Shown in pieces: positions 1 to 64,000 of a DNA stretch of 64,000 nucleotides. Source of the DNA: Prochlorococcus sp. AG-402-P18 (GTDB taxonomy: Bacteria; Cyanobacteriota; Cyanobacteriia; PCC-6307; Cyanobiaceae); assembly GCA_003216275.1 (NCBI GenBank), contig QCJC01000001.1, positions 62,001 through 126,000 on the forward strand, given 5' to 3'. The stretch's first letter is position 1. Each line of letters begins with the position of its first letter. The notes under the pieces were generated by a model. It was given only the letters and a program-made list of their open reading frames with translations, had not been told where the DNA came from and searched no databases. A program made the translations under genes and the position numbers.

Positions 1-759
1 GCTTGGGTAAAGGAAAATCTAGAGATTATGTCAAGAAAGACTTCATTTAATAAAAAAATCACTAACGAAATTTTGACCTCTAAGCTAATTAAATATGATG
101 AGTTTATTAATAATTGGCTTGATAGAAAGTTATTTATAAATCGTTCAATAACTGAACCTAATCTTGCAAGATTGATTCCTCGTTTGTTACCGGATTCTAT
201 TTCTGTCATGCTTGCTTCAAGTAGTCCAATAAGAGATTGGTTAACTTATTCCTGTCATGGGGCTTTATCAAGAAGCTGCTTTGGATTTAGAGGTGCTTCA
301 GGTATTGATGGGACACTTTCAATGGGAATGGGAATTTCAATAATTAAGGGTAGGATGTTATTGATCACTGGAGATTTAGCATTACTTCACGATACTAATG
401 GGTGGTTATTTTCAAAGGATAGAAATATTAGTTTGATTGTCTTACTTATAGATAATGGCGGAGGCGGTATTTTTAATCAATTAAATATAGATCGTCTTGA
501 AGAAGGAGACTTTGAAGAAATTTTTGTTATGCCTCAGAAAGTTTGTCAATTGACTCTTGCTAGAGCTTATGATGTCAAATATAAACAAGTTGCATGCTTA
601 GATGATTTAGAGCAAGCAATTGAATGGAGTTTTTCTTTATCAACAAATGTATTAATAAGAGTTTGTACTAACTCTTATGAAGATCAAAAATTAAGAGTAA
701 GTTTGCGAGATGATTTGAAAAAAGCATTATCTGAGCATTCATTAAATTGTGATTTATGA
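1..759 (+). CDS. menD: 2-succinyl-5-enolpyruvyl-6-hydroxy-3-cyclohexene-1-carboxylate synthase, C-terminal part (5' truncated by window)
   Basis: ORF is open from base 1 in frame (AWVKENLEIM...); ThDP-enzyme C-terminal motifs (GFRGASGIDGTLSMGMGIS, LITGDLALLHDTNGW, NGGGGIFNQL); followed by menB. Confidence 0.9.
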   Translation, partial: AWVKENLEIMSRKTSFNKKITNEILTSKLIKYDEFINNWLDRKLFINRSITEPNLARLIPRLLPDSISVMLASSSPIRDWLTYSCHGALSRSCFGFRGASGIDGTLSMGMGISIIKGRMLLITGDLALLHDTNGWLFSKDRNISLIVLLIDNGGGGIFNQLNIDRLEEGDFEEIFVMPQKVCQLTLARAYDVKYKQVACLDDLEQAIEWSFSLSTNVLIRVCTNSYEDQKLRVSLRDDLKKALSEHSLNCDL

Positions 760-769
760 AAATTAAACA

Positions 770-1663
770 ATGCCTCTAAATCCTATGAATCCTAAGAATA
801 TCTCCAGACAAGTTTTGCCAGGGGAAATTATTACCTCATGGATACCTATTGGTGAATACAAAGATATTTTCCTTGATTTTAGTAATGAGGGAATTGCTCG
901 AGTCGCAATTAACAGACCTGAAAAGAGAAATGCTTTTAGACCTCAAACTATTTCAGAACTTTGTGATGCGTTCATCAGAATTAGAGAAGATCCTGCTATT
1001 GGGGTTGTCTTATTAACTGGGGTAGGACCTTCAAAAGATGGAAAGTTTGCTTTCTGCTCTGGGGGCGATCAGACTATTCGTGGGAGTGGAGGATACCTTG
1101 GTGATGATGGTATTCCACGTTTAAATGTCCTTGATTTACAGCGTATAATTCGAAGTCTTCCAAAAGTAGTTATTGCTTTAGTACCTGGTTACGCAATTGG
1201 AGGAGGACAAGTTCTACATTTGGTTTGTGATTTGAGCCTGGCTGCTGATAATGCGGTATTTGGTCAAACAGGCCCTAAAGTCGGTAGCTTTGACGCTGGC
1301 TTTGGTTCTAGTTATCTAGCAAGGGTTGTAGGACAAAAAAAGGCTAGAGAAATTTGGTTCTTGTGTAGGAAATATGGAGCAAAGGAAGCGTTAGAAATGG
1401 GACTAATAAATGCTATTTCACCACTAAACTTGCTCGAGTCAGAGGGGGTTAAATGGGCTCGAGAAATCCTTCAAAACAGTCCAACAGCAATAAAATGTTT
1501 GAAATTTTCTTTTAATGCTGATACTGATGGATTAGCTGGTATTCAAGAGCTTGCTGGTCAGGCAACACATCTTTTTTATACGACGGATGAGTCAAAGGAG
1601 GGAAGAAATGCTTTCATGGAGAAAAGGGATCCAGATTTTTCTGAATCAAAATGGCTTCCATGA
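770..1663 (+). CDS. menB: 1,4-dihydroxy-2-naphthoyl-CoA synthase
   Basis: Crotonase fold motifs ([66 protein letters not shown]). Confidence 0.95.
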
Positions 1664-1671
1664 CTTTATTT

Positions 1672-1703
1672 GGTTTATCTAAAAGATAAACCTTACTTTT
1701 TTA
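1672..1703 (+). terminator. Rho-independent terminator downstream of menB
   Basis: GGTTTATC-TAAAA-GATAAACC perfect 8-bp stem followed by TTACTTTTTT. Confidence 0.6.
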
Positions 1704-1711
1704 TGAATTAA

Positions 1712-3172
1712 ATGCGAATACTTTTTGCTGCTGCTGAATGTGCCCCAATGATAAAAGTTGGAGGTATGGGTGATGTTGTTGGTTCATTACCTCCCGCGCT
1801 TAAGAAGCTTGGACATGACGTTCGATTAATAATTCCCGGTTATGGAAAGTTGTGGACCTTGTTGGATATTTCCCCCGAGCCTATTTTTCGTGCAAATACA
1901 ATGGGCGTGGATTTTTCAGTTTTTGAAACAAAGCATCCTTCTAATGGTTTGCCAATTTATTTGGTTGGACATCCTTGCTTTGATCCAGAGCGTATTTACG
2001 GAGGAGAAGATGAAGATTGGAGATTCACCTTTTTCGCTAGTGCAGTTGCTGAATTCGCATGGAATGCATGGAAGCCACAAGTCCTCCATTGTCATGATTG
2101 GCATACTGGAATGATCCCAGTTTGGATGCATCAAGACCCTGACATTAGTACTGTATTTACTATTCATAATCTTAAGTATCAAGGTCCCTGGCGATGGAAA
2201 CTAGATCAAATAACTTGGTGTCCTTGGTATATGCATGGTGATCACACCATGGCATCAGCGATGTTGTATTCAGATAGAGTTAATGCGGTATCTCCGACCT
2301 ATGCAAGAGAAATATGCACATCTGAATATGGGGAGAAATTAGAAGGACTTCTGAATTACATCTCAGGTAAATTACGTGGAATTTTAAATGGAGTTGATCT
2401 TAACGAATGGAATCCAGCGACAGATAAATCACTACCAGCTAATTTCAGCTCTGAAAATATTTCTGGTAGAGCAATCAATAAAAGAGTTCTTCAAGAAAGA
2501 ATGGGACTGGAGGTTAATCCAGATAAGTATTTAATGGGTATGGTGGGTAGGCTTGTTGACCAAAAAGGGATTGATCTGTTATTGCAAGTAGCTAATAGAC
2601 TTCTTTCTTATACTGATTCACAAATCGTTGTTCTTGGTACAGGTGATCGCTACCTAGAGTCATCGTTATGGCAACTTGCGATTGAGTATCCCGGTCGCTT
2701 TTCTGTTTTTCTTACATATGATGATGCCTTATCTAGGCTTATTTATGGAGGTGCTGATGCATTTCTAATGCCTAGTCGTTTTGAACCATGTGGAATCAGT
2801 CAATTGTTAGCTATGCGTTATGGCTCTATTCCTATTGTTAGAAAAGTAGGAGGACTTGTTGATACTGTAGAACCATATAACCCTATGAATCAAACTGGCT
2901 CTGGATTCTGTTTTGATCGATATGAACCAATTGATTTTTACACGGCATTAGTTCGTTCTTGGGAAGCATATAGGCATCAAAAAAGTTGGAAGGAGTTACA
3001 AATAAGAGCCATGTCAAATAAATATAGTTGGGATAGATCTGCTAAAGAGTATGAGTTGATGTACAAAGATGTTTGTGGCATTAAGGAGCCTTCTCCTGAT
3101 GCTGCTGAGGTTGAAAAGTTTTCTTATGGCCAAGAAGCCGATCCTTCAAGGAAAGTCAAAAAAAGAAAATGA
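1712..3172 (+). CDS. glgA: Glycogen synthase (ADP-glucose type, GT5)
   Basis: N-terminal [40 protein letters not shown] motif. Confidence 0.95.
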
Positions 3173-3220
3173 TAGGATTTTCTAGAATATAAATTACCTT
3201 GTGTTTGTTCAAATAATTGT

Positions 3221-4618
3221 ATGGATGTTCTTTTAAAGGATTTAATAAAACTATGGGGGGAGCCAGTTAATAAGAAAGAAATAAACCTTAATATTTCAAT
3301 CGGAGTTGTCTCTACTGATACTAGGACAATTAAAAAGGGAAACTTCTTTGTACCTCTAGTAGGTAATAAATTCGATGCTCATGATTTCTTAGATAGGGCA
3401 TTAGCTATTGGAATACAAGGAGCAATAGTTTCTGAAAAATATAGCGGTTCTATTCCAACTGATTTACTTCATTGGGTAGTCTCAGATACTTTATATGCCT
3501 ATCAACAGATTGCATTACTTCATAGAAGAAATCTAAATCTTCCTGTTATTGCCATTACTGGCTCAGTTGGTAAAACAACTACTAGAGAATTAATCCGTGT
3601 AGTTTTATCGTCTCTTGGTGAAATTGTTTCAAGCAGAGAGAATGAAAATAATGATGTTGGAGTTCCAAAAACTTTGCTTAGAGGAACTTCAAGAGAAGCT
3701 GCATTTGTCCTTGAAATGGGAATGCGTGGGTTAGGGCAAATTGAACGCCTTTCTTATTGCTCTGAACCTAACATTGCAGTGATTACGAATATAGGAAGCG
3801 CTCATATTGGCCTTTTAGGAAGTCGAGCAAATATAGCAAAAGCTAAGTCGGAAATCACTTCAAACTTAAAATCTAATGGTGCTGTGATTATTCCCTATGG
3901 GGATAATCTCTTAGAAAAAGCTTTAAGAGAAAGATGGTCGGGACGTATTATTAGAGTGGCGATAGAGGATTATTCATTTAATTGGCTAGATAATAATGAT
4001 GTCTACTTTCCTTTTGAAGATATTGAACCAGATTATATTTCGCAACTGGATATGGAGAATAAGTTCATAATTTTTGAGGGGATTAAAATAAAATTACCCT
4101 TAGAAGGAAGACATAATGCCATGAATTTTTTGATGGCATTGGCTGTGGCAAATGAACTAGGAATATCAACAAAGAATTTAAATAAATTAAATATAAATAT
4201 GCCTGAAGGGAGAAATAGATTGAAAAATTGTGGTGAATTTTTAGTTTTAGATGAGACCTATAATGCCTCTCCTGAATCTGTTATCGCATCATTGGAATTA
4301 TTAGTAAGTAAGCCTGGACGTCATTTTGCGGTCTTAGGTACGATGCTTGAGTTGGGATTTGAAAGTATCTCACTTCATCAAAAAATTATTCAAAAAGCGA
4401 TTGAGTTAGGACTTACGGGAGTCGTTTTTGTTTCGTGTGGGGAGGAATACAACATGATAAAAAAGATGATTAAGAAATTACCAAATCATAATGTCGTAAG
4501 GACACCAAAAGAGGCAGCTATCACACTATTGTCATGGCTTTTACCTGGAGATATTATCTTGGTTAAGGGTAGTCGTAAGTTAGAGCTGGAAAAAGTTTTA
4601 CCTTTCTTAGTGAAATAA
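3221..4618 (+). CDS. murF: UDP-N-acetylmuramoyl-tripeptide--D-alanyl-D-alanine ligase
   Basis: Mur ligase P-loop AITGSVGKTTTRE; LDETYNASPESV; LVKGSRKLELE. Confidence 0.93.
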   Translation: MDVLLKDLIKLWGEPVNKKEINLNISIGVVSTDTRTIKKGNFFVPLVGNKFDAHDFLDRALAIGIQGAIVSEKYSGSIPTDLLHWVVSDTLYAYQQIALLHRRNLNLPVIAITGSVGKTTTRELIRVVLSSLGEIVSSRENENNDVGVPKTLLRGTSREAAFVLEMGMRGLGQIERLSYCSEPNIAVITNIGSAHIGLLGSRANIAKAKSEITSNLKSNGAVIIPYGDNLLEKALRERWSGRIIRVAIEDYSFNWLDNNDVYFPFEDIEPDYISQLDMENKFIIFEGIKIKLPLEGRHNAMNFLMALAVANELGISTKNLNKLNINMPEGRNRLKNCGEFLVLDETYNASPESVIASLELLVSKPGRHFAVLGTMLELGFESISLHQKIIQKAIELGLTGVVFVSCGEEYNMIKKMIKKLPNHNVVRTPKEAAITLLSWLLPGDIILVKGSRKLELEKVLPFLVK

Positions 4619-4631
4619 CTTTTTCTAATTT

Positions 4632-5972
4632 TCAATCACCTTTAGTTCTGATAATTGCTTTTGATCTTTCAACTACTAAACTCTTGTCAGGAATATCCCT
4701 ACTTATTGTTGAGCCTGCCCCAATGGTTACATGTGAGCCAATTTTTATGGGAGCAATCAAGACTGAATTAGCACCAGTCTTTGAATAATCACCAATTGTT
4801 GTTGAATGTTTAGACTTGCCGTCAAAATTTGCAGTAATAGTGCCTGCCCCAATATTAATGTTGCTTCCAAGTGTTGTATCGCCTACATAACTTAAATGAT
4901 TGATTTTCGTACCTTTACCAATAAAACTTTTTTTTATTTCTACAAAGTTTCCTATTTTTGAATTATCGCATATGTTTGACTCCGGTCTGATGTGAGCGAA
5001 TGGACCAATTGATGTATTTGCTCCGATGATTGCTTCATTGATGATTGAATGAATAGCTAAAACATTTTTTTCAAGTTTTGAATTTGTTATTACACTACCT
5101 GGACCCAAGTGACACCCATTACCTATATTGCATTTGCCACGAAGATGAGTTTGTGGCTCAATGATTACGTCTGTACCAAAATCAGTATCATCACTTAATG
5201 TACAGCTGATTGGATCAATAAATGAAACGCCCTTTCTCATCCAAAAGGATTTAAGCTTCTCTTGAATATGGTATTCGCATTCAAACAGTTGATATCTATC
5301 ATTAATACCTTTAACTTCAAATGGATCATCTACTTCAAGATGTAATGCTTTGTTGAGTAAACCTATTGTATCGGTTATATAAAGTTCTTTCTGACTATTT
5401 TTATTAGATAATAAATATAAAACATCTGATAATTGTTGCCAGTTGAAGCAATATATACCAGCATTGATTAATTTATTTTTTCGTTGTTCACTATTACAAT
5501 CGCGTTCTTCAATGATTTCTTTAACTGTTCCTGATTGATTTGTGAAAACCCTTCCATATCCTGTAGGGGAATCTAAGCGCGCAGATAAAAAAGTAACACT
5601 TGCATCGGATCCTTTGTGAAGTTCTAAAAGGGATTTTAATGTTTTCTCTTTAAGGAGTGGTACATCACCATTTAATACTAAAAGTTCTCCTTTAAACCCT
5701 TTTAAATTTGGAATTAATTGCTGAATAGCGTGTCCAGTTCCTTTCTGAGGTTTTTGAAGAACAAAATCTAAGTCTTGAGTACTCTTTAAAGCCCCTTTTA
5801 TTTCATCAGCTTGATGTCCTACTACTATCAATCTACGGTTTGGCTTGAGGCCATGTGTAGATGACAAAACTCTATCAATTAGTGGTTTTCCTGCTAAAGG
5901 GTGAAGAACTTTAGGTAGGGCACTTTTCATTCGAGTACCTTTCCCAGCAGCTAAAATTGCTATAGCAAGCAT
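4632..5972 (-). CDS. glmU: Bifunctional GlcNAc-1-P uridyltransferase / glucosamine-1-P acetyltransferase
   Basis: [26 protein letters not shown]-terminus; LbH hexapeptide repeats; [29 protein letters not shown]. Confidence 0.96.
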
Positions 5973-6008
5973 TAGAGTAGTTTTTTGAGAAATCTAATTG
6001 CTTTATAG

Positions 6009-6986
6009 TCATTGCGCAGTATTCCATCTTTTTCTCCATGATGAAGTGTTTATTAATTGACTTTTAGATTGCTCTATTTTTCTACTTGAAATAATTTCTT
6101 TAGACTCCCCTCTTCCCGTTGGATCTCTATAAGGAACTGATGAACGCGTAGCAAGGTGCTCTAATTCTCTATTACTTAAGTCTTTTAGCTGATAATTTTC
6201 TGAAATAAATTGTTGCTTTAATTCTTCTTTCTTTGCAACAGTACCCGAGCTCCATTTGTTTTGAGCATCCATTGAGGGACTTATTGAATAGATTTTTAAA
6301 CCAGCTCTTTTTAAACTTGCTCTAATTGAAGCTGCACTTGAATAAGTAATCAAGCTCCCTTTGAAAGAAAGCTTTTGGGATAATAATGATATGAATTGCT
6401 CACTCCAAAGTTCTGGACACTTTTGTGGAGAGAATGGGTCAAGAAGTATCAAATCAAATCTCAAGGAATCTTCAATTTCGTATATTTTTTGCCGTGCGTC
6501 TCCCCAGTGAATAGTTCCTTTATTAAAACCTTCAATCCATCTTTCTTTTTTTTTTAGGCAATTAAAAAAATCTAATACTTTTGGAGACCATAGTTTCTGA
6601 AATTTCTTTTCATTAAGACCAATACTTAGAGGCCTTTCGTCAATCTCAAGACCATGCCATTCGATTTTGTGATTGCGTTGAAGTAACTCTTCTAGAATAC
6701 ATCCACTGTTGTAGCCCAATCCCATGCAAACATCTAAAACAACTATTCTTTCAATACCAGAAAATTGATCTAATTGTGCTGGTAATAGATACTTATTAAT
6801 TGATTCTTTAAGTGCTCCGTTTGTATCATGAAATGCCTCTTTATAGTTCAAACTATAAAGACTTAAACTTCCATCTTTTGTTGTACGTATTTTTAAATCA
6901 TCCAACTCTATAAAAGTTCTAATTTTTTTGTTGAAGTCTATTGAGATCACTCCAAAAATCTGGATATGAAATTGCTGCAGCCTCAC
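6009..6986 (-). CDS. MnmC-like SAM-dependent methyltransferase (tRNA modification family); start uncertain, overlaps aroA 3' end
   Basis: [72 protein letters not shown] are MnmC-type motifs. Confidence 0.75.
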
Positions 6987-8253
6987 TACGTCTTAATGTT
7001 GAATTTGAATTAGCCATTATTGAAGCTATAGCTAGGCTCATGGCTACGCGATGATCATCTTCGCTATCGAGTTCACATCCTTTTAAATCATTTCCACCGT
7101 AGATAGTTAGACCATCTTGATGTTCATCAACTTTCGCTCCCATCCTTTTTAGTTGCCTAGCCATTACAGCTAATCGATCTGTTTCTTTGACTCTCAATTC
7201 ATTTGCGCCTTTTATTTTACTGATCCCTCTGCAAAAACATGCAGCTACAGACAATATGGGAATTTCGTCTACAAGGCGAGGAATTATATCTCCATCAAGA
7301 TTAAATGGTTTCAATTGATTTTGGTAGGAAACTTCAATGTCTCCAACAGGTTCACCGGCAACATCTCTCTTATTTATTAATTTGATGTTTGCTTCCATTT
7401 CTTCTAATACGTCAAGTATTCCAGTTCTTGTTGGATTAAGGCCAACATTTTCAATGATTAGTTCTGATCCAGGAATAATGCTACCTGCCACGAGCCAAAA
7501 TGCTGCGGAACTAATATCACCAGGAACAATAATTGATTGACCTTTTAGATCATTCCCAGGCGAAACAGTTATGTGTCTACCCATTTCACCCCCAACTTCC
7601 AGGTTAGCTCCAAAGGCCTTTAACATTCTTTCGCTATGATCTCTTGATCTAGCCGGTTCAATAACAGTTGTTGAACCTTCTGCGTTAAGAGAAGCAAGTA
7701 GGATTGCTGATTTTATTTGAGCACTGGCTACTGGCGTTCCAATAACGGCACCTCTTAATTTATTCCCAGTAACTGATAGAGGAGCAAAGTCTCCTCCGCA
7801 TCTTCCAGAAACTTTGGCTCCCATTATTTTTAACGGTTGTCCTACTCTTTTCATTGGCCTATTTCGAAGTGATTTATCTCCAGTAAGTATGAAATTTCGA
7901 CCTTCTTGACCAGCCAATAATCCCATTATTAATCTCATGGTTGTGCCTGAATTTCCGCAATTTAAAATATCTTGTGGCTCTTTGAGACCATTAAGTCCAA
8001 CACCATTAACTTCAACAATGCCTCCTTTTTTTATTGGACTAATTGTTACCCCCATTGACCTCAGGCATTCTGCAGTACTTAATGGATCTTCAGCAGGTAA
8101 AAGACCTTCTATTATTGTTTTTCCTTTAGCAATAGCACCAAACAGAAGTGCTCTGTGTGAGATTGATTTATCTCCAGGTACTTTCACTTTTCCATAGAGC
8201 TCCCCTCCTATTTGAAGGTTTCTTAAAGATTGATCTTTTGAGGGAACTTTCAA
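6919..8253 (-). CDS. aroA: 3-phosphoshikimate 1-carboxyvinyltransferase (EPSP synthase)
   Basis: [43 protein letters not shown]. Confidence 0.96.
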
Positions 8254-8308
8254 TTAAAAAATAATGAATTTTTTTTATTTTATTTATTAATAAGCTTTAT
8301 TCTTGAAT

Positions 8309-9886
8309 TTATGAATTGTTTATTTGTTTTTGACGCATTAGTTCATCGATAACATAACCAAATAATTCTGGACTGGGTTCCTTGTTTTCCATTGCGTCTA
8401 ATCCTAGTTCAGACCATCTTTCATCGACTCTATCTTCAAGTTCTTGTGGTCTTGTTAGTGGTTTGCCCCAATCATGTTTTTTTTCTGGCCCGATCTTTGT
8501 GGTGGCATCAATAGCTAATCTTCCTCCTAAACCTATATTTTCACTTGCGAAGTCGAGGGTGTCAAAAGGAGTATTCTCTAGTACTAATAAATCTCTTTGA
8601 GGATCAACTTGACTGGATAAGACCCAAACTACTTGTCTAGGATCTCTTACGTTAATAGTTGAATCAACGACAACTACAAATTTTGTATAGGTGAACTGGG
8701 GCAAAGCGCTCCAAAAGGCCATCGCAGCTCTTTTCGCTTGACCTGGATATGCTTTGTCTATTGAAATAACAGCTAACTTGTAACTCAATGCTTCCATTGG
8801 AAGGAAAAAATCAACTATTTCAGGAATTTGTTGTTTAAGTATTGGTGTATAAATCCTATTCAACGCTATTGCAAGCATCGCCTCCTCTTTTGGAGGTCTA
8901 CCACTGAAGGTTGTTAGAAATATTGGTTTTTTTCTTTGAGTCATGCAGTGAAATCTTATTAAAGGAGAAGATTCAGCACCTCCATAAAATCCCATGTGGT
9001 CTCCAAAAGGGCCATCTATCATTTCTTCCCCTGGAGATATAGATCCTTCCAAAACTATTTCGCTGTGACTTGGTACTTGAAGGTCTATGGTTTTACATTT
9101 TGTTAACCGAACGCCCTCTCCAGCGTATAAACCGGCAAAAAGCCATTCACTAAGCTGTACAGGGATAGGAGTCGCAGCAGCCATAACAAGAAGTGGATGA
9201 ACCCCAATAGCAACGGCAACTTCTAATTTCTTATTCATGGCAGCTGCTTTACGAAGATGTCTTGCTCCTCCTCTAACGCTTAACCAATGGACTGTCATGC
9301 TCTTGGCTGATTGCCTTTGAAGCCTATAAACACCAACATTTGGCACGCCTGTTTCAGGATCTTTTGTTATTACGAGCCCTAAAGTAATTGCTCCGCCAGC
9401 ATCCTCTGGCCATGGACGTAAAAGTGGTAAAAGATTCAAGTTTAAATCTTTTTCAGTTATTACTGTTTGATGGCATGGTGGTAGGAGATCAATATCAGGG
9501 CGTGCTTTAAGTAGATCCCATGCAACTGCGGCAAAAGCTTTAGTTTCTTTAAAGTCTTTCGGTGGTCGAGGTTGTTGAAGAAGAGCTAACTTTTCCCCTA
9601 ATTCTTCCAATTCTTCTTGCTTCTCTAATCCCATACTCCAAACAACACGTTCCATTGTCCCAAGCAAATTTACAGCTACAGGAATTGATGAATTTTTTAC
9701 ATTTTCAAAAAGTAGAGCAGGCCCCCCCATACCCAGGACACGGTCACTTATTGCAGCGATTTCCAAATCACTATCAACTTGACTGCTAATTCTCTTCAAT
9801 TGACCTTTTTTTTCTAGAAGAGAGAGGAAATCCCTTATGTCCCGTGTAAGAGGTTCTTGACGAAATAATTTCATGAAGGTCTGCAC
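8309..9886 (-). CDS. ubiD: UbiD-family decarboxylase
   Basis: UbiD motifs: DGPFGDHMGFYGG, PPKEEAMLAIALNRIYTPILKQQIPEIVDFFLP. Confidence 0.9.
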   Translation of the reverse strand: MQTFMKLFRQEPLTRDIRDFLSLLEKKGQLKRISSQVDSDLEIAAISDRVLGMGGPALLFENVKNSSIPVAVNLLGTMERVVWSMGLEKQEELEELGEKLALLQQPRPPKDFKETKAFAAVAWDLLKARPDIDLLPPCHQTVITEKDLNLNLLPLLRPWPEDAGGAITLGLVITKDPETGVPNVGVYRLQRQSAKSMTVHWLSVRGGARHLRKAAAMNKKLEVAVAIGVHPLLVMAAATPIPVQLSEWLFAGLYAGEGVRLTKCKTIDLQVPSHSEIVLEGSISPGEEMIDGPFGDHMGFYGGAESSPLIRFHCMTQRKKPIFLTTFSGRPPKEEAMLAIALNRIYTPILKQQIPEIVDFFLPMEALSYKLAVISIDKAYPGQAKRAAMAFWSALPQFTYTKFVVVVDSTINVRDPRQVVWVLSSQVDPQRDLLVLENTPFDTLDFASENIGLGGRLAIDATTKIGPEKKHDWGKPLTRPQELEDRVDERWSELGLDAMENKEPSPELFGYVIDELMRQKQINNS

Positions 9887-9932
9887 GATTAACCTATTTA
9901 TCTAGTTACTGTGACGCAAGTTATCAGCCTTT

Positions 9933-10667
9933 GTGGAAATGAAACTTTCTTATTTTTATGTAGCGGCAGATGTGCCTAGTGGAATTACTCCTGAATCATC
10001 AGTTGTAATTGATGTTCTTAGAGCTACTACAACAATCGCTTGGGCTCTTGAAAATGGAGCTGATTCAGTGCAGGTATTTGCAGATGTTAATGAACTTAAG
10101 AATGAGGCAAAGTCTTTCTCTGACAAAGATAAAATTCTTGTGGGTGAGAGAGGAGGACAGAAATTAGATGGATTTGATTTGGGAAATTCGCCCTTAGGAG
10201 TTTCAAATGAAAAGGTAAGAGGTAAAAGAGTTTTTATGAGTACAACTAATGGAACAAGGTCATTGCATCGTGTTAGGAAATCCAAAAGTTTGTACACAAT
10301 GGCACTTCCGAACAGAAGAGCTATTGCTGAGAGATTGAGAAGTGATAATCCAAATGAAGTTTGGATAGTTGGTAGTGGGTGGGAAGGATCATATTCTTTA
10401 GAAGATTCTTTGGCTGCTGGAGCTCTAGCTTCTCTTTTAATGGATCAATTAGAGTCGGTTCAAGTTTTAAACGATGAACTGATGGCCTCCATAGCACTAT
10501 GGAAAACATGGGAAACTGATGTCGAAGGATGTTTACGTATTGCAAGTCATGGACAAAGACTTGCAGGAATAGGAAATCATGATGATGATTTTGCTTGTTG
10601 TGCTTCCTTGGACAATCTATCTGTTATTCCAAAACAGACAGAGATGGGCGTTCTGCGCTCTAGCTAA
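9933..10667 (+). CDS. comB: 2-phosphosulfolactate phosphatase family protein
   Basis: [49 protein letters not shown]. Confidence 0.9.
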
Positions 10668-10696
10668 CTTTTAAATTATTTTTCTTTTTTAACTCA

Positions 10697-11521
10697 GTGT
10701 CAGATTTTTTGGCTGCAGCCTTACAGCTAACAAGTACCTCGGATATAGACGCAAATCTCAATGTTGCTGAAGAACAAATTGAGTTAGCGTCAAGGCGTGG
10801 GGCTGATCTTGTTGGGCTTCCTGAGAACTTCGCTTTTTTGGGTGAGGATCAAAAAAAACTAAAAATTGCATCCTCAATCTACGAGAAATGCAATAGTTTT
10901 TTAGTAACAATGGCCAGGCGATATCAAGTCGTTTTGCTTGGAGGAGGTTTTCCTGTCCCCGCTGGCGATGGAGTAAGAACTTTAAATAGAGCAGAGTTAT
11001 TTGGAAAGGATGGCCAATCTCTAGCTCGATATGACAAGATTCATCTTTTTGACGTTGATCTTCCTGAAGGTAATACCTACAGAGAATCGGAGACAATTGT
11101 TTCTGGAAGTGAATCTCCTCCTGTAGTTGATGTACCAGGCCTTTGTAAAATTGGATTATCTATTTGCTACGATGTAAGGTTTCCTGAACTTTATCGCGAT
11201 TTAGTAAATAAGGGTGCAGATTTACTAATGATTCCAGCTGCTTTTACTGCTTTTACTGGTAAAGATCATTGGCAAGTTTTGCTTCAAGCAAGAGCAATTG
11301 AAAATACTGCTTATGTTGTGGCACCAGCCCAAACTGGTCGCCACTATGGAAGACGCCAAAGTCATGGACATGCGATGGTTATTGATCCATGGGGGACAGT
11401 CTTAGCAGATGCAGGAGTAGTACAGGGTGCAGCTATAGCACCTGCTGATAAACAAAGAGTAGAAAGAATTAGAGGACAAATGCCAAGCCTCAAGCATCGC
11501 AAAGCAGAGCTTTTTGGTTGA
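10697..11521 (+). CDS. Carbon-nitrogen hydrolase (Nit1/nitrilase superfamily)
   Basis: LPENFAFLG (Glu), YDKIHLFDVDLP (Lys), IGLSICYDVRFPELYR (Cys). Confidence 0.88.
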   Translation: MSDFLAAALQLTSTSDIDANLNVAEEQIELASRRGADLVGLPENFAFLGEDQKKLKIASSIYEKCNSFLVTMARRYQVVLLGGGFPVPAGDGVRTLNRAELFGKDGQSLARYDKIHLFDVDLPEGNTYRESETIVSGSESPPVVDVPGLCKIGLSICYDVRFPELYRDLVNKGADLLMIPAAFTAFTGKDHWQVLLQARAIENTAYVVAPAQTGRHYGRRQSHGHAMVIDPWGTVLADAGVVQGAAIAPADKQRVERIRGQMPSLKHRKAELFG

Positions 11522-12606
11522 TGCTTAAAGATCAATCTTTAAAGTTAAAATTAGGATTGGTTACGGGATTAGTTTTTTGTTCCAATTTCTTTATTGCATT
11601 ACCTGTTAGATCTGCTAGTGCACTTGCAGCTTGGGCATTAGATAGTAACGGTAGTCTTAAATTTAGAACTGTTTCTGGTGCGAAATTAGATGCTTTTTAT
11701 CAGGCATCAACTGACGATAAAGGTGAAAGGGTCTGGATTGATTTTCCTGGAGAATTAAGTCGACCTAGGATTTTAAAAGGCAATGGATCAATAAAGGAAA
11801 TTAGGTTGGGTAAACCAGCACCCGGTAAAACAAGGCTTGTTATTGAGTTTACCTCTGAAGTAGAATTAGAATCTTCAAAATTGAAACTAATTGGCATTTC
11901 TCCAAATACATGGGAGTTGAAATTTATTGGATTAGAAGGTAATTCTTTTCGTTCGATTGGTGAAGGTAGTATTTTACGAAACTCTAAAAAAAGAACTTTT
12001 GAGAAAATAAGAATTCAAGATTTAGATATTTCTTCTTTTCCATATGTTCCATATGGAAAGTATAAAGTTGTGATAGATCCAGGCCATGGTGGATCTGATC
12101 CAGGTGCTGTCGGAATAAACGGATTAAGAGAAACTGACATAGTCTTGGAAGTGTCGAAGAATGTTTCAGAATATCTAACAAAAAAAGGGGTGAAAACAAT
12201 ACTTACAAGGAAAAATGAAAGAACATTAGATTTACAACCTAGGGTTGTTAAAGCAAATAATTCAAAAGCAGATGCTTTTGTGAGTATTCATGCAAATGCA
12301 ACAAGAGGTCAACGAAGAGATGTCAACGGCTTAGAGACTTATTATTATTCAGGTTACAAAGGCTATTCTTTAGCAAAAAATATTCATAAACAAATCTTAA
12401 TTGCTTCTTCGCAAAGCCCTGATAGGGGGGTTCGTAGATCTCGCTTTTATGTAATTAGAAAAACATCTATGCCTGCGGTTCTAGTAGAAATTGGATTTGT
12501 TACTGGTATGTATGATGCAGCCTTATTACGTCAAAAAGCTTACAGAGATAAAATGTCTTTTGCGATCGCTAAGGGAATACTCAATTACCTCAAAGCATCG
12601 AATTAA
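11518..12606 (+). CDS. N-acetylmuramoyl-L-alanine amidase with N-terminal AMIN-like region
   Basis: VVIDPGHGGSDPGAVG, FVSIHANA, MPAVLVEIGFVTG; signal-like N-terminus. Confidence 0.9.
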   Translation: MMLKDQSLKLKLGLVTGLVFCSNFFIALPVRSASALAAWALDSNGSLKFRTVSGAKLDAFYQASTDDKGERVWIDFPGELSRPRILKGNGSIKEIRLGKPAPGKTRLVIEFTSEVELESSKLKLIGISPNTWELKFIGLEGNSFRSIGEGSILRNSKKRTFEKIRIQDLDISSFPYVPYGKYKVVIDPGHGGSDPGAVGINGLRETDIVLEVSKNVSEYLTKKGVKTILTRKNERTLDLQPRVVKANNSKADAFVSIHANATRGQRRDVNGLETYYYSGYKGYSLAKNIHKQILIASSQSPDRGVRRSRFYVIRKTSMPAVLVEIGFVTGMYDAALLRQKAYRDKMSFAIAKGILNYLKASN

Positions 12607-12608
12607 GT

Positions 12609-13406
12609 ATGCGCTTTGGATTATTTGATAGTGGTGTTGGAGGCTTCACGGTCTTAAAAAAAGTTGTTGAATTATGCCCTGATACTTCATTTGTATATTT
12701 AGCTGATACGGCAAGAATTCCCTACGGAGTGAAAACAGCTTATGAAATCACACAAATTGCTGAAGAAATATCATCTTGGTTTGCTAATCAGAATATCGAT
12801 GTTTTTTTGGTAGCCTGTAACACAACAAATGCAATTGCCCTTGATTTAATTAAAAATAAATTAAATGTCCCTGTCTTTGACTTAATTGAATCTGCTGCAT
12901 CAATTATCCAAGAATCTAGAGTAGGTGTTCTAGCCACCCCTTCTACTGTTAAAACAAAAGCTTATACAAATAAGATTTTAGGATTTAAGCCAAATACTTT
13001 TGTAATTGAACAAGCATGTCCTGATTTCGTTCCTATGATTGAAATGATTAAACCCAATTCAGATTTAATTAGCAATGTTGCAATTGGATATTTACGACCT
13101 CTTTTAAAGCAAAAAATTGAGTCATTAATTCTTGGTTGCAGTCACTATCCTCTAATAACTCCTTTGCTTACTGATCTGTTACCCTCTAATGTCAAGTTGA
13201 TTGATCCTGCGGAAGCTCTTTCTTTGAAATTAAAGTTATTTGTGGATTCAAAAAAAAGCAATTTTGCAAAGAAGAAACATTTTGATAATTCGAAGTTTTA
13301 TGTAACCTCTGATCCTGAAAATTTTTCCATAAGTGCCAAGCATTGGTTAAAAGTGTTTCCTGAAGTTAATCTCGTTTCGCTGCAGAAGAAGGGTTGTGTC
13401 TCTTAA
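12609..13406 (+). CDS. murI: Glutamate racemase
   Basis: FDSGVGGFTVLKKV, ACNTTNAIALD, LILGCSHYPLI. Confidence 0.95.
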   Translation: MRFGLFDSGVGGFTVLKKVVELCPDTSFVYLADTARIPYGVKTAYEITQIAEEISSWFANQNIDVFLVACNTTNAIALDLIKNKLNVPVFDLIESAASIIQESRVGVLATPSTVKTKAYTNKILGFKPNTFVIEQACPDFVPMIEMIKPNSDLISNVAIGYLRPLLKQKIESLILGCSHYPLITPLLTDLLPSNVKLIDPAEALSLKLKLFVDSKKSNFAKKKHFDNSKFYVTSDPENFSISAKHWLKVFPEVNLVSLQKKGCVS

Positions 13407-13428
13407 TATTAAAAAGTAGAGCGGTTTT

Positions 13429-14400
13429 ATGACCACAGCCACTGAAATTCTTCAACCTGTAGAACTTGATCTAGAAGCATTGCTTTCTGATCTTCGCAGC
13501 CTTATTGGTGCAGGACATCCTATTTTGCAGGCGGCTGCAGAGCATCTTTTTAGTGCAGGGGGAAAACGTTTAAGACCGGGTATTGTTCTATTAATTTCAA
13601 GAGCCTTAACCTCCGAAAAGGAGCTGCCTTTAAAACATCGAAAATTGGCTCAGATCACTGAGATGATTCACACCGCATCTCTTGTTCATGATGATGTTGT
13701 TGATGAAGCAGATACCCGAAGAGGTGTTGAAACTGTTCATAGTCGCTTTGATCCAAGGATAGCTGTCCTCGCGGGGGATTTTTTATTCGCACAAGCAAGT
13801 TGGCATTTAGCGAATCTTGAGAATTTAGATGTTGTTAAATTGTTAAGTAGAGTAATTATGGATTTAGCCGAAGGTGAAATAAAACAGGGCCTTAATAAAT
13901 TTGACGCAAGTCAATCTTTTGAAAGTTATTTAGAAAAAAGTTATTGTAAAACAGCCTCTCTAATAGCTAATAGCTCCAAGGCTATTGGTGTTTTATCTGA
14001 TGTTGATCAAGAGAGTTTGAAATCACTTTATTTTTTTGGAAGGCAATTAGGATTAGCTTTCCAAGTCGTTGATGATATTCTTGATTTTACAGGTAATGAT
14101 GAGCAATTAGGTAAGCCTGCGGCCAGCGATCTCCAGAGCGGTTATCTTACTGCACCTGTTTTTTATGCATTGGAAGAGAATCCAGCTCTTAGTAAATTGA
14201 TTAATGGTAAATTCTTGAAAAAAGACGATCTTGATAAGGCTTTATCTCTCGTTAGAGATTCAAGTGCAATAAAGAGATCAAGAGAATTAGCCGAAAAATT
14301 TGCATGTGAGTCGAAAGATTCAATTTCTTGGTTACCTGATTCCCCATCCAAAAAAGCATTGCTTGAATTGCCAGAGTTTGTCATCAGCAGGCTTTATTAA
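13429..14400 (+). CDS. sds: Long-chain (solanesyl-type) prenyl diphosphate synthase
   Basis: SLVHDDVVDEADTRRG (FARM), VVDDILDFTG (SARM). Confidence 0.9.
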   Translation: MTTATEILQPVELDLEALLSDLRSLIGAGHPILQAAAEHLFSAGGKRLRPGIVLLISRALTSEKELPLKHRKLAQITEMIHTASLVHDDVVDEADTRRGVETVHSRFDPRIAVLAGDFLFAQASWHLANLENLDVVKLLSRVIMDLAEGEIKQGLNKFDASQSFESYLEKSYCKTASLIANSSKAIGVLSDVDQESLKSLYFFGRQLGLAFQVVDDILDFTGNDEQLGKPAASDLQSGYLTAPVFYALEENPALSKLINGKFLKKDDLDKALSLVRDSSAIKRSRELAEKFACESKDSISWLPDSPSKKALLELPEFVISRLY

Positions 14401-15082
14401 TTCGATAATCATTTATCATTTGTTCAATTTCTTTTAAATGACTGATTTTCTTTAAATTTTGGTCTTGTTCAAAAAATTCTTTTTTCTCTTGTTGATTACT
14501 ATCTTTTTTTAAATATAAAACAAAACAGCCTGCCTTAAGGGCTGAAGATACTCCGGAAATTGAATCCTCAACTGCCCAGCATTCTTGAGGAGCAATATTT
14601 AACTTTTCAGCAGCTAAAAGATATGGATCTGGAGCAGGCTTCCCTTGATTTAGTAATTTATCATCACCAAGAACCTTTATTGAAAATAGATTCATCCATT
14701 TATGATGCGAAGTTTTTATTTTGAGAGATTCATTGCTGCTACTAGTTACTAATGCCATTGGAATATTATTTTTATGACACCTTTTGATCAAATTCTCACT
14801 ACCTGGCATTGCTTCCGCAGTACTGATTAGTCGTCTTGATATTGGCTTATGTAGGCTTAGAAAATCTTCTATTTTTACCGTCTTGGGAATCAATTCAATA
14901 AGTTCATTCGCACAATCAATTCTTCTTTTACCTCTCAAGAGTTTTAATTGGTCATAAGTTAGATTTAAGCCAAAAAGCGCTGCAGTTTCTTTCCATGCCT
15001 CACCGTGTAAGGGTTCTGAGTCAATTAGAACACCATCAAGATCGAATAAAAATGCTTTAGGAAGGTTACAATCTTTTTTCAT
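14384..15082 (-). CDS. HAD-superfamily hydrolase, beta-phosphoglucomutase-like
   Basis: FDLDGVLIDSEPLH, VTSSSNESL, GKPAPDPYLLAAEKLN, VEDSISGVSSALKAGC. Confidence 0.88.
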   Translation of the reverse strand: MKKDCNLPKAFLFDLDGVLIDSEPLHGEAWKETAALFGLNLTYDQLKLLRGKRRIDCANELIELIPKTVKIEDFLSLHKPISRRLISTAEAMPGSENLIKRCHKNNIPMALVTSSSNESLKIKTSHHKWMNLFSIKVLGDDKLLNQGKPAPDPYLLAAEKLNIAPQECWAVEDSISGVSSALKAGCFVLYLKKDSNQQEKKEFFEQDQNLKKISHLKEIEQMINDYRINKAC

Positions 15083-15174
15083 TATGAATTTGTTTTAAAT
15101 AAGAGTTTCACTATTCAAGCCTTTTGATCAGAAATAGCTTGAATGAAATCAATGAAAAGTTGTTTTTATCTTTC

Positions 15175-17151
15175 ATGAATTCAGACAATTCTAACTCTAT
15201 TGAGTCTGTTCTTCAGGAGCAGCGAGTTTTCTCTCCATCTGATGACTTTGCTAGCAAAAGCAGAATCTCTTCTTTTTCTAGATATCTAGAAATGTCAGAG
15301 ATGGCTAAATCAGATCCAAATAAGTTTTGGGGTGATGCCGCTAGAGAAGAATTACACTGGTTTAAATGTTTTGAGAAAGTACTTGATTGGTCTAACCCGC
15401 CATTTGCTAAATGGTTTGATGGAGGGAAAACAAATATTTCCTTTAACTGTTTAGATCGTCATTTAAGTAGTTCAATAGCTGACAAAGTCGCCTTGATTTG
15501 GGAAGGCGAGCCAGGAGATCAAAAAAAATATACCTACAAACAACTACATAAAGAAGTTTGTAAAGCAGCTAATGCACTCAAATCTATAGGTATTGGTAAA
15601 GGAGATCTTGTAGCTTTGTATATGCCTATGGTGCCAGAGGCTGCAATTGCAATGCTTGCTTGTGCAAGGATCGGCGCACCACATTCAGTGGTTTTTGGTG
15701 GTTTTTCTTCTGAGGCTCTTAGAGATCGATTGATTAACGGAGAAGCTAAGGCAATAATTACAGCTGATGGTGGTTTTAGAAAAGATAAAGTAATTCCTCT
15801 CAAAGATGCTGTGGACTGTGCATTGGAAGGTGACTCTTGCCCAAATGTCGAATCTGTTTTAGTTGTTCAAAGAACAAAAAAAACTATTGCTATGGATAAG
15901 GGAAGAGATTATTGGTGGCATGAAATTGTAGATAGTCAATCTGAAGAATGTTTGTCGGAAGAAATGGATAGTGAGGATTGTTTATTCGTTTTGTATACCT
16001 CTGGCTCTACAGGCAAGCCCAAAGGAGTAGTTCATACAACAGCTGGTTATAATCTTTGGTCTCATTTAACTTTTAAATGGATTTTTGATATTCGTGAAAA
16101 TGATGTTTATTGGTGCACCGCTGACGTTGGCTGGATAACAGGTCATAGTTATATCGTTTATGGTCCATTATCTAACGGAGCAACTACTGTTATGTATGAA
16201 GGAGTTCCGAGACCGTCAAAGCCAGGAGCTTTTTGGGATGTAATTCAGAAGCATAAAATATCAATATTTTATACTGCTCCAACTGCGATTAGAGCCTTTA
16301 TGAAAACGGGGAAAGAGATTCCTGATCAATACGATTTATCTAGCTTGAGACTTTTAGGAACTGTTGGAGAGCCAATTAATCCAGAGGCTTGGATCTGGTA
16401 TCGAGATGTTATTGGGGGAGGGAAATGCCCAATAGTTGATACTTGGTGGCAAACAGAAACTGGAGGAGTAATGATTAGCCCACTTCCAGGAGCAACCCCA
16501 ACCAAGCCAGGATCAGCAACTTTCCCATTGCCTGGGATTGAAGCTGATGTAGTCAATTCAGATGGCGAGTCTGTACCTGATAATGAAGGTGGGTATCTGG
16601 TAGTTAAAAGACCATGGCCTGGAATGATGAGAAATGTTTATGGAGATGAAAAAAGATTTAGAGAGAGTTATTGGGAGTATTTGAAACCTACGGATAATAA
16701 ATATATTTATTTTGCAGGAGATGGAGCCCGAAGAGATGAAGAGGGATATTTTTGGGTTATGGGTCGAGTTGATGATGTTATAAATGTCTCTGGTCATAGG
16801 CTTGGAACAATGGAAATAGAGTCAGCTTTAGTTAGCCATGAGTCAGTTTCAGAGGCAGCAGTTGTAGGTAGACCTGATGATTTGAAGGGTGAATCGATCG
16901 TAGCCTTTGTTACATTAAAAACAGGAGCAGAAGCAAATAAAAATATTGACGCACAATTAAAAAAACATGTTGTGAATGAAATAGGTCCTATTGCCAAACC
17001 AGATGAAATTAAGTTTACTGATGCTCTCCCTAAAACAAGAAGTGGAAAAATAATGCGTAGGATCTTGCGAGCATTGGCTTCTGGTGATGAAATAAGTGGT
17101 GATACAAGTACTCTCGAGGATAGATCAGTTTTAGATAAACTAAGAAATTGA
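15175..17151 (+). CDS. acs: Acetyl-CoA synthetase (track ORF starts at 15124; ATG at 15175 preferred)
   Basis: [49 protein letters not shown]. Confidence 0.95.
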
Positions 17152-17153
17152 TG

Positions 17154-17879
17154 TTAGATTTTCCAATTCATTATTTTATCGACTATAAAATCAATTTTTT
17201 TGTATTTTAAAGAACTTTGTAAATTGGATTTTAGTAACTTTCCTTTTAGCCCAAGGCTTACTGGGGTTAGATGATTACCATCGAGTTGAATAATCTCAGA
17301 TTTATCAGAAGCTCTCTCTCCTAATGATTTAAGTAATAAATCATTTTGATCTAGATTATCATTTTTAAATTTTATTAATAGATTATTTCTTTGCTCATAG
17401 TGTTCTTTTATAAGATTTAATGTCTCGCTAGGACTGGGACTAAATTCAGTTTGAAAGTTTAACCTTTGTGACATCTTCCTAAGCATAGGTATAGATTTAC
17501 CTGCCTTGAAATTATTAAAGCTTATAGCTACTAAACCATTACAATTTCTACCTCCATCCGGTGCTAGTAAATGTAATTTACATCCAAGACTATGACCCAA
17601 TCTTATTGACCTTGGGATTAAGCCCACTCTTCTTTCAATAATCTTTCGAGATAGATGGAATTGTTTCCAGGCATGATTCGCTTGAGTTTGATGATCAAAG
17701 TTTGGGATATAGCTCCATGAATGTACTGCAAAATTTTTATGTAAAAGTCCTAAAATAAGTCTTTTGTATGTAACCTCTGGCTTTATTGAAATATAACTAC
17801 CTCCAATTATTTCTATAAGGCCTACTGGTCTCGATGGCCATTGGCAAACAACATCACTTATTCGTCTAATATTGGTCAT
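17154..17879 (-). CDS. DUF1350-like alpha/beta hydrolase family protein
   Basis: VGLIEIIGGSYISIKPEVTYKRLI...GHSLGCKLHLL resembles the cyanobacterial DUF1350 family. Confidence 0.65.
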   Translation of the reverse strand: MTNIRRISDVVCQWPSRPVGLIEIIGGSYISIKPEVTYKRLILGLLHKNFAVHSWSYIPNFDHQTQANHAWKQFHLSRKIIERRVGLIPRSIRLGHSLGCKLHLLAPDGGRNCNGLVAISFNNFKAGKSIPMLRKMSQRLNFQTEFSPSPSETLNLIKEHYEQRNNLLIKFKNDNLDQNDLLLKSLGERASDKSEIIQLDGNHLTPVSLGLKGKLLKSNLQSSLKYKKIDFIVDKIMNWKI

Positions 17880-18004
17880 TGATGAATCACACTCTCTGAA
17901 AAGAGAAATAGAAAATGATTATAAATATAAGTGTCTTGTATTTATAATGTTCTACTAATTTTTTATTCAACTCTGTTTTTTTGATGATAATGGAATCATG
18001 ACTA

Positions 18005-18862
18005 ATGAATTTTGATGTGAAAGAAGAGCAAAATCATGAGAAAGAGAGTCATCAGCTTAACTTTCTAAATGGAACAACTAAAGAAACTGCCAATGAAAAA
18101 GCGGAAGGTTCAGGAGTGAAAAGCTTACCCAAGTCCAACGAAAAATCAGTTGAAATCTTAAAGAAACATTACTCACCTATGAATTTATTGATTTTGGATA
18201 CGGAGACTACTGGTCTTGACAATGAAAATGATGATTGTATTGAAGTTGGTTCCATACTCTTTAATGTCAAAAGTCGATCGGTTTTAGCACAGCAATCTTT
18301 TCTTTTACCAGTTGAAGAAAACAACGCAGAAAAAATAAATAATATTCCCGCGGGAATAACTAGATTGCCTCAGCCACTTTCCCAAGCAATAAAATATTTT
18401 GAATCTTTAGTTCAAGAATCTGATGTTGTCGTTGCTCATAATGCGGAATTTGATAAGAAATGGTTTGGTATTAATAAATTGCCTCAGATAAAGAAACAAT
18501 GGATTTGTTCTATGGATGATATAACTTGGCCAGCTGATAGACAATTGAAGAGTCGCCCTTCAGTAATTGATTTAGCCCTGGCATATGGGGTTCCCGTGTG
18601 GAGTGCACATAGAGCTTTGACTGATTGCATCTATTTAGCAGAGGTCTTTAAACGATGTAATGAACTAGAACAGCTTTTGATTAGAGCTCTTGAACCAAAA
18701 ATACTTTTCCGTGCTGAGATCTCTTATGAAGAGAGACACTTGGCTAAAAATGCTGGATTCAGATGGAATGATGATATTAAGAATGCTTGGTCAAGAAAAA
18801 TGAGTCGAAGAGATTTAAAGAAATTAGAGTTTCCTGTACGAGAGGTTGATTCTCATAAATGA
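18005..18862 (+). CDS. DEDDh 3'-5' exonuclease (DnaQ/epsilon-like) with a C-terminal DUF5710-like segment
   Basis: LLILDTETTGLDNENDDCIEVGSILF, VVAHNAEFDKKWF, HRALTDC; C-terminal YEERHLAKNAGFRWNDDIKNAWSRKM. Confidence 0.82.
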   Translation: MNFDVKEEQNHEKESHQLNFLNGTTKETANEKAEGSGVKSLPKSNEKSVEILKKHYSPMNLLILDTETTGLDNENDDCIEVGSILFNVKSRSVLAQQSFLLPVEENNAEKINNIPAGITRLPQPLSQAIKYFESLVQESDVVVAHNAEFDKKWFGINKLPQIKKQWICSMDDITWPADRQLKSRPSVIDLALAYGVPVWSAHRALTDCIYLAEVFKRCNELEQLLIRALEPKILFRAEISYEERHLAKNAGFRWNDDIKNAWSRKMSRRDLKKLEFPVREVDSHK

Positions 18863-18955
18863 GGTTGATTTTCATAAAGTACTCATTTCAATTCTAGGCT
18901 ATATATTTAATGTATTAGGTAATAGGTTTTCTAGAGCTTTCTCAATGAATGATTT

Positions 18956-19243
18956 ATGAGAAAATATTTAACCAAGAAAAATATAGTCAGCCAATTTCCT
19001 CTTGCTAGAAGTAAGACTGATGGTAATGAATTGAAAAAGCGTCTAAGACAATGGCAGCATTCTAGAAGTTGGGCTCGTTTAATTTGTGAAGCTGAAAAAA
19101 TGTGGAGTCTTGAATCAAGAGAATTAAAAAGACTTGGAGCTATGGAATTAATTCAACTACAAAATGAAATGCCCTTTAATGTGAGAAGAAGAGTGAATTT
19201 TTGGCTGGTTAGATATTCAGGTGCTACTCGATTTGAAGATTAA
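18956..19243 (+). CDS. Conserved hypothetical small basic protein
   Basis: Uninterrupted 95-aa ORF filling the gap between the exonuclease gene and hisS. Confidence 0.6.
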   Translation: MRKYLTKKNIVSQFPLARSKTDGNELKKRLRQWQHSRSWARLICEAEKMWSLESRELKRLGAMELIQLQNEMPFNVRRRVNFWLVRYSGATRFED

Positions 19244-19380
19244 GGACTAAACTTAGGAAGATTCTAGAGTAAGCTATTCTAATTTTATTTTGAAAAAAAT
19301 TGATGATCCAAGTATTGATTTGCAAGTTTACGTAAACAATTACTATTGAACAAATAACAAATAATTTTGCTGAAGCTACT

Positions 19381-20652
19381 TTGACAAATCTCAAGAATTT
19401 AAGAGGAATGGTAGATCTTCTGCCAGCCCAGACCCTTGGCTGGCAGAAGGTTGAAACAATTGCGCTAGAACATTTTAGCCGAGCTGGGCTACAAGAAATT
19501 AGAACTCCGATTATTGAACAAACTGAATTATTTTTAAGGGGTATTGGCGAAAATACAGATGTTGTTGGAAAAGAAATGTATAACTTTGATGATAGAGGAG
19601 GTCGTCCTTGCACCCTTAGACCTGAAGGTACAGCTTCTGTCGCAAGGGCAATACTTCAGCATGGATTATTAAATAATGGATCTCAAAGGCTTTGGTATAG
19701 AGGACCAATGTTTCGTTATGAGCGTCCACAAGCAGGAAGACAAAGACAGTTTCATCAGATAGGAGTTGAATTTGTTGGATTCGCCTCCGTTATGAGTGAT
19801 GCTGAGGTTATTTCAATTGCTTGGGAATTCTTAAAGGAAGTTGGCTTATCTGATTTGACTTTAGAAATTAATAGTCTTGGAAGCAATGAAGACCGAAATA
19901 TATTCAAAGAAAAGTTGAAAGATTGGTTAAATCAGAGATTTGATTTTTTGGATGAAGATTCTCAGAGAAGAATTAATGTTAATCCTTTGAGAATATTAGA
20001 TAGTAAAAATACTTCTACAAAAGAACTTTTATGTGAAGCCCCTTCTTTAAATGATTTTTTATCTAAGAAGAGTAAAACTAGATTTAATTATTTACAGGAG
20101 TTACTAGATAATCTAAATATTCCATATAAAATAAATAATAAATTGGTACGAGGACTTGATTATTATTCTCATACCGCTTTTGAAATAACAAGCGAGCATC
20201 TTGGATCTCAGGCAACAGTATGCGGAGGAGGCCGTTACGATGGTTTGTTAAGTGAATTGGGAGGACCTATAACACCTTCAATTGGATGGGCTATTGGAAT
20301 GGAGAGATTAATAATTCTTGCTGGAGATAAAATTCTTCAATCAAAATCCCCAGATGTTTATGTGATTCATAAAGGTGAAAAAGCTGAACAACTTGCTTTG
20401 AATATTACTTGTCAGTTAAGGTCAGCAAACTTAACTACTGAATTAGACTATTCGGGCTCATCTTTTTCTAAACAATTCAAACGAGCAGATAAAAGTTTGG
20501 CTAGATGGGCAATAATTATAGGTGAGGATGAGGTTTCAAAAGGTCAATTATTGATGAAAAAATTAAGAGACAATGAAAATAAAGAGGGTAGAGAGGAATA
20601 TATTTTTTTAATCGAGGATCTAAATCAGATAATAAACCAATTGATTGATTAA
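19381..20652 (+). CDS. hisS: Histidyl-tRNA synthetase (TTG start in track)
   Basis: [59 protein letters not shown]. Confidence 0.95.
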
Positions 20653-20667
20653 TTAATTTTTTTTATA

Positions 20668-22071
20668 ATGAGCTCTATGAAGATCCAAAAAATTTGTTGT
20701 ATTGGTGCTGGGTATGTTGGTGGTCCAACCATGTCTGTTATTGCAGATAAGTGTCCTGATTTAGAAGTTAGGGTAGTTGATATAAACAAAGAAAGAATTG
20801 CTGCATGGAATGATAAAGATCTCAACAAGTTACCAATATTTGAACCTGGATTAGATCAGATAATTTCTAGAACAAGAGGACGAAACCTTTTCTTTAGTTC
20901 CGAAATGGAAAAGTCAATCTCTGAAGCAGATATGATTTTTATATCAGTTAATACTCCAACAAAAACAAAAGGTCTTGGAGCAGGTCAAGCAAGTGACCTT
21001 AGTTGGGTAGAAGCTAGTGCAAGGCAAGTAGCTAAATTTGCAAATGGGCACACAATAGTAATAGAAAAGAGTACTCTTCCAGTTCGTACTGCACAAGCAA
21101 TAAAAGAGATACTTAAGACAACTAATAGAGAGAATCAAAAGAATGAGATTTCTAAAACTTTTTCCGTTTTATCTAATCCAGAATTTTTGGCTGAAGGTAC
21201 TGCAATAAATGATTTAGAACAGCCCGATAGAGTCTTAATAGGTGGAGAAGATCCTGACTCTGTAAGTGACTTAGTAAATATTTATTTGAACTGGGTTCCT
21301 CGCGAAAAGATAATTTGTACGAATCTATGGAGTAGTGAGCTTTCAAAATTAGCTGCTAATGCCTTTTTAGCTCAGCGTATTAGTTCCATCAATTCGATTT
21401 CAGCCTTTTGTGAAGCTACAGGTGCCAACATTCAAGAAGTTGCAAAGGCAATAGGAACAGATAAAAGAATAGGGAATAAATTCCTAAATCCAGGACCGGG
21501 CTTTGGGGGAAGTTGTTTTAAAAAGGACATATTAAATTTAGTTTATTTAAGTGAGTATTTTGGATTACCTGAGGTAGCCAATTACTGGAATCAAGTAGTT
21601 GTACTAAACACATGGCAGCAAGATAGGATTTATAAAATTGTCCTTCAAAAGCTTTTTGGTACGGTTAATGGAAAACGAATAGCAATACTTGGTTTTTCAT
21701 TTAAGGCAAATACAAATGATACGCGTGAGTCTCCTGCTATAAGGATTTCTAGTGACTTACTAGAGGAAGGTGCCGTGATATCAATTTATGATCCTAAGGT
21801 TTCATTTGAGAAAGTAAAGGAAGATTTTGAAAAACTTTCCTTTGATAATCATGGTTCCTGGCATATGGTGAATTCAATTGAAGATGCATTGAAAAATGCT
21901 GACGCGGTTTTAATTCTCACTGCATGGGAAGAATTCTTTGGACTAGATTGGAATTATTTTGCCTCTTTGATGAGAACTCCGGCTTGGGTTTTTGATACGA
22001 GATCAGTTGTTAATCGAGAAGAAATAAAAAATACAGGTCTAAACCTATGGAAATTGGGAGAAGGAAGTTGA
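20668..22071 (+). CDS. ugd: UDP-glucose 6-dehydrogenase, eukaryote-like class
   Basis: KICCIGAGYVGGPTMSVIADKCP, FISVNTPTKTKGLGAGQASDL, NPGPGFGGSCFKKDILNLVYL, GFSFKANTNDTRESPAI. Confidence 0.93.
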   Translation: MSSMKIQKICCIGAGYVGGPTMSVIADKCPDLEVRVVDINKERIAAWNDKDLNKLPIFEPGLDQIISRTRGRNLFFSSEMEKSISEADMIFISVNTPTKTKGLGAGQASDLSWVEASARQVAKFANGHTIVIEKSTLPVRTAQAIKEILKTTNRENQKNEISKTFSVLSNPEFLAEGTAINDLEQPDRVLIGGEDPDSVSDLVNIYLNWVPREKIICTNLWSSELSKLAANAFLAQRISSINSISAFCEATGANIQEVAKAIGTDKRIGNKFLNPGPGFGGSCFKKDILNLVYLSEYFGLPEVANYWNQVVVLNTWQQDRIYKIVLQKLFGTVNGKRIAILGFSFKANTNDTRESPAIRISSDLLEEGAVISIYDPKVSFEKVKEDFEKLSFDNHGSWHMVNSIEDALKNADAVLILTAWEEFFGLDWNYFASLMRTPAWVFDTRSVVNREEIKNTGLNLWKLGEGS

Positions 22072-22111
22072 AAGTGATTAATTAAAACAATTTATAACGC
22101 TATAATAAAGC

Positions 22112-22357
22112 TTGGTTAATAATTTAATTTTTACAAATTTATTTTCTCTACAAATGTTATTTCAATTTAAATTCAAAAGAAAGAAAAATACTCAAGAAAA
22201 AAGTAAATCTAAACTTAATATGAATGATTGGATGGAATTAACTAAAGAAGAAAGACTGGAAATTGATTCTAATGAAAAGAATGAATCAATGAGAAATAAA
22301 AAGGAATTATTGAAAACTATTAGGGAAGAATATATGAAAATAAAGAATAAAAAATAA
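22112..22357 (+). CDS. Hypothetical small charged protein (true start may be internal)
   Basis: ORF only; Lys/Glu-rich C-terminal helix MNDWMELTKEERLEIDSNEKNE. Confidence 0.45.
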   Translation: MVNNLIFTNLFSLQMLFQFKFKRKKNTQEKSKSKLNMNDWMELTKEERLEIDSNEKNESMRNKKELLKTIREEYMKIKNKK

Positions 22358-22429
22358 ACAATGGTTAATAATATTAATCGTAATTATTAGTAAATTTAAT
22401 CTAAAGAAAATAAAGAAGCAAGTCATTAA

Positions 22430-22777
22430 ATGAATTCAGAGAATTGGCCTCCAATCAAAGCTTGGACTAGTAAGTTCAGTATTAAAGGTCAAAGATATTT
22501 TGTTGCAATAAACTATGGTGGAAATCTTCGAGATAGATGGGTGATTTTGATTTCGGTACTTGATTCAAATGTAATATTAGATGTTTCTTGGATCCAATTG
22601 CTTGATCAATCTAAATGGAGTTCTGGTTGGGACGAAAATAAACCGCCATCAACTACTAGAAGCATAGATATTCCAAATGATTTAAAGATAAGTATTTATA
22701 ATCAGCCTTCTAGAGATTCCGGTTTGACTATACCGATAACTAAAGGAACGATTAGACCTTGGTTTAGCAATGGCTAA
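22430..22777 (+). CDS. Hypothetical protein
   Basis: 115-aa ORF with Trp-rich globular-looking sequence; no overlap with other ORFs. Confidence 0.55.
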   Translation: MNSENWPPIKAWTSKFSIKGQRYFVAINYGGNLRDRWVILISVLDSNVILDVSWIQLLDQSKWSSGWDENKPPSTTRSIDIPNDLKISIYNQPSRDSGLTIPITKGTIRPWFSNG

Positions 22778-22921
22778 CTAATCTATAAATTCTAAATTCT
22801 ATATTTTATTTTTTTAATAGTTAACTAGATCTTGAAATTACTTTTCACTTATTATTTTCCTGTTGGCTACTTACTTTCCTTGTTTTTTCACGTTAAAAAA
22901 GAGTTGTCTAATTCTTAAAGG

Positions 22922-23158
22922 ATGAAAGAATCTTCAACGTGGGTTTCAGAGAAAGAAGCTAGCCAAGTTCTAAGAGTAAATCAGAAAATCTTAGAAATCT
23001 GTAGAGAAGAGGGATTCCTAAAGCCCGGTATTCATTGGAAAAGCTCTCCTGATGCTGATCATTTACCCTGGAAGCCAAAAGCTTCTTATTGCATAAGGCT
23101 ATGTAAAGCAGCTATTGAAAAGCGGAAAAATGATAATCATTACCTTTATCAATTTTAG
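22922..23158 (+). CDS. Small putative DNA-binding (excisionase/HTH-like) protein
   Basis: WVSEKEASQVLRVNQKILEICREEGFLKPGIHWKSSPD resembles an excisionase-like winged HTH followed by an LKPGxHW segment. Confidence 0.5.
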   Translation: MKESSTWVSEKEASQVLRVNQKILEICREEGFLKPGIHWKSSPDADHLPWKPKASYCIRLCKAAIEKRKNDNHYLYQF

Positions 23159-23204
23159 CTTAAGGAATAAAAACCGTTATTGTTGGTTAGGAAAGTATTT
23201 CTTT

Positions 23205-23369
23205 TTAGGCTACGAGATCCTCTCCTTTGCAATCCTGTATAGACGTCTCCAATATGGGATAAAGAGAAATCATTCTTCCGTATTCTGGAGATGTTTTATA
23301 ACAATTTGCTTTTTTTCGATAATGATCTTCTGTTTCCATTTCAAGACTATTAATTCGTGTACAATCCAT
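23205..23369 (-). CDS. Unannotated small ORF, 54 aa (below track cutoff)
   Basis: Manual translation: MDCTRINSLEMETEDHYRKKANCYKTSPEYGRMISLYPILETSIQDCKGEDLVA*; convergent with the 22922 gene. Confidence 0.45.
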   Translation of the reverse strand: MDCTRINSLEMETEDHYRKKANCYKTSPEYGRMISLYPILETSIQDCKGEDLVA

Positions 23370-23744
23370 GACTGCTATTGAAGATATTTAATTACTTAAT
23401 AGTTATAAATAAAGGGTGTAAATTGATATTTTATATTAATTACATATTTGCTTGTATTTGTATGGGTCTGATGACTTAACTAGTTTTGAATACCTGATAT
23501 ATATTTTTTTTATGTATCAAATAATTCTTTAATTAGAGATTTTTAGTGTAAAAGATTTCGTTATTTTACTTTTTACTAATCCTCGGGTCTGGTTTTTTCT
23601 ATTTGAAAAACTTAATTTTTGAAATATTTTTTCTAGTTGCATTGGATTTCAATAATAAAAAAAATTTACAGATTCTTTCTCTTAGATGAGTATTTGGTGG
23701 ATTTGCAGTAACCTCGGTTCGGTTTTGAAAAAATTGCACTTCTA

Positions 23745-24797
23745 ATGCAGACCTATGGAAATCCAGGTGTCACCTACGGGTGGTGGGCTGGTAATTCTGG
23801 GGTCACCAACCGCTCAGGCAAATTTATTGCCGCTCATGCCGCTCATACCGGTTTGATTGCTTTCTGGGCTGGTGCCTTCACTTTATTTGAATTAGCTCGT
23901 TTTGATCCATCTGTACCAATGGGTCACCAGCCATTAATAGCGCTTCCTCATTTGGCAGCTCTTGGAATTGGTTTTGATGAAACTGGTGCTTTTGTCGGTG
24001 GTAGTGCGGTGATTTCAATTGCAGTAGTTCACTTAGTTTTATCCATGGTTTATGGAGCTGGTGGATTAATGCATTCATTGCTTTTCTCTGGCGACATGCA
24101 GGAATCTTCGGTTCCTCAGGCTAGGAAATTCAAACTTGAATGGGACAATCCAGATAACCAGACATTCATTCTCGGACACCATTTAATTTTCTTTGGTGTT
24201 GCTTGTATTTGGTTTGTTGAATGGGCAAGAATTCATGGGATCTACGACCCATCAATTGGAGCTATTCGTCAGGTTGAATACAATCTTAATCTGAGTCATA
24301 TTTGGGATCATCAGTTTGACTTCCTTACTATTGATAGCTTGGAAGACGTCATGGGAGGTCATGCATTCTTGGCTTTCTTAGAAATTACTGGTGGTGCATT
24401 CCATATCGCTACTAAGCAAGTTGGTGAATATACCAAATTCAAAGGATCTGGACTTTTATCAGCAGAGGCTATTCTTTCTTGGTCTTTAGCAGGTATTGGT
24501 TGGATGGCTGTTGTGGCAGCTTTCTGGTGTGCTCAAAATACTACTGTTTATCCTGTTGAATGGTTTGGTGAGCCTTTGGCTTTGAAGTTTGGTATTTCTC
24601 CATATTGGATCGATACTGTTGATCTTCCAAATGGCGCACATACTTCTCGTGCTTGGCTATCTAATGTTCATTATTACTTTGGATTCTTCTTTATCCAAGG
24701 TCATTTATGGCATGCTCTTAGAGCAATGGGATTCGATTTCAAACGAGTAACCAATGCTTTGAGTAATTTAGATACTGCTTCAGTATCATTAAAATAG
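23745..24797 (+). CDS. pcb: Divinyl chlorophyll a/b-binding light-harvesting antenna protein Pcb (six-TM CP43/IsiA family)
   Basis: MQTYGNPGVTYGWWAGNSGVTNRSGKFIAAHAAHTGLIAFWAGAFTLFELARFDP is the Pcb/IsiA N-terminus; VHYYFGFFFIQGHLWHALRAMGFDFKR C-terminal TM. Confidence 0.96.
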   Translation: MQTYGNPGVTYGWWAGNSGVTNRSGKFIAAHAAHTGLIAFWAGAFTLFELARFDPSVPMGHQPLIALPHLAALGIGFDETGAFVGGSAVISIAVVHLVLSMVYGAGGLMHSLLFSGDMQESSVPQARKFKLEWDNPDNQTFILGHHLIFFGVACIWFVEWARIHGIYDPSIGAIRQVEYNLNLSHIWDHQFDFLTIDSLEDVMGGHAFLAFLEITGGAFHIATKQVGEYTKFKGSGLLSAEAILSWSLAGIGWMAVVAAFWCAQNTTVYPVEWFGEPLALKFGISPYWIDTVDLPNGAHTSRAWLSNVHYYFGFFFIQGHLWHALRAMGFDFKRVTNALSNLDTASVSLK

Positions 24798-24810
24798 TTA
24801 AATAAGTTTA

Positions 24811-24860
24811 ACTCAATAAAAAAGCCCCACTTTCGTAGGGGCTTTTTTATTGAGTTTTTT
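24811..24860 (+). terminator. Strong Rho-independent terminator downstream of pcb
   Basis: ACTCAATAAAAAAGCCCC-actttcgta-GGGGCTTTTTTATTGAGT, 18-bp perfect stem with a T-run inside and after it. Confidence 0.92.
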
Positions 24861-25160
24861 CTCTTTTGTTATTGTTAAATATTGGAAAATTAAGGATGAG
24901 TCGAAAAAGAATTAATATTGAATACTCATCCTCGATTAACTTTATGAGTCCCTATATTTTTTATAATTTTTGTTATCTACAGATTTTTTTTAATCTTGTA
25001 AGAAGTTCATGGTAATTTTTAGATGCTGTGAAAATATATATTTACAATTAATCTAAAAAGTTTAAATGAGTTAATTGAGATATAATAAGAATCAATTGCT
25101 ACCTATATAATATATTAATATGAGAAATTATTTTTATTTATTTCGTTAGCTAATTAATAG

Positions 25161-26546
25161 ATGAGTGAATTACTTTCTGGTTTTGAGAGCCTATATAAAA
25201 TAAATGCAATTCCCACGTTAGTTCTTTCTCTAGGATTGCTTGGCATCATAGGTATTCTTCTAACGCTTGGAAGAAGATTAGATTCTGCTATGAAGTTGGA
25301 GAGATTTGGTATCCCAATAGCCCTATTAGTTGGTGCAATTGGTTTTTTGATTGGTCCTTATGGGCCTTTTTCATTATTACCTGAGAGAGTGCTTAATACT
25401 TGGATGCAGCTGCCAACCCCCTTGCTTACTTTGGTTTTCGCGACACTAATGCTTGGTAGGCCAATACCAAGAGTAAGTGGTTTATGGAAACCTGTAGCTT
25501 CTCAGGCTTTACTGGGGCTTCTTCTTGGTTTTGGTCAATATGTCATTGGTGGGATAATTGTTTTATCATTTTTACTTCCTTATTTAGGTGTAGATCCATT
25601 AATGGGATGCATCATTGAAGTTGGTTTTGAAGGTGGTCATGGAGCAGCGGCGATTATGGGTGAAAGTTTCACCCAATTAGGGTTCCCTGAAGGTTTAGAT
25701 CTTGGCTTTGCAATGGCAACAGTAGGGCTACTTGCCTCTACTTTGTTAGGTAGTTGCCTAGTGTTTGCAGGGAGGTCATTTGGGTGGCTTGTTCCCGTTG
25801 ATGAAGAGGTCATTAATGTTTTAGATGAATCTAATGTTGCCTCTAAACCATTTGAACAAATCAAGTTGCTTTTATGTAATTTTGCTCTGGCAGGATTAGC
25901 AGTACTAATAGGGATTTTATTGCTTTATTGTTTAAGATTATCTTCCTTATATATGGGTGATATAAGTCAACAGGTAATTCGTGCTTTTCCAGTTTTCCCC
26001 TTGGCATTGCTGGGTTCTTTCTTTATAAGATTTGTACTTGAGAGAATTGAAAAGACTAAATATATTTCATCACTTTTCCAACGCGAGATAGGAATACTTT
26101 CAACAGATTTACTTATAATCACTGCTATGGCTGGATTAAATTTACCATTATTGACAAACTATTGGTTTCCTATAAGTGTTTTAGCTTTGGGAGGATTGAC
26201 TTGGAATCTAGCAGGAATGTTGATTTTTTCAAGATTATTTTTTAGAGATGAATGGTTTGAACGAGCAATTGCTGAGTTTGGAAATTCAACAGGAGTTGCA
26301 GCTAGTGGACTCTTATTGTTGAGATTAGCTGATCCAAGAAATTCTACTAATACTTTACCTGTATTTTCTATTAAGCAATTATTTTTACAACCACTTCTTT
26401 CAGGAGGCTTGATTACTGTAATAGCACCATTATTTATTAGTAGTTTTGGCCTGAAAGGTTGGACGGAATTTTGTGGAATAATATCAGTATCTATATTTCT
26501 GATAGCGATTTATTTACAGTCGACATATACAAAGGCCTCAGTATGA
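25161..26546 (+). CDS. Sodium:glutamate symporter family (GltS-like) membrane protein
   Basis: Polytopic; GLLLGFGQYVIGG, EVGFEGGHGAAAIMGESF, FGNSTGVAASGLLLLRLADP are characteristic of the ESS/GltS family. Confidence 0.75.
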   Translation: MSELLSGFESLYKINAIPTLVLSLGLLGIIGILLTLGRRLDSAMKLERFGIPIALLVGAIGFLIGPYGPFSLLPERVLNTWMQLPTPLLTLVFATLMLGRPIPRVSGLWKPVASQALLGLLLGFGQYVIGGIIVLSFLLPYLGVDPLMGCIIEVGFEGGHGAAAIMGESFTQLGFPEGLDLGFAMATVGLLASTLLGSCLVFAGRSFGWLVPVDEEVINVLDESNVASKPFEQIKLLLCNFALAGLAVLIGILLLYCLRLSSLYMGDISQQVIRAFPVFPLALLGSFFIRFVLERIEKTKYISSLFQREIGILSTDLLIITAMAGLNLPLLTNYWFPISVLALGGLTWNLAGMLIFSRLFFRDEWFERAIAEFGNSTGVAASGLLLLRLADPRNSTNTLPVFSIKQLFLQPLLSGGLITVIAPLFISSFGLKGWTEFCGIISVSIFLIAIYLQSTYTKASV

Positions 26547-26615
26547 TAAGACATATATAATAGTAATTATAAATAATATATATCATTAGCTTTATTCACT
26601 TTCACTTTCTTTTGT

Positions 26616-26873
26616 ATGAATAGGCAAATCTACAAAGATATACCACCTCAAGAATTAAAAGAAAAATGGTTTAAAAGTCATCTTCTTGGTAAAGAGGTTG
26701 AATTAAGAGAACTCTATGAGTTGCCTCAGGATCAGTTGGACTTAGTAATGGCAGAGACTGCAGAGTTTAGAAGTGATATAGGAAATAGAGATAGGAATTT
26801 AGGTAAGTTTTGTACGGCTGGATATTTTTTAGAGTTATCAAGAATCATTGATAAAAGAAGAGCTACAGAGTAA
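26616..26873 (+). CDS. Conserved hypothetical protein
   Basis: 85-aa ORF, protein-like composition, no competing ORF. Confidence 0.55.
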   Translation: MNRQIYKDIPPQELKEKWFKSHLLGKEVELRELYELPQDQLDLVMAETAEFRSDIGNRDRNLGKFCTAGYFLELSRIIDKRRATE

Positions 26874-26889
26874 TTGATTTAAATGCAAT

Positions 26890-27555
26890 TTAAAAAAAAA
26901 GTGGTTCATTTCTGTTGCACCAAGTTTTATTTTTTTTCATAACTAGAGGATAGTTTTTGTGCTCCAAGAAATAATTTAACCAATTCCTTAATAATTTGAT
27001 CTCATTATTTTCGTCAAAACTTTTGATGTCAGCTATTCTAAATTGTCTTACAAAAGGCCAGATAGCCCAATCAGCTAATGATTCTTTTTCTTCTACCAAG
27101 AAAAGTGGATTGCTCTCATTTGAAAAACTTTTTAACCTTCTATTTAATGATATAAGTATTTCCATTCCAGCCTCTTTATGAGTTTTCAGGTCTTGATAGT
27201 TGAACCTTGAGGCATATTTGAATCTGTCTAAATGATATTTAAAAATTTTGTCATTTGTTTCAATTAGACTAAAGATTTCTTGTGATTTGCTTTCTTCATT
27301 TATTCCAAGTAACCCTTTCATATTTGCTCTTTTAATAGCCCATATCATAATGTCTATGCTTTCATCAATTACTTCATTTTGAGAAGTCTCTAAGACTGGG
27401 ACAGTCGCTTTATTAGAAATTTTGATTAATTCTAATGGCTTATTTTTAAGATCGACTTCTCTAAGCACTATTTTTTGATTAGTGCTTAATAAGGCCCATC
27501 TAGCTCTTATCGCGTAGGGACATCGTCTAAAGCTATATAAAATATTGTGCTTCAT
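26890..27555 (-). CDS. Glutathione S-transferase-like protein
   Basis: LYSFRRCPYAIRARWAL thioredoxin-fold N-terminus with CPYA; KATVPVLET; C-terminal helical WAIWPFVRQFRIAD. Confidence 0.85.
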   Translation of the reverse strand: MKHNILYSFRRCPYAIRARWALLSTNQKIVLREVDLKNKPLELIKISNKATVPVLETSQNEVIDESIDIMIWAIKRANMKGLLGINEESKSQEIFSLIETNDKIFKYHLDRFKYASRFNYQDLKTHKEAGMEILISLNRRLKSFSNESNPLFLVEEKESLADWAIWPFVRQFRIADIKSFDENNEIKLLRNWLNYFLEHKNYPLVMKKNKTWCNRNEPLFF

Positions 27556-27741
27556 AACTTTCCTGTTAAAATCATATTGCCCTATTTTGTTAGCTATGAT
27601 TAGTAAATCCTATAAGGCTTAGAAAAAAATATGCTTTGCCAATTATATCTTTTAACCTTTTTAAAGTAATTGTATTTTGCTTTTAAACTATATTCTATCA
27701 TTTTTAGATTTATAAGCTTCATTTTTTAGATTTTATCAACC

Positions 27742-28308
27742 ATGTCAGAATTTATTTATTTAATGAAAAATGGTGATTTATATAAACTTGGATGTACAAG
27801 GAATTTGGAAAGTGAGGCTATTAAGCTGAAACCTGGCAAGATAATTTCCTCTTGTGAGGCAATTGAGCCTAAAGCTTTCGAGGCAAGACTCTTACGCCTT
27901 TATAAGAGGAAAAGAATTCCTGATACAAATTATTTCCGTTTATCTGAAAAGGAAGTTGATAGTTGCATGAAACACATAAATGGAAAAAGTAGACTACCTA
28001 AAGGTTTAAGTGACGAGTTCCAAATAGGATTAAATGGATCTTTGATATTTGCTCTTATAGCTTTATTTATATCATTTATTATTAATAGGATGCTTATATT
28101 TAGCTTATTTATATCACTTACATTTGCTTCTATTCCAATGTGGTCACTTGTCCTTCTTGGTAGTTTTGGAGGCTACGATATTGATGATCTTACACTTTTT
28201 TCCACTTTCTCCAATAGATTAAAGGGCTTTATGGTTTCAATCTCTATGGTATCTGTTGCCTATGTTTTATATAATTTCTCTGGCTTTTCACTCGATATAT
28301 TTAAATAA
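27742..28308 (+). CDS. GIY-YIG/T5orf172-like domain fused to about three transmembrane helices
   Basis: FIYLMKNGDLYKLGCTRNLESEAIKLKPG...FEARLLRLYKRKRIPDTNYFRLSEKEVDSCMKHI resembles GIY-YIG/Mug113; C-terminal hydrophobic segments. Confidence 0.65.
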   Translation: MSEFIYLMKNGDLYKLGCTRNLESEAIKLKPGKIISSCEAIEPKAFEARLLRLYKRKRIPDTNYFRLSEKEVDSCMKHINGKSRLPKGLSDEFQIGLNGSLIFALIALFISFIINRMLIFSLFISLTFASIPMWSLVLLGSFGGYDIDDLTLFSTFSNRLKGFMVSISMVSVAYVLYNFSGFSLDIFK

Positions 28309-28356
28309 TTAGAAAATGTATATTTAAATATATATCTGACTTGATTCAGCTTGTCT

Positions 28357-28386
28357 TTAATTGGTTTATAGCTATAAACCAATTAA
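28357..28386. repeat. Perfect 30-bp palindrome
   Basis: TTAATTGGTTTATAG|CTATAAACCAATTAA, no mismatches and no spacer, checked base by base. Confidence 0.95.
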
Positions 28387-28407
28387 CTGCTAATAATTTT
28401 AGCTGGC

Positions 28408-28662
28408 ATGAACATTTCTGATTATCTTCAATTCCTAGAACCAATACAAGATCAGCTTAATAAAGTTTACTCTATAGCATCCCTAGCACTTACTGTATTG
28501 ATAGTGTTATGGTTATTTAATTTTATTGTTGGCTTAATACAAAGAACATATTCAGTAGGGAAGGCGATAGGTAGTTTCTATCGGAATTATTTTCATAAGT
28601 ATATAAGAAAAGCGATAATAGGTATACTTAATATATTCAAAAAGCCCAAAAATGCAGTCTGA
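28408..28662 (+). CDS. Small single-TM hypothetical protein
   Basis: 84-aa ORF with one clear hydrophobic helix (VYSIASLALTVLIVLWLFNFIVGLI) and basic C-terminus. Confidence 0.55.
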   Translation: MNISDYLQFLEPIQDQLNKVYSIASLALTVLIVLWLFNFIVGLIQRTYSVGKAIGSFYRNYFHKYIRKAIIGILNIFKKPKNAV

Positions 28663-28678
28663 TAATTAATTATAAAGT

Positions 28679-29392
28679 TTAATTATTGGTTTCTAATTGG
28701 CAGTTAATTGCGATTTCAAAGGGAATCGAGCTATTAGGCAATTCTATTAATTTTGAGCAAATATTTGCGATATCAATTGCTTGAGTCATATCCTCTTTGG
28801 GAAATTGATCTATATCTTTTGCCATATCTGTATTTACCCAGCCTGGGCAAATAGCTGTAACTCTAATTCCTTTCTTCCATCCTTCATTCCTCATCGTTTG
28901 GCATAAACTCATTAATGCGAATTTACTCATTGAATAGCTTGCTAAATTACCTTTTGATCTTTTTCCACTCATAGATACTAAAACAATAATTCGACCAGAT
29001 TGACTCATTGACAAATACTTCCAAGCATTTTTTGTTAATATCCATGGTCCCATTACATTTACTTTCCAGAGATACTCTATATCATGCATTTCTTTATCAC
29101 TAAATAAAAGACTAGTCCTTTTAAATATCCCAGCACAATGGATAACTGTATCGATACCATTAAAGGTTTTTAAGGTTTTTTTTATCCATTCTTCTGATGA
29201 ATTGTTATCTAGTGCATCATATTTATGAAGAATAAGTTTTTCTTGATCATTTATTTTTGGATCTAGAATTGTATTTATTAAACTGTCTTTTTCTCTTACT
29301 CCTAAGCTTATGGAATGACCTTCCTTAAGTAATTTTGATGCTATTGCCTTACCTATTCCTCTGCTCGCTCCGCTTATAAGGATCTTTCTCAT
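28679..29392 (-). CDS. Short-chain dehydrogenase/reductase
   Basis: ISGASRGIGKAIA, HCAGIF, YSMSK, CPGWVNTDM. Confidence 0.92.
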   Translation of the reverse strand: MRKILISGASRGIGKAIASKLLKEGHSISLGVREKDSLINTILDPKINDQEKLILHKYDALDNNSSEEWIKKTLKTFNGIDTVIHCAGIFKRTSLLFSDKEMHDIEYLWKVNVMGPWILTKNAWKYLSMSQSGRIIVLVSMSGKRSKGNLASYSMSKFALMSLCQTMRNEGWKKGIRVTAICPGWVNTDMAKDIDQFPKEDMTQAIDIANICSKLIELPNSSIPFEIAINCQLETNN

Positions 29393-29398
29393 TTAAGG

Positions 29399-30676
29399 TT
29401 AATTATTGAATACCTTTAATAATAAGTTTAATTCTCTACCACGCATTCTCATTAGACCATGCTTGATAGACCATGGTGATTTTTTAAACATTTGCCACAT
29501 AGCAGATATTAATTCCTTAAGGGTTAGTGTATTAGTTAGAAATCCATACCATTTTTTATTTGGTAAACTAAAAAACTCAATAAAAAATCCTCTTAACAGT
29601 TCTTCTTCAAAGCGCATTAATTTCTCTAATCCAAATTTATATATAGCTTGTTTTCTTTTGAGCTCAGTTGGCCATAAGACCTCCCAACCTTTCTTTGCTA
29701 AAGAAGCTGAGGATGCTTTGCTATCTTTCATTGCGAATGAGAGAGCTTTGGCAACTTTAGGTGCCCTTCTAAGAAGGCTTCCAACCATATATCCCGAAGC
29801 TGGGTGAACCATTCCTGCTGAACCTCCAAAACCAAGAACCGGTTGAGTTAAATCAGGAATAGGCATGTTCATTGGTAGGTATAAACCATGTTCTTCATGT
29901 TGAAGACTTTTTATTTCTAGGCCTCTATTCTCTAATCTTTTTTCCAGTCTTCTTTTTAATTCATCAAGTGTCACTGGAGGGGATAGACCTAATGAGGTTT
30001 CTTCTAAGAAAAATTTTCCATTCCCCATATCCATTGCATACAAAAATGTTGGAGCTTCCTTCCTTTCCTCTGGCTCCAAGTGGTCACAACGATAATCCAT
30101 TAAAACAAATTGACCTTGTTCAACTGGCGGAGCGTTGAACTCTCCTACAATCCCATAACAAGTTTGAACTGCGATGGGTCCTTGGTCAGGTGCTTTAATG
30201 AAAACAGGTTTATATCCGGTTGCGTCAATTACTAATCGAGCATTAAGTTCTTGACCGGTGGAGGTCTTTACAGTGCTTATTAAATCCTTTGTTTCTAGGT
30301 TGATAGCAGAGCCTTTGTGCCATTTTATTGCAGCTTTATTGCATTGACCTAGCCAATAAGCCTGTAATTTATTTTTATCAAAAAGACCATAATCTCTATT
30401 GTGATGGGTTGCCTCATTCTTCTTTGAATTTGGATCTTTATCTCCCTCACCAAAATAGCTGACTGTATTAATCCACCTATGTTCAAGCAAGTCACTTAAA
30501 CCCAGTTCGTCAACTTCTTCGCCCCAAATCCCATAGGTAAATGGCCATGGTTCATTTGGAGACTGCTCAGATAAAATTTCAACACTTAATTTTTCATTTG
30601 CTAAGGCTGCAGCAATAGATAATGCACCTGGGCCTGAACCTAGTACTAATGCATCTTTTAATGCATTAGTATTCAT
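29399..30676 (-). CDS. crtL: Lycopene cyclase (CrtL type)
   Basis: LVLGSGPGALSIAAALA, PWPFTYGIWGEEVDELGL, YCIVGE-like CYGIVGEF, MDYRCDH, FGGSAGMVHPASGYMVGSLLRRAP. Confidence 0.93.
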   Translation of the reverse strand: MNTNALKDALVLGSGPGALSIAAALANEKLSVEILSEQSPNEPWPFTYGIWGEEVDELGLSDLLEHRWINTVSYFGEGDKDPNSKKNEATHHNRDYGLFDKNKLQAYWLGQCNKAAIKWHKGSAINLETKDLISTVKTSTGQELNARLVIDATGYKPVFIKAPDQGPIAVQTCYGIVGEFNAPPVEQGQFVLMDYRCDHLEPEERKEAPTFLYAMDMGNGKFFLEETSLGLSPPVTLDELKRRLEKRLENRGLEIKSLQHEEHGLYLPMNMPIPDLTQPVLGFGGSAGMVHPASGYMVGSLLRRAPKVAKALSFAMKDSKASSASLAKKGWEVLWPTELKRKQAIYKFGLEKLMRFEEELLRGFFIEFFSLPNKKWYGFLTNTLTLKELISAMWQMFKKSPWSIKHGLMRMRGRELNLLLKVFNN

Positions 30677-30956
30677 AGCTCTCCATGCAGAAAATTGTAG
30701 ATTACTTTCAAATGGATATTAGGTGTTAAATTTCGGGAAAAATATTTAGTTATTTTATTACCTCTCTGTGTTGCCACTTTAAACACCTATGCCTATAGAA
30801 TCAAGAATACCTCCTGACGGCATTAACAATGGATAGTATTAATGTTTTTTATCAACTAAATGAATTCATTTTGTTTCTATGTATATTTGAGTGGCGTATT
30901 GAGGAAAATTAAAATAATAATTAGTTAAAGTAATACATAAGAAATTAAATTTTAAT

Positions 30957-31979
30957 ATGCAAACAAAGATGAATGATTTCGAGGAGATTAGACCTTTAAC
31001 TATTTTAATAACTGGTGGCTCATCAGGCATTGGTTATCAAGCAGTGCTTAAATTACTATCTCTTGGACATAATATTATTTTACCATGCAGAAATTTACTT
31101 AGGGCAAATAAAATATTGAGTAGTTTTGTTAATATTCCATCATCTTATTTATCTAATAAAGGTAATATTTATACGCCAATAATGGATTTATCCGATTTAA
31201 ATAGTATTGATTTATTTTGTTCAGAGCTAAAGAAAAGCAGATTTAAAATTGATGTTTTGATTTTAAATGCTGGCCTTCAATATACAGGTTCAAAGGAACC
31301 TAGACTATCAACTCAAGGTATTGAATTAACTTTTGCGGTGAATCACTTATCACATTTTTATTTAACGCAAAATGTTTTACCTTTATTAAATATAAGTAAA
31401 GAATCTAAAATAATAATTACCTCCTCAGAAGTTCATAATCCTATGAGCTCTGGTGGAAAAGTAGGAGCCAAGGCGAGCTTGGGAAACTTGATGGGATTAG
31501 AAGGTGGTTCTGGATTTGAAATGATTGATGGAAATAGATTTAATGCCGATAAAGCTTATAAAGATAGTAAATTATGTAACATTTTATTTGGAAAAGAATT
31601 ATGCAAGAAATTGATTCAAAAAAAACTATATATACCAGTAATTACATGGGCTCCTGGTTTAGTTATCTCTAGAAATAGTGAGGGATTTTTTCGGTATAGT
31701 AGACAATATAATAGACTGGGTCAAATATTATTTGCTTTTTTAGCTAGGGATCTGTTAAGGATATCTACATCAAATAAGAAAGCAGGTTTACTCTTAACTA
31801 AGTTGGTTTGTGACTATCAATATAATAAACTAGGCTTTAATTATTATAGTAATAGAGTTATCTCACCGGGCAAATTTATTTTTGAAAAAACTAATATAAG
31901 TAATGAAGCTGAAAAGGAGGGACTAGGAAAAAGGTTATGGGAATTATCTGAGCAAATAATTAATCAACAAGCTGGATAA
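30957..31979 (+). CDS. SDR related to light-dependent protochlorophyllide oxidoreductase (diverged paralogue)
   Basis: ITGGSSGIGYQAV, GGKVGAKASLGNLMGLE, MIDGNRFNADKAYKDSKLCN are POR-type motifs, but PGC is changed to PGL. Confidence 0.8.
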   Translation: MQTKMNDFEEIRPLTILITGGSSGIGYQAVLKLLSLGHNIILPCRNLLRANKILSSFVNIPSSYLSNKGNIYTPIMDLSDLNSIDLFCSELKKSRFKIDVLILNAGLQYTGSKEPRLSTQGIELTFAVNHLSHFYLTQNVLPLLNISKESKIIITSSEVHNPMSSGGKVGAKASLGNLMGLEGGSGFEMIDGNRFNADKAYKDSKLCNILFGKELCKKLIQKKLYIPVITWAPGLVISRNSEGFFRYSRQYNRLGQILFAFLARDLLRISTSNKKAGLLLTKLVCDYQYNKLGFNYYSNRVISPGKFIFEKTNISNEAEKEGLGKRLWELSEQIINQQAG

Positions 31980-31986
31980 ACAATTT

Positions 31987-33003
31987 TTAATTGTTAAGAT
32001 AAATTGTTTGAGTTGGGTATGCAAAACTAATATTTTCATCTTTAAATTTCTTCATGATTTCAAGATTTATTTCTTGTTGTGCCGACATTGCTAGAACATA
32101 ATCGCTTGTGGGAATGTAATAGACAAGTTCAAAATCAAGACTACTATTTGCAAATTCGATGAAGTGACATCTGTCGAAAATTGCATTTTCAGTTTTATCA
32201 ACAATATTTTTAATTATTTCAGGTATACTTTTTACCTGTTCATATGTGGTGTCATAAATAACCCCCAATTTGTGAACCAGTCTTCTTTGCTTCATCTCAG
32301 CATAATTAGAAATAACTCCATTTGTAAGCCTACTATTACTCATTATAATCGCTTCTCCGTTTATACTTTTTAAGCGTGTTGACCTAACACCCACCCTCTC
32401 AACTTTTGCCCAAATGCCATCAATATGAATAAATTGTCCACTTTGGAATGGTTTATCAAGAAGGATCGTAATGTATTCAAAGAACTCTTGAACTGGTTCC
32501 TTAAGCGCTAGACCTGCACCAATGCCTCCAGCACTTAAAAGTGCCCATATAGCAGCCATTTGGACACCCATATTTTGAAGGTAAAAAATAATTCCGATGC
32601 TCCAGACTGATGCTCTCACCATTGGACTAAGTGATCGAATCATTTCACTAATAGATTGATCATTGATTTTGTTTGCCCATCTTTGTATTATTTTTAAAAA
32701 AACTCTATTTATTAATCGAACTATATAAATAAGGCAAATGAATTTACTTATACCAATTAATGTCTTATCTACTATTCCACCAATGAGTAGAACTTTCCAA
32801 GCAACTATAAAACTTAAGATAAAACCCAAAGGTTTAATAGTATCAACCAAAAGAGAAGCTATATAGTCATCTGTTTTGCTTTGAGTCGCAGAGGTTATTT
32901 TCCTTAATGCTTTTCTTAGGATTTTTGGACTTATTAAAGAAATAAGACAACCTATACCAAATGTGAGTAAGGAAATTATGAGGTTTTTATAAAATTCATC
33001 CAT
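31987..33003 (-). CDS. MscS-family mechanosensitive channel
   Basis: GGIGAGLALKEPVQEFFEYITILLDKPFQSGQFIHIDGIWAKVERVGVRSTRLKSINGEAIIMSNSRLTNGVISNY. Confidence 0.9.
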   Translation of the reverse strand: MDEFYKNLIISLLTFGIGCLISLISPKILRKALRKITSATQSKTDDYIASLLVDTIKPLGFILSFIVAWKVLLIGGIVDKTLIGISKFICLIYIVRLINRVFLKIIQRWANKINDQSISEMIRSLSPMVRASVWSIGIIFYLQNMGVQMAAIWALLSAGGIGAGLALKEPVQEFFEYITILLDKPFQSGQFIHIDGIWAKVERVGVRSTRLKSINGEAIIMSNSRLTNGVISNYAEMKQRRLVHKLGVIYDTTYEQVKSIPEIIKNIVDKTENAIFDRCHFIEFANSSLDFELVYYIPTSDYVLAMSAQQEINLEIMKKFKDENISFAYPTQTIYLNN

Positions 33004-33089
33004 AAGTAGAAATCATCTTTCTACAGATTGCCTGAAAAAAAAGATTTGTCTAGATATTATCTTTATTTATTGAATAATTATCTTATAAA

Positions 33090-33713
33090 TTAATTTAAAA
33101 ATTTACTTTTTAATATCTTACTAACATCTCTAAATTCTATTCTATCAGAGGTCTTACATAATTCACATATTAGACTTTCTGTTGTAGATGCTATTGCTCC
33201 TGACAATATAAGTCGTAAGAAAGCAGTTTCATTATCTATTGTATTTCTACTTCCAATAGCGTCTCTTGGAATTAAAATATTATAACCTCTTTCTATAAGA
33301 TCTAAAGATGACTGAAGAATACAAATATGACTCTCTATACCACAAATTATTATATTTTTAAAATTATTCTTATTTAAATAATCTATAAGGTTGTTATTTT
33401 TGCTGCAACTAAATTCCATTTTTTTGAATACAGGAAATTGTTCATTAAATGATATTGAATTTATAGTCTTACCAAGTTTCAATGGGTTTTGTTCTGTGAT
33501 GGCAACATCTACATTTAGTAAATCACATGTATTAATCAGCTTGTTAATATTAAAGATTATTAATTGATTATCTTTAACACTAGTTATAAGCTTTTCTTGC
33601 ATGTCAAGTATAAGTAATAATGTTTCGTTTTCTATTATTAATTTGTTAGTATTATTATTTTTTGAGGAATTTATGTTGCTTAAAAATTGATCCATCTGAG
33701 GATATTTACTCAT
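33090..33713 (-). CDS. Isochorismatase-family (cysteine) hydrolase
   Basis: LLLILDMQEKL, KMEFSC, NIIICGIESHICILQSSLDLIERGYNILIPRDAIGSR. Confidence 0.85.
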   Translation of the reverse strand: MSKYPQMDQFLSNINSSKNNNTNKLIIENETLLLILDMQEKLITSVKDNQLIIFNINKLINTCDLLNVDVAITEQNPLKLGKTINSISFNEQFPVFKKMEFSCSKNNNLIDYLNKNNFKNIIICGIESHICILQSSLDLIERGYNILIPRDAIGSRNTIDNETAFLRLILSGAIASTTESLICELCKTSDRIEFRDVSKILKSKFLN

Positions 33714-33797
33714 ATTGTTGAAATATAAAACATTTGATAAAGAGAGTCATCATTTATAGCCAATAACTTCATTCTAAATGCTTCAAAAGTTGCACAG

Positions 33798-33827
33798 CTT
33801 TCTCATTACGCTAGGCTATTGAGAAAG
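33798..33827. promoter_or_regulatory. Interrupted palindrome overlapping a putative promoter upstream of the Fur-family gene
   Basis: CTTTCTCA-14 nt-TGAGAAAG; TTGCAC at 33790 and TAGGCT at 33812, 16-bp spacing. Confidence 0.4.
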
Positions 33828-33838
33828 GCAGGTTATTA

Positions 33839-34297
33839 TTGTCCACTCCAGCTTCTTATCGTACTCATTCTTCTCCCTTGGAGTCTGGCCTTAGACAAGA
33901 CGGTAAGCGAATGACGCCCCAAAGGAAAAAGGTACTTTCCTTGTTTGAGGGTATTGGATCAGGAATTCATTTAAGCGCAGAAGAGGTACATTCCAAGTTG
34001 ACTACTTCTGGAGAGAAAGTTTCGCTTGCGACTATTTATAGAACTTTGAGATTATTGGTAAAAATGACTTTTCTCAATGAACTTGATTTGACTGAAGGGG
34101 GTAATAGATTTGAGCTGCTAAGTCATGATCATCCTGATCACCACCATTTGATTTGTATAAGCTGTGGTAGAACTGAAGAATTTGAAAATATAGCAGTTAT
34201 TAAGGCTGGAGAAGAAGCTGCAAAAAACTTGGGATTTAAATTATTAGAATCTTCGTTAAATGTAAGAGCATTGTGCCCATTGTGTATAAATAAATAA
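33839..34297 (+). CDS. Fur/PerR-family metalloregulator
   Basis: GKRMTPQRKKVLSLFE, HLSAEEVHSKL, SLATIYRTLRLL, DHPDHHHLICISCGRTEEFE, LCPLC. Confidence 0.93.
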   Translation: MSTPASYRTHSSPLESGLRQDGKRMTPQRKKVLSLFEGIGSGIHLSAEEVHSKLTTSGEKVSLATIYRTLRLLVKMTFLNELDLTEGGNRFELLSHDHPDHHHLICISCGRTEEFENIAVIKAGEEAAKNLGFKLLESSLNVRALCPLCINK

Positions 34298-34308
34298 ACT
34301 TTTCTTTT

Positions 34309-35253
34309 TTAATTTAATTCTCCTCCACAACTTGAGCCTGCTCCTGCCGTACATCCAAAACAATGGTTTCCTATTGATATAGGACTATTCTTTATTGATG
34401 TCTGTGATATTAATAAGTCATTTAAATGTTTGATAGATCCCTTTTTCTTCATTCCTAATTGTTGGTTAAAATCGCAATCATATAGATAGCCCCTCCAATC
34501 AACACTGAGAGTGGTTTTACACATTACTGAGCTTAGGTTTTTGGAATTATGATTGTCTTCCAACAATTTTTTGTATTTTTTAAGTTCACCTGTTTGATTT
34601 AAAAATTTTTCATATCTATTGATTGGCATATTAGCTAATACAAATAAATTAGAAAAGAAGATACCATATCTATTTTTAAGTTCAAGCTTATATTTATATT
34701 CTAATTCTTGTTGAGATGGAGGGAGTTGAGGACTACTTGGATTATATACAAGATTTAAGATGAGTCCTGTATCTTTTTTACCATAGCCATAATAATTAAG
34801 ATTTTTAAGGGCTAGTATACTTTTTTCGAATACACCTTTACCTCTTTGGTTATCTACATTCTCTTGAAGATAACATGGAAGAGAAGCTGTTATCTGTACT
34901 GTATTATCGGCTAAAAATTTAGCTAAATTCTCATAACCTGGTTCTGTAAGTATAGTTAAATTACATCTATCAATAACTTCAACATTATTGCTACGTACTT
35001 CTTTAACTAATTCTTTGAATTTTGGATGAAGTTCTGGAGCTCCCCCTGTAATGTCTAGTAATTTAATATTCTTAGCTTTTATAACTCTAGGTATCAGTTT
35101 AATGATTTCATTGCTCATCATTTCTGTTCTGCTTGGACCTGCATTGACATGACAATGACTACACGCTTGATTGCATTTGTATCCTATATTAATTTGTAAA
35201 GTCTCAAGATTGTCTCTATATATGCTAGGAAACCTTGTTTGTCTAACTTCCAT
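34309..35253 (-). CDS. arsS: Radical SAM protein, ArsS-like (arsenosugar biosynthesis) with DUF3641-like C-terminus
   Basis: CNQACSHCHVNAGPSRTEMMS, LDITGGAPELHPKFKELV, MCKTTLSVDWRGYLYDCDFNQQLG, HCFGCTAGAGSSCGGEL. Confidence 0.85.
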   Translation of the reverse strand: MEVRQTRFPSIYRDNLETLQINIGYKCNQACSHCHVNAGPSRTEMMSNEIIKLIPRVIKAKNIKLLDITGGAPELHPKFKELVKEVRSNNVEVIDRCNLTILTEPGYENLAKFLADNTVQITASLPCYLQENVDNQRGKGVFEKSILALKNLNYYGYGKKDTGLILNLVYNPSSPQLPPSQQELEYKYKLELKNRYGIFFSNLFVLANMPINRYEKFLNQTGELKKYKKLLEDNHNSKNLSSVMCKTTLSVDWRGYLYDCDFNQQLGMKKKGSIKHLNDLLISQTSIKNSPISIGNHCFGCTAGAGSSCGGELN

Positions 35254-35345
35254 AGATTTAATTCTACGAATTAAATTTGTTAGTAATACTATAGTTAAGA
35301 TATTTATACCTGTGAGATTATTTCATAAAATATTCATTAGTTTTT

Positions 35346-36545
35346 TCAATGACTTCTAACCAGTTGTTTAAACCAATCTATATATTCATTTGGACCATCA
35401 TTGATAATCATATTAAACTTTAACTCGTCATTAGAATCACTAATACCTGACATGTCAGATCCCTTGATTTTGGGTCTAGATACTTGCTCGTTACAGCTAT
35501 TAACGAATATAACCTTATTCTTTTTTTTGTATACTATTCCTAATCTTTGAATCAAAGTTAAGAACCCTCTGTCACTTCCACCTCTCAACCATGAGTTTGT
35601 CTTATTGTCTTTTGTTGAAGTAACCGTATCCCCAACTCCTATTAAAAGCGGCATTTTTTCAATGGGGATTTTTTTCATACATAGTTTTACTAATCCATTA
35701 AGAGTCCTTGGTGCACTCCTTACATTAAAATTTTCTCCAAAAGGATAGACTCCAGTTTTAGATGAAATATATTTATTTAAAAGCAATAAAAGGCCTGCTT
35801 CTTTTATTGCTCCTTTGATAATGAACTGAATATCTGTAGTTCCAAACTCCATTTCTGATGCATATTTCATGATCTCTGTTCCTTTTCTTAATCCTAAGTT
35901 TGGCATCATATGTAGATAGAATGAGTTCTTCAAACCAATTCCGTCTGAAACTTCAATTAGATTATTCATTATCTTTTCCATTATTAATTGTAATTCCCTT
36001 ACTTTTTTGAGATCGCTTTTGATGGTGCTAAATATCTCATTAAAATTTAAAGTAGGTGTAAAACGTGTATCACATATAGCTACATCAATTAATTTATTTA
36101 TTTTATCGCTTTTAAGATTTGGGAAAAAGACTTTTAATTCTTTGCGTAACATCTTGTGCATTAATTCTGGTACTTTCGCCAAAAACTCAATCTCATTAAT
36201 TTCTATTCCTGGATGTGATGAGTTGCCATACCTATCTTGATACTCAACTCCGCAAGCAGCAAGACCAGGCAAGTAAAGACCATCTGCTTTCGCTTTGGTT
36301 TTAGAATTAAGTGCTTTCTCCACTAATCTATTAACCCCTCTTCTGCCTTCATGTTCACCACAAGTTAAGACTGAAAAGTTTTCTCCTAACTTTGAAACAT
36401 CATTAACATACTCTTTGTTTATTTCTCTTTTGAGGGGGTCTTGAACTAATGGAATACATACACCATCAAGATCTTGTATTAATAGAAAATTATTTTCATT
36501 TATAATTGTTCTAACAACTTCTTCTTTTTTACTAATCATTTCCAT
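35346..36545 (-). CDS. stpA: Glucosylglycerol-phosphate phosphatase-like protein (StpA/GgpP family)
   Basis: LIQDLDGVCIPLVQDPL, LYLPGLAACGVEYQDRYG...SHPG, YPFGENFNVRSAPRT, LLIGVGDTVTS...RGGSDRGFLTLIQ align by eye to Synechocystis StpA as I remember it. Confidence 0.85.
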   Translation of the reverse strand: MEMISKKEEVVRTIINENNFLLIQDLDGVCIPLVQDPLKREINKEYVNDVSKLGENFSVLTCGEHEGRRGVNRLVEKALNSKTKAKADGLYLPGLAACGVEYQDRYGNSSHPGIEINEIEFLAKVPELMHKMLRKELKVFFPNLKSDKINKLIDVAICDTRFTPTLNFNEIFSTIKSDLKKVRELQLIMEKIMNNLIEVSDGIGLKNSFYLHMMPNLGLRKGTEIMKYASEMEFGTTDIQFIIKGAIKEAGLLLLLNKYISSKTGVYPFGENFNVRSAPRTLNGLVKLCMKKIPIEKMPLLIGVGDTVTSTKDNKTNSWLRGGSDRGFLTLIQRLGIVYKKKNKVIFVNSCNEQVSRPKIKGSDMSGISDSNDELKFNMIINDGPNEYIDWFKQLVRSH

Positions 36546-36708
36546 TAAAGAAGCTTTGTATATAATTTTATTCTAGATCAAATGAATTTATTTTTCTATA
36601 ATAGTTCTTATTCTTCATAAGTTTATAGTCATTCACTCATTTATTATAATAACTATTTTTCAAACTTATAATCCTATTGTATATAATGCTGATGCATGCA
36701 AATAGATT

Positions 36709-38244
36709 GTGTTTGAAAAGGATTTAATCAATAGCTTTTTTAATGAGCCTTACTCAAGTAAGTCTATATCTGAAAGACTTAGAAAGGTTTTGAATGGAAA
36801 AGTAGGGTTTTATAGTGTTGGATTATATCCAGCTTCTCTTGCATACAACTGCGCTATGCAAAATCAAGGATTAAATATACTTTTAGCTCCAAGAATTGGA
36901 AGAGAACTTTTTGGAGCCTTCTCTGATGATGACCTTTCTGAAATGGACGATAATATAAAAGATAAAATTGAATTTATGGCAATTTCAAAGGATGATAAAC
37001 TGAAACGATATAATACTCTTGAAGACTTAATAATTAACTGTGAATTAGTTATCTTAAGTTCAAATAGTAACCATATAATAAATGATGTAAACTTAGCTTT
37101 TAAATTAAGAAAAGAACTTAATCGAGAAAATGTTCTAATTGCATGCTTGGTAGGTTCATTTTGTTATGACGAAAATTTGAATGAATCTTTTGTATTGTGT
37201 GAAAAATTAAACAATCTAGCTTTTTTCTCTGGATTTCATAGACATGGTGCACTGCGTAACCCATTAGATAGCTTTACAGCTAATTTCTGCCATCCTGATG
37301 CAATGAATGCAATTTTAGGAGCAAAATTACTGAATAAAATCTCTCCAAATATACAAGTTTCAGCAGGTGTGCATAATATTGAAGGTCAATATATAAAAGC
37401 TGCTAAAAATATTTCTTCAATTCTAGCCGGGTTTGGTCATGCTTTTCATAAGAAGAATACTGGATTACTTCCAACTTTATTAACACTATTGTTAGATCAA
37501 TGTTTAGATCAAGCTGCTTATGTTTCCATGAGTCGATCAGATAGGGAGAATTTATACCAAAATCAACCTTTTCCAATTACAGAGCTTGGATATGGTGTTC
37601 AAAGAATAGAAGCTTCTCTTTTAGAGGATGGTGATTTTGTTCAAGTAAGAGATCACACTTTTAGCCAATTGACTGCAATGGTTGCTGATGTAAGAGGGAG
37701 TATGATGTTACCTTCAAGTGGTAGACCAACAAGGAACTTTCAAGCTGGTGAAATTTTAGCGAAAAGGATGATTGACTACCAAAGATGTCCACATGGAGTT
37801 GAGGAGTTTATTCAATGGTGTGAAAGATCTGATCTTAAAAGAGGCGCTTTAGAAGGGATAAATTCATTAAAGTATTGGCCATATATTATTAAAAAATATT
37901 TTATACCCCTAAATGCTTCTTCAATGATAAACCTACTATATATGTGTATTTTAGGCTCAGAGGATATTAAGGAAGATATTTATGATGTTATGACAAATAG
38001 TCGTGAACTTACAAATTATTGTCAGGAATCTGTTAAACCTATTCATAGTAAAAATATATCTAATTCATTAGATAATCTCGATTCTAAAAATGCAATTGAA
38101 TTTATAAATAAATCACTTACTAGTAAAAATTGTCAATTTAAACAGTTAGAAGATTTAGATTTTTGTGAAAAACCTTTTTCAAAAGACAAGCCAACTTATA
38201 ATAAAGTTATGGATTATATTGAAAATTACTTGTTAGATTTTTAA
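36709..38244 (+). CDS. NAD(P)-binding, glycerol-3-phosphate-dehydrogenase-like protein of unclear substrate (GTG start)
   Basis: N-terminal Rossmann-like GFYSVGLYPASLAYNCAMQNQGLNILLAPR; CELVILSSNSNHI; long alpha-helical C-terminal region. Confidence 0.55.
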   Translation: MFEKDLINSFFNEPYSSKSISERLRKVLNGKVGFYSVGLYPASLAYNCAMQNQGLNILLAPRIGRELFGAFSDDDLSEMDDNIKDKIEFMAISKDDKLKRYNTLEDLIINCELVILSSNSNHIINDVNLAFKLRKELNRENVLIACLVGSFCYDENLNESFVLCEKLNNLAFFSGFHRHGALRNPLDSFTANFCHPDAMNAILGAKLLNKISPNIQVSAGVHNIEGQYIKAAKNISSILAGFGHAFHKKNTGLLPTLLTLLLDQCLDQAAYVSMSRSDRENLYQNQPFPITELGYGVQRIEASLLEDGDFVQVRDHTFSQLTAMVADVRGSMMLPSSGRPTRNFQAGEILAKRMIDYQRCPHGVEEFIQWCERSDLKRGALEGINSLKYWPYIIKKYFIPLNASSMINLLYMCILGSEDIKEDIYDVMTNSRELTNYCQESVKPIHSKNISNSLDNLDSKNAIEFINKSLTSKNCQFKQLEDLDFCEKPFSKDKPTYNKVMDYIENYLLDF

Positions 38245-38260
38245 TGATCAAGTAAACTTT

Positions 38261-39424
38261 ATGTATTCTGATAAATTAAATCTAATAATACAAAATTTCT
38301 TTATAGGAACAAAGGTCTTACAAATAAATTTAGTAAACAAAGGTCATATTAATATGACTTATATTGTTGAACACTTATACCGTGGAAAAAAATATAAATT
38401 TATTTTACAGAGGCTAAGCAAGATATTTGAGTCACATGAAATAGTTAACATGAATCATAAATTATTAACTGATCATTTTAATAAGAAGCTGAAAAATAAT
38501 TATTTTACAATTTATAAAAAAAGATGGGTATTACCAAATTTAATTATTTGTGAATCAAACCAGACTTTTGTTTTTCAATTTGAGTCTTATTCCTGGCGAG
38601 CTATGGAATATATAGATGATACTTTTAGCTTGGATTTGCTAGAAGATGAAAAGATGTCTTATCAGACTGGTCTTGGCCTTTCTAAGTTTCATATAGCGTT
38701 TTCAGATATGCAACCTTCAAGTATATCAACTACAATTAAGAATTTTCACAACACTAGATACTACTTGGATAAATATATTATAGCTCTTAAATATTTCAAT
38801 TTTTCAAAAATAGATAAGAAAGTAAATCAAAGGCTAAATAATATAATTTATAATATATCTAACCATATTAATTATATTGAATACTTACTTACTTCTTTAA
38901 AGAAACAATCAATAGAAAGAAAAATTATACATGGAGATCCCAAGCTAAGTAATTTTCTTTTTGACAAGAAATATAAATTTGTAGTTTCATTAGTTGATCT
39001 GGATACGATTTCTTCTGGATATTTACTTACTGATATAGCTGATTGTATTCGCTCTATTTGTAATCTATCAGGCGAGGAGCCTGAAAACATTGATAATGTC
39101 AGCTTTGATATTAATTGTTTTAATTATTTTCTTAGAGGCTACTTTTCAATAAATAACCATAGAAAACATTCTTCCTTTAGGTTCGTTCTGGAATTTATTT
39201 ATGTAATCATCTTTGAATTAACTATTAGATTCCTAACAGATTTCTTGCAGTCTAACAGGTATTTTAAAATCGAATATGAAACTCATAATTTATATAGAGC
39301 AGAGGTTCAATTCCGACTGCTTTACAGTTTTATGACAAAAATTTCTAATTTATCAGAAGTTATTGATGAAATTGGTATTTCCAGAGGGTCAGATTTTATC
39401 TCAAATGTGCGAACATTTATTTAG
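38261..39424 (+). CDS. Phosphotransferase (APH/NahK-like sugar kinase)
   Basis: VNKGHINMTYIV, FILQRLSKIFESHEIVNMNH, IIHGDPKLSNFLFD, VSLVDLDTISSGYLLTDIADCIRSICN resemble N-acetylhexosamine kinase-type motifs. Confidence 0.75.
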   Translation: MYSDKLNLIIQNFFIGTKVLQINLVNKGHINMTYIVEHLYRGKKYKFILQRLSKIFESHEIVNMNHKLLTDHFNKKLKNNYFTIYKKRWVLPNLIICESNQTFVFQFESYSWRAMEYIDDTFSLDLLEDEKMSYQTGLGLSKFHIAFSDMQPSSISTTIKNFHNTRYYLDKYIIALKYFNFSKIDKKVNQRLNNIIYNISNHINYIEYLLTSLKKQSIERKIIHGDPKLSNFLFDKKYKFVVSLVDLDTISSGYLLTDIADCIRSICNLSGEEPENIDNVSFDINCFNYFLRGYFSINNHRKHSSFRFVLEFIYVIIFELTIRFLTDFLQSNRYFKIEYETHNLYRAEVQFRLLYSFMTKISNLSEVIDEIGISRGSDFISNVRTFI

Positions 39425-39479
39425 GGTTTTCAGAATCCCCATCTTTTCACTAAAGTAAAATTAATATTACTTTTTTCTA

Positions 39480-41554
<2,075 letters not shown>

Positions 41555-41577
41555 TTTCTAAACATAGGTATACAGAG

Positions 41578-42471
41578 ATGGCTTTAATACTTCCTCGAAG
41601 TTACCATAAAATAGAATCTGTTGAAAAAAATCATATTTCATGGATTGAGCCTGAATTAGCAGAAAGACAAGATATCAGACCTCTAAGGATTGGAATATTA
41701 AATATTATGCCTTTAGGAAAACAATATGAATTTAATTTATTACACCCGTTGGGACTTTCACCTCTACAGATAGAACCTATTTGGATAAGATTAAAATCGC
41801 ATTCTTATAAAACTTGGGATCTACAACATTTAAAAAATTTATATGTTCACTGGGAGGAGGCTATGTCACCAACTCCTCTAGATGGATTGATTATTACTGG
41901 AGCACCTGTAGAGCATCTTCCTTTTGAAGAAGTTAATTATTGGAAGGAATTAGTAAGTTTAATTGAGGAATCAAAATTAAAATGCGCTAGCACATTAGGC
42001 TTGTGTTGGGCTGGCTTTGCAATGGCATATATTGCCGGGGTAGAGAAAAAGATTTTTAATAAAAAACTTTTTGGTGTTTATCCAATGAAGAGCCTTGTGC
42101 CTGGTCATTCTTTAATGGGGACGCAAGATGATGAGTTCTTCTGCCCTCAAAGTAGGCATGCTGGCTTGCCAGATATAGAAATGGAACAGGCAGAAAAAAA
42201 AGGAAAACTAAGATTATTAGCTCATGGGAAAAAAGTCGGCTATACGATTTTCGAAACTCCAGACCAACGACAGCTAATGCATTTAGGACATCCTGAATAT
42301 AATGTTGACCGTTTAAAATCTGAAATGGAAAGAGATAAAAAAAGAGGAGACGTCCCTCCGCCAGAAAATTTTGATTTGGCTAAATCAAAAACTTCTTGGC
42401 GATCTCATCGGAATTTACTATTTCAACAATGGTTATGGTTCTGTTATCAACGAGTAAGCCTACGTGTTTAG
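41578..42471 (+). CDS. metA: Homoserine O-acyltransferase (MetA family)
   Basis: LRIGILNIMPLGKQYEFNLL, DGLIITGAPVEHLPFEEVNYWKEL, STLGLCWAGFAMAY, LGHPEYN. Confidence 0.94.
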   Translation: MALILPRSYHKIESVEKNHISWIEPELAERQDIRPLRIGILNIMPLGKQYEFNLLHPLGLSPLQIEPIWIRLKSHSYKTWDLQHLKNLYVHWEEAMSPTPLDGLIITGAPVEHLPFEEVNYWKELVSLIEESKLKCASTLGLCWAGFAMAYIAGVEKKIFNKKLFGVYPMKSLVPGHSLMGTQDDEFFCPQSRHAGLPDIEMEQAEKKGKLRLLAHGKKVGYTIFETPDQRQLMHLGHPEYNVDRLKSEMERDKKRGDVPPPENFDLAKSKTSWRSHRNLLFQQWLWFCYQRVSLRV

Positions 42472-42511
42472 TTTCCTGATGTATTAGATTTCCTGATTAA
42501 GATAGATTTTC

Positions 42512-43795
42512 CTATTTTAAAGGTGGCATTAGATTTTTAGGATCATTAAGGGCTTTAATTTCCTGTAATTTTGGGAGCCAATCTTTAAAAGCTGATGATA
42601 ATTCTTTTTGATGCCACGGTAAATGCGGGTGTATTTGCGCAAGATGCACCCCTGGACATATGAATTCTAGATTATTCCAACACTCCTCTATCCATTTAAG
42701 GGTCTTTTTTCTCTTTGATTGATTGTGAGCTTCCCATGAACCATTAATCCAAGGTTTCCATATCGCATCACGATTAACGAAAGAAGTATCTATTTCTTTA
42801 GAATTTGTAAAACCTCCTAATTGTTGAGATGCAATATAACAACTTTCGTTAGGCCTTTTATCTAATAATTTTTTAATGATTTTTAAAACCTTTAGATTAT
42901 TCTCTTCCCAAGCAGGACCTAACAATCCAAGTACCTCAGAATGACTTAGGTTATTGATCTTATTGTTTCCTAAACTCAAAGATGGCAAAGAGTTCATATC
43001 ATTGACTTTTCTGATATTTCTATTACAAGTGAATGGTAATTTTTCTAGCAAGTTAATTAGAACAGCTTCATGATCAGTATTTATAACTTCACCAATTGCA
43101 TATGCATAAATATTCTTTCCCCAAATCCATTGGAAACTAAGAGAGTCAGGCCAGCTTTCCGCTTGATTAATACATTCCGATAGCTCTGAAAATGAAAGAT
43201 TTGCTGTCCAACTCAAGATTGGTTTTAATTTTTGTGTTTTTAACTTTAGTTTTAGGACTATACCAAGAAATATAGCTGCTCCGCATAGGGCTTTCCATTC
43301 AAGAGTTGTTTCTTTTTGCGTATGTGGTCGTGATAAATGAAACTCTTTTCCATTTCCCCAAAAACCTTTAATTTCTAAGATTTGATCAATTGCTAATCCT
43401 CTACTTCTACTGAGAGGACTTATCCCACCGGTCAGAATATATCCCATCCCTGTCTTTCCAGATAAACCAATTGGGAAACTTCTTTTGTGCTTTTTTAAGA
43501 AATCGGATAAATCTCCCATATTTACACCAGCTTCAACATCTACATGCTTTTTATCTAAATCAAAAGATATATTTTTGTAGTTTTTCCTTAGGTCTACAAC
43601 CCAATGGTTATCTGCGGCTGCTCTACTTGTCGTGCCTCCACTAGAAACCAAAAATGGAATAGAAGTATTTGGAGATAATCTCAGGGTTTCGAATAATTCT
43701 GAGTTAACATTTTCAAATACCCCAAGAATATTACTGTCATTGGAGTTTTGATTTTGTAGTGATAGTGGATTTTTAATAACTCGCTCCTTTTTCAA
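42512..43795 (-). CDS. FAD-binding (PCMH/BBE-like) oxidoreductase
   Basis: VVDLRKNYKNISFD..VDVEAGVNMGDLSDFLKKHKRSFPIGLSGKTGMGYILTGGISPLSRSRGLAIDQIL. Confidence 0.85.
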   Translation of the reverse strand: MKKERVIKNPLSLQNQNSNDSNILGVFENVNSELFETLRLSPNTSIPFLVSSGGTTSRAAADNHWVVDLRKNYKNISFDLDKKHVDVEAGVNMGDLSDFLKKHKRSFPIGLSGKTGMGYILTGGISPLSRSRGLAIDQILEIKGFWGNGKEFHLSRPHTQKETTLEWKALCGAAIFLGIVLKLKLKTQKLKPILSWTANLSFSELSECINQAESWPDSLSFQWIWGKNIYAYAIGEVINTDHEAVLINLLEKLPFTCNRNIRKVNDMNSLPSLSLGNNKINNLSHSEVLGLLGPAWEENNLKVLKIIKKLLDKRPNESCYIASQQLGGFTNSKEIDTSFVNRDAIWKPWINGSWEAHNQSKRKKTLKWIEECWNNLEFICPGVHLAQIHPHLPWHQKELSSAFKDWLPKLQEIKALNDPKNLMPPLK

Positions 43796-43866
43796 TAATG
43801 AATTTTTTACGTTGATATTTTATAAAACAATATTCAATTAAAGTAGGTTATTGAGTAAAAAGGTTT

Positions 43867-44931
43867 TTGATTTATTCCGCTTCGACCACTTATGAATATC
43901 CATCAAATATTGGGATTATTTTATGCGGACATGGGAGTAGAGATCCTCAAGCAGTAAAAGAGTTTATTAATGTAGTTGATAAAATAAAATCCAAAATACC
44001 CAATATCCCAGTTGCTTTTGGATTCCTAGAATTTAATCGACCAATAATTAGTGATGCGTTAGATCAACTAAAAAATATGGGAGTTGAGAGGGTTGTTGCT
44101 TTACCGGCAATGTTATTCGCTGCGGGACATACTAAAAATGATATTCCTGCAGTTCTGAATAAATATTCAGCTGAAAATGGTCTTCCAATTCAATATGGCA
44201 GGGAGCTTGGCCTGAATTCCTTGATGATTGGTGCAGCTGGAGCAAGAGTCAAAGAAATAATCGAAAGTAACCCAAGCTTTCCTCTAACAGAAACACTACT
44301 GGTTGTAGCAGGAAGGGGATCATCTGATCCTGATGCGAATTCAAATGTTTGTAAAATTACTAGGATGCTTGTTGAGGGCTTTGGTTTCGGATGGGGAGAA
44401 ACTGTCTTTTCTGGCGTAACATTTCCTCTCGTTGAGCCAGGCCTAAATCATTCTCTTAAATTAGGTTTTAAAAGAATTATTCTTTTACCTTATTTTCTTT
44501 TCTCAGGAGTTTTAGTAAATCGAGTTAGAGAACATGCTATGAGAGTCTCAAATGAGAATCCAGATGTTCAATTTTTAAATGCAGGTTACTTATCAGATCA
44601 AGATTTAGTTATCGATACTTTTATGGAAAGAATCCATGAGGTTTTGGATGGAGAGAACTTTATGAATTGTGCTTTATGTAAATATCGCTCGAATTTATTA
44701 GGTTTTGAAAGTGAGGTTGGACATGAGCAAATCAGTCATCATGATCATGTAGAAGGTTGTCTAGAAATTTGTCCAGATTGTGGAGTCAAGGAATGCGAAT
44801 GCAAAAATAAAAACAAAATTTTCTCTGAGAATAAATCACAAGAACATTCACATCACCATTTCCCTTATCCACACGCAGAGCACCCTTTGGGGCCTGTCAC
44901 GCTTCGCTCTTTAAATAATAGTCAAATCTAA
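43867..44931 (+). CDS. CbiX/SirB-type sirohydrochlorin chelatase with a Cys/His-rich C-terminal tail
   Basis: IILCGHGSRDPQAVKEF, ALPAMLFAAGHTKNDIP, LLVVAGRGSSDPDANSN; C-terminal HHDHVEGCLEICPDCGVKECECKNK..EHSHHHFPYPHAEH. Confidence 0.85.
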   Translation: MIYSASTTYEYPSNIGIILCGHGSRDPQAVKEFINVVDKIKSKIPNIPVAFGFLEFNRPIISDALDQLKNMGVERVVALPAMLFAAGHTKNDIPAVLNKYSAENGLPIQYGRELGLNSLMIGAAGARVKEIIESNPSFPLTETLLVVAGRGSSDPDANSNVCKITRMLVEGFGFGWGETVFSGVTFPLVEPGLNHSLKLGFKRIILLPYFLFSGVLVNRVREHAMRVSNENPDVQFLNAGYLSDQDLVIDTFMERIHEVLDGENFMNCALCKYRSNLLGFESEVGHEQISHHDHVEGCLEICPDCGVKECECKNKNKIFSENKSQEHSHHHFPYPHAEHPLGPVTLRSLNNSQI

Positions 44932-45037
44932 AAAAAATAGGTTTAATTTAAAGACTCATTTGTCTCTTTCTACCCTGCGACGCAATGGACTCGCAATTTA
45001 TACATTTTTTTAATGTTTAGTTTCGGCTCTTTTCCCC

Positions 45038-45096
45038 AACTTGTTTCCACAGCTAATGACAAGTTTTCCACTGATAAAAACTAAAACGCTAGTTTT
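45038..45096. other. Two stem-loops in a 388-bp intergenic region; candidate ncRNA or protein-binding element
   Basis: AACTTGT-14 nt-ACAAGTT (45038-45065) and AAAACTA-AAACGC-TAGTTTT (45077-45096). Confidence 0.3.
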
Positions 45097-45318
45097 CGTG
45101 AAGAGCTTGTGGGATTCGCTAGATATTTTAATAGTAATTTACACTTAGACGTATTCTGACTTTGGACTTAGGTCCTTTAAAGGAATTCCTTGAAAAGCGT
45201 TGATATAGAATGAGTCTATTACTGTCTTAGAATCTTGGTATAGCTTTTCTTTATCTTTGACGTTTCATTGAAAATTTAAGATCCTTATCTCATAGATTTT
45301 GAAATTTAAAAAAAGAAA

Positions 45319-45597
45319 ATGGAGTTTAATCAAATCGAAACTCGTATTGAAGAGGTAAGAAGCGATGAGATGAGATGTTGTGAAAATAACTTAGAACTAA
45401 TGTCTATAAGTCTTGAAGCTGAAGTTCCTGAAGCTCTTTACGTTGGCATGAAGGATTTTATTAGTACGAATCAAGAGTGGAACCAATCCAAGCTCATTAG
45501 CTCGGCTATTGCAAATTTTCTTTTTCAAAATGGTTCTGATGATAGGGCAGTTACTGAAAAATATTTAAATGATATTTTTAATCTTTCAAGTCATTAA
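45319..45597 (+). CDS. DUF2811-like small protein
   Basis: MSISLEAEVPEALYVGMKDFISTNQEWNQSKLISSAIANFLFQNG. Confidence 0.7.
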   Translation: MEFNQIETRIEEVRSDEMRCCENNLELMSISLEAEVPEALYVGMKDFISTNQEWNQSKLISSAIANFLFQNGSDDRAVTEKYLNDIFNLSSH

Positions 45598-47221
45598 TTG
45601 CCTTTTCGCAGGCTCTTTTAGTTATTGCCATCATTGTCAATGTTGGGCTTTGCCAAGACGAAGTAGGCCAGCAGGCACCATCGACTATTAATACATTTTT
45701 GCATTCCCATAGACGGTTCCAATTGTCCACAACGCTTTTTTCTTTATTATTTCCCATAGGTGCTCCTCCTACTTCATGAATGTAATAACCAGGAGGTGGG
45801 GCGTCATTTCTTATCGCAACAGATTTTTTGAGAAATTGCCTAGCAAATGGAATGTTTAGGATTTCATTTACTGGAAGAATAGTTCCATTTCCAGAATTGA
45901 TAATAAGTTCAATAACTCTGTTCATTTCTTTTACCATTTTTTTTTCATTCTCACGCCAAGCAATTGATATGTGTGGGACAGAAATTCCATATTGATCTGT
46001 ACTGCTTGAGAGGGTTACAGTGTTTTTCTTATTTGGTAGAACTTCTCCATGTCCAATAAGAAATCCCATTTTTGTATTTTTTTGCTTTTTTAGAAAATCT
46101 GGTGGTTCAAATCTATCTATTCCTCCCCAGAGCCCATATCCTCCGATGAAATTATTTTTAGATGATTGACCTCTTCCCATAGGGATGAAAAAGCTGCCAG
46201 CTCCTGATAATAAATGACTATTATTTTTGTTAGAGGAATTATTTTTATTACGATCGATAGGAACAGTAAAAAATCTACAGGTTGAGATATGATCCATTAG
46301 GTTCATTCCTAATGATTGAGATGGATCGATTAGACCATTAGAATTATTTTTTTCTTCTGAACTTAGTAGGAATCTAATTGTTTGTATTGTAGATGAACAT
46401 AAAATTATTAATTTACTTTCTATTTCAAATCTTTCTCCATTCTTTTGATTTATTATAATAACACTCTTTGCGGATTTTCTATCCTTATTTAATACTAATT
46501 TTTCTGCAATATGATTTGAAAGTATTTCTACCTTCCCTAATTTAACTGCTTCTTTTAATGTACTACCTAAACTACTATATTTTGGCCATTTTGTCTTATC
46601 TTCATTAGGCCCAAAACCTCTGGAATGTATGAAGGGAAGCTTTAATTTATCTTTTATATTGGAGGCGAAGATAATTTCACTTTCTGTAAACGGAACATTC
46701 CCAATATATTCACCATCAGGTATCTGATTTAGTCCATCTTTGTTGCCGTAGATTTTAAGGAAGTTCTCTATCTCTGAATAATGTGATGCAAGATCTTTAT
46801 AGTTAATCGGCCATTCAAGTTTATACTCTCCATCTTTTGAGGCCTTGAAATCTTCCTTAGCTAATCTTAAAGTTATACCACCCCAAGTAAGACTTCTTCC
46901 TCCGACTTGGTTACCTTGAGTCCACATGAAAGGGGCATTTGCTGGGTACGTATAGGGATTCGTTTTTCTATCTGCATACAATAATGGGTTTGATTTCCAA
47001 AAACCTGGATGCTGAGGTTGGTTTTGATATTTCCCAGTTGTAACACCTATTAGTCTCCGAATCATATTGCATGGCTCTGTTCCATTTGCCTGCTTTAAAC
47101 TAAGTTCGGGACCTCGCTCAACGACTAACACTCTTATACCAGCCTTTGCCATTGTTAGTGCGGCCATCCCACCAGTTGCTCCAGAACCAATTATTATGAC
47201 TTCATATGGCTTTTGAATCAT
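45578..47221 (-). CDS. GMC-family oxidoreductase
   Basis: VIIGSGATGGMAALTMAKAGIRVLVVERG; MWTQGNQVGGRSLTWGGITLRL; LIVDGACWPTSSWQSPTLTMMAI. Confidence 0.93.
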   Translation of the reverse strand: MIQKPYEVIIIGSGATGGMAALTMAKAGIRVLVVERGPELSLKQANGTEPCNMIRRLIGVTTGKYQNQPQHPGFWKSNPLLYADRKTNPYTYPANAPFMWTQGNQVGGRSLTWGGITLRLAKEDFKASKDGEYKLEWPINYKDLASHYSEIENFLKIYGNKDGLNQIPDGEYIGNVPFTESEIIFASNIKDKLKLPFIHSRGFGPNEDKTKWPKYSSLGSTLKEAVKLGKVEILSNHIAEKLVLNKDRKSAKSVIIINQKNGERFEIESKLIILCSSTIQTIRFLLSSEEKNNSNGLIDPSQSLGMNLMDHISTCRFFTVPIDRNKNNSSNKNNSHLLSGAGSFFIPMGRGQSSKNNFIGGYGLWGGIDRFEPPDFLKKQKNTKMGFLIGHGEVLPNKKNTVTLSSSTDQYGISVPHISIAWRENEKKMVKEMNRVIELIINSGNGTILPVNEILNIPFARQFLKKSVAIRNDAPPPGYYIHEVGGAPMGNNKEKSVVDNWNRLWECKNVLIVDGACWPTSSWQSPTLTMMAITKRACEKAINDLKD

Positions 47222-47675
47222 TTTAAGATATTTGGATATTTAAAAGATGTTGATTTAGCGAATTGTTTTTTATTTTTATTTGTAGTATATATTAAAATAT
47301 ACTATAGCGTTTGTTAGAATGTAGTTAGAAAATTTGATCAAACTCGTTGTAATTTTTATAAGCATTGAAGATTTCGCTTGTAGATTTACTTTAGATTTAA
47401 TTAATCAATTGTTTGATATAAATTTAAATATTATGATCTTATATAGGAATGTATTATTAATATAATAGAATATTTTATAATACTAATAATAAGATAATTA
47501 TTTGTATTATGATCAAAGCAAATTAATAATAAGATATAGATTCCTTGATATATACTTTTATGCTTCAGAAACCCAATAGCGTGAAAATTTTTAATCTAAT
47601 TAATATTGAATTCAATATTTAACTTTAAAACCCATTCTGAATTAAAATATAATTACTGGTATCTATTAGAAAGTT

Positions 47676-48149
47676 ATGTTTAAACGTCTTTTCTTTTTTT
47701 TAAGCTCGGTTTTATTTCTCTTTTATTCTTTGCCAGCTTTTGCGGCTTTGGATTATGGGAAGCAATCCTTGATAGGAGCTGATTTTTCTAATATTGATTT
47801 AAAAGGAGCTACGTTCTATTTATCTGATCTTCAGGATGCTGATTTCTCAGGCAGTGATTTACAAGGAGCTAGTTTTTTTGATGCAAAGCTTCAAGATGCT
47901 GATTTAAGTAATACAAATATGAAAGATGTAACTATGGATGCAGCCATACTCAACGGAGCAAATCTTTCAAATAGCATCTTAGAAGGTGCTTTTGCTTATA
48001 ATGCTAAATTTGAAAATGTTATAATTGATGGAGCCGATTTTACTGATGTATTGATCTCAAATGATGTTAAGAGTAAGCTATGTGATATCGCAGATGGGAT
48101 TAATAGTGTTACTAATAAAAAAACAAGCGAAACATTGGAATGTTTTTAA
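47676..48149 (+). CDS. Secreted/lumenal pentapeptide-repeat protein
   Basis: Signal-like N-terminus ending FAALDYG; A(D/N)Lxx repeats (ADFSNIDLKGATFYLSDLQDADFSGSDLQGASF...). Confidence 0.88.
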   Translation: MFKRLFFFLSSVLFLFYSLPAFAALDYGKQSLIGADFSNIDLKGATFYLSDLQDADFSGSDLQGASFFDAKLQDADLSNTNMKDVTMDAAILNGANLSNSILEGAFAYNAKFENVIIDGADFTDVLISNDVKSKLCDIADGINSVTNKKTSETLECF

Positions 48150-48194
48150 GAATCTTTTTTATAACTAATATCTATTAATAAAGTTTTCAAAAGT

Positions 48195-50303
48195 ATGCAT
48201 CTGAATAAAGGTATTAAGCAATCTAAATCTATTTTCTGGTTTTCGGTTTTATTCATATGGATAATAGCTACATTGGTCGATCGGATTTGGTGGAATTTCT
48301 ACAGTGATATTCCTTCATGGGATCAGGCTGATTATCTTAATAGTGCAATAGATCATGCAAGGGCACTATCTTTTTTAGGGAAAGATGGATTAATTGGTTT
48401 TAATTCTTTTTTGGACTTGTCTCCAAAGATTCCTCCTTTGGCCTCAATAGTTAATGGAGCAATAATTGCTTTTTCGGGAGATGCACCTTATAAAGCGGCA
48501 TGGTCTTTAAGTCTTTGGAATGGATTTTTTATATTTAATATTGCGTCATGGGGACTTTATTTGAGAGGAGAGAAGTTTGCTATTTTTTCTGTCCTTATTA
48601 GTGCATTCTCACCTTTTATATTTTATTTAAGAACGGATTATGTTTTGGAGTTACCTTTGATATGCTCTATTACATTTTATTTATTTCATCTAGGAAGATG
48701 GAGTGATAAATATATAGGGGGCAAATGGATACAATTGATTATTTCTGCAATCGCTTGTTCTTCCTCTTTATTAATTAAGCAGAGTTCTTTGTTAGTTATT
48801 ATTCCTTCAATTTTATTTATATTTGTTCTTTCTCTTAATAGAGATAGAAAGTTTAGATTCCAACTATTGATCTTATTAATTATTAATCTTTTTGCTATTT
48901 TACCTTGGTTTTATCATAATTGGATAATGACATTAAGTGGAACTTATAGAGCAGTTTTTGAATCAGCTGCTTTAGAAGGAGATCCTTCTATCTTTAATTT
49001 TAAAAGCATTTTTTGGTATTTTCCTTATTTAGAAAATCAGTTTGGCAGCATTATTTTTCTATTTGGTCTATCTGGACTATTATTTAATTACATTACTTAT
49101 ATAAGATCTTCTAAATCATCTATCAAAATAGAGAAATTGTTTAATAAGTTTAACTATAAATGGACATGGATTTATTTTAATTTATTAACTAGTTGGGTCT
49201 TTACAACTTTTATTCCTAATAAAGATGAAAGATATATTGCTTGTGCTATTCCATTAATCGTTTTACTTTTATCCCTTGGATTTTATAAATGGAGTGATTG
49301 GATTGATTCTTATTTGAAATTTAAATTTCAAGGTTTATTATTAATTGCCCCCTTAAGTTTTTTATTTTCTGATTCTTTTAATAGGTTTAATACTTTAATA
49401 AAACCACAAAGTAAATATTATCCTATTAAGGAAATTATATCTATTGTTAAATCAGATCAAACTAGAGAAAAGAAAGAGACTGTTATTGTAGTTCCAAGCA
49501 CTCCTGAGATTAATCAGCATAATGTAAGTTATTTTGGCAGAATGGATGGAGGAAATGTTTTAGGTAGACAACTTGGGCAATCCCTCTTGCATATAGAACC
49601 TGTTCTTGAATATTCAAGTTGGATTATTTTGGCTGAGGGAGATCAAGGTTCCGTTCCAAGAAATTCTTTAGCCCTTGATAACTCCATTAGAAATAGTGGT
49701 CGTTTTATAAAAGTCCGAGAATTTCCTAGAGAAGAAGGCGGAAGCTATTCTTTATGGAAACGCAGTTCAGGATTATTAGAGTCAAAAACATTTCACAATA
49801 GATTTATTGAATTAGCAAGCGGAATGGAGAATGGGCCATTAGGTATTAAATTAATTTTTGATGAAATTGCTATACAGCATATGATTGATGGTCATTTTGA
49901 ATATCAAAATATAGCAAGAGAAAAAGCTTTATCAAAAATAAGTACCGACTCTAAAAATATTGAATCTCTGTGGACACTTTCTCTTCTCAAAATATTATCT
50001 AATAGGCCCTCTGAGGCAGATATTTATCTAAAGGATTTGGAACTCTTACTTCCTGATAATCCATGGCCAAGTGCATATAGAAGTATTGTTAATTTAGCCT
50101 CTTGGAATCCTTGGAAGGCATCCATAATTGCTGATAACGCAAATATAAGACATCAAAATTATCTTCTAAAAGGTCTTAGTGATATTAGTGCAGTATCTCG
50201 AGGTGCATTATGGCGAGTGCCTTCTACTTTAAAGAGCGTACCTATTGCAATAGCTGATGTTGATAAAATCCTGAATCCCATTAAAGAAAAGGATCTTAAG
50301 TGA
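48195..50303 (+). CDS. Family-39-type (ArnT/PMT-like) glycosyltransferase, polytopic
   Basis: DIPSWDQADYLNSAIDHARAL N-terminal lumenal Asp motif, multiple TM segments, KDERYIACAIPLIVLLLSLGFYKWSDW. Confidence 0.72.
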   Translation: MHLNKGIKQSKSIFWFSVLFIWIIATLVDRIWWNFYSDIPSWDQADYLNSAIDHARALSFLGKDGLIGFNSFLDLSPKIPPLASIVNGAIIAFSGDAPYKAAWSLSLWNGFFIFNIASWGLYLRGEKFAIFSVLISAFSPFIFYLRTDYVLELPLICSITFYLFHLGRWSDKYIGGKWIQLIISAIACSSSLLIKQSSLLVIIPSILFIFVLSLNRDRKFRFQLLILLIINLFAILPWFYHNWIMTLSGTYRAVFESAALEGDPSIFNFKSIFWYFPYLENQFGSIIFLFGLSGLLFNYITYIRSSKSSIKIEKLFNKFNYKWTWIYFNLLTSWVFTTFIPNKDERYIACAIPLIVLLLSLGFYKWSDWIDSYLKFKFQGLLLIAPLSFLFSDSFNRFNTLIKPQSKYYPIKEIISIVKSDQTREKKETVIVVPSTPEINQHNVSYFGRMDGGNVLGRQLGQSLLHIEPVLEYSSWIILAEGDQGSVPRNSLALDNSIRNSGRFIKVREFPREEGGSYSLWKRSSGLLESKTFHNRFIELASGMENGPLGIKLIFDEIAIQHMIDGHFEYQNIAREKALSKISTDSKNIESLWTLSLLKILSNRPSEADIYLKDLELLLPDNPWPSAYRSIVNLASWNPWKASIIADNANIRHQNYLLKGLSDISAVSRGALWRVPSTLKSVPIAIADVDKILNPIKEKDLK

Positions 50304-50329
50304 AAAATATAAAAATGAATTTAGAGAGT

Positions 50330-50500
50330 TCAAAGTTGATCTCTTTCAAATGTTTTGGTTATTTCTTTTAGAAACTCAACTATCTGGATATTTGTATAAC
50401 CAAGCTCAGTTCTAAGACCTTTGCAAGATGTGGTGATCTCTTTCCAAATATCAGCTCTCACAATGGCTTCTCTGTCTTTTAAGTAACGCTCTTCTTTCAT
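50330..50500 (-). CDS. Unannotated small ORF, 56 aa (below track cutoff)
   Basis: Manual translation: MKEERYLKDREAIVRADIWKEITTSCKGLRTELGYTNIQIVEFLKEITKTFERDQL*. Confidence 0.55.
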   Translation of the reverse strand: MKEERYLKDREAIVRADIWKEITTSCKGLRTELGYTNIQIVEFLKEITKTFERDQL

Positions 50501-50874
50501 TTTGATTCGATTAAGTGATCTATTTGTTCCTGAGTTTTAAGTAAAACAATCTAATAAATTTTAAGATTTAGCAGTTTGATTAGCTTAGTTTCAGATTAGT
50601 TTCTTAAGATAATAAAAACTAATACCTAATACCATAACGAAAAATTAAAAAAATCATGAGAATTATGGAATTCTTGTAGGTATTAAATATTTGATTTACT
50701 TATGTTATGTAGACTTAAAAATAAATCATTTTTAAGAATTTTTTGTGTATTAACGATTTGTTTGAATTTTTAATCTTGCTTTCTAGAGATTAGAAATTTT
50801 TTATTTGCTGCAGGTATTAACCAATATTAATTAACTTTTAATCAAATTCCCTTCCTCCACGCTCCATTAAAGAA

Positions 50875-50961
50875 CGGAGAGTGGGGGATTCGAACCCCCG
50901 ATGGAGTTGCCCCCATGCTAGTTTTCAAGACTAGAGCCATAAACCACTCGACCAACTCTCC
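50875..50961 (-). tRNA. tRNA-Ser (anticodon TGA)
   Basis: Reverse complement GGAGAGTTGGTCGAGTGGTTTATGGCTCTAGTCTTGAAAACTAGCATGGGGGCAACTCCATCGGGGGTTCGAATCCCCCACTCTCCG; 7-bp acceptor stem, long variable arm, anticodon loop CTTGAAA; CCA not encoded. Confidence 0.96.
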
Positions 50962-51029
50962 ACCTACAATTTTACATTATTAACTTCAAAACCCGATAGA
51001 TATTTACTCGAAAAAGCCAGATAATCAAG

Positions 51030-51164
51030 CTAGGTTCTTTTATAAGACGGTTTTGGATGAGAGGGCTTGCCTTGCTGAAGAGAGATTTCCTTTGATATTT
51101 TTGGATTCCGTTGATTGCACATCCCTTCTTCAATTTGACAACAAGTAAGGATCATTATTTTCAT
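51030..51164 (-). CDS. Possible small ORF, 44 aa (below track cutoff)
   Basis: Manual translation: MKIMILTCCQIEEGMCNQRNPKISKEISLQQGKPSHPKPSYKRT*. Confidence 0.35.
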   Translation of the reverse strand: MKIMILTCCQIEEGMCNQRNPKISKEISLQQGKPSHPKPSYKRT

Positions 51165-51318
51165 TTTGTTAAATCTTGTCTGAAAGATCGGCTAAAAATC
51201 AATTTTACGTAGGGATCATTTCATCCTTTAAAAATTTCAGAACCTATAGATTCTTTATCTGCATAAATCTCAATGAGATTATTTGTGCAATAATTTGAGA
51301 CATTGGTAAATAACATTC

Positions 51319-51513
51319 ATGGCAAGCAACAAAAGCCCACAATCTCGTTTTCTTGGAGACCTTCCAATGGAGGGTGGTATTAGTCAAAAAGAAAAATACC
51401 GTTATGTAGCTCACTTAATGTTTTTCATAGGATGTGCGCTATTCTCTTTTGGAATTTGGGCTTTATCAGGCTTTACAGCTTCAAGTGGGTCAACAGGACC
51501 GTTCCCTTTCTAA
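51319..51513 (+). CDS. Small single-TM protein
   Basis: MASNKSPQSRFLGDLPMEGGISQKEKYRYVAHLMFFIGCALFSFGIWALSGFTASSG: one clear TM helix. Confidence 0.7.
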   Translation: MASNKSPQSRFLGDLPMEGGISQKEKYRYVAHLMFFIGCALFSFGIWALSGFTASSGSTGPFPF

Positions 51514-51572
51514 GTTAGTTGGAATATAGAATTGATTTTTATTACATAGACTCAAAGACTCAACCGAAGATA

Positions 51573-51836
51573 TTATTGAACCGGTAATTTACTAATGGTA
51601 TTATCTCTATCTTCAATAAGAGTTAGTAGCCACTTTGCTGCTAACCCTCTTGAGATACTTCTGTTTTTTAGTAATTCGCAAATTATTTTATAAAGTTTCT
51701 CAGATTCAATATTTGAATTGAACCATTTTTCAAACCCTAAAATTTCTTCAGAGTTTTGACAAGCTCTTAGCTGATCAATAAGGGCATCATTTGTACTGCC
51801 GTTACTTATCTTTAATGGTTTATTAGTTGTAGTCAT
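51573..51836 (-). CDS. Hypothetical protein
   Basis: 87-aa ORF, no competing ORF, helical composition. Confidence 0.5.
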   Translation of the reverse strand: MTTTNKPLKISNGSTNDALIDQLRACQNSEEILGFEKWFNSNIESEKLYKIICELLKNRSISRGLAAKWLLTLIEDRDNTISKLPVQ

Positions 51837-51998
51837 CTAAATTTTAAGAAACACGATACCTATTAAATATTTAGCCAAATTTTTTCATTTGGACAATTGT
51901 TTTTAAAACTTCTTTGAAAAGCAAGGCTGATTTATTATTTTAGGAACTTTTTGGCGTAGATAATTAAATCATCTTAAATCAAGGATTAATAATTGTCG

Positions 51999-54335
51999 TT
52001 AGGATGGTTTAGCAAGTGGGAGTAGGCACTTATCTGAATCGCAACCGGCTGGTCCAGCCTCAGTAAGCTCCCCTTTGTCATATCGACTAAGAGCTTCAAA
52101 GAAATCACAATCTTTTCTTCTTTTGATTACCTCTGATTGCAGTTTTGTATAATATTGTTCGTCTATTGGTTCAAAAGGAAGTCTTGGAAATGTTGCATTT
52201 GCATCAAATCTTGCGAGCAAGGCGGCTGAAATATAACCTTTGTTTTCACTTATTGAGTTATGCAGTGCTTTAGCTAAACCCTCTATCTCATTTTCTCTGA
52301 ACTCGATTGTGGCAGAGGTGTTGTGGTCTGTGTAATTTGTCTGAACTTGCATATAAAAATCAAATTGGGCAAGAGCTGAAAAGCTATTGATATCAATTTG
52401 ATCAGCACCAGGTATGTTTGCCCAACTTACCTCAGTTGGTATTTCAACAAGCCACTCAGTACAGTTTGGATCAAACGGATTGTCTAGTAATTTTCCATTC
52501 TCATCTTTATCTGATTGAGAAGGTACGATTGTATAACCATAATCCATACAAGCTAGAGCTACTGGATCATTCTTACGAAAAGTAATTCTTCTAATAAAAC
52601 GCTGAGCCTTTGGAGGGTGCCAGCCTGGAGAAGCCCCGGTTAAAAGACTTTTTGTCCCTGCAGGTTGTACTGTTGTACATCGACTTGGTCGACGTATATT
52701 GTGTTGATCACAATAATCAAATACTGTATCGTTGACGATTTTTCTCCAACGACTTAAAAAAGTAGCTTCTTGCATTTTGAAATCCTGTCCCTCTTTGGTT
52801 TCGGGTCGCCCTTCTTCCCACCACTTTAACCAAGGTGTCCCAAAGGCATGAACGAAAAAGTCAAAAAGCCCTGTGAAGCTGACCCCTACAATGGGATCCC
52901 ATTCGCGACTTTTTCTATATCTCTCAACTTCAAATCTATGATTGAGTAGACAGGCAACTGACAAAGCTGCCGCCTTGAAAGCGTCTTCTTGTTGTTTAAT
53001 GTCTAACGGATCAATTTGATTAAGATGGATTTCTGCAAGATTACAGTGGAAATCTGAACCTAAGATTTCACCGCATGGATTAAGACCATACCTACTTAGT
53101 CTATGAAAGAGTTCATCGTCATCAAACGGACCATAATTTGATTGAATCCATTTAGAGGCTTCTTCTTTCCCCTGGTCGCAATATATATCTATGAACTCGT
53201 TCCTTAATTCTACTGTTGAAAGGATGTCCGCATTTGAGCGTGCAATTGCTTCTGGAGCAAATTGAATTGCTCCTTCTCCTGAGTGAAATTGCTTGGTGAC
53301 AGCTTCTACAAGGACGTCTATCTCAGGCTTGGTATGGTAAACGCGAGTATGGTTAGCCATTCTTAAAGCATCCTTCTCTGGGTCAATACTCCAATTCCCG
53401 TCAGAGTCTTGCTTCCATAAATTTTCTTTAGCTCCAGCCGCTCCTAAATCATCTGAAGAAAATTGGCGCATACCTGCGCTTCTTCTGATATTGCCAGCAA
53501 CAATTGTTACCGCTGCCTCATCTATGAGGAGGCAACACTCTATTGAAGTTAGTTTTCTTCCTATTGCTTTATTTAATAGATTTGTCACTCGAGGGTATAA
53601 ATCTTTGAGCTTTACTGGATTGGCCATGCCTCCGAATCCTTTGAGAGATTCACCTGCTGGTCTTACATCTGTTAAATCTATAGATACATTAATTACTCTA
53701 GAATTGAAACTGTTGTCACTGCTCAACTCCAGGATTTTTTGATAGCTATCAACCCATCCACGTCTACTATCTCCAACTTTTATGAGTACATTATTTTCTT
53801 TAATTGAGAAAGAAGTCTTTTCTTTCCTTTGATTAGGAGGAGTTATGCCAATATCTGAAACAGTTTGAATATTAATTGTGTTGAGAACCTCTGGCAACTG
53901 ATCAATTAAGTGAGGCTCAATTATTGCTCCCGTTCCGCAACCCATCATAGCTAAATCCATCATAAGTCCAAAGGCTTGCCAATCAACAAGATTTGTAGAG
54001 GTGCAATTGTAGGCTCCAGAGAAATTCTTTTCTTTCTCGATCCATTCTGTTCCACCTATCCAAAGCCATCGACCTGAAGGAAGAGCTTTTTTCTCTTGCT
54101 GCATTCTTTGCATTAAATTTATTTCTTCTTGCTTTAATCCACCAAGTTTCTTTAGGCCATCAAGGTTTCTAGTATTTACTTGCTCCCAGCTTTCACGACC
54201 TGCGGGAAGTTTTCTGCTGTAGGTTCTGTAAAAGACCGGATTCGCTGCAGGTGCAGTTATTGGAAAATCAGTTTTTACGTTTTTCCTACCCGAGGCTGAA
54301 TTATTAGTTTCGGGCTGGCTTGTTGCGATTGTCAA
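51999..54335 (-). CDS. nrdJ: Class II (adenosylcobalamin-dependent) ribonucleotide reductase; TTG start in track
   Basis: MMDLAMMGCGTGAIIEPH, NIRRSAGMRQFSSDD, LNPCGEILGSDFHCNLAEIHLNQ, VQPAGTKSLLTGASPGWHPPKAQRFIRRI. Confidence 0.94.
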   Translation of the reverse strand: MTIATSQPETNNSASGRKNVKTDFPITAPAANPVFYRTYSRKLPAGRESWEQVNTRNLDGLKKLGGLKQEEINLMQRMQQEKKALPSGRWLWIGGTEWIEKEKNFSGAYNCTSTNLVDWQAFGLMMDLAMMGCGTGAIIEPHLIDQLPEVLNTINIQTVSDIGITPPNQRKEKTSFSIKENNVLIKVGDSRRGWVDSYQKILELSSDNSFNSRVINVSIDLTDVRPAGESLKGFGGMANPVKLKDLYPRVTNLLNKAIGRKLTSIECCLLIDEAAVTIVAGNIRRSAGMRQFSSDDLGAAGAKENLWKQDSDGNWSIDPEKDALRMANHTRVYHTKPEIDVLVEAVTKQFHSGEGAIQFAPEAIARSNADILSTVELRNEFIDIYCDQGKEEASKWIQSNYGPFDDDELFHRLSRYGLNPCGEILGSDFHCNLAEIHLNQIDPLDIKQQEDAFKAAALSVACLLNHRFEVERYRKSREWDPIVGVSFTGLFDFFVHAFGTPWLKWWEEGRPETKEGQDFKMQEATFLSRWRKIVNDTVFDYCDQHNIRRPSRCTTVQPAGTKSLLTGASPGWHPPKAQRFIRRITFRKNDPVALACMDYGYTIVPSQSDKDENGKLLDNPFDPNCTEWLVEIPTEVSWANIPGADQIDINSFSALAQFDFYMQVQTNYTDHNTSATIEFRENEIEGLAKALHNSISENKGYISAALLARFDANATFPRLPFEPIDEQYYTKLQSEVIKRRKDCDFFEALSRYDKGELTEAGPAGCDSDKCLLPLAKPS

Positions 54336-54364
54336 GATCTTTGTATCCCTTTGGTATCTACTAC

Positions 54365-54398
54365 GCTAACGCCATGTATAGCGTTAGCAAGTTTTTTT
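54365..54398. promoter_or_regulatory. Hairpin plus T-run in the divergent nrdJ/methyltransferase intergenic region
   Basis: GCTAACGC-CATGTATA-GCGTTAGC then AAGTTTTTTT. Confidence 0.5.
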
Positions 54399-54447
54399 AA
54401 CACCATCTACAGGGTGCAAAGAAAAAAACAACAATTTAATTTTTCTA

Positions 54448-55131
54448 ATGCAGAGAACGCCTGAACCTGAACTTATGGAAACCCCTTCGCAGGTAAAGGC
54501 TTATGCGGATGCGGACTTCTCAAAAAGTGATTCCATGGTGGTTAAGGGGCTTGAGAAATATTTAAAAGAATTAGGAAAGAATCTTAATAAAAGTGATTTG
54601 ATTCTTGATGTGGCGTGTGGCCCGGGGAATATTTCTGAGAGAATTGCAATCAATTGGCCTTATGTAAAGGTTATTGGAATTGATGGTTCAAGGCAAATGT
54701 TAATTCAAGCAGAAGAAAGTCTTAAAGAAAATTTCTTGAAGAATTTAACTTATCAATTGATAGAAATTAATTCGATAGCAACTTGCAAGCAATATTTTCC
54801 ATTGAGGGCTGATGTATTGGTTAGTAATAGTGCTCTTCATCACTTTCATTCACCTTGTAAGTTTTGGGATGCATTAAAAAAACTTGGAAAAAAAAGGTGT
54901 ATTCATTTTCATCGTGATTTAATTAGGCCTTCTTCAATTGAGAAAGCAATTGAGATCAAAGAAAAATATCTTTCAAATTCGCCAGAAATTTTAAAGAAGG
55001 ATTTTTTTGCATCTCTTAAGGCATCATTTACAGTTGATGAGGTAAATCAGCAGCTAGTTAATGCAGGGTTATCTCAATTTGAGGTTTTTCAAGTTGATGA
55101 ACTTTATCTTGAGATTATTGGGCTTGTTTAA
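54448..55131 (+). CDS. Class I SAM-dependent methyltransferase
   Basis: [44 protein letters not shown]. Confidence 0.87.
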
Positions 55132-55166
55132 TTCTGTTACTGATTTTTGAACAACTTCAAATAATA

Positions 55167-56834
55167 ATGACATCAAAACCACCAGGAAAGACTAATTTAA
55201 ATTCAACTTTAGAAGAAGAATTAGGAAATTCTCTTGATTCGGAAGTTAGCAAAAGACGAAATTTTGCAATTATTTCTCATCCCGATGCAGGAAAAACTAC
55301 ATTGACAGAAAAACTTTTGCTTTATGGTGGGGCGATACAACAAGCAGGAGCAGTAAAAGCAAGAGGAGAACAGAGAAAAGTTACTTCTGATTGGATGGAA
55401 TTAGAGAAACAAAGAGGTATTTCAATTACATCAACTGTTCTGCAATTTGCCTATAAAGATAAGACCATTAACTTATTAGATACGCCTGGTCACCAAGATT
55501 TCTCTGAGGATACATATAGAACACTCGCAGCAGCTGACAATGCGGTAATGCTTGAAGATGCAGCTAAAGGACTTGAGCCTCAGACCAGGAAGCTCTTTGA
55601 GGTTTGCAGAATGCGTCAGATCCCAATTTTTACATTCATCAACAAGATGGATAGACCAGGTCAAGAACCGCTTGAATTGTTAGATGAGATTGAGTCGGAA
55701 TTAGATTTATTAACTTTTGCGGTTAATTGGCCAATAGGAAGTGGGGAACTATTTAGAGGAGTTATTGAACGCGCAACTAAAGAAGTGGTTTTATTCTCTA
55801 GAGCTGAAAGAGGGAAGCAATCTAAAGAAAGACGATTGAAAATAAATGATCCAGAACTCAAAAATTTAGTAGAGGAAGAATTATTAATAAAAGCACTTGA
55901 AGAAATTGAGATTTTGGATGAAGCCGGCTCTGATTTGAATCAAGAACTAATTTTATCGGGGGAATTGACTCCTGTTTTTTTTGGTTCTGCCATGACCAAC
56001 TTTGGAGTTAGGCCATTTTTAGATAATTTTCTTGAGCTATCTCAGGCTCCTGTTGCTCGGAAGAGTTTTGATGGCCTAGTTGACCCTAAAAGTGAATCTT
56101 TTAGTGGATTTGTGTTTAAATTGCAAGCAAACATGGATCCAAAACATAGAGATAGAGTCGCTTTCGTGAGGGTCTGTAGCGGCAGATTTCAAAAAGACAT
56201 GACAGTCCAGCATGCGCGAACTGGAAGACAGATTCGGCTTTCAAGACCTCAAAAGATATTTGGTCAAGATAGAGCAGTCGTTGATGATGCATACCCAGGA
56301 GATGTTATTGGCTTAAATAATCCTGGTATGTTTTCAATAGGAGATACATTATTTAAAGGTTCTCGTGTTGAATTTGAGGGGATACCTTGTTTTAGCCCTG
56401 AGATATTTAGTTGGTTAAGAAATCCAAATCCCTCAGCCTTTAAGAATTTTAGAAAAGGAGTTAATGAGTTAAGGGAGGAAGGAGCAGTTCAAATTCTTTA
56501 TGATACTGATCAAAGTAAAAGAGATCCGATTTTGGCAGCAGTTGGTCAGCTTCAGCTTGAGGTCGTTCAACATCGTTTGGCCAGTGAATATGGAGTTGAA
56601 ACTAAACTTGAGCCTATGGGGTATCAAGTTGCTAGATGGGTAAAAGGTGGATGGCCTGCATTAGAAAAAATAGGACGAATTTTTAATTGTAAAACGGTTC
56701 AAGATGCCTGGCTTAGACCTGTGTTGCTTTTTAAGAATGAATGGAACCTTAATCAGCTAAAAGAGGATAATCCTGAAATTGAGTTGAATTCTGTTGCACC
56801 AGTTGTGAGTGGTGTTGATCCTGTTTCCCTTTAG
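55167..56834 (+). CDS. prfC: Peptide chain release factor 3
   Basis: [68 protein letters not shown]. Confidence 0.96.
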
Positions 56835-56889
56835 AATGGTTTAAGATCTATTTGAATAAAGAGAACTTATAAATTCTTTTTGAAAATCT

Positions 56890-57579
56890 ATGAATGATGG
56901 TACTAATCCACAGGCAAATTCAAATTCTCAAGACCCTCTTTTGATTCTTGGATTAAAAAATGGTGCCAGTTTTGATGCTATTCAAAAAGCTAGGGATAAA
57001 AAATTGATAGAAGCTGGGGATGATCAAATTTCTAAAGCGAAGATTGAGTCAGCATACGATTCACTGCTAATGGTAAGTCTTAAGTCAAGACAGCTTGGCA
57101 ATCTAAGTAATGAGGCTATAAGTGCGTCAAAAAAAGAAAATGAAGCCAAGAACGATGGAGAAAGCGTACCTGGCAAAATATTAACTAGATTAAGGGAATT
57201 TAATCTCCCTTCTTATCAGGATTCTTCTTCTAGTTTTTTCCCGAATTTGGAATTAGCTTCAGGACAAGAGTTGAATATAAGAATTTCTTTAGGAGCACTG
57301 TTTTTTTTATTGGTTTTAATCGTTCCTTCTGAAGGTGTTGAATTAATTCTTTCACTATCAACAATAGGCTTATTTATTAGTCAGCTTCGTAGAGGGAGGC
57401 CTTTTTTCTCTTCCATTATTTGGTGCATTCTTCTTTTGACTGTAGGGCTTTTATCTGGTGAATTGCTTTTGGGTGGTGCTCAGTCTTTTGTTGAAAACAC
57501 GGCCTCTTTATCTTCAGATAAATGGGAAGCAATACCAGCAGTATTCTTAATTTGGCTGGGAGTTCTATTCCTTGATTGA
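56890..57579 (+). CDS. CPP1/DUF3353-like membrane protein with J-like N-terminus
   Basis: DPLLILGLKNGASFDAIQKARDKKLIEAGDD...KIESAYDSLLM then several TM helices. Confidence 0.75.
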   Translation: MNDGTNPQANSNSQDPLLILGLKNGASFDAIQKARDKKLIEAGDDQISKAKIESAYDSLLMVSLKSRQLGNLSNEAISASKKENEAKNDGESVPGKILTRLREFNLPSYQDSSSSFFPNLELASGQELNIRISLGALFFLLVLIVPSEGVELILSLSTIGLFISQLRRGRPFFSSIIWCILLLTVGLLSGELLLGGAQSFVENTASLSSDKWEAIPAVFLIWLGVLFLD

Positions 57580-57584
57580 TTTTT

Positions 57585-58484
57585 TTAAGTGATCAAGGAA
57601 ATCAACTCTGTTTTGTTGACAAGGTAAATATTTTTACAGAATTGGCATGTTAGTTCGGCTTTCCCATCCTCCTTTAGCATTTCTTTAAGTTGATTTTTAC
57701 CCAAAAGCTTCAATGCCGATAAACTTCTATCTCTTGAACATCTACATTTAAAATTAATTTTCTGAGATGAGCTAATAATATCTGTAGATGATTGATCTAG
57801 ATCAGGAAAAATTTCTTCAATTAGAGATATAAGATTGTTTTCTTTTTTGTTTAGCAAGGCTCCAAAAGATTGAATTTCTCTACATCTATTTTCCAGCAAG
57901 GTTATTAATGAATAGTCTCTTTCAGCTTTTGGCAATATTTGTGCTAAGAGCCCTCCGCTACAAACTATGCCATTTTGATTAATTATTTCTCCAACAAATA
58001 CAGCGGATGGTGTTTGTTCCGAATGCAGTAAATAGGAAGCTATATCTTCCCCTATGCCTCCATTTACTAATTCAACTGTGCTGTTATGTGGTTCACCTTT
58101 GCCCTCATCTCTAATAACGTGAAGATAACCAATACCTGTAGCTTTTTTGAAGTCAAATGTATAGTGATCTTTTTTATTTTTAATAAGGTCTAATTCAAGA
58201 TTTGGATTACCTACATAACCTCTCACACTTCCATCCCGACCAGCATCAATCGTTAATCCTTTTAGTGGCCCGTCTGAGCTTATCCTTAGTGTAACCCTTC
58301 CATGATTGACCTTCATTGAACTTGCAAGTAAAAGGCTCGCAGACATAGCCCTACCTACTATTGCAGAAGTTAAATATGAAAGAGAATGCCTTCTCTTAGC
58401 TTCTTTTGTTGACTGTGTCGTTGAGACGGCTACTAATCTGATCCCCCCTTTAGCTGCAGTAGCTCTAATAAGTGAATCTGTCAT
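57585..58484 (-). CDS. hslO: Hsp33 redox-regulated chaperone
   Basis: Hsp33 N-terminal domain; C-terminal CRCSRDR...[10 protein letters not shown] zinc-binding cysteines. Confidence 0.93.
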
Positions 58485-58488
58485 TGAA

Positions 58489-59136
58489 TTATTTTTGAAG
58501 TTTAGTTTTTTTATGGGAGATAAGTCTACCTTCGCTTAGCTCATAACAATCGGTATTAAATTCTTTAAAAAGTTCTGGTTCATGAGTAACGATTAAGATA
58601 GTTTGCTGCCCTTTCAGATTTGAAAGCAATTCAATGACTTCATTTTTTACTGACCAGTCTAGCCCTGCAGTTGGCTCATCCAATAAAAGTATTTTAGGTT
58701 TCCTAATTAATTGAACAGCGATTGCTAGTCGTCGTTGCTGGCCGCCGCTAAGAGACTCTGGAGGTTGCTTTAACTCTATGTTTTGCAGGCCAACTTTATT
58801 AAGCGTTGTGAATTGTTCTGTAGTTGATAACTTTTTGTGCCCAAGTCGTAATTCTTGTCCTACTGATAATCCAAGAAAATATCTCTCTGGAAATTGAAAA
58901 ACTAAACCACATAACCATCTTCGCTGCTTTGGATTAAGAGTTTTGTCGAACCATTTGATTTGTCCTTTTTGGCAGTCCGAAAGGCCACTAATTATTTCTA
59001 GTAATGTTGTTTTTCCGCTTCCGCTAGATCCCCTGATTAAAGTAATTCTGCCAGGTATAAGGTCTAAACACAGATTATGTAGTATTGGATTATTTGCTGT
59101 TGAGGGGTGATAACAAATATCTTTTAAACTAAGCAT
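58489..59136 (-). CDS. ABC transporter ATP-binding protein
   Basis: [55 protein letters not shown]. Confidence 0.92.
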
Positions 59137-59241
59137 TATGTTCTCATTGCGAATTTGATCAAATTAAGATTTTTTATTTTAACAATCAACTTACATTAGA
59201 TTGCCTTTGATATCTTTTAGTTTTTTCTTTTTCAAGATCTA

Positions 59242-59697
59242 TTGTTTATGGAAGTTAGATTTCGTGAGGTTGATCCTTTTAATTGCTGGATATGGCTTAG
59301 ATATTCAGATGTACCTAGCAAAGGAGAAAAAGAATATGTCGATGGTATTTTTGATTCTTGGTATGTTCTAGGCAGACTTGGGGGGTTTAATTCTGAAAAT
59401 TTGCAAACACACGAAATGGGTTCTGACATCAGTTGGATGAGCTATGAAAATGACGATACCTCCTCTAGTCTTCCATCATTAATGCATAATCTTGGAGAAT
59501 TTGAATTTAATGAGTGTTGGGCAAGATGTTGGGTCGATTTAGGAACTTCTGACCTGATTGCAATTGATGTTTTGATAAATGTGCTAAAACAAATGGATGT
59601 TGATGTTGTGAAAATAGAAGAACTAATTATCGGAGGAGTAAATCAAGATTGGCCAGTAGAAGAACATCCTGAAGCAATTTTTTCTTCAACAGATTAA
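59242..59697 (+). CDS. DUF3531-like conserved protein
   Basis: MEVRFREVDPFNCWIWLRYSDVPSKGEKEYVDGIFDSWYVLGRLGGFNSENLQ resembles the cyanobacterial/plastid DUF3531 family. Confidence 0.75.
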   Translation: MFMEVRFREVDPFNCWIWLRYSDVPSKGEKEYVDGIFDSWYVLGRLGGFNSENLQTHEMGSDISWMSYENDDTSSSLPSLMHNLGEFEFNECWARCWVDLGTSDLIAIDVLINVLKQMDVDVVKIEELIIGGVNQDWPVEEHPEAIFSSTD

Positions 59698-59703
59698 TTT
59701 TCT

Positions 59704-60468
59704 ATGGCTGAGAAAAGAAGATTATTTATAAATCCAAATCGATTAAGTGATGAAATCGATTCAAATGGAGAGTTGATATTGACCTCTAATGAATCACATT
59801 ATTTATTTAGAGTTATGAGGATGAGATCGAAAGATATTTTAGAGGTTATTGATGGAAAAGGTCATCTTTGGAACGCAAGAATTGTTGAAAATAAAACTAT
59901 AAAACTTACCAATGCTTTTGATAAACCTCTTCAAGTCGTTCCAAGAGAGAGACCATTAATAGGCATTGCTGTAGTTATTCCTAAGAAGGGGTTTGAAAAC
60001 TTTTTGCAAATGAGTTGTGAGATAGGAGTTGACATTATTCAACCATTAATTTCAAAACGATCAGTAGTTAAAGAATGTAGTAACGAAAAAATTATTAGAT
60101 TTCAAAAAATTATTCATGAAGCCGTTGAGCAATCTGAAAGACTTTGGAGTCCAGAACTAATGCAGGTATTGACATTTCCTAATTGGATATATGATTTGCC
60201 TTCCGAAGCTCAAATAGGATTTGCCACAACACGCATTCAAAACTTGCAAGATTGTGTGAATTGGTTAAAAGAAACACCACATAAAGTCAATCAAGTTTGG
60301 GTGGTAGTGGGTCCAGAGGGAGGTTGGAATAAAGATGAAGAGGCATTAGCTTTTAACTCTGGCTTGTCTGGGGTGTCTATGGGAGAAACTATTTTGAGGA
60401 CATCAACAGCTGCCGTAAGTGCCTGTCAGTTAATGACTTCATGGAGAAGACTTAAATCATCCCTATAA
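59704..60468 (+). CDS. rsmE: 16S rRNA m3U1498 methyltransferase
   Basis: SHYLFRVMRMRSKDILEVIDGKG, VVVGPEGGWNKDEEALA, SMGETILRTSTAAVSA. Confidence 0.93.
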   Translation: MAEKRRLFINPNRLSDEIDSNGELILTSNESHYLFRVMRMRSKDILEVIDGKGHLWNARIVENKTIKLTNAFDKPLQVVPRERPLIGIAVVIPKKGFENFLQMSCEIGVDIIQPLISKRSVVKECSNEKIIRFQKIIHEAVEQSERLWSPELMQVLTFPNWIYDLPSEAQIGFATTRIQNLQDCVNWLKETPHKVNQVWVVVGPEGGWNKDEEALAFNSGLSGVSMGETILRTSTAAVSACQLMTSWRRLKSSL

Positions 60469-60531
60469 GATTGAATATTTTTGATCATAAAACCGTCTAT
60501 TGTTTAGAAATAGGCATGCTGGTTAGGAACG

Positions 60532-61275
60532 ATGGCTAACTTTTCTTCTATAAGCGGTATTTGGATTAATGCTTTTTTGATTAATTTCTTGTTGATATTT
60601 GTAGGACATAGGCTTCCATTTTTAACTAAGAAAGGTTGGATTCATGCTGGAATACTTGGAACACTTTTATTAGGATCTATTGGTTGGAATGGTTGGATAT
60701 CAGTTTGTGTATATCTCTTGCTGGGAACCTTAGTTACAAAAATTGGATACAAAAATAAGGCTTCCCGAGGGATTGCTGAAGCAAGAGGTGGTCAACGTGG
60801 GCCTGAAAATGTATGGGGGTCTGCAGCAACAGGTTGCTCACTCGCCTTATTAAGTTGTCTTTGGCCAAATCATTTAAATTTATTCATGGTAGGTTTTGCT
60901 TCTAGTTTCAGTGCAAAACTTTCCGATACTTTTTCAAGTGAAATTGGCAAAAGATTTGGTAAAAGAACTTTTCTAATTACGACTTTAAAGTCAGTATCAC
61001 CAGGAACAGAGGGGGCAATAAGTATCGAAGGTTCAATGGCTGGTTTGTTAGGAAGTTTTATCATGACTATTTTTATGCTTAATCTATCGATCATTTCTGG
61101 ACTATCTGTTGCTTTTATAGTCTTCTTTTCTGGGTATTTAGCAACTTTTTTGGAAAGTTATATTGGAGCAGTAGTTCAAAATAAGATTGATTGGATGACT
61201 AATGAATTAGTTAATTCTATCCAGACATCTATAGCCGCTATTATTTCTATCTTTTTATATTTGAAGTTTGTTTGA
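60532..61275 (+). CDS. DUF92/TIGR00297-family integral membrane protein
   Basis: LTKKGWIHAGILGTLLLGSIGWNGW, ASSFSAKLSDTFSSEIGKRFGKRTFLITTLKSVSPGTEGAIS. Confidence 0.9.
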   Translation: MANFSSISGIWINAFLINFLLIFVGHRLPFLTKKGWIHAGILGTLLLGSIGWNGWISVCVYLLLGTLVTKIGYKNKASRGIAEARGGQRGPENVWGSAATGCSLALLSCLWPNHLNLFMVGFASSFSAKLSDTFSSEIGKRFGKRTFLITTLKSVSPGTEGAISIEGSMAGLLGSFIMTIFMLNLSIISGLSVAFIVFFSGYLATFLESYIGAVVQNKIDWMTNELVNSIQTSIAAIISIFLYLKFV

Positions 61276-61280
61276 AATGT

Positions 61281-61928
61281 TTATTTTAAATCAGCCCAAT
61301 TCTTCAGTGCTGGCCATTCGCTAATTTGGTCATAAATCCATTTATGACCCTTAGTATTTAGATGTATTCCATCTGATGAGAGTAATTCCTTAAATGATAA
61401 TAGGTTGATCATTTTCTCATGGATAGATAAAAACGGGACATTTAATTCTAAGCAAGTTTCTTCAATTTTATTTTCATATTTAGAACAAGCTTGATTTGAA
61501 TACCAAAGACATTCTGCAAAAGGCATTGAGTCTTCATTAACAGGTGTTAATCCAAGAACCATTATATGTACATCATTCTTGATTTCGTTTACTAATTGTT
61601 TTAAGCCAAATTTAAAAGCATCTTCGGAAAGTTGGGGCCTGCCATCTTTTCTTCCAATTCTAGCTGTATCATTTAATCCAATTGATAGCAAAATACCTTC
61701 AGGAACTTTTCTCCTTAACTCTCCCCTTGATGCCCACTCATTCTTATATCTTATAGCAACTTTCTCTAATCCATCTCCTCTTACTCCAAGAGAATAAATG
61801 ATAGGTGCACCATCTAAATATAACCAGTTTTGTCTTAATCTCTCAGACCATCCCCCTCCCTCTAGATCTCCCCATCCGTAAACCCCACTATCTCCAATTA
61901 TGATTAATTTTTTCTGATATTTATTCAT
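61281..61928 (-). CDS. GDSL/SGNH-family hydrolase
   Basis: LIIIGDSGVYGWGDLEGGGWSERLRQNW, LSIGLNDTARI, SSDGIHLNTKGH. Confidence 0.9.
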   Translation of the reverse strand: MNKYQKKLIIIGDSGVYGWGDLEGGGWSERLRQNWLYLDGAPIIYSLGVRGDGLEKVAIRYKNEWASRGELRRKVPEGILLSIGLNDTARIGRKDGRPQLSEDAFKFGLKQLVNEIKNDVHIMVLGLTPVNEDSMPFAECLWYSNQACSKYENKIEETCLELNVPFLSIHEKMINLLSFKELLSSDGIHLNTKGHKWIYDQISEWPALKNWADLK

Positions 61929-61952
61929 AAGTCGATATGTTGAATAAAATAA

Positions 61953-63503
61953 CTAACTAATGAAATTGTTGGTTGAATTCTTTAACCAATAATTTTTAGA
62001 AATGTTAAATAAAAACTCTCCCGACATTGTTAAGAAAGAGAAAGTAGCAGTTATTATCATGACTTGTGCCCAATCGAATGAGCTCAGTGATTCCTGTAAT
62101 TGCCACCCTAATCCTACTCCTCCGACTGCACCTATAATTGCTGTTTCCTTGAGGATTACGTCACTTCTATATGCTCCATAAGCTAAGTAACTATTACTTT
62201 GGGGTGCTAATATTCCATAAAGTGTTGCTGATTTCTTGCTTGAACCATTGCTTTTAATTGCTCGATAAATACTTTTTTCTTGATTTAGTATGTTATCTGT
62301 AAGTAATCTTCCCATGACACCCATATGTGTAATTCCTAGTGATAATGCGGCTACAGATATATTAGGATTAGTAAAAAGAAGAATAATTATAGTGGTCAAT
62401 GGAGGAGGTATCAATCTAAAGAGGATCCAAATAAGATTTTGAACTTTTAGAGGGAATTTACCTGGGAATAATACTAGTAAAAGTGGAGGTGTACCTATTG
62501 CAATCCCAGACGCAAAAAAAGTTATTAAGATTGTTGTAATGATTAGTTTAAAAAGAGGTAAGTTATTCAATTCATTTCTTATCTCTACGAATGAAGGTAA
62601 ATTTAAATACGAAAAGCTTAATGGAGTAAATATCTCGAAATTTATATTATAAAGCCAACTAATACCTAACGATAGAGATAGTAAAAATATTGAGATTGAA
62701 ATTAAGAAAGAATTTTTCAAACTAATATTTTCAGATAAATAACTTCTTAAATATCTTATAAATTTCTCTAATGAAATCATAACTAACCAAAGCATCCACA
62801 AACAAGTCCACATTTCATTGAACTCAAAGGATTTTAAAGTTAAATATAGTTCTGTTCCTATACCTCCTAATCCAAATATTCCAAGTAATGTTACACCTCT
62901 AATTGCACATTCAAATCTGTAACTTCCATATATAGATACTATAGGTATTAACTTTGGTAGTAGAATAGTTATAAATGAGCTCATAAAATTAGATCCAGTT
63001 CTCTTAATTGCTATTAGAGGTTGTATATCAAAACTATCTAGTTGATCTGAAATTACTCTTGCTGTTAAGGCTGAATAGGGAATGACTATAGATATAATTG
63101 CCACCCAAATATTCAAACCTAAAATTTGTATAAATAGTAGACCCCAGACTACTTCATGTATTGATCTTGGAATTGCTAATGAGTATTTTATGAATTTACC
63201 TAAATAAGAAAATTTAGGAATACTTTTCCAAAATAAATCTGTAGATAGTACACCTAAAAGAATTCCAATAAGCATACTTATAACCCAGCTAGTTAAAGCA
63301 GTAGCAATTGTTATTTGAAGTCCTTCCCATGCGCTTTTAACTAATTCTTGATTGAACGATGGTTTTATTGCTGAGCTTATGAATAGAAATATGATATTTA
63401 GACCCCCAATATGAAATCCTTTGATGATTTCTATTAGAATGGGAATGTAGGCTATTGATGGGATTAATGTTAATAAAGTTGATACTGGTTTTATTAATTT
63501 CAT
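61953..63503 (-). CDS. phnE: Phosphonate/phosphite ABC transporter permease, two fused PhnE-type domains
   Basis: 516 aa with two BPD-type permease halves (LAIPRSIHEVVWGLLFIQILGLNIWVAI...; THMGVMGRLLTDNI...VILKETAIIGAVGGVGLG). Confidence 0.82.
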   Translation of the reverse strand: MKLIKPVSTLLTLIPSIAYIPILIEIIKGFHIGGLNIIFLFISSAIKPSFNQELVKSAWEGLQITIATALTSWVISMLIGILLGVLSTDLFWKSIPKFSYLGKFIKYSLAIPRSIHEVVWGLLFIQILGLNIWVAIISIVIPYSALTARVISDQLDSFDIQPLIAIKRTGSNFMSSFITILLPKLIPIVSIYGSYRFECAIRGVTLLGIFGLGGIGTELYLTLKSFEFNEMWTCLWMLWLVMISLEKFIRYLRSYLSENISLKNSFLISISIFLLSLSLGISWLYNINFEIFTPLSFSYLNLPSFVEIRNELNNLPLFKLIITTILITFFASGIAIGTPPLLLVLFPGKFPLKVQNLIWILFRLIPPPLTTIIILLFTNPNISVAALSLGITHMGVMGRLLTDNILNQEKSIYRAIKSNGSSKKSATLYGILAPQSNSYLAYGAYRSDVILKETAIIGAVGGVGLGWQLQESLSSFDWAQVMIITATFSFLTMSGEFLFNISKNYWLKNSTNNFIS

Positions 63504-63509
63504 TATGAA

Positions 63510-64000
63510 TCAAAATAGCCAATCAAGATCTGATTGATTAATATTATGAATTTCTCTATCTATTACAATCTCTCCATCTTTTAACCCAATAACTCTATTG
63601 AAATTATTTATTAAATTAATTTGGTGAAGACTTATAAGTATGGTCTCAGGGATTTTAATTCTAAGATAATTTTTTTGATTAATAAATAAATTTAAGATAT
63701 TTTTTGATAATAGAGGGTCTAAATTTGAGAAAGGTTCGTCTCCAAGAAGAATCTCTGGTTCTTGTCTTAAAAGACGTGCAATTGCTATTCTTTTTTTTTG
63801 CCCACCAGAAAGTTTATTTATATTGGAATAAATAGTTTTTTTAGGCAGACAGACTGCTGCTAGGCATTCTTGGCATAAACCTTTATCTAAGACTCCGATG
63901 AGATTTCTTAAAGCCCATATGAAATTGTGTTTACCTAGTGCACCGCAGTTTATATTCTGAGCGACATTTAGCTCTTCTATCAAAGATAAATCCTGCCATA
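63510..64000 (-). CDS. phnC: Phosphonate/phosphite ABC transporter ATP-binding protein, C-terminal part (truncated by window edge)
   Basis: [35 protein letters not shown]; frame remains open to base 64000 ([16 protein letters not shown]), so the track start at 63983 is internal. Confidence 0.85.

Follow-up and report, generated by a model that had tools for sequence, protein, structure and literature searches.

The window analysed here, a stretch of 64,000 nucleotides from the genome of Prochlorococcus sp. AG-402-P18, carries an arsS-like gene and a stpA/ggpP-like gene on one strand and, divergent from them, genes for a dehydrogenase-like protein of 511 residues (DH511) and a sugar kinase. 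This locus raises the question of which of the four genes belong together and what DH511 does. A preliminary description had proposed that all four form a single pathway for an (arseno)sugar-glycerol or another compatible solute. The four genes were confirmed as intact open reading frames at the positions described (Table 1), separated in order by 92, 163, and 16 nt, with the gaps agreeing within one base (92 instead of 93). The arsS-like and stpA-like identities held, both products scoring above the family cut-offs (300 bits for TIGR04167 and 365.5 bits for TIGR02399). The NahK-like call for the kinase was likewise upheld by the match to 4wh1; its product keeps the catalytic H-x-D (H-G-D-P-K) and GHIN motifs, and D226 and D246 are invariant across 22 homologues. 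As had been noted, neither a ggpS-like nor an arsM-like gene lies beside the locus.

Table 1. Features of the ggpP//dh511 locus (window positions).
Feature	Position	Strand	Size	Match or remark
ArsS-family radical SAM protein	34309-35253	-	314 aa	TIGR04167, 452.9 bits
GgpP/StpA, glucosylglycerol-3-phosphate phosphatase family	35346-36545	-	399 aa	TIGR02399, 529 bits; PF09506, 551 bits
ggpP//dh511 divergent intergenic region	36546-36708	.	163 bp	
GTATATAAT, conserved -10-like element	36679-36687	+		21 nt upstream of dh511 start codon
DH511, candidate G3P dehydrogenase, divergent GPDH fold	36709-38244	+	511 aa	GTG start
NahK-like sugar kinase	38261-39424	+	387 aa	PDB NahK 4wh1, E 2.8e-26

When gene neighborhoods were compared, the gene order was found to be conserved within the window's genus and partly also far outside it, so the arrangement is not a matter of chance. 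This shared locus is what speaks for a single pathway of four genes; the phylogenetic profiles of ArsS and the kinase speak against it. Of the 201 genomes in the GTDB family of the window, 176 encode ArsS, as do 129 of the 131 good ones (completeness of 90% or more, contamination of 5% or less), genomes without ggpP among them; in RCC307 (G024) ArsS was located at 671 kb, about 0.55 Mb from ggpP at 1,227 kb. ArsS is a syntenic neighbor and is not specific to the ggpP/dh511 locus. The kinase is distributed independently of DH511: it was found in 140 of the 201 genomes, 54 of them without DH511, was not detected in 14 DH511-bearing genomes of the family, and is missing from nine g18 genomes that retain ggpP and dh511, one of which has a locus (L147) carrying arsS, ggpP, and dh511. 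It is probably a neighbor that does not share the function of ggpP and dh511. Unrelated profiles of arsS and the kinase had been named in the preliminary description as grounds for abandoning its model, and on these profiles the four-gene arsenosugar model was rejected; we give it next to no credence. The compatible-solute idea survived for ggpP and dh511, through their co-occurrence, their divergent adjacency, and the glucosylglycerol cluster of RCC307, and fell for the four genes as a whole. The conserved unit of the locus is the ggpP//dh511 pair.

Several further features of these neighborhoods were recorded. Many marine Synechococcus (loci L059, L073, L075, and L091 among others) have sbcC/sbcD-like genes separating dh511 from the kinase gene, which breaks the apparent dh511-kinase operon there. 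An MscS-type mechanosensitive channel, encoded in the window at 31987-33003 (minus strand), lies near arsS-ggpP in many loci of Prochlorococcus (37 of 81 sampled, the window included) and could serve in osmolyte release. A short-chain dehydrogenase (30957-31979, plus strand) conserved in Prochlorococcus loci resembles protochlorophyllide reductase and would be a paralogue of it, since its score of 158 bits lies below the cut-off of 331. The DH511 of the g18 genome at L147 (4860-6368), probably a high-light Prochlorococcus, keeps the Lys-Asn and Arg-Asn motifs described below, although its branch in the tree is very long, at 2.5 changes per site.

The association of the pair is close. Found in 106 of the 201 family genomes, ggpP was present in 99 of the 100 that carry DH511, and in 83 genomes the two genes are divergent within about 10 kb, the gap being 600 bp or less in 66, up to 6 kb in 16, and 10 kb in one. 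Fisher's test for co-occurrence gave P = 1e-47, a value inflated by relatedness, so that the pattern was relied on and not the number. Within the intergenic region, GTATATAAT is nearly invariant across the aligned loci of the genus. A promoter scan also matched this element, but its matches overall showed no excess over shuffled sequences, so the significance of the element rests on its conservation across genomes. Its sequence and position upstream of dh511 are consistent with a -10 box.

DH511 itself gave no match above threshold in sequence searches of Pfam, NCBIfam, or the PDB. An AlphaFold (AF2) model built from 43 homologues reached a pLDDT of 82.8 and a pTM of 0.84, with a low-confidence loop at residues 296-320, and has the overall fold of GPDHs, a Rossmann domain followed by a helical C-domain. 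When this model was compared with 350,542 PDB chains using Foldseek, the top 13 matches were all G3P dehydrogenases (E 1.3e-9 to 8.1e-8, probability 1.00), and the next fold, P5C reductase, was more than an order of magnitude weaker (E 5.6e-6). TM-scores were 0.58-0.70 by target length for single-domain enzymes and modest, 0.42-0.48, by query length. The structure prediction thus bore out the earlier call of a G3P-dehydrogenase-like protein, a resemblance that is clear from structure only.

Sequence homology between DH511 and GpsA was not significant with either profile-profile hhalign or HMMER. The weak hhalign alignment with cyanobacterial GpsA (E 0.42, not significant) placed the DH511 motif IKAAKN on GALKN, and a HMMER local alignment of insignificant score placed PTRNFQAG on LSRNYRCG. 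These segments correspond in GpsA to the catalytic Lys-Asn opening the C-domain helix and to the substrate-binding Arg-Asn pair. As judged from sequence, the DH511 residues K233, N234, R342, and N343 are invariant in the 43 homologues. Though weak, the sequence evidence agrees with the fold. PF07479 was matched below threshold in some homologues (12-15 bits in those shown, against a cut-off of 25; best E 0.0087), in one case over residues 310-422. The dinucleotide loop reads S36-x-G38-x-x-P41, invariant in the 43 homologues, as against G-x-G-x-x-G in GPDHs, and cofactor binding may differ from theirs. In human GPD1, the second active-site lysine is K120, and the active-site Asp and Thr are D260 and T264. 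Alignment by eye revealed no DH511 equivalent of K120, and D327 and S331 fitted D260 and T264 only with a loop insertion; the ungapped HMMER register sets S331 at the Asp. The protein ends in a helical C-terminal extension of about 100 residues. DH511 would accordingly work like a G3P dehydrogenase, yet the dinucleotide loop, the Pfam score below cut-off, and the C-terminal extension place it outside the GpsA family proper. No relatives were found in phages or plasmids, PADLOC returned no match, and no publication found in the open-access literature names the protein.

sn-Glycerol-3-phosphate forms the backbone of bacterial membrane lipids, and the distribution of DH511 was compared with that of the enzymes GpsA, GlpK, and GlpD (search thresholds of E 1e-3, 1e-60, and 1e-40, respectively). 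Among the 201 family genomes, 100 encode DH511, 91 GpsA, 22 both, and 32 neither. In the good genomes (DH511 in 75, GpsA in 74, both in 20), at least one of the two was present in 129 of 131. This complementarity would not by itself point to DH511, since a similar profile is shown by any marine-core gene, ggpP included. The assignment of DH511 as a GPDH rests on the conjunction of this profile with the independently obtained fold. In the two exceptions (G013 and G073), the contig breaks off 127 and 3 bases, respectively, after the match to ggpP, just where dh511 is expected to begin. In a draw of 369 genomes across the phylum, DH511 occurred in 45, only one of which, from the same class, lay outside the family (G272). 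DH511 genes of Leptolyngbyaceae and Xenococcaceae (L083, L098, L100, and L111) have unrelated neighbors and group with SC5.2-type picocyanobacteria in the tree; some horizontal transfer between lineages is possible on this grouping.

This distribution touches on a published gap. EC 1.1.1.94, the NAD(P)-dependent enzyme, was left unannotated in Prochlorococcus strains and WH7803 (PMC3369817), and among picocyanobacteria gpsA has been assigned to freshwater lineages, an FAD-dependent enzyme to marine and brackish ones, and both to the brackish SC5.2 (PMC9361551). Canonical GpsA was not found in the genome of the window (G000, completeness 96.9%), and at the thresholds given above neither this FAD enzyme (GlpD) nor glycerol kinase (GlpK) was detected in the window's genus, so neither was retained as a route to G3P there. 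GpsA, GlpK, and GlpD are all missing from 38 DH511 genomes, including that of the window. These counts bear on the view that DH511, with its GPDH fold, serves compatible-solute metabolism and acts on a different substrate, such as a glycosylglycerol phosphate or a sugar phosphate, with Prochlorococcus obtaining its G3P from an unknown enzyme. The tight tie to GgpP, the unusual S-x-G-x-x-P loop, a conserved H177-R178-H179, and the retention of DH511 beside gpsA in 22 genomes would all suit such an enzyme. We nevertheless consider it unlikely, since DH511 is kept in genomes without GgpS, where glucosylglycerol synthesis is not expected, and since the essential G3P step would be unfilled in the 38 genomes and would require a second unknown enzyme.

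The genomic setting of dh511 in the RCC307 lineage points to a connection with glucosylglycerol. There, the order is glpK-glpD-GH13-ggpP//dh511-ggtA, followed by other ggt transporter genes and ggpS, so that dh511, between ggpP and ggtA, is embedded in a complete glucosylglycerol cluster; gpsA is kept as well. GgpS and GgpP of this cluster scored above their NCBIfam cut-offs, GlpK passed PRK00047 and fell just below TIGR01311, and GlpD lay below the equivalog cut-off. Because the substrates of GgpS include G3P (PMC6753628), a G3P dehydrogenase fits this cluster. The complete genome G102, with ggpS, ggpP, and gpsA and without DH511, fits interchangeable G3P suppliers.

Two observations on these clusters stand apart. 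The GH13 protein between glpD and ggpP (L105:2908-4638 in RCC307; also L071, L077, and L104) is TreS-like, at 592 bits against a cut-off of 678, and is a candidate for the glucosylglycerol-degrading enzyme of marine picocyanobacteria without gghA, a stated gap (PMC6753628). At L146 (G083), a cluster of glpK, glpD, GH13, ggt genes, and ggpS occurs in a genome without a GgpP match, in which DH511 is encoded elsewhere.

In the window's genome, by comparison, neither GgpS nor any GT20 protein was found, and GgpS was found in none of ten genomes of the genus (0/10), so a GgpS elsewhere in the genome was discarded as an explanation of the orphan GgpP. Orphan ggpP of Prochlorococcus has already been noted in the literature, and MIT9303, with ggpP and without ggpS, makes no glucosylglycerol (PMC11505929). 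Most Prochlorococcus have a truncated spsA without spp, and a takeover of this step by GgpP has been speculated (PMC11505929); GgpP would then now be a sucrose-phosphate phosphatase, beside dh511 only through inherited gene order. We regard this as a reasonable possibility, somewhat short of an even chance; it concerns GgpP alone and is compatible with DH511 as a G3P dehydrogenase.

The pairing of a GPDH fold with a phosphatase also recalls the conversion of DHAP to G3P and on to glycerol by yeast GPD1 and GPP1 or by the fused Dunaliella enzyme. DH511 and GgpP could act in series in the same way, with Prochlorococcus that lack ggpS making glycerol. The persistence of ggpP and dh511 together without ggpS would be explained, GgpP is a phosphatase, and the Dunaliella GPDH (6iuy) was among the top fold matches of the DH511 model. 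If this were true, glycerol would be an unrecognised product of Prochlorococcus, the most abundant phototroph. We know of no glycerol accumulation in Prochlorococcus, and with GlpK not found, the glycerol could not be reused that way. A review lists sucrose, glucosylglycerate, and glycine betaine for Prochlorococcus (PMC6753628), and we hold the glycerol route to be quite improbable.

Our preferred reading, with a probability of roughly 0.7, takes DH511 to be a divergent NAD(P)H-dependent G3P dehydrogenase that was probably recruited to serve glucosylglycerol synthesis, took the place of GpsA in marine picocyanobacteria, and persisted in Prochlorococcus after ggpS was lost. The analysis shows directly the fold, the distribution, the adjacency to ggpP, and, at the search thresholds given, the lack of known alternatives; the catalysis, cofactor, direction, and order of events that we infer would be as follows. 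DH511 would reduce DHAP to sn-glycerol-3-phosphate with NAD(P)H and probably originated or spread by supplying G3P to a glucosylglycerol cluster, in which GgpS would join ADP-glucose and G3P and GgpP would dephosphorylate the product. The earliest stage would be DH511 in such a cluster alongside gpsA. Canonical GpsA would then have become dispensable in marine Synechococcus and Prochlorococcus, and gpsA would have been lost in most marine lineages. Several Prochlorococcus lineages, the window's genus among them, would later have lost ggpS, glpK, and glpD while keeping DH511, which would be left as the one recognisable enzyme to provide G3P for their membrane lipids. If this is correct, one widely conserved, unnamed protein fills the published G3P-enzyme gap of marine picocyanobacteria, models of metabolism in major primary producers of the ocean would be corrected, and a gene from a salt-tolerance cluster would have displaced an essential one.

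Compared with known systems, DH511 resembles GpsA and GPD1 (PF01210 and PF07479) in fold, in the order of structural elements, and in the Lys-Asn and Arg-Asn motifs, and its distribution is complementary to that of GpsA; it differs in the S-x-G-x-x-P loop, an insertion near residues 296-320, the C-terminal extension, and an insignificant sequence match. In the yeast GPD1/GPP1 and Dunaliella (6iuy) systems, as here, a G3P dehydrogenase (in our case a candidate) is paired with a phosphatase, but the phosphatase of the DH511 locus belongs to the GgpP family and is separately encoded, and glycerol would be a predicted product. The known glucosylglycerol cluster (ggpS, ggpP, ggtABCD, glpK, and glpD) is shared in that ggpP adjoins dh511, which lies inside the clusters of RCC307 type, whereas in the window's genome, with ggpS, glpK, and glpD undetected, ggpP alone is left beside dh511. 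In other cyanobacteria, gpsA is found near ggpS and gghA (PMC6753628, Figure 6 legend). Both arrangements place a gene for a G3P-forming dehydrogenase (a putative one in the case of dh511) among glucosylglycerol genes, the one encoding canonical GpsA and the other a protein of the same fold whose sequence is not recognisably related.
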